Assembly: GCF_018476525.1 (NCBI RefSeq)
Contig: NZ_JAHCST010000037.1
Coordinates: forward strand, 1 to 64,000
DNA length: 64,000 bases
Origin: Acrocarpospora catenulata
Lineage (GTDB): Bacteria > Actinomycetota > Actinomycetes > Streptosporangiales > Streptosporangiaceae
Reading direction: 5' to 3'
Of the stretch, positions 1 through 64,000 are shown one piece after another. The notes beneath the pieces are model-generated. The model was not told the DNA's origin. It saw nothing but the letters and a program-made list of their open reading frames with translations, and did no database searches. The translations under genes were made by a program, and so were the position numbers. Numbering within the stretch: the first letter of the stretch is position 1; each line of letters starts with the position of its first letter.

Positions 1-1
1 C

Positions 2-208
2 TCGATCCGGGTGGACGGGATCGGCGCGCTGGGCTCCTCGGTCACCGCCACCCTGGAGTACACCCCGGGCACCGGACGCACGACGAACGTGTCCGGGCCG
101 ACCACGGTGTCCTCGACCGCCTACACCCTCACCAACGGAAGCCTCACCATCCCGATCGCCAACCAGGACGCCAACCGGGCCTACCGCCTGGTCCTGACCC
201 CGCGCTGA
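2..208 (+). CDS. C-terminal fragment of a secreted, possibly carbohydrate-active protein
   Basis: The reading frame is open from the left window edge (codon phase starting at base 2) to a TGA at 206-208, so only the last 68 residues are visible. They are rich in Thr, Ser, Val and Gly, alternate in a beta-strand pattern (for example TLTNGSLTIPI) and end in RLVLTPR. This resembles the C-terminal beta-sandwich of secreted actinomycete glycoside hydrolases or carbohydrate-binding proteins. No catalytic residue is in view and the family cannot be named. A LacI-type regulator remnant lies directly downstream in the opposite orientation, which fits a sugar-utilisation locus, but that link is inferred. 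Confidence 0.6.
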   Translation, partial: SIRVDGIGALGSSVTATLEYTPGTGRTTNVSGPTTVSSTAYTLTNGSLTIPIANQDANRAYRLVLTPR

Positions 209-222
209 CTCCTCCCCGAGCA

Positions 223-286
223 GTTTCCTCCCCGAGCGGTTTCCTCGCTGGGCGGTTTCCTCGCTGGGCGGTTTCCTCGCCGGGCG
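223..286. repeat. Tandem 16-bp repeat, four copies
   Basis: Four consecutive units begin with GTTTCCTC at 223, 239, 255 and 271, exactly 16 bp apart. The consensus is GTTTCCTCGCTGGGCG. The two middle copies are identical and the outer two carry small changes. The array lies between the stop of the secreted-protein gene and a strong hairpin, so it is non-coding. It looks like local slippage amplification; no function is evident. Confidence 0.85.
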
Positions 287-288
287 GC

Positions 289-338
289 GAACGCATCGGG
301 CCATCGGCACCCCCGAGCGCCGATGGCCCTTCGCGTTC
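289..338. terminator. Long bidirectional stem-loop terminator
   Basis: GGGCCATCGGC (298-308) pairs perfectly with GCCGATGGCCC (319-329) around a 10-nt loop. The outer arms GAACGC (289-294) and GCGTTC (333-338) extend the stem. It sits between two converging genes, the secreted-protein tail on + and the LacI remnant on -, so it can serve both directions. Confidence 0.8.
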
Positions 339-381
339 CCGCGCACCCGGTGACCAGGGCGCTCGCGTGGTCGCCGGGCGG

Positions 382-802
382 TCAGGCCGGCGCCGGGCCG
401 CTGCTCTCGCGGACGATCAGTTCCGGCTCGCTCCAGACCGGAACGGCCGGCGCGGCCTCCGGGTCAAGCCGGCTCCAGGTCGGGCTCCAGCACGCTGATG
501 CCCACCGAGAAGCCCGCCCTCCTGGCCGCCTCCTCCATGCCGCGCAGCGTGGCGGCCGCGCCGTACAGGGCGGTGTCGGAGGTCAGCACGGTGACCGACC
601 GCGCCGGGCCGCCGGCCAGCGCCTGGGCCAGCCGGTTGGGGCGGTAGCCGAGCTCGGCGATGACCTGCAGGACCTTGGCCCTGGTCGCCTCGCTCACCCT
701 GGCCTTGCCGTTGATGACACGGGAGACGGTCTGCTGGGAGACCCCGGCCACCCGGGCGACATCCCAGATGCTCGCGGACCGGCCGCGAGGAGCGTCGTCC
801 AT
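382..802 (-). pseudogene. LacI-family transcriptional regulator with internal deletion
   Basis: The frame from the ATG at 802 gives a clear LacI helix-turn-helix ([21 protein letters not shown]) and the hinge region ([10 protein letters not shown]), then about 40 residues of the ligand-binding domain before an early TGA at about 464. Directly after it, in a different frame, is the tail typical of the family, SEPELIVRESSGPAP, ending at a stop at 382-384. A complete LacI protein is about 330-340 residues, so roughly 200 middle residues (about 0.6 kb) are missing and the junction is out of frame. In-frame starts upstream at about 847 also exist, but they overlap the putative operator. The effector-binding domain is lost, so at best a free DNA-binding domain is made. 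Confidence 0.85.
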
Positions 803-836
803 GTGACCGGTAACTCCCATAGCCCCAAATCTATCC

Positions 837-856
837 CTTGCAAGCATTCGTCAAGC
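837..856. promoter_or_regulatory. Candidate LacI-type operator upstream of the regulator remnant
   Basis: The palindrome CTTGCAAG (837-844) is followed after 6 bp by TCAAGC, a partial repeat. CTTGCAAG-like boxes are bound by actinomycete sugar-responsive LacI regulators such as MalR-type proteins. The position 35-55 bp upstream of the ATG at 802 suits autoregulation. Binding is inferred. Confidence 0.45.
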
Positions 857-908
857 GAGGCTGATCACACTAGACCGCCGGAAATTTCCGAAGAGGGAGA
901 CGATTACG

Positions 909-1217
909 GTGTCTGGCACGACGCTACGGGTCCGCCTCCGCCTTACCGGGGGGCTGCCGCCGCTGGACCGAAGCGTCCCCGTGGACGCCTCCCAGCTGCC
1001 CGCCGACGCGGCACGTGAGCTGGAATCGCTGCTCAGAGCGCTGCCCGCCGAGGACTTCCGTGGCCTGTTCCCCCCACCGGTGCCCGATTCGACGTTCTAC
1101 GAACTGCACGTCGAGCGGGACGGCGAGCGCCGCTCCTACTGGTACCACGAGGGCAGCCTGCCGCCCGAGATCCGGCCGCTCGTCCAGTTCCTGCTGAACA
1201 CCGCAGGCAGCGCGTGA
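909..1217 (+). CDS. Emfourin-like protealysin inhibitor family protein
   Basis: This is a 102-residue soluble protein with a GTG start at 909, preceded by a GAGGGAG ribosome site. The pattern is that of the emfourin family: an N-terminal strand followed by a GG turn, an LPADAARELESLL helix, an FYELHVERDG hairpin and a C-terminal LPPEIRPLVQFL segment. Family members inhibit M4 (thermolysin-like) metalloproteases and are usually encoded beside a protealysin gene. No M4 protease is present in this window. The gene overlaps its downstream neighbour by 4 bp (GTGA), so the two are translationally coupled. Confidence 0.7.
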   Translation: MSGTTLRVRLRLTGGLPPLDRSVPVDASQLPADAARELESLLRALPAEDFRGLFPPPVPDSTFYELHVERDGERRSYWYHEGSLPPEIRPLVQFLLNTAGSA

Positions 1218-1627
1218 CGCTGGGAGACTGGGCGAGGTACGCGATCATCGTCCTGGCGGTGGCGATCCCGCTCGGCTCCTACCTGTACGCCCGGAGGATG
1301 CCGAAATTCCAGCCGCCACGATGGACGAACGAGGAGTTGCGTACCTCCTACGAAGCCCTCAGCTCCGGCAGCCCGGCCGCCGCCGGGCTGGCCCGCCCAA
1401 TCGGCACGCACGTGTACACCCTCGGTGTGGTCCAGGCGCTCTGGCCCGGCCCCAAGGGCAGGTACGACCTGCGCTTCCAGGTCAGGGTGCTCGACGCGAC
1501 GGTGGTGACGGCGACCTTCGCGCAGCGACTGTGGTGGCGCCACCCCAACGTGCGTCCGGGTGACCTCGTCGTGGTCTTCCACACACCGGGAACCGGCTCC
1601 GGGCTCCTCACCCGCGTGTTCCGATAA
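1214..1627 (+). CDS. Hypothetical single-pass membrane protein
   Basis: A 137-residue protein whose GTG start overlaps the stop of the emfourin-like gene. Residues about 8-26 (YAIIVLAVAIPLGSYLYA) form one transmembrane segment, and the rest is a predicted soluble domain with a beta-rich centre (YDLRFQVRVLDATVVTATFAQ). I do not recognise a family. The coupling implies it works with the emfourin-like protein, perhaps at the membrane; that is inference. Confidence 0.75.
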   Translation: MTLGDWARYAIIVLAVAIPLGSYLYARRMPKFQPPRWTNEELRTSYEALSSGSPAAAGLARPIGTHVYTLGVVQALWPGPKGRYDLRFQVRVLDATVVTATFAQRLWWRHPNVRPGDLVVVFHTPGTGSGLLTRVFR

Positions 1628-1647
1628 ATGGCAGAAACAGGGATCGA

Positions 1648-2949
1648 ATGAGTTTTGACTGGTTCGGCGTCATCCTGGACTTCGGTTCCATGCTGGATGA
1701 GCCGGGATCCAAGGCCGCCATAGGGCTCCAAGCGCTCACCGACGACCTCGGGCTGAGATTCGTGCCCAAAGACGTGCCGCGGCACGAGTCCGAACACTGG
1801 GCGGACTGGCTGCAGACGGTAGGGGAAGCCGGGACGCCCGCGCTCCTGGCCCGGCTGGAGCACCCGAGCCTGGCGGTCCGGCGTGCGTCCGCGTTCGTGC
1901 TGACCTACTGCTCCGATCCCCTGCTACCCGAAGCACTGCGCGCCCACCTTGAGAAGGAGCAGGACGCGCCCACCACGCTCACTCTCCTGATCGCCCTCGG
2001 CGGGTTTCCCGAGCAGCGTGCGTACCTGCGCGAGCTCACGACCCCCACGCATGCGCCGATCACCCGCTGCGGCGCCGCGCTGGGCCTGGTGATGCGGCCG
2101 TTCAAGGTGTCACGATTCGAGGAGGATCCCACCGCGGGCGCCGAACTCGACGACCACGTGATCGAGGCGCTGACGATCGGCTTCACCGACGACGATGTCG
2201 CCTCCCACGTGCGGGAGCTCCCCTGGACGGAACCGGAGTGGAACCACCTCGAAGACGTCGTCGACATGCAGCTGCGCCCGCTCGCCGACGCGCTGGCCCG
2301 CTGGCTGACCAGGATGCTCACCCTGGTCCAGGACGGACAGGTCCACAGCACGTGGGCCGAAAGCCTGTGCTGGGACGCGGGCGACCTGCACAATCGCCAT
2401 CCGGGGCTGGGCGAGCCGCTGGGCCGGCTCGTCGGGGAACTGCTCCGGCATCCGGAGACCAACGTGCGGCTGGCCGCCATGCGGAGCATCTCGTGCTGGC
2501 TCGGCGACCCGGAGGACCCGGCCAGGGCGCGCCACCTCGACCAGATCGCCGCCGCGCTCGACACGCCCGGGCTGGACGAAATGGCGCTCGGCGTCCTCAT
2601 CACCCACGGTGACCCCAGGTGCGTGCCCACGCTGCAGCGGATGATCCGCGAGGAGTCCATGTCGCTCAGGATGGACGGGCCACGAAACCTGCAAACGAAC
2701 ACGACGCTGCTGAATTCCCTGCTGTCCAAGGCCGCTCCGTTCGCGGAGGAGCTGATGCCCGCCGTACGCGCCCGGCTGGCCTCCGAAGAAGACCCGCAGG
2801 AACTGGTGCAGCTGATCCGAGCCATCACGCCATGGGCCGGACTCCAGGCGGCGCTGCCCGAACTCCGAGGGTTGGAGGAGTCGCCCGAGCGCTGGACGTA
2901 CGGAGAGCCGAAAGAACTCCGCAACCTCCTGAACCGGCTCGCGGGTTAG
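1648..2949 (+). CDS. HEAT-repeat-like hypothetical protein
   Basis: A 433-residue soluble protein starting at ATG 1648, 20 bp after the preceding gene and therefore probably in the same transcript. It consists of repeated helical pairs of HEAT/Armadillo type, for example LLARLEHPSLAVRRASAFVL, GELLRHPETNVRLAAMRSI and VLITHGDPRCVPTLQRMI. No catalytic motif is visible. Such proteins usually act as protein-binding scaffolds. Its stop lies 3 bp from the stop of the convergent Zn-ribbon gene. Confidence 0.8.
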   Translation: MSFDWFGVILDFGSMLDEPGSKAAIGLQALTDDLGLRFVPKDVPRHESEHWADWLQTVGEAGTPALLARLEHPSLAVRRASAFVLTYCSDPLLPEALRAHLEKEQDAPTTLTLLIALGGFPEQRAYLRELTTPTHAPITRCGAALGLVMRPFKVSRFEEDPTAGAELDDHVIEALTIGFTDDDVASHVRELPWTEPEWNHLEDVVDMQLRPLADALARWLTRMLTLVQDGQVHSTWAESLCWDAGDLHNRHPGLGEPLGRLVGELLRHPETNVRLAAMRSISCWLGDPEDPARARHLDQIAAALDTPGLDEMALGVLITHGDPRCVPTLQRMIREESMSLRMDGPRNLQTNTTLLNSLLSKAAPFAEELMPAVRARLASEEDPQELVQLIRAITPWAGLQAALPELRGLEESPERWTYGEPKELRNLLNRLAG

Positions 2950-2952
2950 CCG

Positions 2953-3348
2953 TCAGGGTGCCTTCCACACTCTGGCGGGAGTGAAAACGGGGACGGCCTC
3001 GCCTCCTTCGGGGTGTTCGAAAGTGGCGCGGACCCGCAGGTCGGCCAGGTCCTCGGGGAGGTCCCCGGTGAGCTGGAGTTGGAGCCATGGGCCCTCGTCG
3101 AGTTCGACGATCCCGACTGTGTAGGGCGGCAGGCCCTTGGTGTGGACGACGGACCACGTCACCACCTTTCCCGTACCGGCGGCCGGGGCCCACGACAGGC
3201 CGGGCGAGGCGCAGTGCGGGCAGGTGCGGGCCTGGGGCGCGGACCAGCCGTCGCAGGTGTCGCAGTGGCGGATCAGCAGGTCGCCGCGTGCGGTGCCGTC
3301 GAAGAATTCGGCGGTGGCCGCGTCGCGCTGGACGATTCCCACGGGCAT
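2953..3348 (-). CDS. DUF35-type Zn-ribbon/OB-fold acyl-CoA-binding protein
   Basis: A 131-residue protein. An N-terminal helix (AATAEFFDGTARGDLLIRH) leads into a rubredoxin-like zinc ribbon with CDTC and CPHC, then an OB fold (GKVVTWSVVHTKGLPPYTVGIVEL). Proteins of this kind partner SCP2-type thiolases or aldolases, as in ChsH2-Ltp2 of steroid side-chain degradation, where the OB fold binds the CoA moiety. The ATG at 3348 follows the thiolase-like stop by 10 bp and is preceded by an AGGAG site. It is the last gene of the operon, and its position beside the thiolase-like gene supports a two-subunit enzyme. Confidence 0.85.
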   Translation of the reverse strand: MPVGIVQRDAATAEFFDGTARGDLLIRHCDTCDGWSAPQARTCPHCASPGLSWAPAAGTGKVVTWSVVHTKGLPPYTVGIVELDEGPWLQLQLTGDLPEDLADLRVRATFEHPEGGEAVPVFTPARVWKAP

Positions 3349-3358
3349 CGGCGGGCTC

Positions 3359-4507
3359 CTATCGCGGGTTCGGGCTGAGGATGAGGGTCGAGTGGTGGTC
3401 GAGCAGGCCGCCGTTGCCGCTGACCAGCACCAGGTCGTGCCGGGGGACCTGACGCTCGCCACCCTGGCCACGTGCCTGGATGACGGCCTCCGACAGCGGT
3501 GTCATGCCCCACATGTAGTACGAGGACAGCTGGCCGCCGCCGGTGTTGACCGCCAGCGAACCGAGCGCGCCGCCGGCCACGAAGGGGCCACCTTCGCCCT
3601 TGGCGCAGAAGCCGTAGTCCTCCAGGGAGAGGAGCACGGTGAAGGTGTAGCAGTCGTACAGCTCGACGACGTCGATGTCGGCGATGGTCACCCCGGCCAT
3701 CTTGAGTGCGGTCGGGCCGGAGATCGCCGCACCGCTGACCAGGCCGAGTTCGCTGCCGGGGCCCATGACATAGCCGGGATGGGCCTGGCCCCAGCCGAGG
3801 ATGTGCACGGCCGGTTGGGGCAGGTCGGCGGCGCGGTCGGCGGAGGTGACGATGACCGCGACGCCGCCGTTGCTGACCAGGCAGCAGTCGAGCAGGTGGA
3901 GGGGCTCGGCGATCCACCGGGAGTTCTGGTGGTCGGCCAGGGTGATCGGATCGCGCATCTGGGCCAGCGGGTTCTTCGCCGCCCAGGCCCGCTGGGCGAC
4001 CGCGATGTGGCCGAGTTGCTCGCTGGTGGTGCCGTATGTCCGCATGTGGCGGCGGGTGGCCAGAGCGTACATCGTGTTCGCGCTGTAGATGCCGGAGGCC
4101 GCGGCCAAGCCCTGCCAGCCGGCGGGTCTCCTTCCGGCGCCCGCGTAGGCGGCCCCCGCCCCTGACGAAGGGTCCTTCAGGGGGGCGTCGGCGAAGACGC
4201 AGGCCACCACGTCCACCATGCCGGACTCAACGGCCATGGCGGCGTACTGGACCATGGCTCCGGCGGAGGAGCCGTACGCCTGGACCTCCGACAGCAGTCG
4301 CAGGTCGCGCAGGCCCAGGTCCCGCTGGAGGTTAAGGCCGACGTCGCCGCTGATGCCGGTGTTGGTCAGCAGTCCGTCGATGTCGGACACGGTCAGGCCC
4401 GCGTCGGCGGCGGCCAGCCGGACCGCGTCGGCGGCGAACTCCGGTGCGGTACGCCCGTAGACCTTGCCCATCTCGGTGATGCCGAGACCGGCGATGACGG
4501 CGCTCAT
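3359..4507 (-). CDS. SCP2-type thiolase/aldolase-like protein lacking the usual nucleophilic Cys
   Basis: A 382-residue thiolase-fold protein (N-terminal VIAGLGITEMGK, thiolase C-half with ELYDCYTFTVLL and NTGGGQLSSYYMWG). The stretch that carries the nucleophilic Cys in true thiolases reads EVQAYGSSAGAMVQ here, with no Cys. This resembles Ltp2-type enzymes that cleave carbon-carbon bonds as aldolases using tyrosines, and Tyr residues are present in ELYDCYT and SSYY. The ATG at 4507 overlaps the enoyl-CoA hydratase stop (ATGA), and the Zn-ribbon partner follows. The likely role is retro-aldol or thiolytic cleavage of a hydroxyacyl- or ketoacyl-CoA; the substrate is unknown. Confidence 0.8.
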   Translation of the reverse strand: MSAVIAGLGITEMGKVYGRTAPEFAADAVRLAAADAGLTVSDIDGLLTNTGISGDVGLNLQRDLGLRDLRLLSEVQAYGSSAGAMVQYAAMAVESGMVDVVACVFADAPLKDPSSGAGAAYAGAGRRPAGWQGLAAASGIYSANTMYALATRRHMRTYGTTSEQLGHIAVAQRAWAAKNPLAQMRDPITLADHQNSRWIAEPLHLLDCCLVSNGGVAVIVTSADRAADLPQPAVHILGWGQAHPGYVMGPGSELGLVSGAAISGPTALKMAGVTIADIDVVELYDCYTFTVLLSLEDYGFCAKGEGGPFVAGGALGSLAVNTGGGQLSSYYMWGMTPLSEAVIQARGQGGERQVPRHDLVLVSGNGGLLDHHSTLILSPNPR

Positions 4508-5274
4508 CGGCCCTCCCACACGGGGGCGCGCTTCTCGGCGAACGCGCGCGGCCCCTCCTTCGCGTCCGCCGACTTCATGATCAGCTCTGCTTCGGCCGCC
4601 GAGCGGGCCCAGGCGGCCTCCTCGGAGAAGCCGCGGGCGATGCGCTTGCTGGCCTGCACCGACAACGGCGCGTTGGCGCAGACGCGCCCGGCCAGCTCAA
4701 GCGCGGCCGCGACCACCTGGTCCTGCGGCACGACCCGGTTGACCAGACCGAGCCGGAGCGCCTCGGCGGCCGGGACGGGATCGCCGGTCAGCAGGATCTC
4801 CATGGCGACCTTGGCGGGCAACTGCTGGATCAGCCGGAACGCCCCGCCCGCGCCCGCGATGATGCCGCGTTTCACCTCCGGCAGGCCGAAGGCGGCCGTT
4901 TCTGCGGCCACCACCAGGTCGGCCCACAGGGCGATCTCGGTGCCACCGCCGAGCGCGAACCCGTTGACGGCGGCGATGACGGGCTTGCTGATCGGATGCG
5001 TGACACATCCGGCGAATCCCCAGTGCGGTTTCAGCCCTTCGGTGGTGAACTCGCCCCGGGCCACCGCCTTCAGGTCGGCTCCGGCGCAGAACGCCTTGTC
5101 CCCCGCCCCGGTCAGCACCACCGCCCGGACCGAGGGATCGGCGTCGGCCTCGTCGAGGGCCTCCCCCACGGCCCGGGTCAACGCGGCGTTGACGGCGTTG
5201 CGTACCTCCGGGCGGTTCAATGTGATCAACATGACGTGGTCACGGCGCTCGACGAGCGCGGCGGGCTCAGTCAT
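4504..5274 (-). CDS. Enoyl-CoA hydratase/isomerase (crotonase family)
   Basis: A 256-residue crotonase-fold enzyme. It shows the oxyanion-hole region (CAGADLKAVA), the second oxyanion strand (NGFALGGGTEIALWADLVVA) and the catalytic-glutamate region FGLPEVKRGI. It should hydrate an enoyl-CoA made after CoA activation by the upstream CoA-transferase. The ATG at 5274 lies inside the end of that gene (8-bp overlap) and the stop overlaps the thiolase start, so the operon is tightly coupled. An in-frame ATG 21 bp upstream is possible but has poorer conservation. Confidence 0.9.
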   Translation of the reverse strand: MTEPAALVERRDHVMLITLNRPEVRNAVNAALTRAVGEALDEADADPSVRAVVLTGAGDKAFCAGADLKAVARGEFTTEGLKPHWGFAGCVTHPISKPVIAAVNGFALGGGTEIALWADLVVAAETAAFGLPEVKRGIIAGAGGAFRLIQQLPAKVAMEILLTGDPVPAAEALRLGLVNRVVPQDQVVAAALELAGRVCANAPLSVQASKRIARGFSEEAAWARSAAEAELIMKSADAKEGPRAFAEKRAPVWEGR

Positions 5275-7546
5275 GATCGGCTCCTTCCAGTACACCGGCC
5301 TCGATCAGGGCCTGAATCTCCGACTCGGCCAGGCCGAGCAGTTTGGCGGCCACCACCCGGGTGTGCTCCCCCGCCAGGGGAGCCGGGCGGAGTTCGGGGT
5401 CGGCCACCCCCCGGAACGTGGCGGGCCCGTTCTCGGTACGCACCACATGGTCGACATGCGGCTGGCGCATCTCCCGCAGGAACCCCCGCGCGACCAGCTG
5501 CGGATCCTCCAGGTACTCGATGACCCGCTGCATCATCCCGGCGGGCACCCCGGCGGCCTGCAGAACTTCCATGCACTCGCGCGGCGGCCGGGCAGCCGTC
5601 CAGGCGGCGAGGTCCGCGGCGACCTCGCGCAGCCGGCGCCGCTGCTCGTCGGTCTCGGCCGCGACGACGATCCACTCGTCGTCGCCCGCGCACGGGAAGA
5701 TCCCCTGGAAGAGATCCCCCTGGTCGCTGAACGAGCCAGGCGCCAGCGACTCCTGCAGGAAGTTCGTGGCGAACTGGGTGAGGATCGTCTCGGCCTGCGC
5801 GACGCTGACCGTCGCGCCCTTCCCGGTACGGCGCCGCGCGATCAGCGCCGCCAGCACGCCCACCGCGCCCACCCGGGCGGCGATGTGGTCGGGATAGATC
5901 GTGATGGCGTCGCAGAACCCCGCCTCGACCCCGTGGTCCCGCCACAACATGGTCAGCCCGGTCGAGGCGCGGACGAGCGGGCCGTACCCCATTCGCCTGC
6001 TCCACGGCCCGGTCGCGCCGAAGGCGCTGCTGTCGGCCATGATGACGCGCGGATTCAGCGCGCTGATGACGTCGTAGCCGATGCCGAGGGACTCCAGCGT
6101 GCCCGGCTTGAAGTTCGACAGGATGATGTCGGACTCGGCGGCCAGCCGCTTGAACAGCTCCAGCCCTTCGGGGGAACGCAGGTTGATCCCCGCGCTGAGC
6201 TTGTTGCGGTGGCCCCAGGTGAAGCTGACGCTGATGGTCTCCCCGGTGAGCGACTGGCGGCTGCCGTCCGGGTACGCCCGGCTCTCAATCTTGATGACCT
6301 CGGCGCCCTGGTCGGCCAGGAGCCGCCCGAGCTCGGCGCCGACCACGATCACACCCAGGTCGAGCACCCGCAACCCTTCGAGCGGCCGCCGTTTCGGCGG
6401 GACGGGCCGCTTGGCGGGCGGGGCGGGCCGGGTCTCCCCGAACACCTCCGCGTTGTGCTCTCCGACCTCCGGCGCCCGGCGCCGGAAACCGGCGCGGACG
6501 CCGTTGACCTCCAGGTACCCGGACGGTAGCCGCCCGGTGAGTCCCGGGGCGACCTCCGCGTCGATGAGACCGCCGCGTGCCAGGAAGTGCGGGCTGTCCA
6601 GCACCTCGCCCGGGTCGAGCAGGGCCGCGATCGGCACCCCTCGCTCCTGGCCCTGGGCGACCAGCTCGTCGCGCGTACGGTCCCGGAACAGATCGCCGAT
6701 CAGCACGTGCAGCCGCTCGGAGGCGCCGAACCTGGCAGCCAGGTTGTCGTATTTCGGGTCGGCGAACTCCGCGGGCTCACCGAGCCAGCCGTACATGCCG
6801 CGCCACTGGCGTCTGGCCAGCACGCAGATCCGGACGTAGCCGTCGGCGCAGGGGAAGATCGGGTAGAGGTTGCCCGCCGCGGGCCGGCCGCGTGGCAGGG
6901 AGGTGGCCGGCACCCCGCCGGTGGCCGAGCCGCCGATGCCGAAGCCGGGGTCGAGGACCTGCGCGGTCATCTCGTACACCGAGCAGTCGACGTGGTCGCC
7001 CACCCCCGTGTCGAGCCGGTTGTAGTACGCCACCAGCGCCGCCCACGCGGCCTGCACGGCGGCGGACTCCCGCGCCAGCGGCCCCGGAGGCAGGACGGGC
7101 TCCCGCTCGGGGATGCCCGACCGGGAGAGCACCCCGCCAAGGGCCAGGTGGGTGCCGTCGGTGCCGACCCAGTCGCGGTAGGGCCCGGTCTGCCCGAAGT
7201 CGGTGATCGACACGACGACCAGGGCCGGGTTGCGGTCGTGCAGCGCCGCCACGTCGAGGGTGCCCGGACGTTCGGTCTCGATCAGGATGTCCGCCCCGGC
7301 GGCCAGGTCGAGCAGCCGGGGATCGTCCAGCGCCAGGGTGACGCCGCGTTTGCCGGCGTTGTGGGTCGCGAAGTACAGGCTCACTCCGTCGTGCAGGGGC
7401 GCCCGCTTCCGGGTCGGCGCCCCTCCCGGCGGCTCGACCCTGATCACGTCGGCCCCCAGGTCGGCGAGGAACCGCCCGCACATCTCGGCCTTGCCGTCGG
7501 CCAGGTCGATGACCCGGACACCGGCGAGGGGAAGGCCGGTGGGCAT
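5267..7546 (-). CDS. Tandem (fused) CaiB/BaiF class III CoA-transferase
   Basis: A 759-residue protein made of two complete class III CoA-transferase domains, about residues 1-370 and 390-759. Each starts with the family signature (GVRVIDLADG and GLRVLDLGVIVVGAELGRLLADQGAEVIKIES). Usual members are about 400 residues and form interlocked dimers, so this is a covalent pseudodimer. The position normally holding the catalytic Asp appears as Glu in both halves (SVYEM, AQAET), which is also seen in other members; this alignment is by eye. It is the first gene of the catabolic operon and probably activates an organic acid to its CoA thioester. Confidence 0.88.
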   Translation of the reverse strand: MPTGLPLAGVRVIDLADGKAEMCGRFLADLGADVIRVEPPGGAPTRKRAPLHDGVSLYFATHNAGKRGVTLALDDPRLLDLAAGADILIETERPGTLDVAALHDRNPALVVVSITDFGQTGPYRDWVGTDGTHLALGGVLSRSGIPEREPVLPPGPLARESAAVQAAWAALVAYYNRLDTGVGDHVDCSVYEMTAQVLDPGFGIGGSATGGVPATSLPRGRPAAGNLYPIFPCADGYVRICVLARRQWRGMYGWLGEPAEFADPKYDNLAARFGASERLHVLIGDLFRDRTRDELVAQGQERGVPIAALLDPGEVLDSPHFLARGGLIDAEVAPGLTGRLPSGYLEVNGVRAGFRRRAPEVGEHNAEVFGETRPAPPAKRPVPPKRRPLEGLRVLDLGVIVVGAELGRLLADQGAEVIKIESRAYPDGSRQSLTGETISVSFTWGHRNKLSAGINLRSPEGLELFKRLAAESDIILSNFKPGTLESLGIGYDVISALNPRVIMADSSAFGATGPWSRRMGYGPLVRASTGLTMLWRDHGVEAGFCDAITIYPDHIAARVGAVGVLAALIARRRTGKGATVSVAQAETILTQFATNFLQESLAPGSFSDQGDLFQGIFPCAGDDEWIVVAAETDEQRRRLREVAADLAAWTAARPPRECMEVLQAAGVPAGMMQRVIEYLEDPQLVARGFLREMRQPHVDHVVRTENGPATFRGVADPELRPAPLAGEHTRVVAAKLLGLAESEIQALIEAGVLEGADHD

Positions 7547-7625
7547 GGTTGATCACCCCAATCCGGGAGATTTCAGGTGGATGGCGAGAGGATGTCATGG
7601 CTGATTCCGTTCTGTGAACGTCCGA

Positions 7626-7658
7626 ATCCGCAACGTGGTCGTTGCCGGATCCGCAACG
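7626..7658. promoter_or_regulatory. Candidate LysR operator with three half-sites
   Basis: In the 155-bp gap between the divergent CoA-transferase and LysR genes, ATCCGCAACG occurs at 7626-7635 and again at 7649-7658. An inverted copy, CGTTGCCGGAT, lies between them at 7640-7650. The first pair forms a dyad centred on TGGT. The arrangement fits a LysR tetramer controlling both directions. Confidence 0.6.
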
Positions 7659-7701
7659 CGTGCCTTGACCCGCGGCGACGCCCCGGCACAGACTCCCCGC
7701 T

Positions 7702-8616
7702 ATGGACGTGCAGCAACTCCGGTGTTTCGTGGCCGTTGCCGAGGAACTGCATTTCGGCCGCGCCGCCGAGCGGCTGCACCTGACGCCCTCACCGGTCAGC
7801 CGCGCCGTCCGCGACCTCGAACGCGAACTCGGCGTCGCCCTGTTCGTCCGCCGCTACCACCAGGTCGAGCTGACCTCCGACGGCCGGGCCCTGCTCGACC
7901 CCGTCCGCGACGTCCTGCTCCGCGTGGACAGCCTGAAAGGCCTGGTCAACGCCCCGACGGCGGCCCGCCGCGTGGTGCACGTGGGCGGCACCCACCTGTC
8001 CCCGCCCGCGGTGATGGACCACCTGCTGGCGATCACCGAGCAGCGTTTCCCCGGCCACGAGATCGAGGTGACCACGGCGCCGTCCGCCGAACTGCTGCCC
8101 GGCCTGGAACGCGGCGATCTCGACCTGGCTCTGGTGCACCTGCCGCTCGACCGCTCCGACCTGGACAGCCTGGTCGTGGCCCGGTACACCTTCTGCGTGG
8201 TCACCCGTGCCGACGACCCGCTGGCCGACCGCGACGAGCTGAGCCTGGGCGAGCTCACCGAACGCACCATGACGATCGGCCCCGCCACGGTGCAGCCGAC
8301 CGTGATGAACCGCTTCCACAAACGGCTGAAGGATGCCGGGATCACCTCGTTCCACCGTATGCCCGACCACGACTCGGCCCTGCTGGCCGCCCACATCCGC
8401 CGCAGCCACGGCCTCGCGCTGACCCTGCACCCCCGCCACGGCGGCAGTTCCCGCGTCTTCGACGACGCGGCCTTCGCGGTCGTACCGCTCCGCGACGACC
8501 TGGAGTTCCTGCTGGGCGTGGCCTGGGTGCGCCACCGGGCCGACCAGGACGAAGTCGTCCGTGACCTGGTGCGGGCCGTACGCCAGGAGTGGGCCGGGCA
8601 CACGCTCACGCTCTGA
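7702..8616 (+). CDS. LysR-family transcriptional regulator
   Basis: A 304-residue protein with the standard LysR layout: winged helix-turn-helix in residues 1-60 (LRCFVAVAEELHFGRAAERLHLTPSPVSRAVRDLE), then a substrate-binding domain of two alpha/beta lobes. It is transcribed divergently from the CoA-transferase operon and precedes an MFS transporter. It probably regulates both in response to the substrate acid or a CoA intermediate. Start ATG at 7702. Confidence 0.93.
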   Translation: MDVQQLRCFVAVAEELHFGRAAERLHLTPSPVSRAVRDLERELGVALFVRRYHQVELTSDGRALLDPVRDVLLRVDSLKGLVNAPTAARRVVHVGGTHLSPPAVMDHLLAITEQRFPGHEIEVTTAPSAELLPGLERGDLDLALVHLPLDRSDLDSLVVARYTFCVVTRADDPLADRDELSLGELTERTMTIGPATVQPTVMNRFHKRLKDAGITSFHRMPDHDSALLAAHIRRSHGLALTLHPRHGGSSRVFDDAAFAVVPLRDDLEFLLGVAWVRHRADQDEVVRDLVRAVRQEWAGHTLTL

Positions 8617-8757
8617 CACGTTGCTTTTCCGCGCACGTGCACATGTGGGGATGCGCGATGGTCAACATCGCCGTGGGCTGCCTACGTTCAGCGCACCACA
8701 TCGATCTGAGCCTCGTGAGGTCCGCGCGAGCCGGCTCATCCTGTGCAAGGAGCCGTG

Positions 8758-10155
8758 ATGTCTCACACCCCCCTCGACTCGTCCGCCCCAGAACCGGCAG
8801 CCCTCTCGGCCGGTTCCATCAACGCCCGCATCGACGCGATGCCGAAGGTGGGCCTCAGCCGCGCCGCCTGGTTCGCGCTCATGCTCTGCTTCTTCTTCGC
8901 CAACTACGACATCTCCGTCCTCACCATCACCCTGCCCTCGATGCGGGACGAGTTCGGCCTGGCCGGCGCCCAGCTGGGCTACCCCATCACCTGGAACCTG
9001 GTCGGCTACTGCGTCGGGGCCTACCTGTTCGGCCACATCGCCGACCGGCACGGCCGGCAGCGGGGGCTCCTGCTGACCATCGCCGCGCTCGGCGTCGGCG
9101 GGCTGCTCACCGCGTTCTCGTGGGACGTGTGGTCGCTGACGTTCTTCCGGTTCCTGACCGGCTGCGGGATGGGGGCGGTGCTGGCGCTCTGCTCGGCGTA
9201 CATCGGCGAGCTGGCCCCCAAGCACCAGCGCGGCGGCTACCTGTCCCGCCTCTACACCGTCGGCACCGTCCTGCTCCTGCTGGCCGGCTTCGCCTCGCTG
9301 CCGGTGTTGTCGAACTTCGCCGGGGGCTGGCGCTGGCTGCTGGGCTTCGGCGCACTGGTGCTGCTGGTGCTGCCGCTGGTCAACCGCAGGGCCCTGGTCG
9401 AGTCGCCGCGCTGGCTGGTCACGGTGGGCCGGGCCGGGGAGGCCGACCAGATCGTCCGCGACATGGAGTCCCGCGTCGGCCTGCCGCCCGGCGGGACGAA
9501 CATCACGGCCGAGGCCCCCGTCGAGCAGGCGACCACGTCGGAGGAGGAACGGGTTCCGGCCCGTGCCCTGTTCAAGGCGCCCTACCTGTCCCGGATGCTC
9601 ATCATCCTGGGCTTCTGGTTCATCTTCTACCTCGCCATGTACGGCTACGCCAGCTACCTCCCCCTGATCCTGGAAGGCATCGGCATCTCCACCTCCGACG
9701 CGGTCCTGGTCAGCGTGCTGACCAGGGCGATGCCGCTGATCTCGGCGGTCGCGGCCATGCTCCTGGTGGAACGCATGGAACGCCGGACCATGGTCGTCAT
9801 CGGCACGCTGGTGTTCGCGGCCTCGCTGCTGCTGATCAGCCTCAACCTCGGGGAGACCGTGGCGACGATCGGCGCGCCGTTCAGCTCGTTCGGGATCGCG
9901 TTCATGGCGACGCCGGCGTACACCTACACCGCGGAGGTCTTCCCCACCCGCGCCCGCGGCACCGCCTCCGCCATCGCCGACGGCGTCGGACACCTCGGGG
10001 GCGCGGTGACCCCGTTCGTGGTGCTGCCCATCCTCACCACCTACGGCGCCCGCCCGGCGTCGTTCGCGATGGTGGCCCTGCTGCTGGTCGCGGCCGGAAT
10101 AATCCGGCTCGGCGTACGCACCCGCGACCGGGCGCTGGCGGAGATCGCCACCTGA
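8758..10155 (+). CDS. MFS transporter, organic acid:H+ symporter-like
   Basis: A 465-residue integral membrane protein with about 12 transmembrane segments and a central cytoplasmic loop. It has the MFS motif A (GHIADRHGRQRG) after TM2, an acidic TM1 motif (NYDI) and an ELAPKHQRGGYLSRL region typical of metabolite symporters. ATG 8758 follows an AAGGAG site. The position after the LysR gene and near the acyl-CoA operon suggests uptake of the acid degraded by that operon. The substrate cannot be read from the sequence. Confidence 0.88.
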   Translation: MSHTPLDSSAPEPAALSAGSINARIDAMPKVGLSRAAWFALMLCFFFANYDISVLTITLPSMRDEFGLAGAQLGYPITWNLVGYCVGAYLFGHIADRHGRQRGLLLTIAALGVGGLLTAFSWDVWSLTFFRFLTGCGMGAVLALCSAYIGELAPKHQRGGYLSRLYTVGTVLLLLAGFASLPVLSNFAGGWRWLLGFGALVLLVLPLVNRRALVESPRWLVTVGRAGEADQIVRDMESRVGLPPGGTNITAEAPVEQATTSEEERVPARALFKAPYLSRMLIILGFWFIFYLAMYGYASYLPLILEGIGISTSDAVLVSVLTRAMPLISAVAAMLLVERMERRTMVVIGTLVFAASLLLISLNLGETVATIGAPFSSFGIAFMATPAYTYTAEVFPTRARGTASAIADGVGHLGGAVTPFVVLPILTTYGARPASFAMVALLLVAAGIIRLGVRTRDRALAEIAT

Positions 10156-10168
10156 CGTACTTACTGAG

Positions 10169-10200
10169 TGGCCCTCGACGCGACCCGCGTTCGAGGGCCA
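10169..10200. terminator. Intrinsic terminator-like hairpin after the MFS gene
   Basis: TGGCCCTCGA (10169-10178) pairs perfectly with TCGAGGGCCA (10191-10200) around a 12-nt loop, 14 bp after the transporter stop. A weaker second hairpin (TGGCGT...ACGCCA) follows within 30 bp. There is no long T tract, as is common in actinomycetes. Confidence 0.7.
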
Positions 10201-10229
10201 TTCTGGCGTGGCCACGGCTGACGCCACGG

Positions 10230-10247
10230 AGTAAGTCAAGCCTTACT
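10230..10247. promoter_or_regulatory. Palindrome upstream of the HelD-like gene
   Basis: AGTAAG (10230-10235) and CTTACT (10242-10247) form a perfect inverted repeat with a 6-bp spacer, about 55 bp upstream of the start. A further half-site, ACTTACT, lies at 10159-10165. It is a candidate operator or promoter element for the helicase-like gene; no cognate regulator is identified. Confidence 0.4.
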
Positions 10248-10299
10248 TTTCGCGTTTTCGTCCCCATACTGGATGGTCGGGCGGGAGGAGGCATCGGGG

Positions 10300-12309
10300 A
10301 TGCGGGAAGACGGCGAGGAGTCGCGGCAGGTCGCGCTGGAGCGTGCGGTGGTGGAGGCGATGTACCGCCGCCTCGATCATGCTCTCGCGGAGGCGCTGGC
10401 CGCGCGTAAGCGGGCGCTCGCCGTCGAGATCGACGGTGCCGGGGATCTGTACGCACGCGACGTCGAAGTCGCACGGCTGACGCGCGTGATCGGGGAACTG
10501 CGCGGCGCGGAGCGGGCGCTGTGTTTCGGTCGCATCGACGCGGTCGCGGGCGGGTCGTTGCACATCGGCCGGACCGGACTGCGTGACGGGGACGGCGGCG
10601 ACCTGGTGCTCGTGGACTGGCGCGCGGACGCCGCACGGCCGTTCTACACCGCGACCCCCGTGTCGCCGCTGGGGCTGCGCCGACGGCGCCACCTGCGGCT
10701 GGACGGTCGCACGGTGGTGGGCGTCAGCGACGAGATCCTCGACGGGTCCGTACCGGCCGATGAGGATGTCGTCGGGGACGGTCCGCTCGCCGACGTGCTC
10801 GGCCGACCACGCAGCGGCCGGATGCGCGACGCGGTCGCGACGCTTCAGGCCGAGCAGGACGCGATCGTCCGGTCACCCCATCAGGGTGTCACCGTGGTGC
10901 AGGGCGGGCCGGGTACGGGCAAGACGATCGTCGCCCTGCACCGCGCCGCCTACGTCCTCTACGCGTTCCCCCGGATCGCCGATCGGGGCGTACTCGTGTT
11001 CGGTCCGAACCACCGGTTCCTCGACTACATCTCCGACGTGCTGCCCTCCCTCGGCGAGAACGACGTGCGGCTCGCGACCGCGACGGACCTGGTGGGCGTG
11101 CGGCCGAGCGCCACCGAGTCCGACGCGGCCGCCCAGCGGAAAGGACGGGGAGAGCTCGCGGTCGCCCTCGCCGGCTGGGTACGCGACCGGCAGCCGCACG
11201 GTGTCCCCTTCGAGATCAAGGTCGGTCACGACACGCTCGTCCTGGACGGGCGGACGGTCGACGACGCCCGCACCCACGCCCTCCGGGACGGTCAGGCGTA
11301 CAACCCCGCGCGTGCGCTGTTCAGAGAGCTCGTGGCCGACGAGCTCGTGGACCTGCTGGAGCGACGCGCGATCGAGACGCTCGACGAGATCGACGCGGAC
11401 GTGGCGACCATGCTCGACCTGGACCTCGACCAAGCCGTCGCCGCGGACCTGCGCACCCTCGGTCTCGACGAGACCGTCCCCACCGCCGACCTCCCCGAGT
11501 TCGACCGGGACGGGATCCGCGCCACGCTCATCGACGACTCCGACTTCGAGGCCGCCATCGACACCGTGTGGCCGCGCCTGGACGCCACCACCGTCCTGGC
11601 GGATTACCTCAAGTCCCCTACGGCGGGACTCACCCACGCCGACCTGGCCCTGCTCGACGAGGTACGCAGCCTGGTCGACGGACCGCCGGAACAGGTCTTC
11701 GGTCACATCGTGGTGGACGAGGCCCAGGAACTGACCGAGATGGAGTGGCGGATGCTCATGCGCCGCTGCCCCGCCCGCTCGATGACCGTCGTGGGCGACT
11801 TCGCGCAGTCCGGATCGGGTACGACGATCCACTCGTGGACGGCGGCACTCGGACCCTTCGTCGGCACCCGATTCGAACCGCACACGCTGACCGTCAACTA
11901 CCGCACCACCGCGGAAATCCTCGACACCGCCCTCCCGCTCCTCGCCCGCATCGCGCCCGACCAGGAGATATCCCGTTCCATCCGGCACGGCGAACCGCCC
12001 CGCATCGTCCACGTCGCGCAGACCGGCCTGCTCGACGACCTCCGCGAACGGCTGCGCCACGAGGCCGAGGCACACCCCGGCGAGTTGGTCGGCGTCATCA
12101 GCACTGCCGGACGCGCAGCCGAACTGGCCGCCGGGCTCGACGGAACGGGGGCGATCACGATCGCGGCCCCCGACGCCCGCGGGCTCGAGTTCGACGCCGT
12201 CCTCGTCGTCGACCCCGCGGGCATCGAGGCAGGTCGCACGGCCGGCCCTCGCGACCTGTACGTGGCGATGACACGTGCGACCAAACGCCTGTACGTGATC
12301 TTTAGTTGA
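10300..12309 (+). CDS. helD: HelD-like RNA polymerase-associated UvrD-family ATPase
   Basis: A 669-residue superfamily 1 helicase-like protein. Residues 1-70 form an N-terminal coiled coil, then comes the HelD-specific domain (FGRIDAVAGGSLHIGRTGL, LVDWRADAARPFYTATP). Walker A (GGPGTGKT) is at about residue 202, the DEAQELTEMEWRML box II/III and a TVNYRTTAEI motif follow, and the C-terminus has LYVAMTRATKRLYV (motif VI). HelD proteins pull apart stalled RNA polymerase-DNA complexes; the actinomycete HelR subgroup protects polymerase against rifamycins. I chose ATG 10300 because GGGAGGAG lies 9 bp upstream; an ATG at 10273 is in frame but lacks a site. Its end overlaps the convergent esterase gene by 8 bp. 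Confidence 0.88.
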   Translation: MREDGEESRQVALERAVVEAMYRRLDHALAEALAARKRALAVEIDGAGDLYARDVEVARLTRVIGELRGAERALCFGRIDAVAGGSLHIGRTGLRDGDGGDLVLVDWRADAARPFYTATPVSPLGLRRRRHLRLDGRTVVGVSDEILDGSVPADEDVVGDGPLADVLGRPRSGRMRDAVATLQAEQDAIVRSPHQGVTVVQGGPGTGKTIVALHRAAYVLYAFPRIADRGVLVFGPNHRFLDYISDVLPSLGENDVRLATATDLVGVRPSATESDAAAQRKGRGELAVALAGWVRDRQPHGVPFEIKVGHDTLVLDGRTVDDARTHALRDGQAYNPARALFRELVADELVDLLERRAIETLDEIDADVATMLDLDLDQAVAADLRTLGLDETVPTADLPEFDRDGIRATLIDDSDFEAAIDTVWPRLDATTVLADYLKSPTAGLTHADLALLDEVRSLVDGPPEQVFGHIVVDEAQELTEMEWRMLMRRCPARSMTVVGDFAQSGSGTTIHSWTAALGPFVGTRFEPHTLTVNYRTTAEILDTALPLLARIAPDQEISRSIRHGEPPRIVHVAQTGLLDDLRERLRHEAEAHPGELVGVISTAGRAAELAAGLDGTGAITIAAPDARGLEFDAVLVVDPAGIEAGRTAGPRDLYVAMTRATKRLYVIFS

Positions 12310-13651
12310 AGCCGAAACCCGGCGGCAGGGGGCTGCGCCTGAACAGCCCGGCCGGTACCGAGTCGGCGATCGCCTTGTAGCCGGTCGGGTTGAAGTGCAG
12401 GTGGTCGCCGACGTCGTAGGCGGGCAGGAGTTGCCGCGGGTTGGCCGGATCGCGGGTCACCTTGTCGAAGTCGATGACCGCGTCGAAGCGCCGGCTGCTC
12501 CGGATCCACTGGTTGACCCGCTGGCGGGCCGCCTCCCGGTATCCGGCCGGGTCGTCGTACGGGCTGTTGCCGCCGAAGGCGGTCAAGGTCGCACCGTAGA
12601 CGCGGATGCCCTGTGCGTGGGCGCGCAGGATGATCTGCTCGTACGCCGCGATCAGGTCGGCCGCGACCTGCTGCTGGGCGGCCGCGGTGGCGTCGGCGGT
12701 GCCGATGTCGTTGACCCCCTCGAAGACCAGCAGCCATTCCACCCCGCTCTGCGCCAGCACGTCGCGGTCCACCCGGGCCAGGGCGTTGGGGCCGAGCCCG
12801 TCGTTGAGCACCCGGTTCCCGCCGGCGGCCTGGTTGAGGATGGCCACCTCGTCGGCGCCGTGCCGGGTGCGCAGCCGGTCCAGCAGCTGGTCGGGCCAGC
12901 GGTTGTTCATGTTGGTGGTGGAGCCGCGGCCGTCGGTCAGCGAGTCGCCGAGCATGACCGCCGCCGCGGTCCCGTCCTTGGCCCAGGTCTCGACGCCGCT
13001 GAGGAAGTACCAGTGGTCGGTGGGGGTGGCGCCGGGCAGGTCCACGTCGGTGACGTGGTCACCGGCGAGCAGGTGGGAGGTGGTCCGGGAGCCCGGGTGG
13101 GAGGTGATGTTGTTGGACGCCTGGCCCTGGGCCAGGTAGACGGTCACCGTGAGGTTGGTCCCGGCGGCGACCTTGAAGTTCAGCGGGTCGGAGACCGCGA
13201 GCGCGCCGACCGGGATGGAGACCGAGGGCCTGCCCTGGAAGGTCACCGGCCGGGCGGTGCCCGCCTGGATCGAGCCGACGCCGGCCTGGCCGCCGGCCGG
13301 GAGCGCGATGGAGACCTTGGTGATGGGCAGGGCCGTGCCGCCGAACGCGTTGGAGAAGCGCAGCCGCAGCTGCCCGCCGCCGATGGTGACCCGTACGGTC
13401 TGCCGCAGCGTGGCGTCGGCCATGACCAGGTTGTCCTGCGTGAACGGCGCGGGCGGCATGTTGTTCGGCTCCGTCAGCTGCGGCATCGACACCCAGCTGT
13501 TGACCCAGTGCCCCTTCATCGCGGGCGTGACGGTGACACCGGTGGCCACGCCCAGCGCGGGGTACACGGTGACGACGGCCACCGCGAGAACCGCCGCTAT
13601 GGCCAGCTTGACGATCGTGTGGTTTCCGTACGCGGACATGAAGCGTTTCAT
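12302..13651 (-). CDS. Secreted SGNH/GDSL-type esterase
   Basis: A 449-residue exported hydrolase with an N-terminal signal peptide (hydrophobic core IVKLAIAAVLAVAVVTV). About 180 residues of beta-sandwich lead into the SGNH domain: block I VMLGDSLTDGRG (nucleophile Ser), block II QAAGGNRVL, block III FEGVNDIG and block V DHLHFNPTGY with the catalytic Asp and His. This layout matches actinomycete secreted lipases/esterases that deacylate polysaccharides or lipids. ATG 13651 follows a GGGAGG site; a TTG one codon upstream is less likely. It is convergent with the HelD gene. Confidence 0.92.
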   Translation of the reverse strand: MKRFMSAYGNHTIVKLAIAAVLAVAVVTVYPALGVATGVTVTPAMKGHWVNSWVSMPQLTEPNNMPPAPFTQDNLVMADATLRQTVRVTIGGGQLRLRFSNAFGGTALPITKVSIALPAGGQAGVGSIQAGTARPVTFQGRPSVSIPVGALAVSDPLNFKVAAGTNLTVTVYLAQGQASNNITSHPGSRTTSHLLAGDHVTDVDLPGATPTDHWYFLSGVETWAKDGTAAAVMLGDSLTDGRGSTTNMNNRWPDQLLDRLRTRHGADEVAILNQAAGGNRVLNDGLGPNALARVDRDVLAQSGVEWLLVFEGVNDIGTADATAAAQQQVAADLIAAYEQIILRAHAQGIRVYGATLTAFGGNSPYDDPAGYREAARQRVNQWIRSSRRFDAVIDFDKVTRDPANPRQLLPAYDVGDHLHFNPTGYKAIADSVPAGLFRRSPLPPGFGFN

Positions 13652-14098
13652 CAACCGGCCTCCCGCCGATACTGCTCATTTCGAGGTACCAGGTACGCCG
13701 ACGGCATGGCGAAGCCAGGGGCTCCATCCGGGGTACGTTTCGCCAGCGCCGCTCTGTCCGGCCGTCGGCCACCCGACGAGCCGTCGTACGCCGCTGACCA
13801 CTGGGAGCGCGCGTGTTCAGCCGCTTCGGGCCTCAGTTTCAGCCGCCGCACCACAGGCGTCAACAAGATCTGTCAACACCCACTGCGACCACGCCGACGG
13901 CAGCGACCCTGAGCAGGGATCATGCTTCAGAAACTTTTGGAAGCAACCTGAAACTTTCGGACCTCGGATGCGTGCCCGGCGAGAGCGGCGGCTTCGGCGG
14001 CAAGTTATCGATCAAGACCGACAAAAGCCGGGCCCGGTAGCCGACCTTCGCTTCGTTTCCAAGTGACCTGCAAGACGGCGATCTTAACGTGCTGCGAC
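13652..14098. other. 447-bp intergenic region between divergent secreted-protein genes
   Basis: The space separates the SGNH esterase (minus) from the lipoprotein (plus). It holds two related boxes described separately at 13930-13958. No short gene here has both a ribosome site and convincing codon use. The right half is more AT-rich than its surroundings, which fits promoters. Confidence 0.6.
13930..13958. promoter_or_regulatory. Paired GAAACTTTC-type boxes (candidate LacI-family operator)
   Basis: GAAACTTTT (13930-13938) and the perfect palindrome GAAACTTTC (13950-13958) are 20 bp apart, two helical turns on the same face. GAAAnTTTC boxes are known targets of LacI-family regulators of xylan and glycoside-hydrolase genes in actinomycetes. 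They lie about 140 bp upstream of the lipoprotein start. Regulation of either flanking gene is inferred. Confidence 0.45.
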
Positions 14099-14869
14099 AT
14101 GGGAAGACGGCTGATGATCTACGTCCTGTTGATGACCCTCACCGGGTGCGGGATGGCGGGGATCACTAACGAAGGTCAGGTGAACGGCTCGATGAGACAG
14201 GGGGACATCGAACCCGGCGTGCTGAAGGGGCGGGTGGTCGACGCGGCGGGCAGTCCGATTCAGGGGGCCGAGGTTGTCGCCGACAACCAGTTGCTTTACG
14301 ACAGCAACGGGGTCGTACGGACGAATGACGACGGTTTCTACCGGGTCGAGACGAACATCGGGGCGACCTTCCACGCGACGGGAACGGTGACCAGGCAGTA
14401 CAACGGTCAGGACTACACCCTGAACCTGGCGCCCGACGACGACGGCCCCTTCGCCGGGCCGAGCGGTGCGATCAGGAACTTCACCTGGAAACTTTCGGGG
14501 AAGCGGGCCGACGGTCTCGGCTTCTACGGCGGCAAGGTGCTCTTCAACCTGGACATCACCGATCCGCTCAACCCGAACGCCTTCCTGGAGGACGAGAAGG
14601 TGCAGCTCACTCTCACTCCGGACGGTCCCTTGATCGACGGTTCCGAAGGGTCCCCGATCGTGGGGATGGCGACGAGAAACGGCGACGGCTCCGGCCTGGA
14701 GGACGTGCCCATCGGCCGTTACCGAATCACCGCCGACTACGAGGGCCGCCCACTCGCCGTGAAGCCACGCAGAGGCGGCGACTACGCGACGGAGGTCGTC
14801 GCCGACTTCGCCCCCATCATGACCGGCGTCTACTTCATCGAGTTGGAGCTCGCACTCCCCCGCGGGTGA
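14099..14869 (+). CDS. Lipoprotein with carboxypeptidase-regulatory-like (Ig-like) domain
   Basis: A 256-residue exported protein. Starting at ATG 14099 gives MGRRLMIYVLLMTLTGC, a short signal with an RR n-region and an LTGC lipobox; the alternative ATG at 14114 would lose the charged n-region. The mature part contains a CarboxypepD_reg-like fold (VLKGRVVDAAGSPIQGAEVVADN, then GFYRVETNIG), followed by a beta-rich C-terminus. Such domains are usually binding or stability modules on cell-surface proteins. No enzyme motif is present. Confidence 0.75.
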   Translation: MGRRLMIYVLLMTLTGCGMAGITNEGQVNGSMRQGDIEPGVLKGRVVDAAGSPIQGAEVVADNQLLYDSNGVVRTNDDGFYRVETNIGATFHATGTVTRQYNGQDYTLNLAPDDDGPFAGPSGAIRNFTWKLSGKRADGLGFYGGKVLFNLDITDPLNPNAFLEDEKVQLTLTPDGPLIDGSEGSPIVGMATRNGDGSGLEDVPIGRYRITADYEGRPLAVKPRRGGDYATEVVADFAPIMTGVYFIELELALPRG

Positions 14870-14904
14870 CGGCGCCGCCATACAGGGCCGACGTCGAGGG
14901 CGCG

Positions 14905-15300
14905 TTAACGGAAGTAGAAGAACCGGCCGCCGCCGGCTTCGATTTCCGGGAGGGAGGTTGCGGCCATGCCGAGCGTGTCCACGCCGGACTGTGGATAGCC
15001 CGCGCGGCGCAGGACGGCTCTGGCGTGGTCCAGATACTCCGCCAGCACGGCGGGCGTGCGGACCTGCTCGGCCTGCTCGGCCGTGTCGAAGATCAGCCAG
15101 ACGGATACGTCGTCCGGACTGCCGTCGAACGGGCCGATGATCTGAAGGTCGACGGGCCGGAGCTCCAAACCGTCGAATCCGTCGGCCTCCAACTGCTCGC
15201 TCAGAAAGATCATATGGGCAAAGTGGATCTCCGCCTCCTCCGCCTCCCGCTGCTGACGGAGGCGCTTCCTGGCTCTCTTGTTCAGCGGCTTGTCGGTCAC
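14905..15300 (-). CDS. Hypothetical small protein
   Basis: A 131-residue protein with a GTG start at 15300 behind a GGAGACGGAG ribosome site. The first 25 residues are a basic/acidic helix (NKRARKRLRQQREAEEAE); the rest alternates strands and helices (VDLQIIGPFDGSPDDVSVWLIFDTAEQAEQ, AEYLDHARAVLRRAGY). It is not recognised as any family. It converges with the lipoprotein gene. Confidence 0.65.
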   Translation of the reverse strand: MTDKPLNKRARKRLRQQREAEEAEIHFAHMIFLSEQLEADGFDGLELRPVDLQIIGPFDGSPDDVSVWLIFDTAEQAEQVRTPAVLAEYLDHARAVLRRAGYPQSGVDTLGMAATSLPEIEAGGGRFFYFR

Positions 15301-15653
15301 GACTCCGTCTCCTAGCCGTGGTTCGGTCCTGCCGTCACGATGAGCCGTTGATCGTGCCGTCGGTCAACTCGTACCCGATACATTTCTGTGACCCTGGATT
15401 CGGGTTTTAAAAATCGCCGAGCAAATTCGGCCCCGACCCACCCTTTGTTTGCGCGGCCCAAAAATCGCTGAATCTGCACAGACAATGCGCGCGCTTCATT
15501 ATTTCCAGCAAAACCACTCGCATGGGTATTTATTGGAGAAATCACGCGCCAATCAAACTTGTAGCCTTCCAGAACATTGCTGGGCCTGTGGCTCCACCAG
15601 TACGTTCCGCCGTTGGTATCAGTTGCCGATTTCTTAATCAGGGAGAAAGCGAC
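15301..15653. other. AT-rich intergenic and promoter region upstream of an alpha/beta hydrolase
   Basis: This 353-bp stretch contains the most AT-rich DNA seen in the window (roughly 15390-15560, with runs such as TTTTAAAAATCG and CATTATTTCC). It lies between divergent genes. No credible small gene or strong hairpin is visible. It may be a long regulatory region or foreign DNA next to the hydrolase. Confidence 0.55.
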
Positions 15654-16364
15654 ATGTCTGAAACCTTCGTTCTCATTGCCGGTGGCTGGCACGGCGGCTG
15701 GGCCTGGCGACCGGTCGCTCAGTACCTCCGCGCCGCCGGCCATCGCGTCCTCGCCCCGACGATGCCCGGCCTGAACGACGGCGACGACCCCACCGCGTAC
15801 GAGCTGTGCGACGTCATCTCCTACGTCGTCGACCTGGTCGAACGCAAGGACCTCCGGGATGTGACCCTGGTCGGCCACAGCTGGGCAGGCTACGTCATCA
15901 CCGGCGCCGTGCCCCGCCTGGTCTCCCGCCTCCGCAAGGTCGTCTACTGGAGTGCCTTCGTCCCCGCCGAAGGCGTCCCGCTCTTCGGCGAGGTACCCCC
16001 GCCGTTGCAGGACCTCCTGACCACCCTGGCCAGGCAGTCCGCCGACAACACCGTGCTGATGCCCCTGGAACGCTGGCGGCAGGCCTTCATGCAGGACGCC
16101 ACCCCCGACGCCCAGGGCATCGTGCACTCCCTGCTGGTCCCCCAGCCCTTCCAGTACCTGACCACCCCCGTCGCCCCGGTCGACTTCGCCCGGCTCGGCG
16201 TCCCCGCGGGCTACGTCCTGACCACCGAGGACATCACGCTCACCCCCACCGACTGGACCCGCTTCACCGGCCGCCTCGGCCTGACCCCCACCCTCGCCCC
16301 CGGCAGCCACGAGGCCTGCTTCACCCAGCCGGACAGCCTCGCCCGGGCCCTCCTCACCGCCTGA
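15654..16364 (+). CDS. Alpha/beta hydrolase (esterase-like)
   Basis: A 236-residue single-domain alpha/beta hydrolase. Strand 1 leads to the oxyanion motif (AGGWHGGWAWRPVA), the nucleophile elbow is GHSWAG, and the C-terminal catalytic His is in PGSHEACF. The pattern is close to plant-type salicylate-binding/methylesterase-like hydrolases common in actinomycetes. ATG 15654 follows GGGAGAAAG. It appears monocistronic behind an unusually AT-rich leader. Confidence 0.88.
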   Translation: MSETFVLIAGGWHGGWAWRPVAQYLRAAGHRVLAPTMPGLNDGDDPTAYELCDVISYVVDLVERKDLRDVTLVGHSWAGYVITGAVPRLVSRLRKVVYWSAFVPAEGVPLFGEVPPPLQDLLTTLARQSADNTVLMPLERWRQAFMQDATPDAQGIVHSLLVPQPFQYLTTPVAPVDFARLGVPAGYVLTTEDITLTPTDWTRFTGRLGLTPTLAPGSHEACFTQPDSLARALLTA

Positions 16365-16467
16365 CCGATCACCCGGCGCCGAGGCCGCCCCGCTCGACGA
16401 GCTGGCGTCACTACTCAACATCATCCATATCCATATCTACTGATGACCGATGGGGCACCCTTGAACG

Positions 16468-17517
16468 GTGGGAAACGACGGCAAACTGGCCCGGCGGGTG
16501 GCGGACGTGGCGGAGAGCGCGTTGGCGCAGCGGAAGCACGTGACGGCGGTCGACGTGATCTGCGGGCTGCGGTGGTCGCGCCCACGGGACGTCGACACCT
16601 GGCGGCAGGGACGCGCCGACAGCCTGGAGCGGGTGACCGCGGTCGACGCGGCGAAGATGGCGGACGCGGTGGCCCTCCTGCGCGAGTGGGCGCAGGCGCG
16701 CGGGCTGACCGCGACCGAGACCGCGTACGTGTCGGGGAGCCGGGACCGGCGGCAGCTCCGGTTCACCGCCGACGGCGGCGAGGAGCTGGAACAGCGGTTC
16801 AGGGTCGAGTGGTACTCCCCCGAGCTGAGCGAGGCGCGCCGCAGGCAGCTCACCGAGCGCCGGAACAAGGCACCGGACCTGGTCGTCGTCGCGAGCTCCG
16901 GCCCGTGGTCCTGCGGAGGCTGCGGAGCCACCGGGCCGTACCTCATCATGGAGGACGACCAGCCGCACTGCCTGTCCTGCGCGGACCTGGACCACCTGGT
17001 CTTCCTGCCGGCCGGTGACGCGGCGCTGAGCCGCCGGGCCAAGAAGGAGAGCGTGCTCTCCGCGGTGGTCGTCGAGTTCAACCGCCGCAGGAAGCGCTAC
17101 GAGCGGCGGGGCATCCTCGTCGAGGACGAGGCCCTGGCCCGCGCCGAGGAGCAGTGCCTGGCCGACGAGGAGGTACGGCTGCGCCGGCGCGAACGCGACC
17201 GGGTGCGGCGTGAGGAGGGCGACGTCGAGTTCCAGGCGGCGCTGGCCGCGGAGATCCTGCGCCTGTTCCCCGGCTGCCCGGACGAGCGGGCCCAGGAGAT
17301 CGCCGTCCACGCCGGGCTGCGCGGCAGCGGCAGGGTGGGCCGCACCGCCGCCGCCCGCGTGCTGGACGAGCAGGCCGTCACGCTGGCCGTCATCGCGTCA
17401 GTACGGCACCTGGACACCGACTACGACCACCTGCTCATGGCGGGCGTGCCCCGGAGGGAGGCGCGGGACCGCATCCGCCACCGCATCGACCAGGTGCTCA
17501 CCACCTGGCGCGCCTGA
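16468..17517 (+). CDS. DUF2293 domain protein
   Basis: A 349-residue cytoplasmic protein with a GTG start at 16468. The middle contains a small zinc-binding motif (CGGCGA ... HCLSC), followed by a highly charged helix (ERRGILVEDEALARAEEQ). The C-terminal about 85 residues match DUF2293: FPGCPDERAQEIA, SGRVGRTAAARVLDEQAV and VRHLDTDYDHLLMAG. Function unknown; the basic C-terminus and zinc site suggest nucleic acid contact. Its stop is 2 bp from the convergent giant ATPase stop. Confidence 0.85.
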   Translation: MGNDGKLARRVADVAESALAQRKHVTAVDVICGLRWSRPRDVDTWRQGRADSLERVTAVDAAKMADAVALLREWAQARGLTATETAYVSGSRDRRQLRFTADGGEELEQRFRVEWYSPELSEARRRQLTERRNKAPDLVVVASSGPWSCGGCGATGPYLIMEDDQPHCLSCADLDHLVFLPAGDAALSRRAKKESVLSAVVVEFNRRRKRYERRGILVEDEALARAEEQCLADEEVRLRRRERDRVRREEGDVEFQAALAAEILRLFPGCPDERAQEIAVHAGLRGSGRVGRTAAARVLDEQAVTLAVIASVRHLDTDYDHLLMAGVPRREARDRIRHRIDQVLTTWRA

Positions 17518-17519
17518 TC

Positions 17520-20500
17520 TCACGAGCCGGCGGCGCGGTCGATGGCCTTCTCCACGTCGCCCACCCGATCCGCGAGCAGGCCGATGGCGCCGACCGCGCG
17601 GACCACGGGGTTGTCCTCGGCCCCGCCCAAGGCCCGCGCGCGCAGGTATCCGGCCTTCACCTCGGCCCAGCGGCGTTCCTGCCCCGCGCTCATCCTGCCG
17701 CGCAGTTCGGCCAGTTTGAGCAGGTTGGCCTCGGCCTGCGTGGTCAGCGTCTGGGCCTCGCCCACGTAGTGGTCGTCGATGAGCGCCTCGACCTCGTCGT
17801 CGTTCATGACGGGGACGATCCGCTCGGCCAGCTTGTTCATGTTCCGGTAGGACCCCTGGAGCCGGAACGGCGGCTCCGTACGCGAGCTGTCGGCCTGCGC
17901 CGCCGACGCGATGTACGCCTGGTTGACCGCCAGCACCACTTCCTGGACCCGCAGCAGCCGCCGCAGGACCGCGGTGATCTGGTCCAGCTCGACCTTCGGG
18001 TACGGGTGACCGAGACGGTCGGCCCTGGCGTCGGCGTCACCCCGCGCGAGCCGGACGAGGAGCTCCACGTCGGCCCGGTCCCGCGTGGACAACGGCGCCA
18101 GCACGGGGTTGGAGGTGAGCGCGTTCTCGATGTAGCTCAACGCGAACAGGTCCTCCCGCCCCGACAGCACGTCACCGAGGTTCCACACGTCGGCCCGGTT
18201 GGCCAGCATGTCGGGGACCCGGAACACCTGGCCGGACTCCGTGTACGGGTTGCCCGCCATACAGACGGCGAACCGCTTGCCGCGCAGGTCGTAGGTACGG
18301 GTCCGGCCGCCCCACACGCCCTCCATCCGGCGCTGGGCGTCGCACAGCGAGATGAACTTCTGCAGCAGTTCGGGCGAGGTGTGCTGGATGTCGTCGAGGT
18401 AGAGCAGGACGTTGTTCCCACACTCCAGCGCGAACGACACCTTCTCGATCTCCTGCCGCGCGGTCGCGTCCGGCGCGTCCGCCGGGTCGAGCGAGGTGAC
18501 GGCGTGCCCCAGCGCCGGGCCGTTGACCTTGACGAACACCAGGCCCAGCCGGCTCGCGACGTACTCCATGAGGGTGGTCTTGCCGTACCCGGGCGGCGAG
18601 ATGAGCAGCAGCAGGCCCATCTGGTCGGTCCGCCGCGCGTCCCCCGCCGCCCCGAGTTGCTTGGCCAGGTTGTCGCCGACCAGCGGCAGGTACACCTCGT
18701 CGAGCAGCCGGTTGCGCACGAACGCGCTCATCACCTTCGGCCGGTACTCCTCCAGCCGGAGCCGGTCCCGCTCACGGGCCAGCAGCTCGCCGCGCCGCCG
18801 CTGGTAGTCGCGGTACGCCGGGACGCGCTCGGTGCGGAACCTCCGCGTACGGGCGAGCACCTCGTCGAGACGGAGCGGGATGCTGCGGCCGGTCAGGCGG
18901 GGATGGGCGCCGAGCAGCCCGTCGACGGTGACCGACAGGGTCGCGGCGGCGTCGCGTCGCGGCAGGTCGCAGAGGTGTACGGCCACCGCCTCGGCGAGGT
19001 CGCCCTCCCCCGCCGCCACGCCGGGACCGGTGGTCAGGAAGGACCGCAGCCAGGCCGTGACGAGGTGGTGCCGGGCGGCCAGATCGTCGCCGAGCGCCCG
19101 CAACTCGTCCTCGACGTCCGTAACGGAGCCGCCGATCGCCTTACGGAAGGCGTCGAGCAGGCGGCGGGCGACGGGACCGGTGGCGAAATCGGGGCCGGTC
19201 CCGGCCAGTTCCTCGACGAGGTAGTCACCGGCCACGCCGGACTCCTCCGGCCGCAGGCCCCGGTCGCGCAGGAAAGCCGCCGTCTCCGACGCCAGCTCGG
19301 CGGCGAGCTCGCCGATCGCGGCGGACGCGCCCGCGCCGCCCCCGGGCCCGAAGACCGACCTGGCCCTGGCCAGGGACCGGGCCCGGACCGTCCACGCCCG
19401 CCGCCGGTCCTCGCCCGCGCCGAACGTCCAGAACAGCTGGGCGGCGGCCCGCGCGCCCGCCGGGAACCGCAGCAGGCCCGCGCCCGCGTGCAGGGGGAGC
19501 AATGCGCCGAGGATCGCCGCGGCGTCGTGATCGTGGACGCCGCGCTCGTATCCCTCGTCGTAACGGGTCTCGGCGACACGGCGTACCAGGTCGAGCAGGC
19601 CGCCGGAGCCGGCCGCGGCGTGCAGGACCTCCAGCGTCGGCCCGCCCTCGGCCGCGGACTCGGCCTGGTCGAGGATCGAGGTGGCGAGGTACTCGGCGCG
19701 GTAGACGTCGGGAGACTCGGAGACGAGCAGCTGGTCCCAGAAGGCCCTGGTCTCCTCGAACGACTCCCCCGGCGGCACCGGGGACCGGTAGCCGGTCCCG
19801 GTGAGGGCGAAGGCCATGCGGCCGTCCATCGGGACGAGCGTGAGGTCGACGGGCTGGGTGTTGACCGAGAACCGGTGGCGGCCGAGGCGGATCGTCTCGC
19901 CGCCGTCGGCGTACAGGTCGAGCCGGTCCCGCAGCGCGCGGCCCGCGTCGAGGCGGGCCGCCTTGACCTGTCCGTCGAGCTCGTCCGCGCGGACCTGGTC
20001 GCCCAGCGACCGCAGCTCCGCCGCGACCGCGCGCAGCTTGGCCACCATCGGGTCCGCGGCGAAGTACGCGTTCACCTCGTCGATCGAGGCCAGGCCGCCG
20101 ACCCGCCTGCGCACGCTGTCCAGGATGCGCCCGGCCGAGGTGGCCAGTCGCTCCGCACGGCGGGACCGCGCGTCCAGCAACGCCTGCTTGCGCGAGGAGA
20201 ACGCCTCGTAGACGTCTGTCCGCTTGGCCTCGAGCTCGGTCGCGAAGTCGTCGAAGTCCCCGAACCTGGACTCCAGCTCCTCCAGCCTGAGCAGCAGCCT
20301 GCCGAGTTGCTCGTCGCAGCGTTCCGGCGTGTCGGCCAGCGCGAGCGCGCCGGTGACCGCCTGCCCGAGCAGGGCGAACTCCGCGGCGAACTGGGCCCTG
20401 CCCTCGGTCGCGAGCAGCTCGCGCCGCCGCGCGTCGAGCGTGGCGCGGGCCCGGTTGACGCCCGCGAGCACCTCGGCGATGCGCTCCAGGATGCCGGTGC

Positions 20501-22457
20501 GCACGGTCGCGTCGGCGATGTCCAGGCCGCCGACGACCTCGGTGAGGACCTCCAGGCCCTCGCTCTGGCCGGTGAGCCGCTCGGCGACCGCCCCGGACTC
20601 CGCGACGGTCCTGATCGCCTCGGCGTCGGCGACCAGCCGCTCGACGTCGGCGTGGTATCCGGCGAACGCGCCCTCCTGCCGGAGGAACGCGACGGCCCGC
20701 CGCGCGGCCTCCGCGATCTCGGTCTCGAACTCCGCCGCCAGCGTGTCCACCCGCGCCACGTCGACGTGGCGTCGCTCCCGGAGGGTGACCAGGCGGCCCT
20801 GCGCGCGGCGCAGTTCGGCGAGCTGCCCGACCCACTCGCCCGCGGTCTTCGGCGCCTCGCCGCGCGCCTGCCGTACCAGGTCCGCGATCTGCGCGGCGAC
20901 CTCGTCCAGCGCGGTGGCGGCGGCCTCGGTGAGCGACTGGACGCTCTCGAACTCGTCGAGCACCTGCTCGGCGCTCGACCGGGTGGCCTCGAGCGGCGCG
21001 CGCAGGCCCTGCTCGTCCAGCCAGTGGTACTGGTCCTGGATCCGGACGCAGGCGGCGACCAGCGCCTCGAAGACGGGAGCCGCCGGCGCCATCTCGTCGA
21101 CCATCCGGACGACGGACAGACAGTCGGATATGCCGCGTACCAGCTCGGCGTTGCCGATCCGCTCCAGGGGCCCCGTGCCGACCGGCCGGGCCGCGGCGAA
21201 CTCGTCCGACACGTACGGCGTCTGCCAGATCTGCATGGGATGGACCCGGGTCGGCTCCTCTGGCGCCGGGCCGCCGGGGACCCGGAAGTAGACGAGTGTG
21301 CCGTCCGCGAAGAGCGAGTACCCGTGGCACGTGATCGGGTTGCTCACCTCCTTGCGGATCACGTTGTACGGCAGCAGCAGCGACCGCCCATCGGCCCGCG
21401 CGTGGAAGACGTACAGCACGTCCTCGCCGTTCGGCGACCGGATGACCCGCTCGAACTCCAGGTCGGCGACGTCGACGTCGAAGGTCTTCACCGCGCCGGT
21501 GGTGAGGTGGTAGCCGCCGGGGAAGATGATCCCCTGGTCCTCGGGCAGCCGCTGGCAGGCCTGCCCGATCCCGTCCAGCCGTACCACGCCCTTGGTCCTG
21601 GTGTTGAACACCAGGTGCCGCCACTGCTTCTCGTTGTACGGCCGGACGCGCAGCAGGATCAGCGGGCCGACCCTGGCCCAGTGCACCTCGGCGTCGGCCA
21701 GGCTCTGCAGCGGCTCCGCGACCGGTTCCCGGTAGATCCCCTCGCCGGTCTCGGTGTTGTTCTCGATCTTGATAGTCAGGTCGCCGCCGATGGTCTCGAC
21801 GAACAGCTCGTCGTCGATCGAGATGTGCGGGTGGCGGCCGAGCACGTGGTCGTCCCTGGTGGTGGTGGTCCACTCGAAGTCGTGCGGCGGCGGGAACACG
21901 TGGTCGCGCTCGCCCCGGTTGTCGAGGTAGGCGACCTCGCCGTCGGCTCCGAGGTTCCACCGCAGGACGCGGACGTCCTGGGGCCCCGTCTGGAAGACCG
22001 CGAGCAGCCGCCCCTCCAGCCGCCTCAGCTGCAGCAGCCGGGTCTCGCTGTAGTAGCGGTACAGCTCGCCGAAGTCGCGCGCGAACCCCTCGTCCTCGAA
22101 CAGCCCGGGAACCTCGTCGAACCGGAACGCGTCGCCGTCGCGACTGAACCGGTGGAAGGAGAACACATCGCGCACGGTCGTCTCGGACCGCAGCCCGATG
22201 AACACGTTGTAGCCGAACAGCATGACCCCGCCCACCGACACGATGTCGCGGGGCACGCAGTTGTTCTCGGTGCGGACCCGGGCGGTGCCGAGCAGGCGGA
22301 ACTCGGTGCCGCCGAAGGCGTCGAGGCGTTGCGCGTTCAGCGCCTCGACGCGCCGCAGCAGCTCCTTGGCCTGCTCGGCGAGCCTGCTCCGCAGCACCTC
22401 GTAGGTGCTGGACTCCAGCTCGGACACGGGCACGGCATCGGTCGTCGACGCGGTCAC
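17520..22457 (-). CDS. Giant DUF3686/AAA 'DNA repair' ATPase
   Basis: A 1645-residue protein. The N-terminal about 430 residues match the DUF3686 type (VFSFHRFSRDGDAF, RHPHISIDDELFVETIGGDLTIKIEN), a beta-propeller-like region annotated as part of ATPases in DNA repair. Residues about 450-900 are long coiled coils (RRRELLATEGRAQFAAEFAL). Near the C-terminus is an AAA module with Walker A SPPGYGKTTLME (about residue 1286) and Walker B LLYLDDIQHT (about 1349). It is the third gene after a YqiJ-like protein and a flotillin, with 19-bp gaps, so the ATPase probably works at a flotillin-organised membrane site. 'DNA repair' is only the family label. Confidence 0.85.
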   Translation of the reverse strand: MTASTTDAVPVSELESSTYEVLRSRLAEQAKELLRRVEALNAQRLDAFGGTEFRLLGTARVRTENNCVPRDIVSVGGVMLFGYNVFIGLRSETTVRDVFSFHRFSRDGDAFRFDEVPGLFEDEGFARDFGELYRYYSETRLLQLRRLEGRLLAVFQTGPQDVRVLRWNLGADGEVAYLDNRGERDHVFPPPHDFEWTTTTRDDHVLGRHPHISIDDELFVETIGGDLTIKIENNTETGEGIYREPVAEPLQSLADAEVHWARVGPLILLRVRPYNEKQWRHLVFNTRTKGVVRLDGIGQACQRLPEDQGIIFPGGYHLTTGAVKTFDVDVADLEFERVIRSPNGEDVLYVFHARADGRSLLLPYNVIRKEVSNPITCHGYSLFADGTLVYFRVPGGPAPEEPTRVHPMQIWQTPYVSDEFAAARPVGTGPLERIGNAELVRGISDCLSVVRMVDEMAPAAPVFEALVAACVRIQDQYHWLDEQGLRAPLEATRSSAEQVLDEFESVQSLTEAAATALDEVAAQIADLVRQARGEAPKTAGEWVGQLAELRRAQGRLVTLRERRHVDVARVDTLAAEFETEIAEAARRAVAFLRQEGAFAGYHADVERLVADAEAIRTVAESGAVAERLTGQSEGLEVLTEVVGGLDIADATVRTGILERIAEVLAGVNRARATLDARRRELLATEGRAQFAAEFALLGQAVTGALALADTPERCDEQLGRLLLRLEELESRFGDFDDFATELEAKRTDVYEAFSSRKQALLDARSRRAERLATSAGRILDSVRRRVGGLASIDEVNAYFAADPMVAKLRAVAAELRSLGDQVRADELDGQVKAARLDAGRALRDRLDLYADGGETIRLGRHRFSVNTQPVDLTLVPMDGRMAFALTGTGYRSPVPPGESFEETRAFWDQLLVSESPDVYRAEYLATSILDQAESAAEGGPTLEVLHAAAGSGGLLDLVRRVAETRYDEGYERGVHDHDAAAILGALLPLHAGAGLLRFPAGARAAAQLFWTFGAGEDRRRAWTVRARSLARARSVFGPGGGAGASAAIGELAAELASETAAFLRDRGLRPEESGVAGDYLVEELAGTGPDFATGPVARRLLDAFRKAIGGSVTDVEDELRALGDDLAARHHLVTAWLRSFLTTGPGVAAGEGDLAEAVAVHLCDLPRRDAAATLSVTVDGLLGAHPRLTGRSIPLRLDEVLARTRRFRTERVPAYRDYQRRRGELLARERDRLRLEEYRPKVMSAFVRNRLLDEVYLPLVGDNLAKQLGAAGDARRTDQMGLLLLISPPGYGKTTLMEYVASRLGLVFVKVNGPALGHAVTSLDPADAPDATARQEIEKVSFALECGNNVLLYLDDIQHTSPELLQKFISLCDAQRRMEGVWGGRTRTYDLRGKRFAVCMAGNPYTESGQVFRVPDMLANRADVWNLGDVLSGREDLFALSYIENALTSNPVLAPLSTRDRADVELLVRLARGDADARADRLGHPYPKVELDQITAVLRRLLRVQEVVLAVNQAYIASAAQADSSRTEPPFRLQGSYRNMNKLAERIVPVMNDDEVEALIDDHYVGEAQTLTTQAEANLLKLAELRGRMSAGQERRWAEVKAGYLRARALGGAEDNPVVRAVGAIGLLADRVGDVEKAIDRAAGS

Positions 22458-22476
22458 TGGTCTCCCGTCGGCCCGC

Positions 22477-24552
22477 TCAGTGGGCGGCCGAGTTGAGCGC
22501 CGAGACCGGCTGCTCCGCCAGGCCGAGGCGCTGGGCCGTGCTCAGCAGGTCCTGGAGCTTGCCGGTGTCCGGGCCACCCGCCTGGATGAGCTTGACCAGC
22601 AGCGCCGACAGGGTGAGGTTCCGCACGTCGGCGCTGTCCACCGAGCCGAGCAGGCGCACCAGGTCCGCGGGCAGGCTCGCCGTCCCGTCCAGGTACGGCC
22701 CGGCCAGCGCCCGCGTCACCGCGGAGTTCTCGACGAAGCCGTCGATGCTCCGGCCCGCGGTGATCGCGCCCATCAGCCGGTCGAAGAAGACGGTGTCCCC
22801 GCCGACGATGTCGATGTCCGCGCTCTCCAGACCGGCCGCGAGCACCGTCGCCTGCGCGTCGGCGATCTCCCGCTGGACGTCGATGCTCCTGATGCGGATC
22901 TCCTTCTCGGCCTCCAGCCTGAGCCGGTACTCCTCGTGACCGCGGCCCGCCTCGTCCAGGGCGGCCATGGCCTCGGCCTTCTCCTTGAGACCTTCGGCCT
23001 CGGCCTTCAGCTTCTCGCCGATGGCGGCGGCCGCGGCGAGCGCCTTGGCCTGCTCGCCCTCGGCCTCCGCCTTGAGCCGCTCGCCGACGGCGAGCGCGGT
23101 GGCCAGACCCTTCTCGCGTTCCACCACGGCCTCGGCGCGGCCGACCTTCTCGATGGCATCGGCGTCCCGCTCGCGTACCTGGACCTCGGCGAGCCCGGTG
23201 GCGGCCGCCTCGGCCCGCATACCCTCGGCGAGGCGGATCTTGGCCTGGGCGTCGAGTTCGGCGGCCTGCTGACGGGCCTCGGCGAGGATGCGCTCCTCGC
23301 GCGCCCTGAACTCGGCGGCCTTCTCGGCGGCCTCGGCCGCCTTGATGTCCTTGACCAGGTTCTCCTGCGCCTCGGCCTCGGCCTGGATCACCAGCGCCTG
23401 GCGGGTGCGCTCGGCCTCCTCCACGACCCGCAGCCGCTTGATGCTCTCCTCCTGCTCGGCCACCGTCCGGTCGACGGCGATCCGCTCGCGGATCACCTCG
23501 GCGATCGACCGCTTCTCGACCTCGACTTCCTTGTCCTTGGAGATGCGCGACAGCTCGGTCTCGCGCTCGCGCGAGATGACCTCCAGCAGGCGGTCCTTCT
23601 CGATCCGCTCGGTCTCGATGGCGATGACCCGCTCGCGGTTCTTCACCGCCACCGCGATCTCCCGCTCCCGGTTCTCCCGCTGGATGCCGAGCTGCTCCTC
23701 GGTGCGGATCTCGGCCGCCTGGGCCCGCAGCCGCTCCTCCGCCTGCACGCGGGCGGTCTCGGCCTCCTCCCGGGCCCGTACCGTGTCGACCTCGCGCCGC
23801 TGCTTGGCCTCGGCGTCGGCCTGCCGCCGCTCCAGTTCGAGGATGGCCTCCCGCGCGTCCACGTTCTGGCGGGTGATCTCCTTCTCCTCGTTGCGCTGGT
23901 ACTCGTTGGTGCGGACGTGCTCGATCGCGGTCAGCTCGGTGATCTTGCGGATGCCCTGGGCGTCGAGGATGTTGGCCGGATCGAGCTGCGCGAGCGGGGT
24001 CTGCTCCAGGAAGTCGATGGCGGCGTCCTCCAGGCTGTACCCGTTGAGGTCGGTGCCGATGACCTGGATGATCTGGTCGCGGAACTCGTCGCGCTTGGTG
24101 TAGAGATCGACGAAGTCGAGCTGCTTGCCGACGGTCTTGAGCGCCTCGGAGAACTTGGCGTTGAACAGCTCCTGCAGCGTCACCTCGTCGCTGGCCCGCT
24201 TGGTGCCGATGGCCTGGGCCACCTTGATGACGTCCTCGGTCGTCTTGTTGACCCGGACGAAGAACGTGATCCGGATGTCGGCCCGGATGTTGTCGCGGCA
24301 GATCAGCCCTTCGTGGCCGGTACGGGTGATCTCGATGGTCTTCACCGAGATGTCCATGATCTCTGCCTTGTGCAGCACGGGTAACACGACGGCGCCGGTG
24401 AAGGTGACGTCGACCCGCCGGGTCTTGGAGACGATCAGCGCCATGCCCTGTTCGACCTTGCGGTACAGCCGGCTGATCAGGATCAGCGCGCCGATGAGTA
24501 CGAGGAGGAGCACGGCGAGGAACACGCCCGTCCCAGTGCCGATCACGTCCAT
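22477..24552 (-). CDS. Flotillin/SPFH (band 7) family membrane scaffold
   Basis: A 691-residue protein. One N-terminal membrane helix (TGVFLAVLLLVLIGALILISRLY) is followed by an SPFH domain (VEQGMALIVSK, VKTIEITRTGHEGLICRDNIRADI) to about residue 200. Then comes a very long Ala/Glu/Arg-rich flotillin coiled coil with EAEA-type repeats to about 590 and a C-terminal oligomerisation segment. The match is to YqiK-type flotillins, which build ordered membrane domains. It lies between a YqiJ-like gene and the giant ATPase with 19-bp spacers, supporting one operon. Confidence 0.93.
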   Translation of the reverse strand: MDVIGTGTGVFLAVLLLVLIGALILISRLYRKVEQGMALIVSKTRRVDVTFTGAVVLPVLHKAEIMDISVKTIEITRTGHEGLICRDNIRADIRITFFVRVNKTTEDVIKVAQAIGTKRASDEVTLQELFNAKFSEALKTVGKQLDFVDLYTKRDEFRDQIIQVIGTDLNGYSLEDAAIDFLEQTPLAQLDPANILDAQGIRKITELTAIEHVRTNEYQRNEEKEITRQNVDAREAILELERRQADAEAKQRREVDTVRAREEAETARVQAEERLRAQAAEIRTEEQLGIQRENREREIAVAVKNRERVIAIETERIEKDRLLEVISRERETELSRISKDKEVEVEKRSIAEVIRERIAVDRTVAEQEESIKRLRVVEEAERTRQALVIQAEAEAQENLVKDIKAAEAAEKAAEFRAREERILAEARQQAAELDAQAKIRLAEGMRAEAAATGLAEVQVRERDADAIEKVGRAEAVVEREKGLATALAVGERLKAEAEGEQAKALAAAAAIGEKLKAEAEGLKEKAEAMAALDEAGRGHEEYRLRLEAEKEIRIRSIDVQREIADAQATVLAAGLESADIDIVGGDTVFFDRLMGAITAGRSIDGFVENSAVTRALAGPYLDGTASLPADLVRLLGSVDSADVRNLTLSALLVKLIQAGGPDTGKLQDLLSTAQRLGLAEQPVSALNSAAH

Positions 24553-24571
24553 CGCATATCCCCCTATTTAT

Positions 24572-25135
24572 CTATTTGTCGAGGTCGTAGGCCATGACCC
24601 AGAAGAACTCGCCCTCGGGGTCGTAGTCGAAAATGAGCGCGGAGCTGCCGGCGCGCAGGTCGTCGCCGCCGGTCTGGCGCACCTGGACGAGAGCCGAGGA
24701 TCCGTCGTCCGCCGTGACCTCGGCCTGGCCGAAGTCGGCGCTGACCCGTCCGGTGCGGATGACGCACATCCGGCCGACGAAGTCCTTCCGCGACGGCGCG
24801 GCGATGGCCGGGAACAGGCGGCGGATCGGCAGTACGGCGAGGCGGGCGGCCAGCCAGCCGGCGAACAGCGCCACCACGAGAACCGCGGCCCGCGCGGCCG
24901 TGCCCTCCACCAGCGCCACACCGGCGAGGCTGACGAACCACGCGACGGCCACCATCAGGGAGACGGCGACGGTGACCGGCACCCCCTGAAGGCCGAGCCC
25001 GTCCAGGAGGTCGTCGGGCAGCTCATCCCCCAGACCGGCGAACAGCGCCACCAGCCAGTAGCCGATGACCACGACCAGCATGAAGCTGAAAAGCACCGCC
25101 GGAAACTCGAGCACTGCCTCGACGAACCGCCCCAT
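24572..25135 (-). CDS. YqiJ-like membrane protein with OB-fold (NfeD-related)
   Basis: A 187-residue protein with about three membrane helices (FSFMLVVVIGYWLVALFAG, VAVSLMVAVAWFVSLAGVAL, AAVLVVALFAGWLAARLAVL) and a C-terminal OB-type beta barrel (GRMCVIRTGRVSADFGQAEV ... LVQVRQTGGDDLRAGSSALI). YqiJ/NfeD proteins are the usual operon partners of flotillins and are thought to assist their assembly. It is the first gene of the operon; upstream is a 293-bp gap holding its promoter and a neighbour's terminator. Confidence 0.88.
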   Translation of the reverse strand: MGRFVEAVLEFPAVLFSFMLVVVIGYWLVALFAGLGDELPDDLLDGLGLQGVPVTVAVSLMVAVAWFVSLAGVALVEGTAARAAVLVVALFAGWLAARLAVLPIRRLFPAIAAPSRKDFVGRMCVIRTGRVSADFGQAEVTADDGSSALVQVRQTGGDDLRAGSSALIFDYDPEGEFFWVMAYDLDK

Positions 25136-25286
25136 TGCCCCCCACCGTTTAACACGTCTCCCCGTGAGTTACAGGGAATTATGGCAGCAAATGGACATAA
25201 ATTCAGCATAAAATCGACTCAAATGCGGGCACTTTTCCCGCTCGCCACGCGTTGTGCTACGCGGGTTCCCGCCACAGGACATGCGT

Positions 25287-25316
25287 CTGGCCCCGCCGTT
25301 CATACGGCGGGGCCAG
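25287..25316. terminator. Perfect GC-rich terminator hairpin
   Basis: CTGGCCCCGCCGT (25287-25299) pairs with ACGGCGGGGCCAG (25304-25316) around a TCAT tetraloop. It follows the stop of the beta-helix gene (25429, minus strand) and precedes the YqiJ-like promoter, so it insulates the two transcription units. Confidence 0.85.
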
Positions 25317-25428
25317 CGGCTTCCAGGCTCGGTGGGACCGGACTCGGATGCGTGCGACAAGGCCGCCCGCCCCCGGAAATCTCCGGAAGCGGGGGGCCTG
25401 TTCCGCAAGCGTCCCCACCGGGGCGGGC

Positions 25429-27315
25429 CTACGGGGCCGGGTAATCTGTGATGTACACCGGCGCACCGATCTTGGTCGTGTCGGCCGCGTCGCCCACGCC
25501 GTTGACGACATGGTCGATCGTTCCGGCGCTGAGGTTGACGGTCATGATGTGGTGCAGCTTCACGCCCGGGGTCTGCGGAACCTCGAAGCCGTTCTCGGTG
25601 TGGATCGACGGGTTGTTCTGGTTGAAGACGTAGACCCCAGCCCCGTAGAGGCGGTGCGTCTTCACGCGGTCGCCGACCTTGTAGCCGGCGTAGCCTTCGA
25701 CGTTGCCGTTCATCCAGTCGGCCTGGGTCGGCGGGTCGTACGGCAGCTCGTTCTGGTACAGGATCGTGGTGCCGTCCTCGCCGTTCCAGACGGTGTTGTA
25801 CCGCTGGAAGTGCTCGACGAACAGGCCGGTCGCGGTCACGTGGTCGCCGTTGATGACGGCGCCGGTGCGGCCGGTGTTGGTGTTCCAACGCTGGGTGTCG
25901 GTGAAGCCCTCGACCCCGTGGTCGCCACGCCACACCCAGGTGTGGTCGATGAGCACGTGGTCGCTGTTGACCTCAAGCGCGATGTCGGTCTTGCCGATGT
26001 GCGGCCCGCCGACGCGGAAGTACACGTCGGACAGCGTCGTCGGGTTGTTCGGCGAGCCCTTGCTCTTCCCGTGCTTCTTGCCCACCCGCAGCAGGACAGG
26101 CGACTCCTTGAGACCCGCGTCGATGGTCACACCGGCGACGATGGCGCCCGTGACGTCGGCGACGTCGAGTGGAGTCGCGCCGTTGACGGCGGTGAGCGTG
26201 GCGTGCCCGATACCGAGGACGACCGTGTCCGGACGCTTGACCTCGATGCTTCGCGCGATGTCGTACATGCCGGGCGTGAGCAGCAGGTTCTTGCCGCGGG
26301 CCAACTGGTTGTTGATGACCTGCACCGAATCCGACGGCTTGGCTACGAAGAAGTCGCTGATCGGCAGCGTACGGCCCGGGGTCAGGCCGTCGGCCCACGT
26401 GATGCCGCGCGTGTTCTTCCTGGCGGCGGGCACGCGGACGTTGTACTTGCCCTGCGCGTCGACGTACAGGTAGGGCTTCTCGCGGCTCACGGGGGTGGTC
26501 TCGAGGGTGGTGTACGGAGGACTCGGGAACGCGGACTCGTCCGGTGCGCCGACGACGCCGGCGAAGACCTGGTTCCAGACGGCGTTCGACCAACCGGCGA
26601 CCTCGCTGTCGCGGGTCAGCCACTGCTGCTGCGATCCGTTCGTGACGGACGGCAGCTTGGAGTCGGCGATGAAGCCGCCGCTGGCGTACTGCGGGCCGGC
26701 GGTGCAGTAGTCCATGAGCGACAGGTTGCCGCCGCTGATGTTGAGCCGGCGCAGGGACACCGCCTGGGACACGGCCCAGAAGTTCGCCGACGCCCGGCAG
26801 CCGTCCTGGCCCAGCGCGTTGACGTTGATCGACAGGTTGGACAGGGTGCGCCAGAAGTTGACGAGCGCGAGGCAGTTGCCGGTTCCGCCGTCTGCCAGGC
26901 AGCGGTTGTAGACCTCGACCTTGCCGTTGATGACGACATCGGTGGGCGAGGCGCCCAAGCCCGCGATCTCGGTGTAGTAGCCGACCTTGATCTGGAGCGG
27001 GGTCTCCGCGGTGCCGTACGTGCCCGGCATGAAGAGGTACGCGTGGCGCGTGGTGCCCATCTCGTTGTTGACCTGAGCCGCGTGCGCCGCGTCGAGGGTC
27101 GCCTGGATCGTGCTCACCGGCATGCTCGGATTGAAGACGGTGACGTTCGGCCCGAAATCAGGGGCGCCGGAGGTCGGGGATGCGGCGGTTGCGGGCGTAC
27201 CTGCCGTCATGACGGCAGTCGCCAGCACGATACCTAACGTGAACGCCCGACCGATCTGCAGGCGACGCGGGCGCCGCCTCATGACACTCGCGCCGCCGGG
27301 AGGCTGGGTCGTCAT
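25429..27315 (-). CDS. Secreted right-handed beta-helix protein (pectin-lyase-like fold)
   Basis: A 628-residue exported protein. The start ATG 27315 has a GAAAGGA site; a signal peptide with a basic n-region (MRRRPRRLQIGRAF) and hydrophobic core ends near ATAA. The mature chain shows repeated short strands of a parallel beta-helix (TLSNLSINVNAL, VSLRRLNISGGNLSLMDY, VIDHVVNGVGDAADTT-like turns) in two halves, as in GH55-like and pectate-lyase-like proteins. It is related to actinomycete secreted proteins often labelled 'coagulation factor 5/8 type'. No catalytic pair could be fixed by eye, so polysaccharide binding or cleavage is only likely. Confidence 0.75.
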   Translation of the reverse strand: MTTQPPGGASVMRRRPRRLQIGRAFTLGIVLATAVMTAGTPATAASPTSGAPDFGPNVTVFNPSMPVSTIQATLDAAHAAQVNNEMGTTRHAYLFMPGTYGTAETPLQIKVGYYTEIAGLGASPTDVVINGKVEVYNRCLADGGTGNCLALVNFWRTLSNLSINVNALGQDGCRASANFWAVSQAVSLRRLNISGGNLSLMDYCTAGPQYASGGFIADSKLPSVTNGSQQQWLTRDSEVAGWSNAVWNQVFAGVVGAPDESAFPSPPYTTLETTPVSREKPYLYVDAQGKYNVRVPAARKNTRGITWADGLTPGRTLPISDFFVAKPSDSVQVINNQLARGKNLLLTPGMYDIARSIEVKRPDTVVLGIGHATLTAVNGATPLDVADVTGAIVAGVTIDAGLKESPVLLRVGKKHGKSKGSPNNPTTLSDVYFRVGGPHIGKTDIALEVNSDHVLIDHTWVWRGDHGVEGFTDTQRWNTNTGRTGAVINGDHVTATGLFVEHFQRYNTVWNGEDGTTILYQNELPYDPPTQADWMNGNVEGYAGYKVGDRVKTHRLYGAGVYVFNQNNPSIHTENGFEVPQTPGVKLHHIMTVNLSAGTIDHVVNGVGDAADTTKIGAPVYITDYPAP

Positions 27316-27410
27316 ACGGTTCGTCCTTTCCGCTGCACGCGCAGCGCTTCATGGACAGGATCATTGGGGGGTGGATGAGAACCTTCGACGGGCAGTCGAC
27401 ACCGCTGAGC

Positions 27411-27422
27411 GAGAGCGCTCTC
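27411..27422. promoter_or_regulatory. GAGAGCGCTCTC palindrome (CebR-like LacI operator)
   Basis: A perfect 12-bp palindrome about 96 bp upstream of the secreted beta-helix gene. It shares the GAGCGCTC core with operators of LacI-family cello-oligosaccharide regulators (CebR: TGGGAGCGCTCCCA). This supports induction of the gene by a plant-polymer breakdown product. Binding is inferred. Confidence 0.65.
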
Positions 27423-27574
27423 TCGCCACGTAAGGCTTTTATCAAGGACTGAAGTATTTCCTTGTTTCTATCGCGTGAACTGGCCGGAGCACAAGTACAC
27501 GCCTGCCCCTTGTCCCGCTTCAAAGTCGCCGAAAGGCCTCTGACCTGCGGGTCGCCCTGAGGTGCCGGTGCGAG

Positions 27575-28594
27575 CTACGCCTGAAGCCGGGCCCTTGGCA
27601 TCCTCCGTGCGACCTCGGTGTTCGCCAATCGGTCGTGAAGCGCTCGGCCATCGGGGTCGAGAAGTGTCCACAGCCCGTACACGACGAGCGCGAGCGGCCC
27701 GACGGTCGGTTCGAAACCCAGGAGCGGGAAGAGCAGTGTACGAACAGCTGTCTTCCGCGCCGTTGGTCGTGCTGTTGTCTCTGCCGAAATGAGCTGGATG
27801 CGCAGAAGTCGCTTGCCCGGTGTCTGTCCCCACAGGCTGTGTTGCACCCAGAAGTACAGGAACACTCCGGTCAGGGTGAGTAACCGTTCGGGCTCCAGGT
27901 TGTCCAGGGAGAGGGCCGACCAGCCCAGAATCCCGTAGCCCACGTGGATGTAGGTGTCGATGCCGGCCAGGACCAGGATGGCCGGGATGACGAAGGTGAG
28001 GAACGCGATGATGATCGCGTAGTCGACCAGCAGTGCCACCGGTCGACGCCAGGTCACCCCACCCGGCGGAGCGACCGGCGGGCGTTCCGAGGTGACGGTC
28101 GCCCGAGTGATGAGCAGAACGAGCGCGGCGGCGCCCAGAAGGCAGACCTGAGTGCTTCCCCAACTGCTCGCCACGGTGGCGAACCACTCGGCGCTGAGAA
28201 GGGGAATCGAGTTACCGCAGCCTTCGGGAAACACGTAGAAAGGGGTGACCGGCTCGATGACCGCGGTCAGGACGAGAACGCCTGCCGTTCGCCGCCCCAC
28301 ACTCCGCGGATCTCTGCCACGCAGGCAGGCGAGAAACCCGACCAGGACCAGCAGCGCGGGCAACGCCAACGCCACTACGATCTCCAGGATCCTGTCGAGA
28401 TCACCGCGCAGGGGATCCAGCAGGAGGTCCAGCGGTGATGTCTCCCATCGGCCCCCTCCTGCGCAGGCATAGAGCTCGACCCCGCCTGGCTGGAGTCGAT
28501 AGCGCCATTCCTCCCAGGTCGGAAAGGCCGCAACGACCGCGGCCGCCGTCCAGGTCAGCAGCGCCGTTCTCGACAACCGGGGGGAACTCGACAA
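27575..28594 (-). CDS. RDD family membrane protein
   Basis: A 339-residue protein with an N-terminal half of about four membrane helices and a C-terminal RDD domain: RRPVALLVDYAIII, then WGQTPGKRLLRIQL and DPDGRALHDRLANTEV. In this copy the first RDD Arg-Asp-Asp motif reads R...D. The TTG start at 28594 has a GAAAGGGA site. RDD proteins are transport-like, with proposed ion or proton antiport roles; the specific function is unknown. It follows another membrane protein gene by 47 bp on the same strand. Confidence 0.82.
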   Translation of the reverse strand: MSSSPRLSRTALLTWTAAAVVAAFPTWEEWRYRLQPGGVELYACAGGGRWETSPLDLLLDPLRGDLDRILEIVVALALPALLVLVGFLACLRGRDPRSVGRRTAGVLVLTAVIEPVTPFYVFPEGCGNSIPLLSAEWFATVASSWGSTQVCLLGAAALVLLITRATVTSERPPVAPPGGVTWRRPVALLVDYAIIIAFLTFVIPAILVLAGIDTYIHVGYGILGWSALSLDNLEPERLLTLTGVFLYFWVQHSLWGQTPGKRLLRIQLISAETTARPTARKTAVRTLLFPLLGFEPTVGPLALVVYGLWTLLDPDGRALHDRLANTEVARRMPRARLQA

Positions 28595-28641
28595 TGCCGT
28601 CCCTTTCGTAGACTGCGGCGCACCTTACGGTCGTCGGGATT

Positions 28642-29664
28642 TCAGGGGAGGAAATACATCAGGACGATCGCCGCCAGGGTCGCGGTGACGCCGATGAAGA
28701 TGATCAGGTCGCGGGTGGGACCCCGGGGGATCAGGGTGCGGTGCACGGTGATGGGGTAGCGCGCGAGTAGGAGGATTGTCGCGGCGATGACCAGAGGGAT
28801 CTGCACGTAGACGAAGGGCGAGGTCGGGACCAGGGCACAGAGGTCGGGGTCGAGCCATGCGATCGCTGGGAGCAGGACGCCCAGGGCGTACAGGCCGATG
28901 ATCGCGACGAGTGTCGCGCGGTGGGAGACGAGGAAGGCGAGGACGGCGACGATTGTCAGCGGGCCGAGGTGCAGGCCGTAGAGCGAGGTGGCGTCGTACA
29001 CGTGGATGACCGCCTGGGAGAACAGCGTCGGCAGGTCGGCGTAGTCGCGGGTCCCCATGTAGTGAGCCCCGACGACCTCGTCCGACCAGGAAAGAAAGAC
29101 CATCTCCTGCCAGGAAGGATCCGGATATAACGGGACAAAAAATGACAACGTCCACCAGGTGGCGGCCGCCAGTGCCAATCCCCACGAAATAAGCTGTCCA
29201 CGACCGGGATTGTCGATCCGGAGCGGCTGAGTTCTGGCCAGCACGAGCGCTCCGGCCGCCAGTGCGTACGCGACGATCGCCAGCCACGGACTGAGCATGA
29301 TCGTGGGCTCGTCCACGCATGGATTCCCAAGCGGAAGGGTGAACCACTGCCCCGCCGCGAACAGAACGCCGAGACCGGCCACGACCGGTGCCGCCAAGCC
29401 GGTACCTCGCACGCCCAGGGCATCCAGCACGACCAAAACACCGACAATAACCGGCAGAAAGGCCGGCCCCAGCAGGTTGACGTTTCCGACCACGATGTCG
29501 AGAAGGGTCGGCTCCCTCACCGTGTACGCAGCACAGAGGGAGGTCATGTCCCATCCCTCCGTGGGCATGACCAGCTGCACCATCCCCGGAACGGCCATCA
29601 GACCCACCGCGGCTATCCGGGTAGCAATCACCCGACGAGGGATGGTCCCCGACTCCTGCGACAT
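28642..29664 (-). CDS. Hypothetical polytopic membrane protein
   Basis: A 340-residue protein with about eight to nine hydrophobic segments (for example IAAVGLMAVPGMVQLVM, LPVIVGVLVVLDAL, LIIFIGVTATLAAIVLMYFL) and few charged loops. I chose ATG 29664 for its GGGAGAAGGGG site; upstream in-frame codons lack conservation-like character. The family is not recognised. It is probably co-transcribed with the RDD gene. Confidence 0.7.
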   Translation of the reverse strand: MSQESGTIPRRVIATRIAAVGLMAVPGMVQLVMPTEGWDMTSLCAAYTVREPTLLDIVVGNVNLLGPAFLPVIVGVLVVLDALGVRGTGLAAPVVAGLGVLFAAGQWFTLPLGNPCVDEPTIMLSPWLAIVAYALAAGALVLARTQPLRIDNPGRGQLISWGLALAAATWWTLSFFVPLYPDPSWQEMVFLSWSDEVVGAHYMGTRDYADLPTLFSQAVIHVYDATSLYGLHLGPLTIVAVLAFLVSHRATLVAIIGLYALGVLLPAIAWLDPDLCALVPTSPFVYVQIPLVIAATILLLARYPITVHRTLIPRGPTRDLIIFIGVTATLAAIVLMYFLP

Positions 29665-29929
29665 CCACGCCCCTTCTCCCCGAAACAGATCGACACGATA
29701 TCGGCCCACCCCTCCCCGAAGATCGGAAACGACCTTGCAGTTGCATAACACGACTTATCGACATTTATTCGCCGAATTCAATTGACTGAGTCCGTAGAAA
29801 TGTTTCGGCATTTCCGGAACCCGTTATCGCTCACTCGTCATGCACGAGGGGATGCGGCTGGTCAGGATCAGCGGGCAACCATCCCCGGCTGCCAGGCGTA
29901 GGTAGGGGCATGAGACTGGATGGGAGCGG

Positions 29930-30430
29930 GTGAGCGCCCCGGAGGGGTTCGCCGAGTTCGTCGCGGCTCGGGGCACCAGCCTGCTGCGTACGGCGCACCT
30001 CACCTGCGGTTCCGCCCAGGAGGCGGAGGACGTGCTGCAGAGCGCGCTGGAGCGGGCCTGCCGAAGCTGGCACCGGCTTCGCCGGGACACCGACCCCGAG
30101 CCCTACGTGCGCCGGATCATCGTGAACCTCGCCATCAGCCGGGCCAGGCGCCGCGCGCTGCTCCGCATCATCCCCACTGCCTCGCCGCCTGAGACGCCGA
30201 CCACGAGGACCGATGTCGAGCTGCGGCAGGTGCTGATGAGCGGGTTACGCGCGCTCCCACCCCGCCAGCGGGCGGTCGTCGTCCTCCGCTACTGGGAGGA
30301 CCTGTCGGAGGCGCAGACCGCGAGGCTGCTCGGCTGCTCGGTCGGCACGGTGAAGAGCCAGGCCGCCAAGGCGCTCAACCGCCTTCGCGCGCTGCTGGGC
30401 GAGGAGGTGGCCAGCAATGTCGGAGCTTGA
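29930..30430 (+). CDS. SigE-family (SigE70-type) ECF RNA polymerase sigma factor
   Basis: A 166-residue group 4 sigma factor. Region 2 includes LLRTAHLTCGSAQEAEDVLQSALERA and region 4 contains LPPRQRAVVVLRYWEDLSEAQTARLLGCSVGTVKSQ, a clear -35-binding helix-turn-helix. The form is the short actinomycete 'SigE family' subtype. The GTG start at 29930 has a GGATGGGAG site. Its end overlaps the next gene by 14 bp, a classic sigma/anti-sigma coupling. Confidence 0.92.
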   Translation: MSAPEGFAEFVAARGTSLLRTAHLTCGSAQEAEDVLQSALERACRSWHRLRRDTDPEPYVRRIIVNLAISRARRRALLRIIPTASPPETPTTRTDVELRQVLMSGLRALPPRQRAVVVLRYWEDLSEAQTARLLGCSVGTVKSQAAKALNRLRALLGEEVASNVGA

Positions 30431-31847
30431 GGTCGAACTGCGCAGGGCGATGGCGGAGGAGACGGCCGAGCTGCGGATCTCCCCCGATCTGGTGGACCGG
30501 GCCGTACGGGGTTCCCAGCGGCGGCGGGCACGGGCGAAGCTGGTGGCGGCGGCGATCGCGCTGTTCGCCACGGCGGGGACTGGACCGGCCTACCTCGTAG
30601 CCACCGGAGGCCACGAGATGGTCGTGGAGGATGTCCGCGCCGAGATCAACGGCGTTGAGGTCCGCTATCTCCCGGAGGGGCTCGTCAGCCCGGAACGGGC
30701 CGAGGTCACGCTGGGTGACCTGCGCGGTGAGTCGCTTCGCTGGTCGGAGGGCGACCGGCTGGTCGAGATCAGCGTGTACCGGACCGGCCGCCAGATGGCG
30801 GACGCCATGGACGTCCTCGCCCTGAACGCCCTGCCGGACCCGGTCGAACCCGCGAAGGGGGATGGTCCCGTCGTCTCGCGCGACGGCACCGACAGGCTGT
30901 GGGTCCCGCAACCCGGGGTGCTGCTCCGGGTCACGGCGTCCCCGTCGTTGAAGGACGATCTCGACCGGATCGCCAGTGGGCTGCGCGTGCAATGGGCGGG
31001 GGACATCGCCGGCATGCGGGTGACGTACATGCCGGACGGCCTGCGGTCCTCGGATGAGATCAGGCTGGTCAACGACGGTCTCGCCCGGAGCTGGTCGTTC
31101 AACGAAACCGACGGAGTCACGGTGGAGGTGGTGTACGGCCTGCGCGCCAAGGACCTGAAGTCGCTACAGGTGGTCTCCTGGCCGACCGACGAGCAGCTCG
31201 TCGACCTGCGCCGAACCTCCGTCAGGGGGTCCGCGGCCGTCGAGGGCCGGGTCGTCGGGGCGGGGAGCGGGCTGGACAAGGGCTGGATGCGGATGTGGGT
31301 CGTGCGGCCCGGTCTGGGCGTCCGGATCTGGGCGTCGAGTGACGCGGCCGCCGACCTGCGGCGGATCTCCGAGGGAATCGAGCCGATCAAATCCAACCTC
31401 TTGGAGTTGGTGGACGGAGTGGGGGCGCCCGCCCTTCCTCCGGAGCTCCGAAAGGGTGCTGAGAGCCAGGAACTGGGCCAACACTGGCGGGAAACCACCC
31501 GCTACTGGGGAGACCGGCCAGGAAAAGGCGCTTACGTGGCCATGTCGGTGTACCGGGGCCAGGCCGTGGACTCCGGGGAATGGCAGCAGCCGGAACTCGT
31601 GCCCTGGCTGACGGATATTCCCGGTGCCACGAGACAGCAGGCCGCCGTTGGGGGGAAATCCGGCACGCTGCTCACCTGGAGCGAGACCAGGCGCGTCAAC
31701 GGGATGCCAAGACCACTGCAGGGCCGCCGGTTCGTCTGGACCGGGGAGACCGGCCTGGCCCTCGCGATCACGACTGTGGTCGATGCCGCAAGCTCAACGG
31801 CGTACGCGACCCTGGACATGGACACGCTCGTCCGCGGCATCCACTGA
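30417..31847 (+). CDS. Anti-sigma-like membrane protein with repeated extracytoplasmic domains
   Basis: A 476-residue protein. About 40 cytoplasmic residues (EVELRRAMAEETAEL) precede one membrane helix (KLVAAAIALFATAGTGPAYLVA) and a long outside part. That part contains at least two related modules, beginning VEVRYLPEGLVSPERAEV and MRVTYMPDGLRSSDEIRL, with a third less similar one after about residue 290. The overlap with the sigma gene and the topology make it the probable sigma-sequestering sensor. It lacks an obvious zinc-anti-sigma HxxxCxxC motif. Confidence 0.75.
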   Translation: MSELEVELRRAMAEETAELRISPDLVDRAVRGSQRRRARAKLVAAAIALFATAGTGPAYLVATGGHEMVVEDVRAEINGVEVRYLPEGLVSPERAEVTLGDLRGESLRWSEGDRLVEISVYRTGRQMADAMDVLALNALPDPVEPAKGDGPVVSRDGTDRLWVPQPGVLLRVTASPSLKDDLDRIASGLRVQWAGDIAGMRVTYMPDGLRSSDEIRLVNDGLARSWSFNETDGVTVEVVYGLRAKDLKSLQVVSWPTDEQLVDLRRTSVRGSAAVEGRVVGAGSGLDKGWMRMWVVRPGLGVRIWASSDAAADLRRISEGIEPIKSNLLELVDGVGAPALPPELRKGAESQELGQHWRETTRYWGDRPGKGAYVAMSVYRGQAVDSGEWQQPELVPWLTDIPGATRQQAAVGGKSGTLLTWSETRRVNGMPRPLQGRRFVWTGETGLALAITTVVDAASSTAYATLDMDTLVRGIH

Positions 31848-31855
31848 AGCCTCGG

Positions 31856-32935
31856 TCAGCGCGTCTGTGTCTTCTGGTCGCGGAGCGCCTGCTCGACGGC
31901 TTCCCGTACGCGGGCGTCCTCACGCTCCTTCCGTCCCGCGCGCCTACGGCGTACGAGCAGGATCGACCCCACGATGACCACGACCAGGACGACGAACAGC
32001 AGCACCTGCGTCCACGGGACGGCCCAGGCGTCCGCCGAGGCCAGGACCGGCTCAAGCGAGGTGGTGGAGCCCGACGCGTCGGTGAGCAACGGCATCAGGA
32101 TCGTGGTCGCGCCCAGCCTGACCGCGGGCGCCACGCCGTGGACGGGCACCGTCATCTTCCAGCTCTCCCCCGGGAGCAGCTCCGGCGGCGCGGGGATCTC
32201 GCCCGCGTCCGCCGACAGCCACCCGAAGGGGCCCGCGACCGACATCGTCTGCTTGGCCGACAGGATGGCGTTGCCGGTGTTGTGGATCGTGTAGCTGATG
32301 GTGGCGTCGCCCGAGCCGAAGGGGTTGAACGAGCCGGAGTAGTCCATGCGCAGGTCCTCGATCGCGAGGCTCGGCTTGAGCTCGCCGCTGACCCGCAGCT
32401 TGATCCGGACACCGAGGCGCCGGTCCACGTTGATGCCCTCGGCGGTGTCGGACTGCGTCAGAGAGGTGAGGATGCCGCCCATGTAGTCGCCGGGCGGGGC
32501 GTTGTCCGGAACGCTGACCTTGAAGGGGATCTTGACGGACTTCCCTGGCTGGATCGCGACGCTGTCGCGGTCGGCGTGCACCCAGGCGCCGATTCCGACG
32601 GACTTCTTGTCCTTGGGGAACAGATCGAGCTGGCCCGTGTCGGTGGTGAAGCCGTCGGCGGCGTAGACGGCGAGGGTGACCGGAGCCTTGCCGCGGTTGG
32701 CGACGACCAGGGCGTCTTCAAGCAGCCCACCGTCGTTGACGACATAGTTGAAGCTGGACCGGTCGGCGCCGTAGCTGTTGGAGTCGGTCCTGACCGTCCA
32801 GGCGACCTCGCCGTCGTCGGCCAGCGCGGGGCCGGCCTGCAGGCCGGTGACCGCGCAGGCGGCGAGCAGGGCCAGCGCGGCGGTACGGACGAGGGCGGCG
32901 ACGGCAGTGGTCCGGCGCGTTGCGAGGGCGTGCAT
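31856..32935 (-). CDS. DUF916-type WxL-interacting membrane protein
   Basis: A 359-residue exported protein with an N-terminal signal peptide, two immunoglobulin-like beta domains (WTVRTDSNSYGADRSSFNYV, ALVVANRGKAPVTLAVYAADGF, VPDNAPPGDYMGGILTSL), a C-terminal membrane helix (VPWTQVLLFVVLVVVIVGSILLV) and a basic cytoplasmic tail. This is the DUF916 layout of proteins that bind WxL surface domains and peptidoglycan in low-GC Gram-positives. It is encoded next to a metallophosphatase with a WxL-like tail, which supports a surface-anchoring pair. Confidence 0.8.
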   Translation of the reverse strand: MHALATRRTTAVAALVRTAALALLAACAVTGLQAGPALADDGEVAWTVRTDSNSYGADRSSFNYVVNDGGLLEDALVVANRGKAPVTLAVYAADGFTTDTGQLDLFPKDKKSVGIGAWVHADRDSVAIQPGKSVKIPFKVSVPDNAPPGDYMGGILTSLTQSDTAEGINVDRRLGVRIKLRVSGELKPSLAIEDLRMDYSGSFNPFGSGDATISYTIHNTGNAILSAKQTMSVAGPFGWLSADAGEIPAPPELLPGESWKMTVPVHGVAPAVRLGATTILMPLLTDASGSTTSLEPVLASADAWAVPWTQVLLFVVLVVVIVGSILLVRRRRAGRKEREDARVREAVEQALRDQKTQTR

Positions 32936-32980
32936 CTTGGGATCCTCGGGCGATCTTGGGCGGGGTCTGGAACGAGCCAG

Positions 32981-33008
32981 GGGGTGGGCACCTTCCGGTG
33001 CCCACCCC
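32981..33008. terminator. Perfect hairpin between metallophosphatase and DUF916 genes
   Basis: GGGGTGGGCACC (32981-32992) pairs with GGTGCCCACCCC (32997-33008) around TTCC. It lies 20 bp past the phosphatase stop and about 45 bp before the DUF916 start on the minus strand. It could end the phosphatase transcript or reduce read-through into DUF916. Confidence 0.8.
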
Positions 33009-33028
33009 GCCGGGTCAAACGGGTCCGG

Positions 33029-35002
33029 TCAGCTGCTCAGCGCAGTGATCGTGAGGGTCGCGCGGTAGCCACCCTTCTCGACGCTGCCCGGGATCTTCAG
33101 GGCCAGGTCGGCGCCCAGCTTGGCGACGCCCTTGGGGTGGCCCTGGTTGGCCCAGCCGAGTCCGCGCGAGACGGACAGGCCCGTGCCGTGGTCGTCGTAG
33201 GCCGAAGCCACCGCGCCGCTGGCGAAGGCGCCGGCGCCGTCCTCGAGCACCCGCGGCGTCCAACCGAGGTAGGCGCCGGAGAAGGTCTTGGCGGCGTCCT
33301 TGAAGTCACTCACGCTGGCCGAGATCGACCAGGGCGCGAGCGAGCGGCGGTTGTCCGACACGACGATCGGGTTGATCTGGCCGGTGGCCTCGAAGAAGTT
33401 GCCGTCGTGGTCCACGGCGGTGCCGAGGTCCACCAGGCCGTTGTAGCCGTCGATCGTCCAGCCGAACTCGCCCGGAGCGGCGTTGGGCACGCTGACCTGG
33501 AGGGCCTGGCCGTCGCCGTTGTACGGGTGGATGGTCACCTTGTCGACGAGCGAGCCGACCGGCTGCCCCTCAGGGGTGTTGGTGCAGGAGAGGCCACGCT
33601 CGACCGCCGCGTTCGGAGCCGCGCAGGTGCCGCTCCGGATGTTCTCCACGACGAGCTTGTCCTTGCGCACGCCGACCTTGACGTAGGTCCGGACGTGCTC
33701 CTGGTTCTGGACCGAGTTGTACCAGTAGCTGTTCGGGTTCAGCGGGTCGGCGCCGTTGCCCGCGCCGCTGCTGGCGCTGCTGTCCGGCTTGGTGATGTCG
33801 TAGTACTTCGAGCCCGAGGCCGAGTTCGACGTCACGTACAGCACGCCGCCAGGACCGGGGTACACCTCGGCGGCGCCGGGCTGCTCGTCCGGGTTCGCCT
33901 TCTGGCTGTTCTTGATCAGGTAGCTGCGGGAGTACGCGTGGTCGTGGCCCTGCAGCACCAGGTCGACGCCGAGGTTGGAGAAGGCGGTCGGGAAGTCGAC
34001 CCGGCGCACCTTGGCGTCGCTGTCCTTGGCGTGGCTGGCCGGCGAGTAGATCGCGTGGTGGAAGACGAGCACCTTCCACTTGGCCTCGGAGCCGTGCTGG
34101 TTGATGACATCGGTCACGTACGCGACGTGCGCCGCGTCGCCGCCGCCACCCTGGGAGGTGGCGTAGCTGTTGCTGTTGATGTCGATGAACAGCGTGTCCT
34201 TGTAGATGAACCAGTAGTTCCCGCCGGAGCTGTTCCCGTTCGGGTTCCCGTTGGAGTACAGCGGACCCGACCGGTCGTTGTTCGGGATGGTGAAGTGCTG
34301 CTCGTACGCCTTGCTGCCGACGTCGTGGTTGCCGATGGTGGCGACCCACGGGTACTGACGCAGCTTGTCGGGGGCGAGGAAGGCGTTCCACTGGCTCTCG
34401 GTGCCGGCGGTCTCGACCTGGTCACCACCCGACACCAGCAGCTCGGAGTCCGGGTTGGCCGCGAGCGCGACGTCCAGGGTGTCCTGCCAACCGGCCTGGT
34501 CCTTCGGCACGTCGCCGGAGGAGCCGATCTGCGGGTCGCCGAAGAACAGGAAGTCGTAGTCGCCCTCGAAGTCCTGCGTCTTGAAGGAGTACGTCGAGGA
34601 CCAGTTGCCGTCGGAGCCGACGCGGTAGGAGTACGCCGTCTGCTCCTGCAGGTTGGAGATCGTCGCGTGCCGGTTGAAGCCACCGCTGGAGGCGATGTTC
34701 GCCGCGCCGGCGGCGTCGAAGGTGAGGGCGTCGGCCGGGAACTCGCCGTTGACGAGCTTCGCGGTCGGGGCCAGCTGGACCTGCTGCGCGTTGTCGGCCG
34801 AGGAGTACCAGGTCACGGTGCGCTGGGCCTCGTTGGCGCCGACCCCGAGGATGATGCCGCTGAACGTGGCGGCGTCGGCGCTCGCGGGGGTCCCCATGCC
34901 GCTGCCGAAGGCCACGGCCAAGCCCAGAAGCGCCGCGGTGGCCCCTGCGGCCACGCGGCGCCGTACCAGGCCGGGAGCCTGCGGTGAGGTGCCTAATGTC
35001 AT
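33029..35002 (-). CDS. Secreted purple-acid-phosphatase-like metallophosphoesterase with WxL-like C-terminus
   Basis: A 657-residue exported protein. After a signal peptide (RRRVAAGATAALLGLAVAFG) comes a fibronectin-like N-domain, then the calcineurin phosphoesterase core with all metal-ligand blocks: FFGDPQIG, SGGDQVE, IGNHDVG, VFHHAIYS and QGHDHAYSR. The last about 110 residues (VVSDNRRSLAPWSISASVSDF ... GSVEKGGYRATLTITALS) resemble a WxL surface-attachment domain. It probably hydrolyses phosphomonoesters at the cell wall. ATG 35002 has an AAAAGGA site; the longer frame to 35044 starts in non-conserved sequence. It lies between a HupE/UreJ gene and a DUF916 gene. Confidence 0.88.
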   Translation of the reverse strand: MTLGTSPQAPGLVRRRVAAGATAALLGLAVAFGSGMGTPASADAATFSGIILGVGANEAQRTVTWYSSADNAQQVQLAPTAKLVNGEFPADALTFDAAGAANIASSGGFNRHATISNLQEQTAYSYRVGSDGNWSSTYSFKTQDFEGDYDFLFFGDPQIGSSGDVPKDQAGWQDTLDVALAANPDSELLVSGGDQVETAGTESQWNAFLAPDKLRQYPWVATIGNHDVGSKAYEQHFTIPNNDRSGPLYSNGNPNGNSSGGNYWFIYKDTLFIDINSNSYATSQGGGGDAAHVAYVTDVINQHGSEAKWKVLVFHHAIYSPASHAKDSDAKVRRVDFPTAFSNLGVDLVLQGHDHAYSRSYLIKNSQKANPDEQPGAAEVYPGPGGVLYVTSNSASGSKYYDITKPDSSASSGAGNGADPLNPNSYWYNSVQNQEHVRTYVKVGVRKDKLVVENIRSGTCAAPNAAVERGLSCTNTPEGQPVGSLVDKVTIHPYNGDGQALQVSVPNAAPGEFGWTIDGYNGLVDLGTAVDHDGNFFEATGQINPIVVSDNRRSLAPWSISASVSDFKDAAKTFSGAYLGWTPRVLEDGAGAFASGAVASAYDDHGTGLSVSRGLGWANQGHPKGVAKLGADLALKIPGSVEKGGYRATLTITALSS

Positions 35003-35123
35003 GGTTAAAGTCCTTTTTGTACCTGTACGTGCAGGAAGCGGCATTCAAGGTCGCGCCGTCCGGTGAACCGACCGTAAATGCCCGATTTCTGGCTAATGGA
35101 ATGTCCTAAAAGACCTTGCGATC

Positions 35124-36314
35124 TCAGGACCCGAGCACCCGCTCGACGAACCAGAACAGCCCCATGGCGGACACGCCCGCGGAAACCACACCCGTCGCCC
35201 AGAGACCGGCCCGCGGCGCACGGCGCCGCAACACGCTGAGCAGCGGGAAGAGCGCTGCGATGAGCACCAGTTGAACGACCTCGATACCGACGTTGAACAC
35301 CAGCAAGGACCAGAGCAGGGTCCACGACCACGCCTCGTCGATCCCCAGCGCGCCCGCGAAGCCCAGCCCGTGAACGAGGCCGAAACAGAACACGACCCCG
35401 AGGCGCGTCCAGCCCGAACGGTCCAGGGCGAAGTGACCGCGGCTCAACGTCTCGATCTCGCCGGCATGGCCGCCGCGCCGCCAGATCCGCCACAGGTGCC
35501 AACCGGCGACCACGGCGATCGACAACGCGATGACGGGCTCCACCAGGCTCGCGGGCACCTCCACCAGACCGAGGGCGGCGAGCATGAACGTCACCGAGTG
35601 CGCCAGGGTGAAGCTGGTGGCCACCAGCACGATCTCGCGCAGCCGCCGTGACCCGGCGATGAGCGCCAGCAGGAACAAGACGTGGTCGATCCCGAACAGC
35701 AGGTGTTCGGCACCCAGCAGGAAGAACTCCCAGAACCGCTCGTACCAGGCCTGACCAGTCGAGAAGGACGGGCGAGCGGCATCGAGCGCGGCACTGCCCG
35801 AGCGGCCGTCGAGTTCATAGGTGACGATCGTCTTGGTGTCCTTGACGTACTTCTCGGCGTCGGGAAACAGCCCGCTCCGCACCTCGTGATCGTCACTCCG
35901 CTCCGGACAGGCCCAGTCGAGCAGCAGAACGGCGTACGGCACATTCTCCCGCTCGGCGATCGTGAACTCGCCTGCCTGGGCCGGCGTGCAGCCCCTGACC
36001 GAGAAGCGCTTGGTGACATACGTGACGGCCGACGCCGCATGCGCGTTGAGCGCCGCGGCCTGTCCCTCGGTGTCACCGGCCTCGAATGCGGGGATTCCTG
36101 CCTTGAAGAGGGGATCATTACCCTCGAAGTCGGCGGTGGAGACGACGAAGAGGTCGTACTCGAGCTCCAGTTTGGTCCGCAGGTGACCCTCGTCCGCGGT
36201 GAGGTGGACGTACACGGTCGAGGTGAACCCGTGGGCGAGCGCCGGCCCGGCGCCCAGAAGAACGATCACCGCCGCGATGATCCCGACGAGGACACGGCGG
36301 ACCCGTTGTGACAT
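35124..36314 (-). CDS. HupE/UreJ-type membrane protein with large exported N-domain
   Basis: A 396-residue protein: signal peptide (VGIIAAVIVLLGAGPALAHG), about 160 extracytoplasmic residues with a Cys pair (RGCTPAQ, DWACPER), then a C-terminal HupE/UreJ_2 domain of about six to seven helices. It has the hallmark motifs FFLLGAEHLLFGIDHVLFLLAL and CFGLVHGLGFAGAL, rich in His and Asp in membranes. Related proteins are thought to move nickel or cobalt, but many long versions are uncharacterised. It is the first gene before the metallophosphatase, so metal supply to that enzyme is an attractive guess. Confidence 0.85.
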   Translation of the reverse strand: MSQRVRRVLVGIIAAVIVLLGAGPALAHGFTSTVYVHLTADEGHLRTKLELEYDLFVVSTADFEGNDPLFKAGIPAFEAGDTEGQAAALNAHAASAVTYVTKRFSVRGCTPAQAGEFTIAERENVPYAVLLLDWACPERSDDHEVRSGLFPDAEKYVKDTKTIVTYELDGRSGSAALDAARPSFSTGQAWYERFWEFFLLGAEHLLFGIDHVLFLLALIAGSRRLREIVLVATSFTLAHSVTFMLAALGLVEVPASLVEPVIALSIAVVAGWHLWRIWRRGGHAGEIETLSRGHFALDRSGWTRLGVVFCFGLVHGLGFAGALGIDEAWSWTLLWSLLVFNVGIEVVQLVLIAALFPLLSVLRRRAPRAGLWATGVVSAGVSAMGLFWFVERVLGS

Positions 36315-36485
36315 GTGGCTCCTTAAGTTGCCAGAGCACGTTCCACCTCACGGGTGAATCCCAGCCGTCCCAACGGCGAACTACAGGAAAAATAACCCCA
36401 TAACTACCTCTCAGCCTCAAATCGGGAGGAAACGGGATAGGAGGATGTACGCGCACCACCCGCTACACCTCGGAGGACGATCCCC

Positions 36486-37157
36486 TTGCGCCCCCCGCTT
36501 CGGACCGTTGCCACGCTGGCCGCGACCGCCGCGCTGGTCACCGGATGCGGCTCCGGCGGCGACTGGTCCCAACCGCACGCCAAGCCCAGCGCCATCGGCA
36601 CTCTCGCCCCGGGTTTCATCGCCCCCTCCACCACGCCCGTCCCCGAGGCGACCATCACGCCACGGCCCGGCTCCTGGAGCGACGTCCACCCGTCGAAGGA
36701 CTACCGCGTGGTCCTGCTCACCACCGGTGACGACCAGCCCACCAGGACCCTCGTGGCGGCGGTCGAGGAGTGGGCGGAGGAGGAGGACGTCGATCTCAGA
36801 ACAGTCGTCGCCGACCACCCGTACGACCTCGTGCCCAGCATCACCGAGGCCATCGACATGGGCCCCGACCTCATCGTCAGCGCGGGCAACGGCTTCGTCG
36901 ACCCTCTGGCCCTGGTCAGCCCGAGCCACCTCGCGCAGCAGTTTCTCGTCGTGGGGGCGGAACTGGCCGAGCCCACCCACAACGTCACGGCCGTCGACTG
37001 GTCCGGCGCGTCGTTCCGCGGCGAAGGGCTCGGCATGTCCTCGACGTACGAGCCCGCGTCGTTCACCCCCGCCCGCTGCGCGGCCGCCGTGAGGGCAGGC
37101 GTCGCGGCCGTACTCAACGACCTGACCGGGATCGTGATCTGGCTCGACGAAGTCTGA
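36486..37157 (+). CDS. Lipoprotein with substrate-binding-like domain
   Basis: A 223-residue exported protein with a TTG start at 36486 behind a CGGAGGA site. The signal peptide ends in a lipobox (ALVTGC). A Pro/Thr-rich linker of about 45 residues leads to an alpha/beta domain (YRVVLLTTGDDQPTRTLVAAVEEWA, DLVPSITEAIDMGPDLIVSAGN, QQFLVVGAEL) similar to one lobe of BMP-type periplasmic-binding proteins. It is shorter than a complete binding protein. No transporter genes adjoin it. Confidence 0.7.
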   Translation: MRPPLRTVATLAATAALVTGCGSGGDWSQPHAKPSAIGTLAPGFIAPSTTPVPEATITPRPGSWSDVHPSKDYRVVLLTTGDDQPTRTLVAAVEEWAEEEDVDLRTVVADHPYDLVPSITEAIDMGPDLIVSAGNGFVDPLALVSPSHLAQQFLVVGAELAEPTHNVTAVDWSGASFRGEGLGMSSTYEPASFTPARCAAAVRAGVAAVLNDLTGIVIWLDEV

Positions 37158-37160
37158 TCC

Positions 37161-38414
37161 TCACAGGGCGGCGGCCCGCTCCAGGAAGAGGTCGCGTTCA
37201 CGGACGTTCCGGGTCAGCTCGGCCGCGCGCCGGAACTCGGCGGCCGCCTCCTCGGCCCGCCCGAGCTTGGCCAGGAGGTCCCCGCGGACCGCGGGCAGAT
37301 GCGCGTACCCCCGCAACGCGGGCTCGTCCCGGAGGCTGTCGACGATCTCCAGCCCGCGCGCGGGCCCGTACGCCATGCCGACCGCGACCGCCCGGTTCAG
37401 CTCGACGACCGGCGAGGGCGTCAGGTGCGCCAGCAGCCGGTACAGGGCGGCGATGCGTTCCCAGTCGGTGGCCTGCGGGGTCAGCGTGCGAGCATGGCAC
37501 GCGGCGATGGCCGCCTGCAGCCCGTACGGCCCGAGCGTGCCCAGCTCCTCGGCGCGGCGCAGCGCGTCCAGGCCGCGGCGGACCAGGAGCCGGTCCCAGC
37601 GGCTGCGATCCTGGTCGAGCAGGAGGATGGGGGTGCCGTCGCGGGCGGTCCTGGCCGGAATGCGCGAGGCCTGGATCTCCATGAGCGCGAGCAGTCCGTG
37701 GACCTCGGGTTCCGCGGGCATCAGCCCGACCAGGACGCGGCCGAGGCGCATGGCCTCCTGGCACAGCGACGGGCGGATCCAGTCCTCACCGGCGGTCGCC
37801 GCGTACCCCTCGTTGAAGATCAGGTAGATGACCTCCAGGAGGGAGGCCAGCCGCGCCGGCAGTTCGGCGGGCGGCGGCAGCTCGATCGGGATCCTCTTGT
37901 CGGCGAGGGTGCGTTTGGCGCGCGAGATGCGCTGCCCGACGGTGGGCTCGGGTACGAGGAAGGCGCGGGCGATCTCGGCGGTGGACAGGCCGCCGAGCAG
38001 ACGGAGGGTGAGCGCGAGCCGGCCCTCGACGGGCAGCGCGGGATGGCAGGCGGTGAAGATCAGGCGCAGCAGGTCGTCGCCGATGTGGTCGTCGAGGGCG
38101 TCGTCCAGCTCGGCTTCCGCCGACTCCTGGCGGAGTTCCATGTCCCGGCCGAGCTCCTGCAGCTTGCGCTGGTAGGTGTCGCGACGGCGGAACTGGTCGA
38201 TGGCCCGATGCTTGGCGGTGAGCGTCAGCCAGGCGCCCGGATTGTCGGGTACTCCCTTACGCGGCCACTCTTCGAGCGCGGCCACCAGCGCGTCCTGCGC
38301 CAGCTCCTCGGCCAGCCCGATGTCGTTCACCATGCGGGCCAGGGCGGCGATGACCCGGGCGGACTCGATCTGCCACACCGCCTCCACGGCCCGATGCGAA
38401 TCAGCTACCGTCAT
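37161..38414 (-). CDS. ECF42-type RNA polymerase sigma factor with C-terminal TPR-like extension
   Basis: A 417-residue protein. Residues 1-180 form the sigma core: region 2 (NDIGLAEELAQDALVAALEEWP) and region 4 (GRLALTLRLLGGLSTAEIARAFLVPEPTVGQRISRAKRTL). The long C-terminal extension (GLLALMEIQASRIPAR, WERIAALYRLLAHLTPSPVVELNRAVAVGMAYGP) is the TPR-like domain typical of ECF42. These sigma factors lack an anti-sigma partner and are encoded next to YCII/DGPF proteins, as here. The ATG at 38414 has an AGGAC site. The final gene of a three-gene minus-strand cluster. Confidence 0.9.
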   Translation of the reverse strand: MTVADSHRAVEAVWQIESARVIAALARMVNDIGLAEELAQDALVAALEEWPRKGVPDNPGAWLTLTAKHRAIDQFRRRDTYQRKLQELGRDMELRQESAEAELDDALDDHIGDDLLRLIFTACHPALPVEGRLALTLRLLGGLSTAEIARAFLVPEPTVGQRISRAKRTLADKRIPIELPPPAELPARLASLLEVIYLIFNEGYAATAGEDWIRPSLCQEAMRLGRVLVGLMPAEPEVHGLLALMEIQASRIPARTARDGTPILLLDQDRSRWDRLLVRRGLDALRRAEELGTLGPYGLQAAIAACHARTLTPQATDWERIAALYRLLAHLTPSPVVELNRAVAVGMAYGPARGLEIVDSLRDEPALRGYAHLPAVRGDLLAKLGRAEEAAAEFRRAAELTRNVRERDLFLERAAAL

Positions 38415-38457
38415 GCGTCCTGGATACAGCATCCGGCCGCGGACGTGGTCCGCGGCC

Positions 38458-38499
38458 GGTGGAGCTGTGGGTCAGGCCGGTGGAGCTGTGGGTCAGGCC
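38458..38499. repeat. Perfect 21-bp tandem duplication over a stop codon
   Basis: Two identical 21-bp units (38458-38478 and 38479-38499, both beginning GGTGGAGCTG) lie end to end. The second contains the last codons and stop of the YCII gene, so the duplicate sits just after the stop and repeats its sense, including a second stop in the same frame (21 bp = 7 codons). It was probably generated by slippage and is neutral for the protein. Confidence 0.95.
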
Positions 38500-38867
38500 G
38501 GTGGGGCGAAGTCCTCGGGCCCGAACAGCCGCAGCACGTCCGCTTGGCCCTCCCATCCCGGCCACAGGTCACGGTGCAGCTTGACGAAGCGGGCGGTCCA
38601 TTCCACGGCCTCCTCCTTGCTCCTCACCTCGTACAGCGCGTAGCTGATCACCTCCTTGGCCTCGGCGAACGGCCCGTCGCTGACGGTCAGCCGACCCCCG
38701 CTCACCTCGACCCGCGCCCCCTCGGAGCTGGGGGCCAGGCCGCTGTTGTCGAGCAGCGCCCCGGCCTCGGTGGCCTCCTGACCGAGCTTGAAGATGGCCT
38801 CCATGAGGTCGGCCGGCGGCGGCCCGTCCGGCTGGGCGGCGACTTTGAGCGTGACCAAGTAGCGCAT
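38493..38867 (-). CDS. YCII-related (DGPF) domain protein
   Basis: A 124-residue protein of the YciI-like family carrying the signature SDGPFAEAKEVI and an RYLVTLKV N-terminal strand. It forms a small ferredoxin-like dimeric fold. Such proteins are constant companions of ECF42 sigma factors and may be their targets or sensors. It lies between the DUF998 gene (37 bp upstream) and the sigma factor gene (78 bp downstream) on the same strand. Confidence 0.93.
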   Translation of the reverse strand: MRYLVTLKVAAQPDGPPPADLMEAIFKLGQEATEAGALLDNSGLAPSSEGARVEVSGGRLTVSDGPFAEAKEVISYALYEVRSKEEAVEWTARFVKLHRDLWPGWEGQADVLRLFGPEDFAPPA

Positions 38868-38904
38868 CGTGAAACTGCCTTTCTCTATGACTTGGAATGG
38901 GAGA

Positions 38905-39564
38905 TCAGACGGTGTGGCGGGAGAGATTCAGCGACACCAGCGTCAGCCAGCTCCAGACCGCCACGATGCCGGCGACGAACATCAGGTTGGTCCAGGCGCT
39001 GCCGCCGCCACTCGCGATGCCGACGAACGAGCCGAGGAACAGGGTGCCGGTGACGCGCGAGTACAGGGCCCAGCCGTTTCGGCGCTCACGGGCCTGCCGG
39101 GAGGCGATGACGTAGCAGGCCGCCGCCATACACAGGAACCCTACGCCGCCGACGGCCATGTGCAGGGTCCCTGACAGGGTGACCGTACCCGGGCCTTCCG
39201 GTGTTCCCACGGGAAAGCCCATCGCGGGATCGGCGGGGAAGATCGCCGCACCGATCATGCTGGCGCCGAACGTACCGACCAGAACCGGCGCCCATCGGGC
39301 TCCCCGTCCGGGCGCCAAGGCTTGGCGCAAACCGACGGCGGCGGCGATGGTGGCCAGCGCGGTGACCACGAAGTTGGCGCTCTGGATCCAGCCGAGCTCG
39401 CCGTTGGCCAGAAAGCTCCACGGGTGACGGGCCAGGTCGAAGCCCTCCCGGGTGAACGCCTGGGCCAGGGCGACGGTCACATAGAACGGACCGGCGACGA
39501 CACCGCAGCCGAGCAACAGTCGCTGGGCGGAGATCGAGCGGGTGTGGGCAAGCTGCTGGGTCAT
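38905..39564 (-). CDS. DUF998 family membrane protein
   Basis: A 219-residue protein with six hydrophobic helices (LLLGCGVVAGPFYVTVALAQAF, FVVTALATIAAAVGL, VAGIVAVWSWLTLVSL). The F..RHPWSFLANGELGWIQ loop and the overall layout match DUF998 integral membrane proteins, common in actinomycetes next to ECF42 or DGPF genes. ATG 39564 has a GAGGGTGA site. The function is unknown. Confidence 0.8.
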   Translation of the reverse strand: MTQQLAHTRSISAQRLLLGCGVVAGPFYVTVALAQAFTREGFDLARHPWSFLANGELGWIQSANFVVTALATIAAAVGLRQALAPGRGARWAPVLVGTFGASMIGAAIFPADPAMGFPVGTPEGPGTVTLSGTLHMAVGGVGFLCMAAACYVIASRQARERRNGWALYSRVTGTLFLGSFVGIASGGGSAWTNLMFVAGIVAVWSWLTLVSLNLSRHTV

Positions 39565-39772
39565 GATCGTCACCCTCGTATCGACGGGACCGGCCCATCC
39601 GGCCCTCTGGATACGCTGCGAACGAGACGAGGCGGTTTCGACACACGCCCGGAAGATTTTCAAGATTTATTCGGACTCGCTGCCAGGCGGCGGGTCCGCA
39701 CTGTCGTTCACGCCCATCACCCGCACGGACGGAGTTTCGGCAGGAACCCCATGACCTGCGATCACGTTCGGG

Positions 39773-41029
39773 TCAGGGGCGGGGTTCTCCCGTGCTGTCG
39801 CCTCCGGTCAGCTCGTGCACAATCGCCGTACGGAGCGATTCCGCGGGCGCATACGACGAATGACGCCCAAGTAACGCGCACAGGTGCTGGAGCTGACGCA
39901 GCGCGGCCACCGACCGTGTCTCCTGAGCGCACGCCAGCGCACGGGCGCCCGTCTCGCAGGCGCGTTCCAGATCCTTGGCCTCCGCGTACGCCCTGGCCTG
40001 GCGTGCCCCGAACAGCCCTCGGGACCGGAGGGAACGTTCCGGAAGCGCGGCCACCGCCTCACGCAGGATCTCCGCGGCTGCGCCGAACAGCCCCAGCCGG
40101 TAGTAACACCACCCGCGGATCAGGTCGTCGATCTGGTGGACTTCGGCCCGGCCCCGATCCTCGGCCCGAGTTTCTCCCGTACGTCGCAGCTTCGCCGCCT
40201 CGGCCAACTCCTCCTCGCACTGGGGACGGTCGCCCAGCATGGCGTATGCCTGGGCGGCGCAGCGGCGGGCCGCCGCGCGGGTCGAGGCACGCGCGCCCGT
40301 CTGGGACTCGGCGAGGCGACTGAGGCTCAGCGCCTTGACGGCCCTGCCCGCGTACATGTGCATCTCCGCGCGACGGACCACCGTGTACGCCACAATGTCC
40401 AGGTCCCCGCCGTCCCTGCCCAGCTCGGCCGCCGAGTTGGTCTGCCGGATGGCCTCATGCCAGTCCCCGGCGTCCTGCGCCAGCCACCCGGCCAGTTCGG
40501 CGCTGCGTGCGGCCAACGGGAGCAGCCGGACACCACCGGGGATCTTCTTGACCAGCGGCACGATCGCCCTGGTGTGTCGGAGAACTTCGGAAAGCACGTC
40601 GGAGGCGGGCCGCTGCTGCCCGTCGCTGCACAGCTGCTGGTACAGGCTGAGCATCACCCGGTAGAGGTCCTCGACATGACCGTCTCCCGCCCCCACACCG
40701 TAGTGGTCACGTGGCCGGCCTGGTTCCGTCTCCCCTTCGGCGGGTCCGGCGGAAGGCCGCCGGTCGGGAGGCGGCGCGGGGTCGGATCGCGGTTCGGGGG
40801 CCCGCATGGCGACGTCGACGTCTCCGAGCAGCGCCGCGAGTTCGCCCCCGGCGCCCAGTACCCGGTCGCACGCGAGAGCGAAGGCGTCGTTGGGGGGCCG
40901 CTCGCCCTTCTCCACTCGGCTCAGGTGACTGGCACTGCAGGGGATCTCTTTCGCCAGATCCCCCTGGGTCATTCCTTTCCGTTTCCGGAGCTCGCGCAGG
41001 CGTGTGCCGAATGACGCGGGGGAACTCAT
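39773..41029 (-). CDS. XRE-family regulator with TPR-like C-terminal domain
   Basis: A 418-residue protein. Residues 5-65 form an XRE helix-turn-helix (LRELRKRKGMTQGDLAKEIPCSASHLSRVEKGERP). A Pro-rich linker follows, then a helical repeat region from about 120 to 400 (for example ARSAELAGWLAQDAGDWHEAI, RRCAAQAYAMLGDRPQCEEEL, LFGARQARAYAEAKDLERA) resembling TPR units. It is transcribed away from the Hsp70-patatin operon across a 312-bp gap containing repeated TGCGCA boxes, so it is a likely controller of that operon. Confidence 0.85.
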   Translation of the reverse strand: MSSPASFGTRLRELRKRKGMTQGDLAKEIPCSASHLSRVEKGERPPNDAFALACDRVLGAGGELAALLGDVDVAMRAPEPRSDPAPPPDRRPSAGPAEGETEPGRPRDHYGVGAGDGHVEDLYRVMLSLYQQLCSDGQQRPASDVLSEVLRHTRAIVPLVKKIPGGVRLLPLAARSAELAGWLAQDAGDWHEAIRQTNSAAELGRDGGDLDIVAYTVVRRAEMHMYAGRAVKALSLSRLAESQTGARASTRAAARRCAAQAYAMLGDRPQCEEELAEAAKLRRTGETRAEDRGRAEVHQIDDLIRGWCYYRLGLFGAAAEILREAVAALPERSLRSRGLFGARQARAYAEAKDLERACETGARALACAQETRSVAALRQLQHLCALLGRHSSYAPAESLRTAIVHELTGGDSTGEPRP

Positions 41030-41206
41030 CGTCAGGAGCCCTCAGGGCCACCGGTTGAAACCGCATTCCCTGGCACAGCGGCTGACAACCTCGCTCCCGC
41101 CAGTCGAACTACAGCCTCTTCAACCACGCGGTTATCGTAGGACCTTTACGAGTGATTTGCCATGACTTCCGGCGCTCCCGCCGTGCCGCATCGGCGTTAT
41201 CCGTGA

Positions 41207-41261
41207 TGCGCAAATGTGCGGCACAGATCCGGTGGCGGCAAGATTGCGCATGCCTTGCGCA
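41207..41261. promoter_or_regulatory. Cluster of TGCGCA boxes and a TGTGCGGCACA palindrome
   Basis: Within the 312-bp divergent region, TGCGCA occurs at 41207-41212, 41245-41250 and 41256-41261. The last two belong to TTGCGCA direct repeats 11 bp apart. An 11-bp palindrome TGTGCGGCACA lies at 41215-41225. The boxes are 80-135 bp upstream of the Hsp70-like start and could bind the divergent XRE regulator. The rest of the gap shows no gene. Confidence 0.5.
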
Positions 41262-41341
41262 CACCATGCGTCCTTACCGCACGTCCAGTCTGTGCCTCAA
41301 GCTTGTATCGAGCCCAGTTGGAAGCGGACAGGAGTCGGTAA

Positions 41342-43132
41342 ATGAGCGCAAACGACCATAAGGTGGTCGCGGTAATCGACTTCGGAACACACGGCACCGG
41401 GTTCGCCTGGACGACGATCTCGCCGCTCAACGACGACATAGCGACCCGCGATGTTTATTACTTCACGAATTATTCGAACGCGCGGGTCGACTACCCGAAG
41501 AACCTGACCGCCATTCTGCTGCGGGATGACGGCTCAACGGTGGCCTGGGGCCACCGCGCCCGCAAGATGTGGGCCGAAGCCTGTGACTCGGGCACGACGG
41601 CCGGCCTCGGATACGCGTACGCGTTCAAGATGGCACTGCAGTCGACCGGCACAAACATGGATATGCCAAGCTCAGGCGGGTTTGTAGACGTCGGCGACCG
41701 TGACCGGGTGTACCGGCTCATCGTGGCCTACCTGAGCGAAGTCCGTTCCGCGGCGATAGCCGAGATCACTCAGGCGGGATACCTGGAAAAGGACATCCGC
41801 TGGTGCCTCACCGTCCCCGCCATCTGGGACGAGGAGGATAAACACCTCATGAGGCGGGCCGCCGTCGCCGCCGGACTGCCCGATGGCGACGATCGGCTGC
41901 TGCTGTCCATCGAGCCCGAAGCCGCCGCGCTCTACTGCTACCTCCGCATGGCCGAACTCGCCGACGGCTCGGGTCACACCGAGCGGCTCGGGCTCAACGT
42001 GGACGGCGCCCGCTTCATGGTGATCGACTGCGGGGGCGGCACCGTCGACATCACGGCGTACGAGACCTCCGCCTTCGGCAGCGAGCAGATCTCGCTGCGT
42101 GAGATCGGCGTGGCCACCGGGGGGCGGCTCGGCTCTGAGTACATCAACCACGCCTTCCGTACGAAGGTGCTGGCCGATCGTCTCGGTCCCGCGGTGCTTG
42201 AGCGACTGAGCGCGGACTACGCCGAGGAGTTGCTCGCGCTGGACGCCGAGTGGGAACAGCGCAAGGTCACCGCCGAGACCGAGGAGAGGAATGGTGTCGC
42301 GCACATCGTGGACAGCGTGGGGATCCGCCTGTCCACGACGGTGTGGGAGATGCTGGATCAGCCGGTCAAGGAGCGGCTCACCCGCGAGAGCGGCGGCAAG
42401 CCCGGACGGATCACGATCTCGGCCGCGGAGGTCGAGGCGCTTTTCGACCACGTCGTGGACGGGATCGTGCAGAAGATCCGGGAGCAGTTGACCGAGATCG
42501 GCCGCCTCGGCAACGGTCAGTTGCCGGAGACCCTCGTCCTGGTCGGCGGGTTCGCGCGAGCGGGCTGGCTCCGGGCTCGCCTCCATCGGGAGTTTTCGGA
42601 CAGACACCGCATCCTGGTACCGCAGAATCCAGCGCTGGCCATCCTCGAAGGGGCCGTGCACTACGCGTACCGGCCGGAGGTGCTCCTCTCCCGGCGGTCT
42701 CGTTACACCTACGGGTTCGCGCTCGCGATGCCGTGGGAGGAGGGCATCGATCCACCGGAGCGGAAGCTCGTCAGCAGCGAGGGCGAGGAGTTGTGCCGCG
42801 GCCGGTTCGAGATCGCGGTCCGGCGCGGCCAGAGCGTCGCGGTAGACGAACCCTTCTCCTTTGGGCTCGTGCCGACCAAGACCGCGCAAGAGGTGATCCG
42901 GGTACGGCTGATGCGCACGCGCAAAACATATCCGCGCTATGTGGACGAGGAAGGCTGCGAGCAGATCGGCGAACTCACCGTCGACATCCGCGACTCGGTC
43001 GGCAGTCCGATCAGCAAGCGCAACCTGCTCCTGTTGTTGTACTTCGGGCGCACCGCCATCCAGGCCGAGGCCCTCAACCCGGTGACCAACCAGAAGTCCG
43101 AGGCCACCGCCGAATTCGAGCACATGCGTTAG
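41342..43132 (+). CDS. HSPA12-like Hsp70 family ATPase
   Basis: A 596-residue actin-fold ATPase. Phosphate-1 motif IDFGTHGTG begins at residue 12, phosphate-2 motif DCGGGTVDI begins at residue 229 and the adenosine motif LVGGFARAGWL is near residue 400. Between them lie ECLTVPAIWDE-like and EPEAAALYCYLR elements typical of the HSPA12/bacterial Hsp70-like group. It lacks a standard DnaK substrate-binding domain; the last about 150 residues form another beta-rich domain. ATG 41342 has a GGAGTCGG site. It starts a four-gene operon (14-bp gap to the next gene) that ends in a phospholipase, so it probably acts as a sensor or chaperone of that system. Confidence 0.88.
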   Translation: MSANDHKVVAVIDFGTHGTGFAWTTISPLNDDIATRDVYYFTNYSNARVDYPKNLTAILLRDDGSTVAWGHRARKMWAEACDSGTTAGLGYAYAFKMALQSTGTNMDMPSSGGFVDVGDRDRVYRLIVAYLSEVRSAAIAEITQAGYLEKDIRWCLTVPAIWDEEDKHLMRRAAVAAGLPDGDDRLLLSIEPEAAALYCYLRMAELADGSGHTERLGLNVDGARFMVIDCGGGTVDITAYETSAFGSEQISLREIGVATGGRLGSEYINHAFRTKVLADRLGPAVLERLSADYAEELLALDAEWEQRKVTAETEERNGVAHIVDSVGIRLSTTVWEMLDQPVKERLTRESGGKPGRITISAAEVEALFDHVVDGIVQKIREQLTEIGRLGNGQLPETLVLVGGFARAGWLRARLHREFSDRHRILVPQNPALAILEGAVHYAYRPEVLLSRRSRYTYGFALAMPWEEGIDPPERKLVSSEGEELCRGRFEIAVRRGQSVAVDEPFSFGLVPTKTAQEVIRVRLMRTRKTYPRYVDEEGCEQIGELTVDIRDSVGSPISKRNLLLLLYFGRTAIQAEALNPVTNQKSEATAEFEHMR

Positions 43133-43146
43133 GGAGGTCGCTAATC

Positions 43147-44055
43147 ATGAATTGGCCTCGGAACAGCAACGAGGACCCACGGGCGGGAAGTGCCCTGCCG
43201 ACGAACCATCAGGGCGGCGAGGACCAGGCGGCGACACTCGCCGCCCACAACGAGCGACTCTCCGCTGCGGAGAATCGCGGGCATCGCGAATCCCGGGTGT
43301 GGCTGGACAACCAGATCTCGGCCCTGCGCCGGGAGTTGTCCGGCATCATCACGGCCACCCGTCAGGAGGTCGACCCGTTGCGCGGGTATGTCGGCACCCT
43401 GGAGCGCCGGATCGCCGATCAGACAGACCAGATGACCGAGTTGCGGGATCGGATCGCCGTGCTGGAGGAACGACTCGGCGAGATGATGTCGGTCATCGAC
43501 CTGCTCCGCGCACAGGTCCTGGAAAGCAGAAAGGACCTGACCAAGCAGGACTTTCTGGTCCAGTACAAGCTGGCTGACCGGATCAAGGCGCTCTTCGGCG
43601 AACGCTTCCCCGAGCTCACCGAAGCGCGGCAGGCGTACGAAGCCGACGCGCACCGGAAGGCGGGCACCACGCCACCACCGCCGCTGCGTCGGGAGGCCGA
43701 GCTGGTCAGGGAGATGTGCGCCATCTTCGCGGCAGGCGGCCGGAACCTGGTGGACGACCTCGTGGATCTGATCACCGCTGGTGGTCAGGTTCGGTTGAAC
43801 GCCTCGAGGTCCGCCCTGGTGACCCGGGTCGTCAAGGAGGCGCAGATCCTCCGTGACGCCATCGAGCAGACCGGACACCCGTACCTGTTCGTCTTCGACG
43901 TCCCGCACGGCACGCCGGCCAACTCCGCCGAGCACGAGCTGTGGGCGCACTGCCATGAGGGCCAGCTGGTGGACTTCGTCGTGACCCCCGCGTACGTGGT
44001 CGCCGACAAGCGCTTGGCCATGCCGCACGTCTTCACCATCGGCGGAGGTGTCTGA
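43147..44055 (+). CDS. Coiled-coil protein of the Hsp70-patatin operon
   Basis: A 302-residue soluble protein. Residues about 28-130 form a long coiled coil (LAAHNERLSAAENRGHRES, GYVGTLERRIADQTDQMTEL, RIAVLEERLGEMMSV). The C-terminal 170 residues are a globular alpha/beta region (LVREMCAIFAAGGRNLVDDL, PYLFVFDVPHGTP, HELWAHCHEGQLVDFVV) that I do not recognise. ATG 43147 lies behind a GGGAGG site and 14 bp after the Hsp70-like stop. The end touches the next gene. A structural adaptor role is inferred. Confidence 0.82.
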   Translation: MNWPRNSNEDPRAGSALPTNHQGGEDQAATLAAHNERLSAAENRGHRESRVWLDNQISALRRELSGIITATRQEVDPLRGYVGTLERRIADQTDQMTELRDRIAVLEERLGEMMSVIDLLRAQVLESRKDLTKQDFLVQYKLADRIKALFGERFPELTEARQAYEADAHRKAGTTPPPPLRREAELVREMCAIFAAGGRNLVDDLVDLITAGGQVRLNASRSALVTRVVKEAQILRDAIEQTGHPYLFVFDVPHGTPANSAEHELWAHCHEGQLVDFVVTPAYVVADKRLAMPHVFTIGGGV

Positions 44056-44056
44056 G

Positions 44057-45235
44057 ATGGAGATGATCGATCTACGCCGGCTGGTACGGCGCATCCCGCT
44101 GGCGGCCGACCGCGCGTTGACCGAGCTCGTCAACGATCTGCGGACCGCCGAGAACATGACGGCCACCCGTCGTAGGCGTACCGGCTTCAAAGGTCTTGTC
44201 GACCAGATCAGCGGTGCGGACCGGCGCCGCGGCCTGGAGACCGACGAGTCGGTGGCCCGGGTGCAGGGACACCTGTTCTCCTGGGCCCAGGACCTCAGCA
44301 AGCATGCGCGTTTCACCGACCTCTACCTGGGGTTGGTGGCGACCAACATCGAGGAGCTGCAGAACCGGGTCGCCTACGCCGAGAGCACCGCGTACCAGTC
44401 GCGGGGGGAGATTCGGGAGCTGGCCGGCCTGGTCGCCAGTTTCATCGACCAGGCAGACCGCCGGTTCGCGGAGGTGGACCGGAAGATCGCCGTACTGGAC
44501 CAGCGGCTCAACTCGCATGCGGTGGTACTGGAGACACACAGCGAGCTGCTGGCCATGCACGGACTCCTCATCGACGCCCAGAAGAAGGGCCTGCTGGTGC
44601 TGGACCGCAGGGTCATGGAGGCAGGACTGCGCCAGGACGCGTGGGAGGACATGGATCTGGCGGTCAGCCGCTGGCGACACCAGGGCACCTACGCCGGCCT
44701 GCCCTGGACGATCCAGGTTCCGCTGCTGGCCAGGGAGATCGCCGCAGGGCATACCGGGCTGTACGAGTTCGTCACCGGCCGACAGGACTGGCGGGAGCGC
44801 CTGGCCGACCACGTCCTTGGTGACGCCCGCACCCGCCAGGCGCGAACTGACCTGGAATGGGATGGCAAGCGCAGCGTGCGCCGTCTCGTGGAACGCACCA
44901 TCGAGCTGCTGGACGGCAGCGAGGACGGGCAGATCGTGGCCGAGGTGATGGGCATCGGCCTGCCGGGCGATCTGCGCCCGCCGCACCGCCCGGTGAGCTA
45001 CGCACTCGCTCGCGGCCTGGAGCTCAGCGCCCGTGACCCGCGAACGAGCCCGAAGGAGATGGCGCAGCGGGCGGTGGACGAGACTCGCGCCGGCTGCGGC
45101 TACCTGCCCGACTCCCTCACGCAGGAGGAGTTCGTACGCAAGGTCATCGAAGAGCAGGCCGACGCGGCCAGGCGAGCACGCGCGGACCTGCGTAGGCGCG
45201 CACCGATGACGACGAAGGAGAATCGCGATGGGTGA
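44057..45235 (+). CDS. Coiled-coil/RdcB-like protein of the Hsp70-patatin operon
   Basis: A 392-residue soluble protein starting at ATG 44057 behind GGCGGAGG; a GTG at 44048 is in frame but would overlap the ribosome site. The N-terminal 80 residues (PLAADRALTELVNDL ... GFKGLVDQISGADRRRGL) resemble, from memory, the family labelled diguanylate cyclase regulator RdcB. A coiled coil follows (about 90-170), then a helical C-terminus with TDLEWDGKRSVRRLVERTIELL and CGYLPDSLTQEEFVRKVIEEQ. It is 1 bp from the previous stop and overlaps the phospholipase start by 8 bp. Its role within the system is unknown. Confidence 0.8.
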   Translation: MEMIDLRRLVRRIPLAADRALTELVNDLRTAENMTATRRRRTGFKGLVDQISGADRRRGLETDESVARVQGHLFSWAQDLSKHARFTDLYLGLVATNIEELQNRVAYAESTAYQSRGEIRELAGLVASFIDQADRRFAEVDRKIAVLDQRLNSHAVVLETHSELLAMHGLLIDAQKKGLLVLDRRVMEAGLRQDAWEDMDLAVSRWRHQGTYAGLPWTIQVPLLAREIAAGHTGLYEFVTGRQDWRERLADHVLGDARTRQARTDLEWDGKRSVRRLVERTIELLDGSEDGQIVAEVMGIGLPGDLRPPHRPVSYALARGLELSARDPRTSPKEMAQRAVDETRAGCGYLPDSLTQEEFVRKVIEEQADAARRARADLRRRAPMTTKENRDG

Positions 45236-46379
45236 GAACTGGGGACAGCTGCGGGCCCGGCTGGGCGAGCTAAGCAGCCGCCCGATCCCAGAGCCGGCGC
45301 CCCGGTTGGAGCTCCCCGCGTTACCGGCGGACGGTACGGCGGAGCTCGGCTACCGCTTCGGCCTGGTGCTGGCCGGAGGTGCGGCCAAGGGGGCGTACCA
45401 GGTGGGCGCGGTGGAGTGCCTGGTCCATCATGGGATCAAGCTGCACGCGGTGGCGGGCACCAGTATCGGCGCGCTGAACGGTGTCGTGCTCGCCAGCGCG
45501 CCCACCCTGGCGGAGGGGATGACCAGGCTGGTGGCGCTGTGGACGACATTGACCAACCAGTTCGGACACAATCCCGACGGTGGCGCGCAGCTTCAGTCGC
45601 GGCTCGTCCGGCTGCTGGGTACCCGGAGCGAGCTGGAGCGGCTGATCGAGCAAGCGGTGGACGAGCAGATCATGGCGACGGGCGTCCCAATGCGGGTGGC
45701 CGCCTTCCCCGTGCCGCCACCCCTGCCGAAACTGGCCCATCTGGTACTGCCTCCGGCCGCCGTCGGTCACTTGAAGCTGGCCCAGGAGGCATACAACTGG
45801 GTACGCGGCACACTGGGGATCAAGAGTGAGATCATCACATTGAACGGGAGATCAAAAGAGGAGATCACTCGGGCCGCGCTCGCCAGCGCGGCACTGCCGT
45901 TTCTCTTCCCGCCGCGGTCGGTGGGCGGGCGCTACTACCGAGACGGCATGCTCGGCAAGACCAACACGCCCATCCGGGCGCTGGCCGAGCAGGACGGCTG
46001 CGACATCGTCCTCGTGGTGCACCTGTCACCTGGCGAGCCGGTGGCGCCGGTGGAGCGGGAGGGACTCACCCTGCTGCAGATCCGCCCCGATGACGAGTTG
46101 GTCGAGGGCGGTCCGTTGGGCCCTCTCAACGGCCTGCTCGACTTCTCCCCCACCAACTTCCAGCGGCTGCGCTCGCGGGGGTACGGCGACATGCAGCGGA
46201 CGCTGACCGAGTTGGTCCAGTTGCTGAGCACCCGGGACAGATCCGCAGCAGCCGCCGGCTTCCTGGCGGACCGGATGCAACGCGTACTGGAGAACCGGAG
46301 CCGACTCTGGCCGCAGGCGGACCCGCTGCTCCCGCTCTGGACGGGCGAAGCCCCCAACGAGTACTCGCGTGCCGCTTGA
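45228..46379 (+). CDS. Patatin-like phospholipase
   Basis: A 383-residue soluble enzyme. It carries the oxyanion motif GGAAKGAYQVG (about residues 50-60), the nucleophile elbow GTSIG with Ser79 and the catalytic DG dyad with Asp239 (YYRDGM). Patatins hydrolyse acyl chains of phospholipids; several phage-defence systems (for example CBASS CapV) use such enzymes as membrane-degrading effectors. The start overlaps the previous gene by 8 bp, so it is the last member of the four-gene unit. An N-terminal about 40-residue extension (MGENWGQLRARLGEL) may mediate binding to the partners. Confidence 0.93.
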   Translation: MGENWGQLRARLGELSSRPIPEPAPRLELPALPADGTAELGYRFGLVLAGGAAKGAYQVGAVECLVHHGIKLHAVAGTSIGALNGVVLASAPTLAEGMTRLVALWTTLTNQFGHNPDGGAQLQSRLVRLLGTRSELERLIEQAVDEQIMATGVPMRVAAFPVPPPLPKLAHLVLPPAAVGHLKLAQEAYNWVRGTLGIKSEIITLNGRSKEEITRAALASAALPFLFPPRSVGGRYYRDGMLGKTNTPIRALAEQDGCDIVLVVHLSPGEPVAPVEREGLTLLQIRPDDELVEGGPLGPLNGLLDFSPTNFQRLRSRGYGDMQRTLTELVQLLSTRDRSAAAAGFLADRMQRVLENRSRLWPQADPLLPLWTGEAPNEYSRAA

Positions 46380-46582
46380 AACGCATGGATGGCGATAGTT
46401 CTGCGCCTTCGGCATCGTATTCGCGCCACCCTGATCTCGGCCCCGGCCAATGAGGAAGTTGCGCCGGGGTCACCCCTACGCGGGCTCGACCTCGACGTCC
46501 TCGGCCTCCGACCCTTGTCGATCGCCGGGGCTGAGTATGGGTACTCATGAAACCCTCGCTCGGATAGCGTCCAATTGGGGTC

Positions 46583-46999
46583 ATGAGCGATCATTCGCCC
46601 CGGTTTTCCCGAACCTCGCTGCCAAGGGTCCTCGCCGCCGGTCTGGTGGGATCCTCTCTCCCCCTCATGGCGTTCGTCGCCGCGTTCGTCGCGGACAAGA
46701 CGGGGCTCATGCACTTGATCTGCCCTACCGGTGGACTGGAATGCCTGGCTCCGCTGGCGCTGATCGCCATCGGCGGCGGCAGCGCCGCGGCATGGCCGCT
46801 TCTGTGGCTGGTGAGAGTCCGCCCAGCCTGGGCTGTCGCCCTCCTCGGGTTCGTCTTCAACCTGATTCTCCAGAGCCTCGTCGCCCAGGTGATCCCGAGC
46901 GGGCTGGACAGCCCCATGCTGTTCGTGAACAGCGCGCTCTCCTTGGCGCTCGCCGCCCTGATCATCAGACCGAGAAGCCGGCAACCCATCAGCACATAG
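46583..46999 (+). CDS. Hypothetical small membrane protein
   Basis: A 138-residue protein with four predicted membrane helices (VLAAGLVGSSLPLMAFVAAFVA, APLALIAIGGGSAAAWPLLWL, AVALLGFVFNLILQSLV, FVNSALSLALAALII). The start ATG 46583 has only a weak GGGG site. No family recognised. It lies 200 bp after the patatin gene with no operon-like coupling, so it is probably independent. Confidence 0.65.
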   Translation: MSDHSPRFSRTSLPRVLAAGLVGSSLPLMAFVAAFVADKTGLMHLICPTGGLECLAPLALIAIGGGSAAAWPLLWLVRVRPAWAVALLGFVFNLILQSLVAQVIPSGLDSPMLFVNSALSLALAALIIRPRSRQPIST

Positions 47000-47079
47000 C
47001 CTCGGCCACCGTCTCGTGGCAACGGTGGGGGCGACCGTGCCGCCGCGAACTCCTCGACCGCTGGGGCGTACTTCGATTA

Positions 47080-47109
47080 TTAGAGTCACACTTTAGAGTG
47101 CTACTCTAA
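47080..47109. promoter_or_regulatory. Candidate TetR operator upstream of a secreted protein gene
   Basis: The 30-bp site starts TTAGAGTCACACTTTAG and ends CTACTCTAA, an interrupted inverted repeat. Its first 26 bp match the reverse complement of the VOC/TetR divergent operator at 48231-48256 at about 20 positions. It is about 100 bp upstream of the secreted protein start. Joint control by the nearby TetR protein is inferred. Confidence 0.6.
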
Positions 47110-47207
47110 CTTCATCGGTCGCCCGCGCGCCTCGGCATGATCAGCCGACGTGGGCTTTTGGTTCCTTGTCGCGCGCCCGCCCCCTCCACCGGAAGGACAA
47201 CGTTTCC

Positions 47208-47732
47208 GTGCGGACTCCCCTGCTCTCGTATGCCCGCAGCCGCCGCGTATCCGCCGCACTCGCCATCGGTCTGGCTTTGAGCGTCGCCGTGCCCGCCCTG
47301 TCCCCACTCCCCGTACGGGCGGCCACCACGACCCTGTCGGCCCCCCAACCCCGCCCCTGGGGCCCGTACTACGCACCCGGCCGATATGCCCAGGCCACCG
47401 GAACGATCACTGTCTTCCCCGCCGCCATCCATCCGCTGCAGATCCCGTACGCCAGGATGGTGAAGATCGACGGCGAGGTCCGCGACCTGACCTCCCCGGC
47501 AGTGACCTTGGCCAACACCTGCGGCTGGGCTATGTTCCGCTTCACCCACAGCCCGACCTATACGAGCTACGAGCACGTCGCTACCTGCACCTTCCTGACC
47601 CCCAGACTGATCCGCCTGACGAAAGAGAACGTCCGCCAGGTGGAGATGCAGGTCTGCGCCGGCCCCCTGACCGTCAAGGCCCCCCGCTGCATCACCGACG
47701 GCACCTGGCAGACCCTCTACATCGCCAGATAG
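47208..47732 (+). CDS. Small secreted cysteine-containing protein
   Basis: A 174-residue exported protein. GTG 47208 behind GGAAGGA is preferred to an upstream ATG at 47166. The signal peptide (RRVSAALAIGLALSVAVPAL) ends near VRAA. The mature chain has four Cys (ANTCGW, VATCTF, MQVCAG, PRCITDG), likely two disulfides, in a beta-rich domain. Family not recognised. It has a TetR-type site upstream and a strong terminator downstream. Confidence 0.72.
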   Translation: MRTPLLSYARSRRVSAALAIGLALSVAVPALSPLPVRAATTTLSAPQPRPWGPYYAPGRYAQATGTITVFPAAIHPLQIPYARMVKIDGEVRDLTSPAVTLANTCGWAMFRFTHSPTYTSYEHVATCTFLTPRLIRLTKENVRQVEMQVCAGPLTVKAPRCITDGTWQTLYIAR

Positions 47733-47770
47733 TCACCGGAAGCGGTCCGTGCCGCCGGACGAAATCGAAA

Positions 47771-47798
47771 GGCCACCTCCCGATCATGGGAGGTGGCC
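47771..47798. terminator. Bidirectional terminator between converging genes
   Basis: GGCCACCTCCC (47771-47781) pairs with GGGAGGTGGCC (47788-47798) around GATCAT. It lies between the secreted protein stop (47732, +) and the VOC stop (47806, -). Confidence 0.88.
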
Positions 47799-47805
47799 CG
47801 ACTTC

Positions 47806-48207
47806 TTAGGGGGTTTCCGTCCGCTGCTGCAAGGTGTAGAGGCGGATCTCGATGCCGTCGGGATCGGTCACGCCTCCGACCAGCCAGCCGATGCTGCCTT
47901 CAGCGATGCCCGAGTGTGGCACGCCGAGGTCGTCCAGGCGGGCGGCCCACGCGCGCAGCGCGGCCAGAGTGGGCACACCGAGCGCCAGGGGATCGAATCC
48001 CCCGAGCGCGGTCGCCCGCCCGGGCTCCTCGCGCAACGCGATCATGAGGCTCTGCCCGGCGTCCCGCATGGCCACGCCGCGCAACTCGCCCTGCTCGACG
48101 AACTCGATCGCCACGTCGAGGCCCAGCACCCGTTCGTACCAGTCCGCACTCTTGCGCACATCGGACACGGGCAGCTTGATGTGGTGGAACCCATGGAGAA
48201 CGGTCAA
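47806..48207 (-). CDS. VOC-family (glyoxalase/dioxygenase-like) protein
   Basis: A 133-residue protein of two beta-alpha-beta-beta-beta modules: FHHIKLPVSDVRKSADWYERVLGLDV at the N-terminus and VGGVTDPDGIEIRLYTLQ at the C-terminus, with a His and Glu that could bind a metal. Such proteins act as small dioxygenase-, glyoxalase- or resistance-type enzymes. The TTG start at 48207 has a GGGAGAGAGG site. It is divergent from a TetR gene with a shared operator, so it is probably repressed by it. Confidence 0.85.
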   Translation of the reverse strand: MTVLHGFHHIKLPVSDVRKSADWYERVLGLDVAIEFVEQGELRGVAMRDAGQSLMIALREEPGRATALGGFDPLALGVPTLAALRAWAARLDDLGVPHSGIAEGSIGWLVGGVTDPDGIEIRLYTLQQRTETP

Positions 48208-48230
48208 AGCCCTCTCTCCCCCATATTTGT

Positions 48231-48256
48231 AGTGATACTCTAAAGTGATACTTTAA
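48231..48256. promoter_or_regulatory. TetR operator: two 13-bp repeats
   Basis: AGTGATACTCTAA (48231-48243) and AGTGATACTTTAA (48244-48256) are adjacent near-identical direct repeats in the 53-bp gap between the VOC and TetR genes. The second ends 4 bp before the TetR start, and its GATACT could act as the -10 of a leaderless TetR transcript. Confidence 0.75.
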
Positions 48257-48260
48257 GTTT

Positions 48261-48884
48261 GTGACTGACGTCAACACCCGGAACCGGCGCTCCGCGCCCA
48301 CCAGGCGGCGCATCGTGGGGGCGGCGCACGAGCTGTTCGCCGTGCGGGGTTATGCGGGCACCACCTTCCAGGAGGTGGCCGACGCTGCCGGGGTGTCGGT
48401 ACAGACCGTCTACTTCCACTACGGCAGCAAGAGCCAGCTGCTCAAACACGTGGTCGACGTGGCCTCGGCGGGCGACGATGAACCCGTCCCGCTGCTGGAA
48501 CGGCCGTGGTTCACCCAGCTGCGCGCGTCGGCCGACCCCCGGGAGGCGATCGTGCGGTGGGTGCACGCGAGCGGCGTCATCTTCGACCGGGTGGCGGCGA
48601 TTCTGGCGGTGGTCCGCGACGCGGCGTGGGGGGACCCGGAGATGGCGGAGCAGTGGCGGGCGAACGCCGAGCAGCGGCGAACCGCGCACGACACCTTCGT
48701 CGGCATCCTGGAGGGGCTGGGCGCGCTATGCCCGGAGCTCGACCGGGAGCGGGCGACCGACGTCACCGTTGGACTGCTGTCACCGGACCTGTTCCTGGTG
48801 CTGCAGCGGGAGTGCGGGTGGGACACGAGCCGCTGGGAGGAGTGGGCGGCCGACCAGCTGGCCCACGCCCTGCTGAAAGGCTGA
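48261..48884 (+). CDS. TetR-family transcriptional regulator
   Basis: A 207-residue regulator. The N-terminal helix-turn-helix is clear (RRIVGAAHELFAVRGYAGTTFQEVADAAGVSVQTVYFHYGSKSQLL), followed by a helical ligand domain. The GTG start at 48261 has no ribosome site, suggesting a leaderless mRNA. It is divergent from the VOC gene, with repeats between them, and probably represses both and possibly the secreted protein at 47208. Confidence 0.92.
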   Translation: MTDVNTRNRRSAPTRRRIVGAAHELFAVRGYAGTTFQEVADAAGVSVQTVYFHYGSKSQLLKHVVDVASAGDDEPVPLLERPWFTQLRASADPREAIVRWVHASGVIFDRVAAILAVVRDAAWGDPEMAEQWRANAEQRRTAHDTFVGILEGLGALCPELDRERATDVTVGLLSPDLFLVLQRECGWDTSRWEEWAADQLAHALLKG

Positions 48885-48886
48885 GG

Positions 48887-49456
48887 TCACGTGGCGGGCT
48901 TGTGCCGCTGGTAGTGGCGTGCGACGCGGGTGCGATTGCCGCAGCGGGCGGCCGAGCACCAGCGGCGGCGTGGATGGGCGGGCAGGAAGAGCAGTACGCA
49001 GTCCTGGGCCTCGCACTGGCGGATGTCGACGACGGCAGGATCGGCCAGCAAGTCGGCGGCGGCCTCGGCCAGCCATGCCGCCAGCCGTGCACCGGGGGTA
49101 CCGGTGCGGCGGCGGGTCACCGTGACCACCTCGCCGTTCCAGGTCAGCTCGCTGATGGCGGGCGCGTCGCGCTGGGCCTGGTTCAGGGCCGCTAGGTCGG
49201 CCGCCGCGGGAGGAGCGGCGTGGCGCGCCTGCTCGACGGCGCCGGCGGTGTGCTCGCGAACGGTGTGGACCGCGGCCAGATCGGCGGTGGTGAACGCGAC
49301 GTCGGCGAGCTCGCGCGCCTCCGGGAACCGTTCGGCCTGCCGACCGAGCCATGCGCGCAGGTCGTCGGGCGTGACCAGCAGGTCGCCGATGGACGGACGG
49401 GTGTTGACCAGATCCAGCGCCAGGCGCTCCCCCGTCGGGAACACGATCTCGCTCAT
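48887..49456 (-). CDS. ABATE/CGNR zinc-finger regulator
   Basis: A 189-residue protein with the N-terminal ABATE-type domain (LALDLVNTRPSIGDLLVTPDDLRAW) and a C-terminal CGNR zinc finger: CEAQDC followed by WCSAARCGNRTRVARHYQRHK. CGNR proteins are actinomycete DNA-binding regulators. It is divergent from an alpha/beta hydrolase across a gap with two CCTAGG boxes and probably controls that gene. Confidence 0.92.
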   Translation of the reverse strand: MSEIVFPTGERLALDLVNTRPSIGDLLVTPDDLRAWLGRQAERFPEARELADVAFTTADLAAVHTVREHTAGAVEQARHAAPPAAADLAALNQAQRDAPAISELTWNGEVVTVTRRRTGTPGARLAAWLAEAAADLLADPAVVDIRQCEAQDCVLLFLPAHPRRRWCSAARCGNRTRVARHYQRHKPAT

Positions 49457-49469
49457 ATATCTAATGCTA

Positions 49470-49507
49470 CCTAGGCGTATTGACGCGTTAGTCCATGTCT
49501 GCCTAGG
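49470..49507. promoter_or_regulatory. Paired CCTAGG boxes in a divergent promoter
   Basis: The palindrome CCTAGG occurs at 49470-49475 and 49502-49507, 32 bp apart (three helical turns), with similar flanks (TACCTAGGCG, TGCCTAGGCT). It is a candidate binding site for the CGNR regulator in the 84-bp gap. Confidence 0.5.
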
Positions 49508-49540
49508 CTAATGTGTCTTCAGTCAAGAAAGGAATTAGGG

Positions 49541-50404
49541 ATGCCGATTCCTCGTACTGTCCACCGTCACCTCGACGTCAATGGCGTCCGCGTCTTCTAC
49601 CGGGAGTCGGTCCCCGACCGGGAGGACGCGCCCGTACTGCTGCTCCTGCACGGCTTCCCCTCCGCGTCACATCAGTTCCGGCGTCTCATAGACGCTCTCG
49701 GCAGCCGCTACCGCCTGGTCGCCCCCGACTATCCCGGCTTCGGTCACACCGAGGCACCCGACGACTTCGTCTACTCCTTCGACCATCTCGCCGACGTCAT
49801 GGAGGACTTCGTCCAGAAGCTGGGCCTGAGCAGGTTCGTCATGTACGTCTTCGACTTCGGCGCCCCGGTCGGGTTCCGCCTCGCCGAACGCCACCCCGAG
49901 TGGATCGCGGGCCTGGTCGTCCAGAACGGCAACGCCTACTCCGAGGGCTTGTCGGACAGCGCCCGCGGCCTCATCGCGCTGCGCCCCGAGACCCCCGGCT
50001 CCGAGGAGATCGTGCGCAACCTTCTCACGCTGCCAGGCACCCGCTCCCAGTACGAGACCGGCGTCGCCGACCCCGAACTGCTCACCCCCGACAGCTGGAC
50101 CCTCGACCAGCACTTCCTGGACCTGCCCGGTCGGAAGGAAGCCCAGCTGGCGCTCATGTTCGACTACCACTCCAACGTCCAGCTCTACGACAGCTGGCAG
50201 GGCTGGCTCCGCCGGCACACGCCGCCCACCCTCATCGTCTGGGGCACCGGCGATCCGTTCTTCCCCGAGCCCGGCGCGCGGGCGTACCTGCGCGACGTGC
50301 CCGACGCCGAACTCCATCTGCTCGACACCGGCCACTTCGCCCTGGAAACCCACCTCCCGGAGATCGCCCCGCTCATCTCCGGCTTCCTCGACGCGAACGC
50401 CTAG
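49541..50404 (+). CDS. Alpha/beta hydrolase with Asp nucleophile (epoxide-hydrolase/dehalogenase-like)
   Basis: A 287-residue protein. The oxyanion segment HGFPSASHQFR, nucleophile elbow VFDFGAPVGF (Asp instead of Ser) and C-terminal GHFALE His are those of the epoxide hydrolase and haloalkane dehalogenase group. A cap domain lies between. The substrate is unknown. ATG 49541 has a GAAAGG site. It is controlled, probably, by the divergent CGNR gene and ends in a strong terminator. Confidence 0.87.
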   Translation: MPIPRTVHRHLDVNGVRVFYRESVPDREDAPVLLLLHGFPSASHQFRRLIDALGSRYRLVAPDYPGFGHTEAPDDFVYSFDHLADVMEDFVQKLGLSRFVMYVFDFGAPVGFRLAERHPEWIAGLVVQNGNAYSEGLSDSARGLIALRPETPGSEEIVRNLLTLPGTRSQYETGVADPELLTPDSWTLDQHFLDLPGRKEAQLALMFDYHSNVQLYDSWQGWLRRHTPPTLIVWGTGDPFFPEPGARAYLRDVPDAELHLLDTGHFALETHLPEIAPLISGFLDANA

Positions 50405-50414
50405 ACAGGTGCAC

Positions 50415-50451
50415 AGGCAGGTTCGGGTCGTTGCGCGGCCCGAACCTGCCT
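50415..50451. terminator. Terminator hairpin after the hydrolase gene
   Basis: AGGCAGGTTCGGG (50415-50427) pairs with CCCGAACCTGCCT (50439-50451) around an 11-nt loop, between two converging genes. Confidence 0.85.
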
Positions 50452-50463
50452 CGGCGGGCGGCG

Positions 50464-51711
50464 TCAGACGCGCCAGCCCCCGCTGTCCTTCGCCACGATG
50501 GCACCGCCGATCAGAAGCCACGCGCTCACCGGCCGGGAATGGTTGTACGGGCTGGAGCCGCCGTTAGGCTGCGCTTCGAATTCGATGAATCCGGCACCTC
50601 GTGTGGTGTCTTCGGTGTCGATCGCCTGTGTGGCGGAGTTCGCGGAGACCCATCGGTAAGAAGTGGGATATCCGGGCGCGCAGGCGGCGTTCGCCGGCTT
50701 TGGCGTGTCACCGGTGTCCGTGGCCGGCGACCTGGTCTGCCCGTCGCCCGAGTTCTGGACCAGGTTGGTGTAGAAGTCCCCGGGCTTCGCGTAGACGCAC
50801 TGCTGCAGATTGACATAGCGCAGGGTCAGCAGGTCCAACGCCTGCGTACGGCTGTTGCCGGCCACCCATCCGGTGCCGGGGCACGCACCCGTCGGGCTGG
50901 CTTTCACGTTGCTGGAATTGGTTTGTGGCTGCTGTGCGGCGACAGTGGCCAGTTCGGCGCCGGAGTTGTAGACGCATTGCTGGAGGTTGAAGTAGCGCCG
51001 GCCGAGCAGACTGATCGCCTGAGTGGCGCCGCTGCCCGGCTTGTAGCGGTAGGCGGCGTCCCCCGGGCCGCAGCTGAGCGGCTTCGGATCGTTGGAAACT
51101 CCCGTCCCTGTCCGGAAGGGAGTGTTGGGCACGTTCGCCACAAAGGACATGAAGTTGTCCGGACCCGCGTTCCCATAGGTGCATCCCTGGAGGTGGAGAT
51201 AGCGCTTTTTCCCACGCTCCAGGACCCCCTTGGTCAGGTCGCTGGGTTCGGCGAACAATCCGGCGGTCGGGCTGATCCGGAGGTTCCATCTCTGGCCGTC
51301 GATGGTGCCCAGCCCCGTCTCCGGAAGCCCTCCGCCCCAGACCGCGTCTTCGTTGATGGGTCCGGTCTGGCCGCCGTCGGTGTTGCAGGCGAGTTCACTG
51401 TTGTCGGGTTTGGCGGGATCGGACGTTCTCGGAGAAAGGCAGACCTTCGTGGTGCCGGCAACGAGCGTCGAACGGATGTGCGCGAGAACTGAGGCGTCCC
51501 GGTAGGCGGCGGAGTCGCTGTTGTTGTACCAGATGCGCGTCAGCCAGCTCGACGGATTCGGAACCGGCAGGGAACTGCTCCAGGTTCTCCCGTTGTCAGT
51601 CGAGTAAACGATCTGGATATTGGTGGCGGCGTACGCCGGAACAGCCGAACCCACATAATATCCGGCCAGGGCGGTCGTCGCGACCAGAGCCGTGACCATT
51701 GAACGTTTCAT
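50464..51711 (-). CDS. Secreted protein with three internal Cys-containing repeats
   Basis: A 415-residue exported protein; ATG 51711 gives a canonical signal peptide (MKRSMVTALVATTALAGYYV ... PAYA), while an ATG at 51729 is also possible. After about 160 residues come three related modules of about 60-70 residues, each starting with an aromatic/LQ/Cys motif: RYLHLQGCTYG, RYFNLQQCVYN, RYVNLQQCVYA. Each later has a C-P/G motif and a TQA helix. The mature protein probably has several disulfides. I do not recognise the family; a host-surface, carbohydrate or glycan-binding role is possible but unsupported. Confidence 0.75.
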   Translation of the reverse strand: MKRSMVTALVATTALAGYYVGSAVPAYAATNIQIVYSTDNGRTWSSSLPVPNPSSWLTRIWYNNSDSAAYRDASVLAHIRSTLVAGTTKVCLSPRTSDPAKPDNSELACNTDGGQTGPINEDAVWGGGLPETGLGTIDGQRWNLRISPTAGLFAEPSDLTKGVLERGKKRYLHLQGCTYGNAGPDNFMSFVANVPNTPFRTGTGVSNDPKPLSCGPGDAAYRYKPGSGATQAISLLGRRYFNLQQCVYNSGAELATVAAQQPQTNSSNVKASPTGACPGTGWVAGNSRTQALDLLTLRYVNLQQCVYAKPGDFYTNLVQNSGDGQTRSPATDTGDTPKPANAACAPGYPTSYRWVSANSATQAIDTEDTTRGAGFIEFEAQPNGGSSPYNHSRPVSAWLLIGGAIVAKDSGGWRV

Positions 51712-51960
51712 ACGTGACGCTTCCGCCATGACATGCACACTCTCCACTCTTCTTCCATTCACACGCCGATATGGCATGCAATTCGGATTTCCCCCAGAAA
51801 CACCATCCACAGCAGGAAGGCTTTCTACGGCGAGGATATCGAGGGCGCTGCGCAGCACGTCGCTACCGAAAACTGTGTCGCCTGATTCGACTCGGTATTC
51901 GTCAAGGAATCTGCCGCGTCATCATTATTGGTCCCGATAACATGTGGGGACGACCGGAGA

Positions 51961-52614
51961 CTAGCGTCCGCGCAGGTAGGCGACCACCATTTCGCCGACC
52001 ATGCGGCGTTGCCTGGCGCGATGTTCGGGAGCGGTCATCTCCCGGCCGAACAGGGCGCCGAAGGTGTGCTGGTTGGCGACCCGGAAGAAGCAGAAGGCGC
52101 TGATCATCATGTGCACGTCGATGGGGTCGGCCTCGGTGGTGAACTCGCCGCTGACGAGGCCCGCCTCCAGGATGCGGGTGATGATGTCCAGGACCGGCGT
52201 GCCGAGGTTGGCCAGGACCTCGGATTTGCGGATGTGCTCGCCCCGGTGGATGTTCTCGATGGCGACGAGTTTGATGAACTCGCGGTGCGCGTCGTGGTGG
52301 TCGAAGGTCAGCTCCGCGAGGGTGCGGATGGCGGAGGTCGGGGCGAGGTGGGCCACGTCCACGGTCCGTTCGGCGGTGCGGACCTCGGTGTAGACCTTCT
52401 CCAGGACCGCGATGTAGAGCTGTTCCTTGCTGCCGAAGTAGTAGTAGATCATCCGCTTGGTGGTGCGGGTCAGGTCGGCGATCTCGTCCACCCGGGCTCC
52501 CGCGTAGCCGTCGCGGGCGAAAACGCGCTGGGCGACCTCCAGGATCTCGGAGCGGGTCCGGTCGGCGTCGCGTTGGCGTGCTGCGCTGGGGCGAGTGCCG
52601 GACGGGGAGGCCAT
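51961..52614 (-). CDS. TetR-family regulator of the quinate/shikimate island
   Basis: A 217-residue TetR protein with an N-terminal helix-turn-helix (RSEILEVAQRVFARDGYAGARVDEIADLTRTTKRMIYYYFGSKEQLY). The C-terminus resembles TetR_C regulators of aromatic-acid catabolism (HREFIKLVAIENIHRGEHI). It is 10 bp after the QuiC stop on the same strand, so it is cotranscribed with the catabolic genes. The divergent GAACTA-type palindromes near 55.2 kb are its likely operators. Confidence 0.9.
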   Translation of the reverse strand: MASPSGTRPSAARQRDADRTRSEILEVAQRVFARDGYAGARVDEIADLTRTTKRMIYYYFGSKEQLYIAVLEKVYTEVRTAERTVDVAHLAPTSAIRTLAELTFDHHDAHREFIKLVAIENIHRGEHIRKSEVLANLGTPVLDIITRILEAGLVSGEFTTEADPIDVHMMISAFCFFRVANQHTFGALFGREMTAPEHRARQRRMVGEMVVAYLRGR

Positions 52615-52624
52615 GCGGCCCATC

Positions 52625-54274
52625 CTACTTAGCAGGAGCATCCCCCTCCCGGGCGTGCTGGGCGGCCAGCCGGACGGGGGCGTTCACCGCGCCGTACCCT
52701 TGGTAGCCGCCGATGCGCTGGACGAGTTCGAAGAACACCCGGCCGATGGTGATCGTGTAGAGGTGCAGGAACTCGCCGTGGTCGTCGCGGTCGTACATGA
52801 TCCCGAGGGTGCGCAGCTCGGGGTCGAGGTCGTACCGGGCGTCGAGGTCGTCGTAGTAGTTGGCCGGGATGGGGAGGACGAGCTCCGGAGGCAGGCCGCG
52901 GGCGGTGGTGACGAGGTCGTCGCAGGCCAGGGCGAGGTGTTGCCAGTGGACGCCGACGTTGAGCACCATTCTGACGGGCCCCGCGTGCATGGCGCGGCTG
53001 CGCAGCAGGCCGTACGGGTCGGGGACCTCCAGGCTCTGCTGCGGGCCCAGCGCGAGGACGCTGCGGTAGAAGAGCGCGGCCTCGTCGAAATTGAGCCAGG
53101 GCTGGGCGAGCGCCACATGATCGATATGGGTGATATTTCCGGACGTGGGGAGGTCGCCGGAACGGCAGAACTCGATCCGGGTGCCGTCGGGCGCCGCGAT
53201 CGCGTTCGGCTGGACCACGGTGGCGAGCAGGGATTCCGCGCGTCTGACGGATCCCGCGGGATCGGGGCTCTCCAGGCCGATCGCGGTAAGCGCCGGGCCG
53301 GCGTCACCGGCCGTCCGCAGGTGCAGGCGCGCACCACCCTGCTCCCACACCTCTTCACCGGAACCCGTACAAACGAATCCAAGGACACCCAGCAGATCTC
53401 CCAGCGGCGCGGGATCACCGGCAGTCACCTCGGCGAAGGCGAACCCGGTAGGGACGATCTGCGGCGGCAGGGCGGAATCCGCCAGGGCCAGTAGAGACCG
53501 CCGCCCGTCCAGCGCGGTACGGCCGGCGTCGGCCTGCCGGAACACGTCGTTGAAGACCTCCAGCGACAACGGCCCGGTGTATCCGGCGCGGAGCACGCGA
53601 CCGACCAGATCGGGCAGATCGAACATGCCCTGGCCAGGGAAGCAGCGGTAGTGGCGGCTCCACTGGAGAACGTCCATGGCGAGCAGGGGCGCGTCGGCGA
53701 GCTGCAGGAAGAAGATCTTCTCGCCGGGGATGGCCGCGATGCCGATGGGATCGGAGCCGCGCGACAGGATGTGGAAACTGTCCAGGCAGGTCCCCAGACT
53801 GGGATGCCCTGCCAGCTCGACGATCCGCCACGCGTGCAGATAGTCGTTGACGTGCCGCCCCCAGGCCAGCGCCTCGTACGCGATCCGGATCCCGTGCTCG
53901 GCGGCCCGCGACGCCAGCAGCCGCAACTGGTCGGCGGCCAGTTCGTCGGAACCGATCGCCGCGGGAGAAACGTTCGAGCAGACCAGCAGCAGATCCGCGC
54001 CGAGCTGTTCCATCAGGCGGAACTTGTGCTCGGCCCGGCGCAGGTTCGCGGCGAGCAGGTCGGGGGGCACTGCCTCGAAGTCGCGGAACGGCTGGTAGAG
54101 GTCGATGCTCAAGCCGAGATCCGCGGCCCTGAGCCGGACCTCCGACGGGGACATCGGGGAGGCAAGCAGGTCGTTTTCGAAGATCTCGATGCCGTCGAAC
54201 CCGGCGGCGGCGATCGCGGTGAGCTTCTCCGCCAGGGTGCCGCTGACCGACACGGTCGCGATGGACGTCCGCAT
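52625..54274 (-). CDS. quiC: 3-dehydroshikimate dehydratase, HPPD-fused (QuiC-type)
   Basis: A 549-residue enzyme converting 3-dehydroshikimate to protocatechuate. The N-terminal xylose-isomerase-like TIM barrel (MRTSIATVSVSGTLAEKL, GFDGIEIFENDLL) has the expected metal ligands Glu134, Asp165, Gln191 and Glu239 in YEALAWG, CLDSFH, FLQLAD and LEVFND. The C-terminal domain is 4-hydroxyphenylpyruvate-dioxygenase-like (HIDHVALAQ, GEFLHLYTITIGRVFFELVQR). This two-domain form matches bacterial QuiC1. The downstream protocatechuate ring-cleavage genes are not in the window. It follows the dehydrogenase gene by 1 bp. Confidence 0.95.
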   Translation of the reverse strand: MRTSIATVSVSGTLAEKLTAIAAAGFDGIEIFENDLLASPMSPSEVRLRAADLGLSIDLYQPFRDFEAVPPDLLAANLRRAEHKFRLMEQLGADLLLVCSNVSPAAIGSDELAADQLRLLASRAAEHGIRIAYEALAWGRHVNDYLHAWRIVELAGHPSLGTCLDSFHILSRGSDPIGIAAIPGEKIFFLQLADAPLLAMDVLQWSRHYRCFPGQGMFDLPDLVGRVLRAGYTGPLSLEVFNDVFRQADAGRTALDGRRSLLALADSALPPQIVPTGFAFAEVTAGDPAPLGDLLGVLGFVCTGSGEEVWEQGGARLHLRTAGDAGPALTAIGLESPDPAGSVRRAESLLATVVQPNAIAAPDGTRIEFCRSGDLPTSGNITHIDHVALAQPWLNFDEAALFYRSVLALGPQQSLEVPDPYGLLRSRAMHAGPVRMVLNVGVHWQHLALACDDLVTTARGLPPELVLPIPANYYDDLDARYDLDPELRTLGIMYDRDDHGEFLHLYTITIGRVFFELVQRIGGYQGYGAVNAPVRLAAQHAREGDAPAK

Positions 54275-54275
54275 C

Positions 54276-55118
54276 TCAGGCCGTGACCAGGTCGGTGAAG
54301 TGGGCGAACATCCGCTCGACATCCGGTTCGAGGCCCGTGAACAGGCGGAAGGCGTGGGCGGCCTGGAACACGACCATGCCGCCGCCGTTCAGGGTGCGGC
54401 AACCGCGCTGTTCGGCCTCGCGGAGGAGTTCGGTCTCCATCGGGCGGTAGACGATGTCGGCCACCCACAGGCCGGGATGGAGCAGGTCCGCGGGGAGCGG
54501 CATGCCCGGGGAGTGTGCCATGCCGGTCGGGGTCGCGTGGACCAGGCCATCGGACTGCCGTACCAGTTGGGGCAGGTCGGAAAGATCGGCGGCCCGGACC
54601 CGGCCTCCGCCGAGCCGCTCCGCGAGCGCCTTGGCGCGGCGGGGGTCGGCGTCGACCACGCTGATCTGCTCGGCGCCGAGCGTGACCAGCGCGTACGCTA
54701 CCGCGGCCCCCGCACCTCCGGCGCCGAGCTGGACGATCCTGCGTCTGGGCGCGTCCGGCAGTCCCCGGGTGAGGGCCTGGGCGAAGCCCGTCCAGTCAGT
54801 GTTGTGGCCGATCGCCCGGTTTCCGGAGAAGAGGATGGTGTTGACCGCACCGAGGGCGGCCGCGTCCGGGGACAGCTCGTCCACCACCGTCATCACAGTC
54901 TGCTTGCACGGATGCGTGACGTTGAACCCGTCGAACCCCAACCTCTGCGCGGTACGGACCAAGTCCCCCGCCGCCTCAGCGTCCACCCCGAGCACGTCGA
55001 TGTCGATCACCCGGTACAGGTAGCGCAACCCGTGGAAGCCGGCCTCCCGTTCGTGCAGCAGCGGGCTGAGGGACGGCCCGATACCCGACCCGATCAACCC
55101 GATCAAATAGGAGGTCAT
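54276..55118 (-). CDS. aroE: Quinate/shikimate dehydrogenase
   Basis: A 280-residue AroE-fold oxidoreductase. Ser16 and Ser18 (PSLSP), catalytic Lys72 (NVTHPCKQ) and Asp108 (NTDWTGF) are in place, with a GAGGAGAA nucleotide loop. After strand 2, VVDADPRRA places an acidic residue where NAD-dependent catabolic enzymes have one, rather than the Arg/Ser of NADPH-dependent biosynthetic AroE. With quiC and a transporter beside it, it probably oxidises quinate or shikimate for growth. It starts the minus-strand operon. Confidence 0.92.
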   Translation of the reverse strand: MTSYLIGLIGSGIGPSLSPLLHEREAGFHGLRYLYRVIDIDVLGVDAEAAGDLVRTAQRLGFDGFNVTHPCKQTVMTVVDELSPDAAALGAVNTILFSGNRAIGHNTDWTGFAQALTRGLPDAPRRRIVQLGAGGAGAAVAYALVTLGAEQISVVDADPRRAKALAERLGGGRVRAADLSDLPQLVRQSDGLVHATPTGMAHSPGMPLPADLLHPGLWVADIVYRPMETELLREAEQRGCRTLNGGGMVVFQAAHAFRLFTGLEPDVERMFAHFTDLVTA

Positions 55119-55138
55119 CGCCTGGCCCCTTCCTATGT

Positions 55139-55158
55139 ACGAACTAGTGAGTTAGCAA
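55139..55158. promoter_or_regulatory. Candidate TetR operator near the dehydrogenase promoter
   Basis: ACGAACTAGTGAGTTAGC-like sequence: the half-site ACGAACTAGT (55139-55148) is followed by a degenerate inverted arm (GAGTTA). It lies about 20 bp upstream of the dehydrogenase start and matches the stronger site at 55268-55281. Confidence 0.55.
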
Positions 55159-55267
55159 CCATTCACGACCACCCACCAAGTCCCCATAAGACCAGCTCAT
55201 CCGCAAAATTTCAGCTCTTGACACTTGAGGACGCTCACTGCACCATGCAGGAACTCCACCTGTTAAT

Positions 55268-55281
55268 GAACTATCTAGTTC
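55268..55281. promoter_or_regulatory. TetR operator palindrome GAACTA-TC-TAGTTC
   Basis: A perfect 14-bp inverted repeat, followed by CGTAAC, in the 199-bp divergent gap. It is 36 bp upstream of the transporter start. Together with the site at 55139 it would let one repressor control both arms of the island. Confidence 0.7.
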
Positions 55282-55317
55282 GTAACAATCCCGGATCACA
55301 CCCCCCAGGGAGCAGTC

Positions 55318-56673
55318 GTGAGTGATCATCCCCCCGGCACCCAGCAGGGCACGCCGCGCAAGGCTGCCGTCGCCGCCTGGATCGGCAGCGCACTGGAGTA
55401 CTACGACTTCTTCATCTACGGCAGCGCCGCCGCCCTGATCTTCTCCGACGTCTTCTTCGACGCCTCCGACCCCGCGACCGCGACCCTGCAGTCCCTGGCC
55501 ACCTTCGGCGTCGCCTACGCCGCCCGCCCCGTCGGCGCGTTCGTCCTCGGCCACATCGGCGACCGCTTCGGCCGCAAGAAGATCATGGTCTTCACCCTCA
55601 TCCTGATGGGCGTCTCGACCTTCCTCATCGGCTGCCTCCCCTCGCGCGACCAGATCGGCGGCCTGGCCCCCGCCCTCCTGGTCCTCCTGCGCGTGCTCCA
55701 GGGCCTGTCCGCAGCGGGCGAACAGGCCAGCGCCAACTCGATGACCCTGGAACACGCCCCCGCCGACCGCCGCGGCTACTACTCCAGCTTCACCCTCAAC
55801 GGCACCCAGTTCGGACAGATCCTGGCCACCCTGGTCTTCATCCCCGTCGCCGCGCTCCCCGAGGAACAGTTGCTCAGCTGGGGCTGGCGCATCCCGTTCT
55901 GGCTGAGCGTGGTGGTCGCCGTCGCCGGGTACGTCATCCGCCGCCGCGTCGAGGAAACCCCCGCCTTCGCCCAGTCGGTGGCCGCCGGAACCGTGGCCAG
56001 GATGCCGCTGGCCCTCCTCTTCCGCGACCACTGGACCAGCGTGCTCCGCGTGGTCTGCGCCGCCCTGATCGCCACCGTCAGCACGATCTTCACCGTCTGG
56101 GCCCTCAGCTACGCCACCAGCGACGAGATCGGCCTGGACCGCGCGACCATGCTCTGGGTCAGCAGCGCGGCCAACGCGGTCGCCCTGATCGCCATCCCGC
56201 TGTGGGCGAAGCTGTCCGACCGGATCGGCCGCAAACCGGTCTTCCTGGTCGGCGCGATCGGCAGCCCCATCATGATCTTCGCGTACCTGGCCGCGATCAA
56301 TTCCGGCAGCTACCCGGTGATCTTCCTGGTCGGCATGGCCACCCTCGGCGTCGTGTACAGCGCCTCCAACGGCATCTGGCCCGCCCTGTACGGCGAGATG
56401 TTCACCACCGGCGACCGCCTCTCCGGCATGGCGATCGGCACCCAGATCGGTTTCGCGGTCGCCGGCTTCGCGGTCGCTTCGGCAGCGGGCATCGTCACTC
56501 CCGAGGGCTGGCTGGGCCTGCAGGGGTGGGTCGGCGTGGGCATCTTCACCGCCATCCTGTGCGCGATCAGCGCGGTCGCGGTGGCGACCACCCGGGAGAC
56601 GTACCGAATCCCCACGGAGGACCTGGGCCGTACTCCGGCCTCCCCCTCACCCGCGACCACCTCGGCCGCCTGA
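55318..56673 (+). CDS. MHS-family MFS transporter, probable shikimate/quinate symporter
   Basis: A 451-residue protein with 12 membrane segments of the metabolite:H+ symporter (ShiA/KgtP-like) type: AWIGSALEYYDFFIYGSAAALIF, motif A GHIGDRFGRKKIM and RRVEETPAF in the central loop. GTG 55318 has an AGGGAG site. Position opposite the quinate/shikimate catabolic operon points to shikimate or quinate uptake. The gene ends in a strong terminator. Confidence 0.9.
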   Translation: MSDHPPGTQQGTPRKAAVAAWIGSALEYYDFFIYGSAAALIFSDVFFDASDPATATLQSLATFGVAYAARPVGAFVLGHIGDRFGRKKIMVFTLILMGVSTFLIGCLPSRDQIGGLAPALLVLLRVLQGLSAAGEQASANSMTLEHAPADRRGYYSSFTLNGTQFGQILATLVFIPVAALPEEQLLSWGWRIPFWLSVVVAVAGYVIRRRVEETPAFAQSVAAGTVARMPLALLFRDHWTSVLRVVCAALIATVSTIFTVWALSYATSDEIGLDRATMLWVSSAANAVALIAIPLWAKLSDRIGRKPVFLVGAIGSPIMIFAYLAAINSGSYPVIFLVGMATLGVVYSASNGIWPALYGEMFTTGDRLSGMAIGTQIGFAVAGFAVASAAGIVTPEGWLGLQGWVGVGIFTAILCAISAVAVATTRETYRIPTEDLGRTPASPSPATTSAA

Positions 56674-56689
56674 CCGTCGAGGTTGACAG

Positions 56690-56724
56690 GGGCTTGGTGC
56701 TCGGAACTACCGAGCACCAAGCCC
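56690..56724. terminator. Perfect 15-bp terminator stem
   Basis: GGGCTTGGTGCTCGG (56690-56704) pairs with CCGAGCACCAAGCCC (56710-56724) around AACTA, between converging genes. One of the strongest stems in the window. Confidence 0.93.
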
Positions 56725-56731
56725 TGCGGCA

Positions 56732-58129
56732 TCAGGTCTGGACGGCTTGCCTTACGGCCGCGGCCATCCGCGCGATGTCCTCACTCGTTGTCTGCCAGTT
56801 CGACACGGCCACCCGCATGACCGGCTGGCCCTGCCAAGCGCTGGCGGTGAGAAACGCCTCGCCGCCGGCGCGTACCGCCGCGAGTATCCGAGCTGTCGCC
56901 TCCGGATCGGCGAAGCGCACCAGCACCTGGTTGAGCACCACGTCGTTGCAGACGGTGACCCCGGGTATGTCGTCGAGCAAGGCGGCCGCTTCGCGGGCAA
57001 GCGCACAGCAGCGGTCCACCAGGGCGGCCACGCCGGTACGGCCGAGGGAGCGAAGCGTCGCGTAAGCGGGGAACGCGCGAGCCCGGCGGGAAAACTCCGG
57101 GGCGAGGTGGAATTGCACGACGTCGTCACCGGGCGACGCGACGTAGTTCGCGACCACACCGAGCGCGGCGGCGTGCGCCTGCCGATCCCGCACCGCCACG
57201 ACGGCGCTGTCGTACGGCACGTTGAGCCACTTGTGCAGGTCCACTGCCCAGGAATCAGCGAGTTCCGCACCTCTGGTCAGCTCACGGCACATGGGTGACG
57301 CCGCCGCCCAGAGCCCGAACGCGCCATCAATGTGCACCCAGGCATCGCGCTGCCGGGCCAGCGGAATGAGCTCCGTAAAGGGGTCGAAGGCGCCGGTGTT
57401 CACATTCCCGGCTCCCAGGCAGACGATCAAAGGACCGTCGACCTGGGCCAGCAGGCTGGCGAAAGCGTCCGGCTCCACGCGGCCCTGGTCGTCCACGTCG
57501 ACGGGTGTGACACACCCCGAGCCGAGGCCCAGATAGCGCAGCGCGCCGTCGATCGTGATGTGGCGTTCCCGGCCGGCCAGGACGGTGATCCGTGGCGCGC
57601 CGAACAAGCCGTCCCGCTCCACATCCCAGCCGGCGGCGCTCAGGACCGCGTGCCGGGCAGCGGCCAGCCCCGTGAAGTTCGCCATCTGCGCGCCGGTCAC
57701 GAATGCCGCCGAGGCCGACGAAGGCAGCCCGAGCAGGTCGAGCAGCCAGGACAACGAGACGCGCTCGGCCGCGGCGGCAGCGGGTGAACTGTCCGGCATC
57801 GTCGCGAGCTGATCCCACGCCGAGGTGAGCCAGTCGGCGGCGACGGCGACTGGGTGCGAACCACCCACGACCCAGCCGTAAAACCGTCCGCCGGTGCTGG
57901 TGACCAAGCCGTCGTCGAAGTCGTCAATCATGCGGTGCAGCACTTCCCGGGGTGCCTCCCCCTGCTCGGGAAGCCTTTCGGGAAGACGCCGCACGATTTC
58001 GGCGCAGGTCGCAACGGCGTCTACGCGGCGCTTGCGAGCGGAGTCGAGATAGGTGATCGCCGCCTGGGCGGTGTCACCGAGCAGGTCGGCCAGCGGCATG
58101 TCTCTATCGTCAGAGCTTGAGTACGGCAT
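56732..58129 (-). CDS. Group II PLP-dependent decarboxylase / aminotransferase-like enzyme
   Basis: A 465-residue fold-type I PLP enzyme. It has the pyridine-stacking and Asp motif HIDGAFG, the Schiff-base Lys in VDLHKWLNVPYD, and the GAQMANFTGLAAAR region that precedes the cofactor cup. This matches aromatic-L-amino-acid/glutamate-type decarboxylases. ATG 58129 is used; the ATG 30 bp downstream (58099) is an alternative. The substrate is unknown. It is isolated between terminators. Confidence 0.85.
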   Translation of the reverse strand: MPYSSSDDRDMPLADLLGDTAQAAITYLDSARKRRVDAVATCAEIVRRLPERLPEQGEAPREVLHRMIDDFDDGLVTSTGGRFYGWVVGGSHPVAVAADWLTSAWDQLATMPDSSPAAAAAERVSLSWLLDLLGLPSSASAAFVTGAQMANFTGLAAARHAVLSAAGWDVERDGLFGAPRITVLAGRERHITIDGALRYLGLGSGCVTPVDVDDQGRVEPDAFASLLAQVDGPLIVCLGAGNVNTGAFDPFTELIPLARQRDAWVHIDGAFGLWAAASPMCRELTRGAELADSWAVDLHKWLNVPYDSAVVAVRDRQAHAAALGVVANYVASPGDDVVQFHLAPEFSRRARAFPAYATLRSLGRTGVAALVDRCCALAREAAALLDDIPGVTVCNDVVLNQVLVRFADPEATARILAAVRAGGEAFLTASAWQGQPVMRVAVSNWQTTSEDIARMAAAVRQAVQT

Positions 58130-58453
58130 CCGATCACAATGCCCTGGGCGTGGCCTGTCCCAAATAGCCAATCCGGAAGTGGTGGCCTGGTTTTCCGTGC
58201 CCGGCGGGTGGGCGCCCGCTGATCATGGATAGGAGCGCTGACGCTTCGCGTGGCGGCCGGACTGACCAACGCTGATCGTCCCATTCCTTTCAGCAGTGCG
58301 GTCAAGATACGCGTCAGTTTGGGCTCGCGTCAGTGGCTCAGCCATCAAGGACCCCGGACCCGGATGATTAGGGACCTTTGTCCCTGGAGCGTCACCTTCA
58401 CCGGTGGTGGACTCAGGACTCGTCCACTGCCTGGAGATTCGAAGGACGACACC
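58130..58453. other. Intergenic region before a two-gene unit
   Basis: These 324 bp lie between the divergent decarboxylase and the small protein gene at 58454. An open frame runs through part of it, but it has no ribosome site and atypical composition compared with the C-terminal part. No hairpin or repeat stands out. It probably holds both promoters. Confidence 0.5.
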
Positions 58454-58876
58454 GTGTCGATCACCGATTACCCCACCCATGGTTTCCGCGCCGAGCACCG
58501 CCAGATCCGTGATCTGGCCCTGGTGGGCGCCTTCCGGTTGGGGGATGTGGCTCGAGTCAGGACCTTGGTGTCGTGCATGTCGGCCACGGAGGGGTCCATG
58601 TATCCGGGTCTGGTCCCCATCGCCGGCCAGGACCACGTGGCCAAGCTGTTCACCGACCACGACGGCGCCATCCGGGAGCTGAGCGAAGTGTCCCGAGCCG
58701 CTGGGCTGGACACTGAACGGAGCATCAGGCTCACGCGGAAGCTTTTACAGCACGTCAGCGACTCCGACGGATTAGCGGTCATAGCGGAGGACGACGTTGT
58801 GCACATCCTGACGACCGTCGAACGCGACCTCGACGTGCCGGCGGGGGCGGACCAGGCGCGGGGTCAGCGTGTCTGA
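58454..58876 (+). CDS. Hypothetical small helical protein
   Basis: A 140-residue protein with a GTG start at 58454 behind GAAGGA. It is predicted mostly helical and has histidine pairs (GFRAEHRQIRDLAL, LFTDHDGAIRELSEV, KLLQHVSDSDG) that could reflect a hemerythrin-like four-helix bundle, although the spacing is not canonical. The end overlaps the flavoenzyme start by 8 bp. Function unknown. Confidence 0.6.
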   Translation: MSITDYPTHGFRAEHRQIRDLALVGAFRLGDVARVRTLVSCMSATEGSMYPGLVPIAGQDHVAKLFTDHDGAIRELSEVSRAAGLDTERSIRLTRKLLQHVSDSDGLAVIAEDDVVHILTTVERDLDVPAGADQARGQRV

Positions 58877-60287
58877 GCCGCAGCCGGTCCTCATCCAGGG
58901 CGGGATGGGCGTCGGCGTATCCGGATGGCGGCTGGCCCGGGCGGTGGCGCAAACCGGGCAGCTGGGTGTGGTGTCGGGAACCGCCCTGGACGTCACGTTG
59001 GCCAGGCGGTTGCAGCTCGGTGACCCGGGTGGCCACGTGCATCGGGCGCTGGCCGGATTCCCGGTGCCCGAGATCGCCGAGCGGGTCGTCGGCCGCTACT
59101 TCGTCCCGGGTGGTTCGGGTGCCGGCGTGCCGTACCGGCCCATCCCTCGGGTCGGGCTGCGGCACAACCGTTTGCGGGACGAACTGACCGTGGTGGCGAA
59201 CTACGTGGAAGTCATGCTGGCGAAGGAGGGGCACACCGGCCTCGTCGGCATCAACTACCTGGAGAAGATCCAGATGGCCACGCCCGCGGCCGTCTATGGC
59301 GCGATGCTCGCCGACGTGGACTACGTGCTGATGGGCGCAGGGATCCCCGCGGAGATCCCCCGCCTCCTCGACGATCTCACGGCACATCGACCGACCGAGA
59401 TCTCGGTGACCGTGGCGGGCGCGGAGGACACGCGGCACTCCGTGGGCCTCGACCCGGAACGGCTGCTCGGCCGGAGGCTTCCCACAGTCCGGCGTCCCCG
59501 GCTGCTCGCGATCGTCTCCTCGCACGTCCTGGCCGCCTACCTGGCGCGGTCACCGCAGACCCGTCCGGACGGCTTCGTACTGGAATCACCGGTGGCGGGC
59601 GGACACAGCGCACCACCCAGAGGGCAGATGCGGCTCGACGCGGTCGGCGAGCCCGTGTACGGCCCGCGCGACGAGGCCAACACCGCCAAGGTCGCCGCAC
59701 TGGAGCTGCCGTTCTGGCTGGCCGGCGGCTACGGCACGCCGGACGGCCTGGCACGGGCGAGGGCGGCAGGAGCCGCCGGGGTCCAGGTGGGTTCGGCTTT
59801 CGCACTCTGCCGCGAATCGGGCCTCGACCCGCAACTGCGGCGCCTCCTGCTCCGCCGCATCGCCCAGGGCGACCTGACGGTGCGCAACGATCCGCGGGCC
59901 TCGCCAACCGGCTTCCCGTTCAAGGTCGCCGACCTGCCGGGCACCCTGTCCGACCCGGACGTCTACGCCGCCCGACCTCGACTGTGCGACCTCGGCTACC
60001 TTCGCGTGCCGTACACCAGGCCCGACGGCGCCATCGGCTACCGCTGCCCAGCGGAGCCGATCGAAACCTACATCCGCAAGGGACGACCTGAGGAGGAGAC
60101 AGCCGACCGCCTTTGCCTGTGCAACGGCCTACTCGCCGCCATCGGCCTGGCCCAACATCGCGCCGACGGCTACGCCGAGCCCGCCCTGGTAACCCTGGGC
60201 CAAGACGTCGGCTTCCTGGACGGCCTACCCGAGGACCATTCGGCCGAAGACGTGGTGAACCGCATCCTGCTCGGAGCACCAGCATGA
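58869..60287 (+). CDS. Nitronate monooxygenase / PfaD-like FMN enzyme
   Basis: A 472-residue TIM-barrel flavoprotein. The N-terminal VLIQGGMGVGVSGWRLARAVA and later FVLESPVAGGHSAPP, WLAGGYGTPDGLARAR, GAAGVQVGSAFALCRES motifs are those of the NMO/2-nitropropane dioxygenase superfamily. It is longer than the usual about 330-360 residues; the extra C-terminal part contains YRCPAEPIETYIRKG and CLCNG, as in PfaD-type trans-acting enoyl reductases of polyketide or fatty acid synthases. Its substrate is unclear, and no PKS genes are in view. The GTG start overlaps the small protein. Confidence 0.8.
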   Translation: MSEPQPVLIQGGMGVGVSGWRLARAVAQTGQLGVVSGTALDVTLARRLQLGDPGGHVHRALAGFPVPEIAERVVGRYFVPGGSGAGVPYRPIPRVGLRHNRLRDELTVVANYVEVMLAKEGHTGLVGINYLEKIQMATPAAVYGAMLADVDYVLMGAGIPAEIPRLLDDLTAHRPTEISVTVAGAEDTRHSVGLDPERLLGRRLPTVRRPRLLAIVSSHVLAAYLARSPQTRPDGFVLESPVAGGHSAPPRGQMRLDAVGEPVYGPRDEANTAKVAALELPFWLAGGYGTPDGLARARAAGAAGVQVGSAFALCRESGLDPQLRRLLLRRIAQGDLTVRNDPRASPTGFPFKVADLPGTLSDPDVYAARPRLCDLGYLRVPYTRPDGAIGYRCPAEPIETYIRKGRPEEETADRLCLCNGLLAAIGLAQHRADGYAEPALVTLGQDVGFLDGLPEDHSAEDVVNRILLGAPA

Positions 60288-60474
60288 CGCCGAGACGGCT
60301 CGCGCCACAAAGGGGGCACGCCCAGTCCAGGTGTGACTCACATGTGTCCCACGATGACTCACGCTGTCACCCGGCGGCTATCGGGATAGGTAAGGATAGG
60401 GCACTACGGATTAAGAGGGGCGCGGCCGACCAGGTCCGTCAGACCGTCGCCCCCTTCCGCCGCCGCTGAGCCGA

Positions 60475-63318
60475 TCAGGCCTCCCGGGTCAGGAACTGGT
60501 GGAGGCTCCGGCAGGCCCGGATCAGCGAGGTCGAACCGCGCTTCTTCGCGTGGGCGGCCACCTCGGGGATCTCGCCCCGCGCGCCGACCCACGTGGCGAT
60601 CTCGGTGGCCAGTACGACGGCGTCGGTGTGCGGACGCTGGGCCCGCTCGCCCTCCCTCGGGAGGAAGACGGCCAGGAAGTGGCGCAAGATCGTCCATACC
60701 TCGGCGTGCGCGCCCTGCTTGGCGGCCAGCTCCAGTGAGGGCAACGCGCGGTCGGCCTCGTAGCGGGTACGACGGCCGAGCAGGCCCAGCAGGCGGCCAG
60801 TCTCGACGGCGGGAAGCGCGCCCTTGGCCGCCAGCTGAAGCAGTGGGGGCACCGCGTCGTCACCCTCCACGGTAAGGAAGTAGGCCAGGACCAGAGCCGT
60901 CGCCGGGCCGGACGCGCCTTCGGCCAGGGCCAGGTTGCGGAGGTCGTCGATCGCGATGTCGGGCGGGTCGAAACGGTCGATCAGACCGATCGCCAGATGG
61001 GCCGCCGCGAGCTCCCGATGGTAGGGCGTCATGCCGGGCCAGAAGTGACGTGACCCGCGCCGGAACGGGCGCATCCCAGGCACGGTCAGCAGGGCGTCGA
61101 GGTGGGCGAGACCGGTGGGCTCCACGGGTTGCCAGCTCACGTTGGCGATGCCGCGCTGGTCGAGGACGTGGTCGTCGTAGGGCACGACGCGGGAGCCGAG
61201 GTCGAGGGTCCAGGTCAGCTCCACCTCCGGGGATGGAGGCGCGCCGCGCTCGAACCAGCGGGCCACCACCGCAGCGGCCGCCGAGCCGATGCCCTTCGCG
61301 CGTTCGGCCAGGTCGGGGGCGGGGTGGGGCGGGAGGCGTAACAGGGCCTGTTCCAGGTCCAGCGGGAGCGGTTCGCAGCCGGATTCCGCGCACACGGCCA
61401 GGCGGTTGAGCAGGGTCTCGGGGTCGAGGTGGCCGTCGGCGCGGGTGGGGGTGGCCAGCAGTACCGGGGGCAGGGCTCCGGCCTTCGCCGCGCGCAGGAG
61501 TTCGTCGAGGCGGGACAGGAGGAAGGCGTGGGGGCGGGCGCACTCCCGCAGGTGGCGGAGGCGGTTCCAGGAGGCGGGCGCAGGTCGCGCCTCCGGGTCG
61601 TAGAGGTCGGTCTGGACGTCGATCGTCCGCAGGATCTCCTCCTGTACGTAGTCGGGCATCTCGTGGAGCGGGACGATCGTGCGGAGGCCGGGGAACAGCT
61701 GGAAGGCCGTGGCCGCGACGTTCACCATGCCGTCGTACAGAGCCTGTCCGAGGCCACCGGACAGGCCCGGGAAGGCATGCTCCGCGTCGGCCCGCTGCTC
61801 CTCGGAGATCGTCTTCCGGTACGACGGGCGCTGCCTCGGCGGACGGGACATGGGCGGCCCCGGATCTTCGCCGGGGTTGACGAGTTCCCTGGCCAGCGCG
61901 GTGCACCAGTCACGCGGGGACTGCCACGTCGGCGCGTCGTAGAGCACCGGCCGCAGGTGTTCGCCGAACCGCCGGGCCAGCGTTTCCTTCAGGGAGTCCG
62001 GGTTCGTATGTGCCTCCCGCGTGACCGCCGCCAGCCACGCCTCGACGTCGATCCAGCCGATCTCCTCCGGCGGGCCGCTCTCCAGGCCGGAGGTGGGGAA
62101 CGGGCCGGGGGTGGTGGCCTCGGGCAGGCGGCCGGGGGTGAAGTCGCTGGTCCAGCCTTCGGTGAAGCGCTCGAAGAGCTGCCGGGCTGAGGCCGGAGGC
62201 AGCAGTTCGGCCGCCTCCAGGATCGGGGCGGGGTCGGTGAGGTGGTCGGCGTACTTGAGGGTGAGGGTGACCGCGCGGTCGCGCACCTCGTGAGAGGCGT
62301 GCGCGTACGCGTTGGTCAGCGCGGTGACGTGGTCGGCCACACGTTCCGGTGTGGTGGCGAGGTCGCGGTCGAGCCAGGTCAGGCCCTTCACGGCGAGCTT
62401 GGCCTCTTGGCGGAAGGTCATCGCCTCGATGGCCTCGGCGACATCCGCCGGATCGAGCCGCGCCTGGCGCACCTGCTGCCAGGCCAGCTCGGCTACCGGG
62501 CCCGGCGCGGCGGGCAGCAGACGCAGGTAGTCGCGCAGCCGCCCAGCCGACTCCTCCGGCGTGGGCGCCACGAGCGTGTGCAGCCGGACGAAGAAACGCA
62601 GGTCCTGCGCGTCCCCGCCGAGCAGGAAACGGCTCACGCAGCCGGTGATGATCTGCTCGCGCGGCAGCGTACGGGCGGCCAGGGCCAGCCAGCGGGACGG
62701 CTTCGGAGTGAGCGTCTCGTTGACCAGCGCCCGGCCCGCGCCGGCCGCCTCGAAGATCTTCGGAAGCAGGTGGGGCGTGAGCGGGTCCTTGGCCACGCCC
62801 ACCGCCGACAACCAGGCCGCCACCAGCGGCTCGTGGTCGGGTGGAGTGACCTCGCCGTCGCGCAGCAGTTCCAGGGCCAGCGGCACGATCCGGTCGTCGG
62901 GACGGCGGATGCGGCGCGCGAGCCGTACCGCCAGATCGGCACGCCAGGCCACCGGGCGACCGGAGACCGCCTTCACCAGCCGGTGCGGGCTCGGCGCACC
63001 GGACCAGCGGGGATTGAGGTCGCGCTTCATCAGCCACGTGGCCGCCCCGGCCGGCCCGGCAATGGTCGCCGCGCCCACCATCATCAGCACCTCGGACAGG
63101 CCGGTGACCTGGTCGTTGCCCGTCCAGTCGAAGGCGTTCCAGCCGACGGTGGCGGCCAGCAGCGGGCTCTCGCGGAGCTCGGCGAGCAGGCCCGGCAATT
63201 CGGCGGCGACGGTGGCCCGCTCGGCGTCAGTGAGCTTCGGCAACCGCGACGCCAGACCCTCGGCGTCGCGGTTGAACACGAGATTCCTGATCTCGGTACG
63301 GACGTCGTCAGAGGTCAT
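60475..63318 (-). CDS. DUF6493-type HEAT-like repeat protein
   Basis: A 947-residue protein; its ATG (63318) overlaps the stop of the upstream paralogue as ATGA. The whole chain is helical repeats (LRDYLRLLPAAPGPVAELAWQ, ADHVTALTNAYAHASHEVRDRAVTL, DALLTVPGMRPFRRGSRHFWPGM) ending in RSLHQFLTREA. It resembles the DUF6493 proteins encoded in actinomycete operons with SWIM zinc-finger and MoxR/VWA genes. Function unknown. A longer open frame reaches 63885, but that part is antisense-like shadow of the paralogue. Confidence 0.8.
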   Translation of the reverse strand: MTSDDVRTEIRNLVFNRDAEGLASRLPKLTDAERATVAAELPGLLAELRESPLLAATVGWNAFDWTGNDQVTGLSEVLMMVGAATIAGPAGAATWLMKRDLNPRWSGAPSPHRLVKAVSGRPVAWRADLAVRLARRIRRPDDRIVPLALELLRDGEVTPPDHEPLVAAWLSAVGVAKDPLTPHLLPKIFEAAGAGRALVNETLTPKPSRWLALAARTLPREQIITGCVSRFLLGGDAQDLRFFVRLHTLVAPTPEESAGRLRDYLRLLPAAPGPVAELAWQQVRQARLDPADVAEAIEAMTFRQEAKLAVKGLTWLDRDLATTPERVADHVTALTNAYAHASHEVRDRAVTLTLKYADHLTDPAPILEAAELLPPASARQLFERFTEGWTSDFTPGRLPEATTPGPFPTSGLESGPPEEIGWIDVEAWLAAVTREAHTNPDSLKETLARRFGEHLRPVLYDAPTWQSPRDWCTALARELVNPGEDPGPPMSRPPRQRPSYRKTISEEQRADAEHAFPGLSGGLGQALYDGMVNVAATAFQLFPGLRTIVPLHEMPDYVQEEILRTIDVQTDLYDPEARPAPASWNRLRHLRECARPHAFLLSRLDELLRAAKAGALPPVLLATPTRADGHLDPETLLNRLAVCAESGCEPLPLDLEQALLRLPPHPAPDLAERAKGIGSAAAAVVARWFERGAPPSPEVELTWTLDLGSRVVPYDDHVLDQRGIANVSWQPVEPTGLAHLDALLTVPGMRPFRRGSRHFWPGMTPYHRELAAAHLAIGLIDRFDPPDIAIDDLRNLALAEGASGPATALVLAYFLTVEGDDAVPPLLQLAAKGALPAVETGRLLGLLGRRTRYEADRALPSLELAAKQGAHAEVWTILRHFLAVFLPREGERAQRPHTDAVVLATEIATWVGARGEIPEVAAHAKKRGSTSLIRACRSLHQFLTREA

Positions 63319-64000
63319 GACGTGGCTCCGGTGAGCTGGGTGTGGAGGCGCTTGCACTCGTGGACGAAGCGGATCGTCCGGCGGCTCCGCGCGAACTCGG
63401 CGACGACCGGGATCTCCCCGCGCACGCCGGTCCAGCGCGCCACGTCGGCGGCGAAGGCGACGAGTTCGGTGTGGGTCACGGTGATGCGCTGCCCCTCGCC
63501 TGGCAACATCCCGGGCAGCAGGGCGCGCAGGATGCGCCACACCTCGTGGTGGCCGCCGGCGTCGGCCAGCTCGGTCAGGGCCACGATGGCCGGGCGGGTC
63601 TCCCGCCAGGTGCGGCGCAGCACCAGCGCGAGCTGGCGGCCGATCGCCTCGGCGGGCAACTCGCCCCTGGCGGCCATGCTCAGCACCAGTGGGATCATGC
63701 CGTCCACGCCGCCGGCCAGGAGGAAGGCGAGGATCACCGCCGTGGACTCGTCCACCGGGCCCTGGGCGATCTCCAGGCCAGTGATCTCCGTCGGCGTCAC
63801 CGACGCGCCCCAGTAGCCGCGCAGCAGGTAGGGCAGGAAGTTGACGGCCACGACCTCGCGGTGCGAGGGCAGCATGGCGGGCCACGCCCGGAGCAGGCCT
63901 CTGGACTTGTCGACCGTCCGGTCGAACGGCTGACGCAGCAGCACCTCGTCGATCAGCCGATGGCCGGTCGGGGCGGTCACCCGCAACACGGGCTGCAGCC
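63315..64000 (-). CDS. C-terminal part of a second DUF6493-type protein (cut by window edge)
   Basis: The last about 228 residues of a protein whose start lies beyond base 64000. The sequence aligns with the C-terminal end of the downstream gene: SREVVAVNFLPYLL-like segments, LLAGGVDGMIPLVLSMAARGELP, RGEIPVVAEFARSRRTIRFV and the ending KRLHTQLTGATS versus RSLHQFLTREA. It is a tandem paralogue and translationally coupled to it by an ATGA overlap. Confidence 0.85.
   Translation of the reverse strand, partial: LQPVLRVTAPTGHRLIDEVLLRQPFDRTVDKSRGLLRAWPAMLPSHREVVAVNFLPYLLRGYWGASVTPTEITGLEIAQGPVDESTAVILAFLLAGGVDGMIPLVLSMAARGELPAEAIGRQLALVLRRTWRETRPAIVALTELADAGGHHEVWRILRALLPGMLPGEGQRITVTHTELVAFAADVARWTGVRGEIPVVAEFARSRRTIRFVHECKRLHTQLTGATS

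Follow-up and report, generated by a model that had tools for sequence, protein, structure and literature searches.

The question raised by this locus is whether a secreted metallophosphatase of a high-GC actinomycete is held at the cell surface by a DUF916 protein encoded next to it, in the manner of the WxL/WxLIP system, which has been described mainly as a trait of gut-type Bacilli tied to host binding (PMC9772566, PMC10599100). A sequence-only reading of the window, by which we mean the whole stretch of 64,000 nucleotides that was analysed, had placed a HupE/UreJ protein, a metallophosphatase and a DUF916 protein here as a possible WxL-type module, and the three genes do lie there, all on the minus strand, with HupE first, then the phosphatase and then DUF916. 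We consider it likely, with a probability of roughly 0.7, that the locus is a cell-surface display unit in which the phosphatase tail is bound by the membrane-fixed DUF916 protein and the enzyme is kept at the surface. The features concerned are these:

35124..36314, minus strand: HupE/UreJ_2 permease with a signal peptide, a His after AxA (ALA, then HGF) and an outside domain of ~165 aa of the Ang-2 type (from PF13795).
33029..35044, minus strand: secreted metallophosphatase with a PAP-type N-terminal domain, a calcineurin-like catalytic domain and a WxL-like tail (from Pfam, PDB search and motifs).
33032..33556, minus strand: WxL-like C-terminal domain of the phosphatase, residues 497-671 of the 671-aa frame (from Pfam, profile comparison and diagnostic residues).
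31856..32935, minus strand: DUF916 (WxLIP-like) protein with a signal peptide, two beta-sandwich domains, a transmembrane helix and an Arg/Lys-rich tail (from Pfam and a model).
32423..32470, minus strand: loop between two strands of the DUF916 protein, residues 156-171, LTSLTQSDTAEGINVD, the candidate WxL-capturing hairpin (from model and alignment).
36486..37157, plus strand: divergent lipoprotein-like gene, weakly like Bmp/PnrA substrate-binding proteins (PF02608 E 0.0055, 16.2 bits, cut-off 24.1).

Of 64 loci, the window counted, 61 combine HupE with a phosphatase bearing the WxL-like tail and with DUF916. Three phosphatase-DUF916 pairs have no adjacent HupE (L070, L099 and L174, the last in a genome with HupE elsewhere; its phosphatase was identified from its start and tail, without a domain search). 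HupE stands without a phosphatase or DUF916 beside it at L135, L143 and L142, the last lying on a short contig. Among 15 HupE places of at least 56% identity, a phosphatase is found at 12, DUF916 at 11 and the WxL-like tail at 6, and five of these places have a phosphatase and DUF916 with no tail; the eight HupE paralogue loci examined (L144-L151, at most 51% identity) have neither a phosphatase nor a DUF916 match. This gene neighbourhood was already published in 2025. The locus resembles the Ang-2 HupE/UreJ-2 "anglerase" loci of Actinomycetota (PMC12537917) in the His that follows the HupE signal peptide and in the metallophosphatase and DUF916 neighbours. All seven WxL mentions in the main text of that paper fall in its DUF916 sentence and a reference, and none ascribes a WxL-like domain to the phosphatase; in the literature searched we found no report of a WxL-like tail on this phosphatase.

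The phosphatase matches PF16656 (E 8.2e-17) and PF00149 (E 8.1e-12), and the dimetal motifs GNH[DE], [FY]HH and GHxH are present in 64 of 64 phosphatases, a combination that characterizes purple acid phosphatases; these were also matched in a single-protein PDB search. In purple acid phosphatases, the Tyr of GDxxY is the metal-binding purple ligand. This Tyr is absent from the motif preceding GNH in the 64 proteins, which reads GDQVE in 40, GDHVE in 22 and GDQVD in 2; GDxxY strings occur in the phosphatase frames elsewhere only, away from this motif. NCBIfam yields no family for the phosphatase or for HupE. The probable start codon of the phosphatase is the ATG at 35002, which follows AAAAAGGAC and gives a likely product of 657 aa, the numbering used in the sequence-only reading; residue numbers given here for the phosphatase refer to the 671-aa frame unless stated. 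Secretion was judged from the signal peptide, by eye.

The resemblance of the phosphatase C-terminus to a WxL domain, first noticed in the sequence alone, is weak in single-sequence searches and is borne out by profile comparison and by the residues of the first motif. The single Pfam match at E ≤ 10 in the last 226 residues is PF13731 WxL (E 0.01), with 16.2 bits, or 17.2 in the other of two Pfam searches, under the curated cut-off of 25; in a six-frame PF13731 search of the whole genome, this place has an E of 0.21. When 32 phosphatase tails are compared as a profile with 7 Firmicute WxL proteins, the result is 84% (E 7.6e-6), and for 22 diverse actinobacterial tails it is 96.7% (E 3.4e-10) over 144 columns, motif aligned on motif, compared with 3.1% and 0.1% for the controls. 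The first WxL motif is described as a hydrophobic residue at W-10, Asp at W-8, Arg at W-6 and W-x-L (PMC9772566). The tail has V562, D564 and R566 at these positions and W572 as the Trp, and its W-x-L reads W572-S-I, with Ile replacing Leu. The strict first motif is present in 32/32 phosphatase tails and 20/22 diverse tails, yet in 2/7 Firmicute rows, whereas a second W-x-L motif near the C-terminus occurs in 0/32 and 0/22 tails, versus 5/7 Firmicute rows. No Pfam family is matched by more of the diverse tails than WxL (11 of 22 at E ≤ 1), and an NCBIfam search with the 22 gave nothing relevant, with single-member matches such as TIGR03773 and TIGR03769. The position of the tail also corresponds to the WxL pattern, being C-terminal on a secreted protein (signal peptide by eye) with DUF916 in the cluster. 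Judged by these comparisons, the tail of the phosphatase and WxL domains are homologous; because the second WxL tryptophan is missing, we classify the tail by sequence as a divergent, non-canonical relative.

The model of the tail (pLDDT 73.6, and <50 at residues 1-18 and 20-39) gives middling fold matches, with a best Z of 7.4 and pilin-like domains leading, and such Z values may reflect a common arrangement. The matches listed comprise GH123 N-domains and pilin domains, including those of the chaperone-usher type, and none is at E ≤ 0.001. The solved WxL chain 9i25_A is not among the fold matches listed, an absence that proves nothing, and no WxL chain is among the matches listed in PDB searches with the tail profiles A4 and A6. 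The Firmicute WxL profile A3 finds 9i25_A at E 0.0009.

The next gene was initially described as encoding a typical membrane-anchored DUF916 partner. This stands for the DUF916 match, which exceeds its cut-off (PF06030, E 3e-8, 34.1 bits versus 27.3), for the WxLIP fold of both halves and for the helix, but the sequence is typical in its first half only. A profile match to six Firmicute WxLIP proteins is confined to that half (172 columns), Pfam finds no DUF3324 match at E ≤ 1, and the sequence NQIDKxxxYFDLK is not present near the N-terminus, where the aligned stretch is SNSYGADRSSFNYVV. Single-protein PDB sequence searches found no credible relative of the DUF916 protein (best E 0.088) or of HupE (best E 0.63), and NCBIfam gave weak rows only for the former. 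In a Foldseek search of the DUF916 model against 350,542 chains, the top matches are 9i25_C, which is E. faecium WxLIP bound to a long WxL protein, and 9i1y_A; E is 9.7e-11 and 1.5e-10 for WxLIP, with the unrelated V. cholerae RbmA close behind at 3.0e-10. On realignment, 9i25_C is the best solved-chain match with a Z of 16.8 (231 residues, rmsd 4.7, model residues 43-307), followed by 9i1y_A at 15.9 and, in the next row, by CfaA at 11.5, then CsuC at 10.6 and FimC at 10.2, with GH123 N-domains scoring alike. As assessed from sequence and model, the phosphatase's neighbour is a WxLIP-type protein. A hydrophobic stretch followed by at least four K/R within 15 residues is found in 63/63 actinobacterial DUF916 proteins (helix 308-358 in the model), and basic residues also lie behind the helix in the six Firmicute WxLIP sequences, to varying degree. 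The WxLIP helix has been proposed to enter the host membrane (PMC10599100), whereas the Arg/Lys tail in 63/63 proteins is consistent with anchoring in the membrane of the bacterium itself.

As a display unit, the locus would probably work as follows. The phosphatase would be exported, and its C-terminal WxL-like domain would be bound by the two-domain DUF916 protein, which is predicted to sit in the bacterium's own membrane through its C-terminal helix, with the Arg/Lys-rich tail inside. Capture would most likely occur by DUF916 lending a strand of loop 156-171. The phosphatase would therefore be retained in or at the wall, where its predicted activity on a presumed substrate would release phosphate outside. 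Capture of WxL by a hairpin is a prediction made for E. faecium WxLIP (PMC10599100); that loop 156-171 corresponds to this hairpin is our own reading, because the available text of that paper gives no residue numbers. Residues 162-170 of the loop have a pLDDT <50 in the model of the free DUF916 protein.

The loop sequence varies with the type of partner. A loop ending [IVL]-x-[VIL]-[DES] is found in 69/69 DUF916 proteins beside WxL-bearing genes and in 0/5 beside tail-less phosphatases, by an alignment-based count. The signature was chosen after the sequences had been seen, the 69 proteins are for the most part closely related, and the tail-less cases go back to one evolutionary event; an earlier regular expression fitted 50 of the 69 loops. 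The DUF916 proteins of the five tail-less phosphatases form one clade with support of 100/100, in a tree that holds 27 of the 69 WxL-partnered proteins and 3 paralogues. Planotetraspora L076 has one DUF916 protein of each kind, and the tree groups each by partner type. L136, also tail-less, is absent from the tree and the loop count because the gene caller failed to yield its pair, so the group of five consists of four genomes and the second pair of L076. Tail-less phosphatases with signature-free DUF916 neighbours amount to a natural experiment for the putative binding site.

Association of WxL-like domains with DUF916 extends beyond this locus. A search of 296 genomes of the phylum gives 32 PF13731 places at E ≤ 0.1. 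Of these, 17 have a PF06030 place no more than 3 kb away, and 14 of the 17 lie upstream of it on the same strand; among the 26 PF13731 places that fall below the curated cut-off, 11 are placed likewise. By this, the WxL resemblance of the tail exceeds chance. Outside the window's own genome, 29 of 41 DUF916 places have a WxL-like domain immediately upstream (profile wxlA at E < 0.05 finds 25 of them; PF13731 or A6 finds L032, L036, L044 and L069), as do 4 of 4 places within that genome. One of the 12 places that lack it, L031, begins close to the end of a contig. In five genomes of the window's family, the phosphatase next to HupE has no tail match although DUF916 still follows, and G553, one of these five, has no WxL-like domain by profile A6. 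PF06030 is present in 21 of the 23 genomes with a WxL-like domain, an association that is partly circular because A6 was seeded beside DUF916 genes; seven of nine genomes that gave no A6 seed have PF06030. Genomes G036, G159 and G305 have a WxL-like domain with no PF06030 match. The A6 scans yield minimum counts, since no more than 12 first-look candidates per genome were scored (in another scan, no more than 18).

There is one WxL-bearing gene in the window, and small WxL-like forms occur elsewhere in the same genome. The phosphatase-bearing WxL-like/DUF916 pair is also found in Streptomyces, Micromonospora and Actinoplanes, and the fused passengers of the WxL-like domain in other actinobacteria include chitinase-type GH18, peptidase M64, GDPD and HtaA. 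From its sequence, the phosphatase tail belongs to an actinobacterial family whose members are joined to passengers of several kinds. Tentatively, and at somewhat less than even odds, we propose a general actinobacterial display system in which a single-motif WxL-like domain would be captured through strand donation by a membrane-tethered DUF916 protein, with passengers either fused or attached, as in dockerin-cohesin pairs, via a C-terminal docking domain of ~87 aa and a small WxL-like adaptor. This docking domain may be so far undescribed. The analysis of docking domains covered 23 of the 49 A6 WxL-like places, which are those of the five dock-bearing genomes having any.

Like the WxL/WxLIP clusters of Lactobacillales and Bacillales (PMC9772566, PMC10599100, PMC1534035), the locus has a secreted protein ending in a WxL-type domain and, next to it, a DUF916 protein with a transmembrane helix, and it shares their first motif and WxLIP fold. 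Unlike those clusters, which contain small and large WxL genes, it has one WxL-bearing gene, no second Trp, a DUF3324 region unmatched by sequence, an enzyme as passenger and a high-GC actinomycete host. A WxL-like tail with DUF916 in a soil-type actinomycete suggests that this surface-attachment system also operates outside gut bacteria.

Chaperone-usher pili (FimC/FimG, CfaA/CfaE) also have a two-domain partner and an incomplete beta-sandwich, a similarity of fold alone that may be a common arrangement; their partner differs from the one here, which has a membrane helix, and no usher was noticed here. DUF916 could analogously be a folding or export helper that releases the phosphatase, which would then bind wall polymers itself. 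The fimbrial chaperones that follow WxLIP among the matches of the DUF916 model point this way, albeit with GH123 N-domains scoring alike, as do the chaperone-usher pilin domains matched by the tail model, the poor solubility of the E. faecium DUF916 domain without its partner (PMC10599100) and the unaided binding of L. brevis WxL proteins to cellulose or xylan (PMC9026416). We nonetheless regard such a role as unlikely, because the helix and charged tail in 63/63 proteins fit a lasting tether and a WxLIP-WxL complex has been solved, according to the title of entry 9i25. A further possibility, with the tail as an Ig-like or carbohydrate-binding domain of ordinary type and DUF916 adjacent by coincidence or for another protein, would agree with the sub-threshold Pfam score, the generic beta-sandwich matches and the DUF916 genes still beside tail-less phosphatases. 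The contrast between 96.7% and the controls in profile comparison, the diagnostic residues and the occurrence of tail-type domains before DUF916 genes with different passengers make this very improbable.

A HupE-like protein with a large outside domain does precede the phosphatase, as had been noted, and it matches PF13795 HupE_UreJ_2 (E 2.3e-36, residues 197-364) with a His right after the predicted signal-peptide cleavage site, features of Ang-2 HupE/UreJ-2 proteins; AxAH is found in 62/62 HupE sequences, the window included. PMC12537917 describes HupE/UreJ-2 proteins as permeases and also sets out the Ang-2 domain. The further suggestion that the outside domain loads metal into the secreted phosphatase, the three proteins making one surface complex, is unsupported so far and seems to us improbable. 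It would account for the gene set kept in 61/64 loci and the invariant AxAH, and the 2025 authors remark that Fe2+ binding by Ang-2 may suit nearby metal-dependent genes, but Ang-2 of a Microbacterium HupE homologue binds Cu(II) best (PMC12537917), and the pairs lacking an adjacent HupE and the solitary HupE genes listed above also argue against it. RR before the signal-peptide core in 48/64 phosphatases could mean Tat export in a folded, loaded state, but says little on this because HupE shows it equally (48/62). Under the display reading, HupE would serve in metal uptake, its gene frequently but not invariably lying beside the phosphatase-DUF916 pair.

A sigma-70 promoter scan found none, and two terminators are predicted versus 2.3 expected. 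A tRNA-Gln call within the phosphatase gene was discarded, being antisense to a conserved coding region. The best direct-repeat scores for a phosphate-control (PHO) box 5' of 62 HupE genes are 10-13 of 14, versus 9-12 in plain shuffles. This is a lead only, because the sequences compared are related to one another, dinucleotide composition is ignored by the shuffles, and the window has a score of 10. Genes like the divergent lipoprotein-like gene adjoin three related loci (L139, L140 and L174), as seen by eye.

The minus strand carries a tandem run of three genes, and Pfam bears out each of the families that the sequence-only reading had proposed for them:

35124-36314, minus, HupE protein (Pfam HupE_UreJ_2)
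33029-35044, minus, metallophosphatase (Pfam purple-acid-phosphatase N-domain and calcineurin-like catalytic domain)
31856-32935, minus, DUF916 protein (Pfam WxLIP_PGBD, equivalent to DUF916, above cut-off)

The phosphatase probably starts at 35002 rather than 35044. The signal peptide of the window's HupE protein closes with AxA|H, which the accessible text of PMC12537917 gives as a mark of Ang-2 "anglerases". Dimetal motifs are kept in 64 of 64 phosphatases, and the purple Tyr of purple acid phosphatases is found in none of the 64. A tRNA-Gln called by ARAGORN on the plus strand at 33671-33754, inside the conserved phosphatase gene, is probably spurious.

A scan of named genomes yielded 63 loci, from Streptomyces, Micromonospora, Actinoplanes, Dactylosporangium, Acrocarpospora, Herbidospora, Planotetraspora, Catellatospora, Cryobacterium and others. 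With the window counted, 61 of 64 loci carry all four features, HupE, phosphatase, tail and DUF916, on one strand, the exceptions being L070 and L099, which have no HupE, and L071, which ends before DUF916. The reverse count, taking HupE as the starting point, gave 15 places (identity at least 56%), with a phosphatase in 12, DUF916 in 11 and the tail in 6. In the window's own family, five genomes carry a phosphatase that has no tail match, and DUF916 comes after it all the same. The phosphatase of a further locus, L140, bears other repeats, and its genome yielded no DUF916.

The phosphatase tail is a homologous, single-motif relative of WxL domains and not a canonical member. Within the last 226 residues Pfam matches WxL and nothing else, at 16.2 bits where the cut-off is 25, and a six-frame search of the whole genome returned the same tail at E 0.21, so that the support from this single sequence for a WxL identity is thin. 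Homology is instead indicated by four agreeing tests: profile comparison, diagnostic residues, DUF916 context and the fold of the partner. A profile of 32 phosphatase tails matched seven annotated Firmicute WxL proteins at 84% (E 7.6e-6), and 22 diverse actinobacterial tails matched Firmicute WxL at 96.7% (E 3.4e-10), motif aligned on motif; two control comparisons gave 3.1% and 0.1%. The residues singled out by Hassan and Williamson in the accessible text of PMC9772566 (hydrophobic W-10, Asp W-8, Arg W-6) are in place under a strict pattern in all 32 phosphatase tails and in 20 of the 22 diverse tails. The profile does not draw on genomic context: a sample of 296 genomes from the phylum has 32 WxL places at E <= 0.1, and 17 of them have DUF916 no more than 3 kb away (14 of the 17 lie upstream of it on the same strand), as do 11 of the 26 places that score below the cut-off. 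Despite this homology, the second Trp of WxL is absent from every tail tested (0/32 and 0/22), and the tail therefore falls outside canonical WxL. The proposed resemblance to WxL holds as homology. The structure model of the tail is confident in part only, and its fold search gave matches of middling strength, pilin-like domains foremost; the solved WxL chain 9i25_A was absent from the matches listed.

The DUF916 protein had been called a typical partner, and this stands for its domain and its fold. In a profile comparison with six Firmicute WxLIP proteins its first half aligned (95.9%, E 5.1e-9), but the resemblance by sequence is confined to that half, and no Pfam match to DUF3324 was found in the protein. 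Among 350,542 solved chains, the top Foldseek matches of a template-free model (pLDDT 77.7) are 9i25_C (E 9.7e-11) and 9i1y_A (E 1.5e-10), according to their entry titles an E. faecium WxLIP in complex with long WxL and a free WxLIP. Vibrio cholerae RbmA comes near in E-value (3.0e-10); its TM-score is 0.25, versus 0.48 and 0.47 for the WxLIP entries. On realignment the latter reach Z 16.8 (231 residues) and 15.9, followed by a fimbrial chaperone at 11.5. A hydrophobic stretch followed by an Arg/Lys-rich tail is present in 63 of 63 DUF916 homologues, the window's included.

Some phosphatases that precede DUF916 lack the tail, and such pairs, set against tailed ones, form a natural experiment on the DUF916 partner:

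L133, 5630-7159, tail-less phosphatase
L139, 8045-9817, tail-less phosphatase
L134 and L137, tail-less phosphatases
L076 (Planotetraspora), 10467-11999, tail-less phosphatase

Their conserved end is WLQ, in four ends read and in the second pair of L076. The adjacent DUF916 proteins form one clade (support 100/100), and in L076, which has one pair of each kind, each DUF916 protein falls with those of its own partner type. Between Ile155 and Arg172 of the DUF916 protein is a loop, flanked by two strands of the model and itself modelled at low confidence, that in WxL-partnered proteins reads like LTSLTQSDTAEGINVD. We take it to be the WxLIP hairpin predicted to enter WxL in PMC10599100, whose accessible text carries no residue numbers. 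A loop ending of [IVL]-x-[VIL]-[DES] occurs in 69 of 69 WxL-partnered DUF916 proteins and in none of the 5 beside tail-less phosphatases (four of which also have a shorter loop), a pattern picked after the sequences were seen and a contrast that represents a single evolutionary event. Judged from sequence, this contrast points to a candidate binding site.

The phosphatase would be exported from the cell and its tail captured by the DUF916 protein, which would be fixed in the cell's own membrane, making the pair a tether. Capture may proceed through strand donation, as suggested by the loop contrast, by the 2023 model and by the likeness of both partners to components of chaperone-usher pili: by fold, on middling evidence, the tail resembles pilins and the DUF916 protein pilus chaperones.

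Related loci are found elsewhere. The A. catenulata genome has nine WxL-like domains altogether and four DUF916 genes, each immediately preceded by a WxL-like gene, an arrangement also seen at 29 of 41 further DUF916 places in the phylum sample. Among 17 larger WxL-bearing proteins, Pfam recognised a passenger in 8 (phosphatase in two, fn3 in two, and HtaA, GDPD, peptidase M64 and GH18) and none in 9. At L054, the locus with the M64 passenger, the WxL-bearing genes lie behind DUF916, not before it. L033 carries at 6634-8142 an HtaA domain (PF04213, E 5e-42) joined to a WxL-like tail and followed by DUF916. By eye, L007 (940-8959), in A. catenulata itself, encodes a WxL-like protein, DUF916 and related surface proteins, together with a sortase-like gene and an apparent ABC transporter of the heme/siderophore type. 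In the same genome, the match of the WxL-like gene at L172 (7904-8554) stops short of the usual C-terminal end, and the gene is possibly degenerate.

In a second architecture, an enzyme with an undescribed C-terminal domain of ~87 aa is followed by a small WxL-like gene and often then by DUF916. It occurs in A. catenulata, in sampled genome G402, in genomes of another family (G206, G237, G265) and on a Clavibacter plasmid. The domain ends secreted proteins and reads C-x-G ... TPYGSKTV ... AYQSFNTR ... C. Examples are:

L008, 489-8455, A. catenulata
L009, 777-2549 and 3794-7003, A. catenulata
L169 and L170, A. catenulata
L168, 3680-6130

Pfam matched the four copies tested at E 0.064 at best, and NCBIfam gave nothing for them at E <= 1. 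At least 36 copies occur, in at least 7 of 296 genomes, and 10 of the 36 found immediately precede a WxL-like gene. The domain is a possible docking domain.

The accessible text of PMC12537917 (October 2025) reports that Ang-2 genes of Actinomycetota adjoin metallophosphatases and DUF916, and mentions WxL solely in one DUF916 sentence and one reference. Going by titles and the first lines of abstracts, the open PMC literature, outside which lie most subscription papers and preprints, yielded no further paper on actinobacterial WxL systems. The bee-gut paper PMC4449606 names bifidobacteria, yet in its accessible text treats WxL in lactobacilli only, and neither "Actinobacteria" nor "Streptomyces" occurs in the text of PMC10599100.

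Upstream of HupE, on the minus strand at 36353-36381, are GTTCGCC and ATTCACC, 22 nt apart, for which the consensus of homologues is GTTCGCC and GTTCACC; GGTTCACC precedes the phosphatase at 35062-35069, also minus. These motifs resemble the PhoP boxes of Streptomyces. A divergent gene at 36486-37157 is lipoprotein-like and weakly similar to Bmp/PnrA, and at another locus, L174, where HupE is not adjacent, the phosphatase keeps a gene of this sort at its side.
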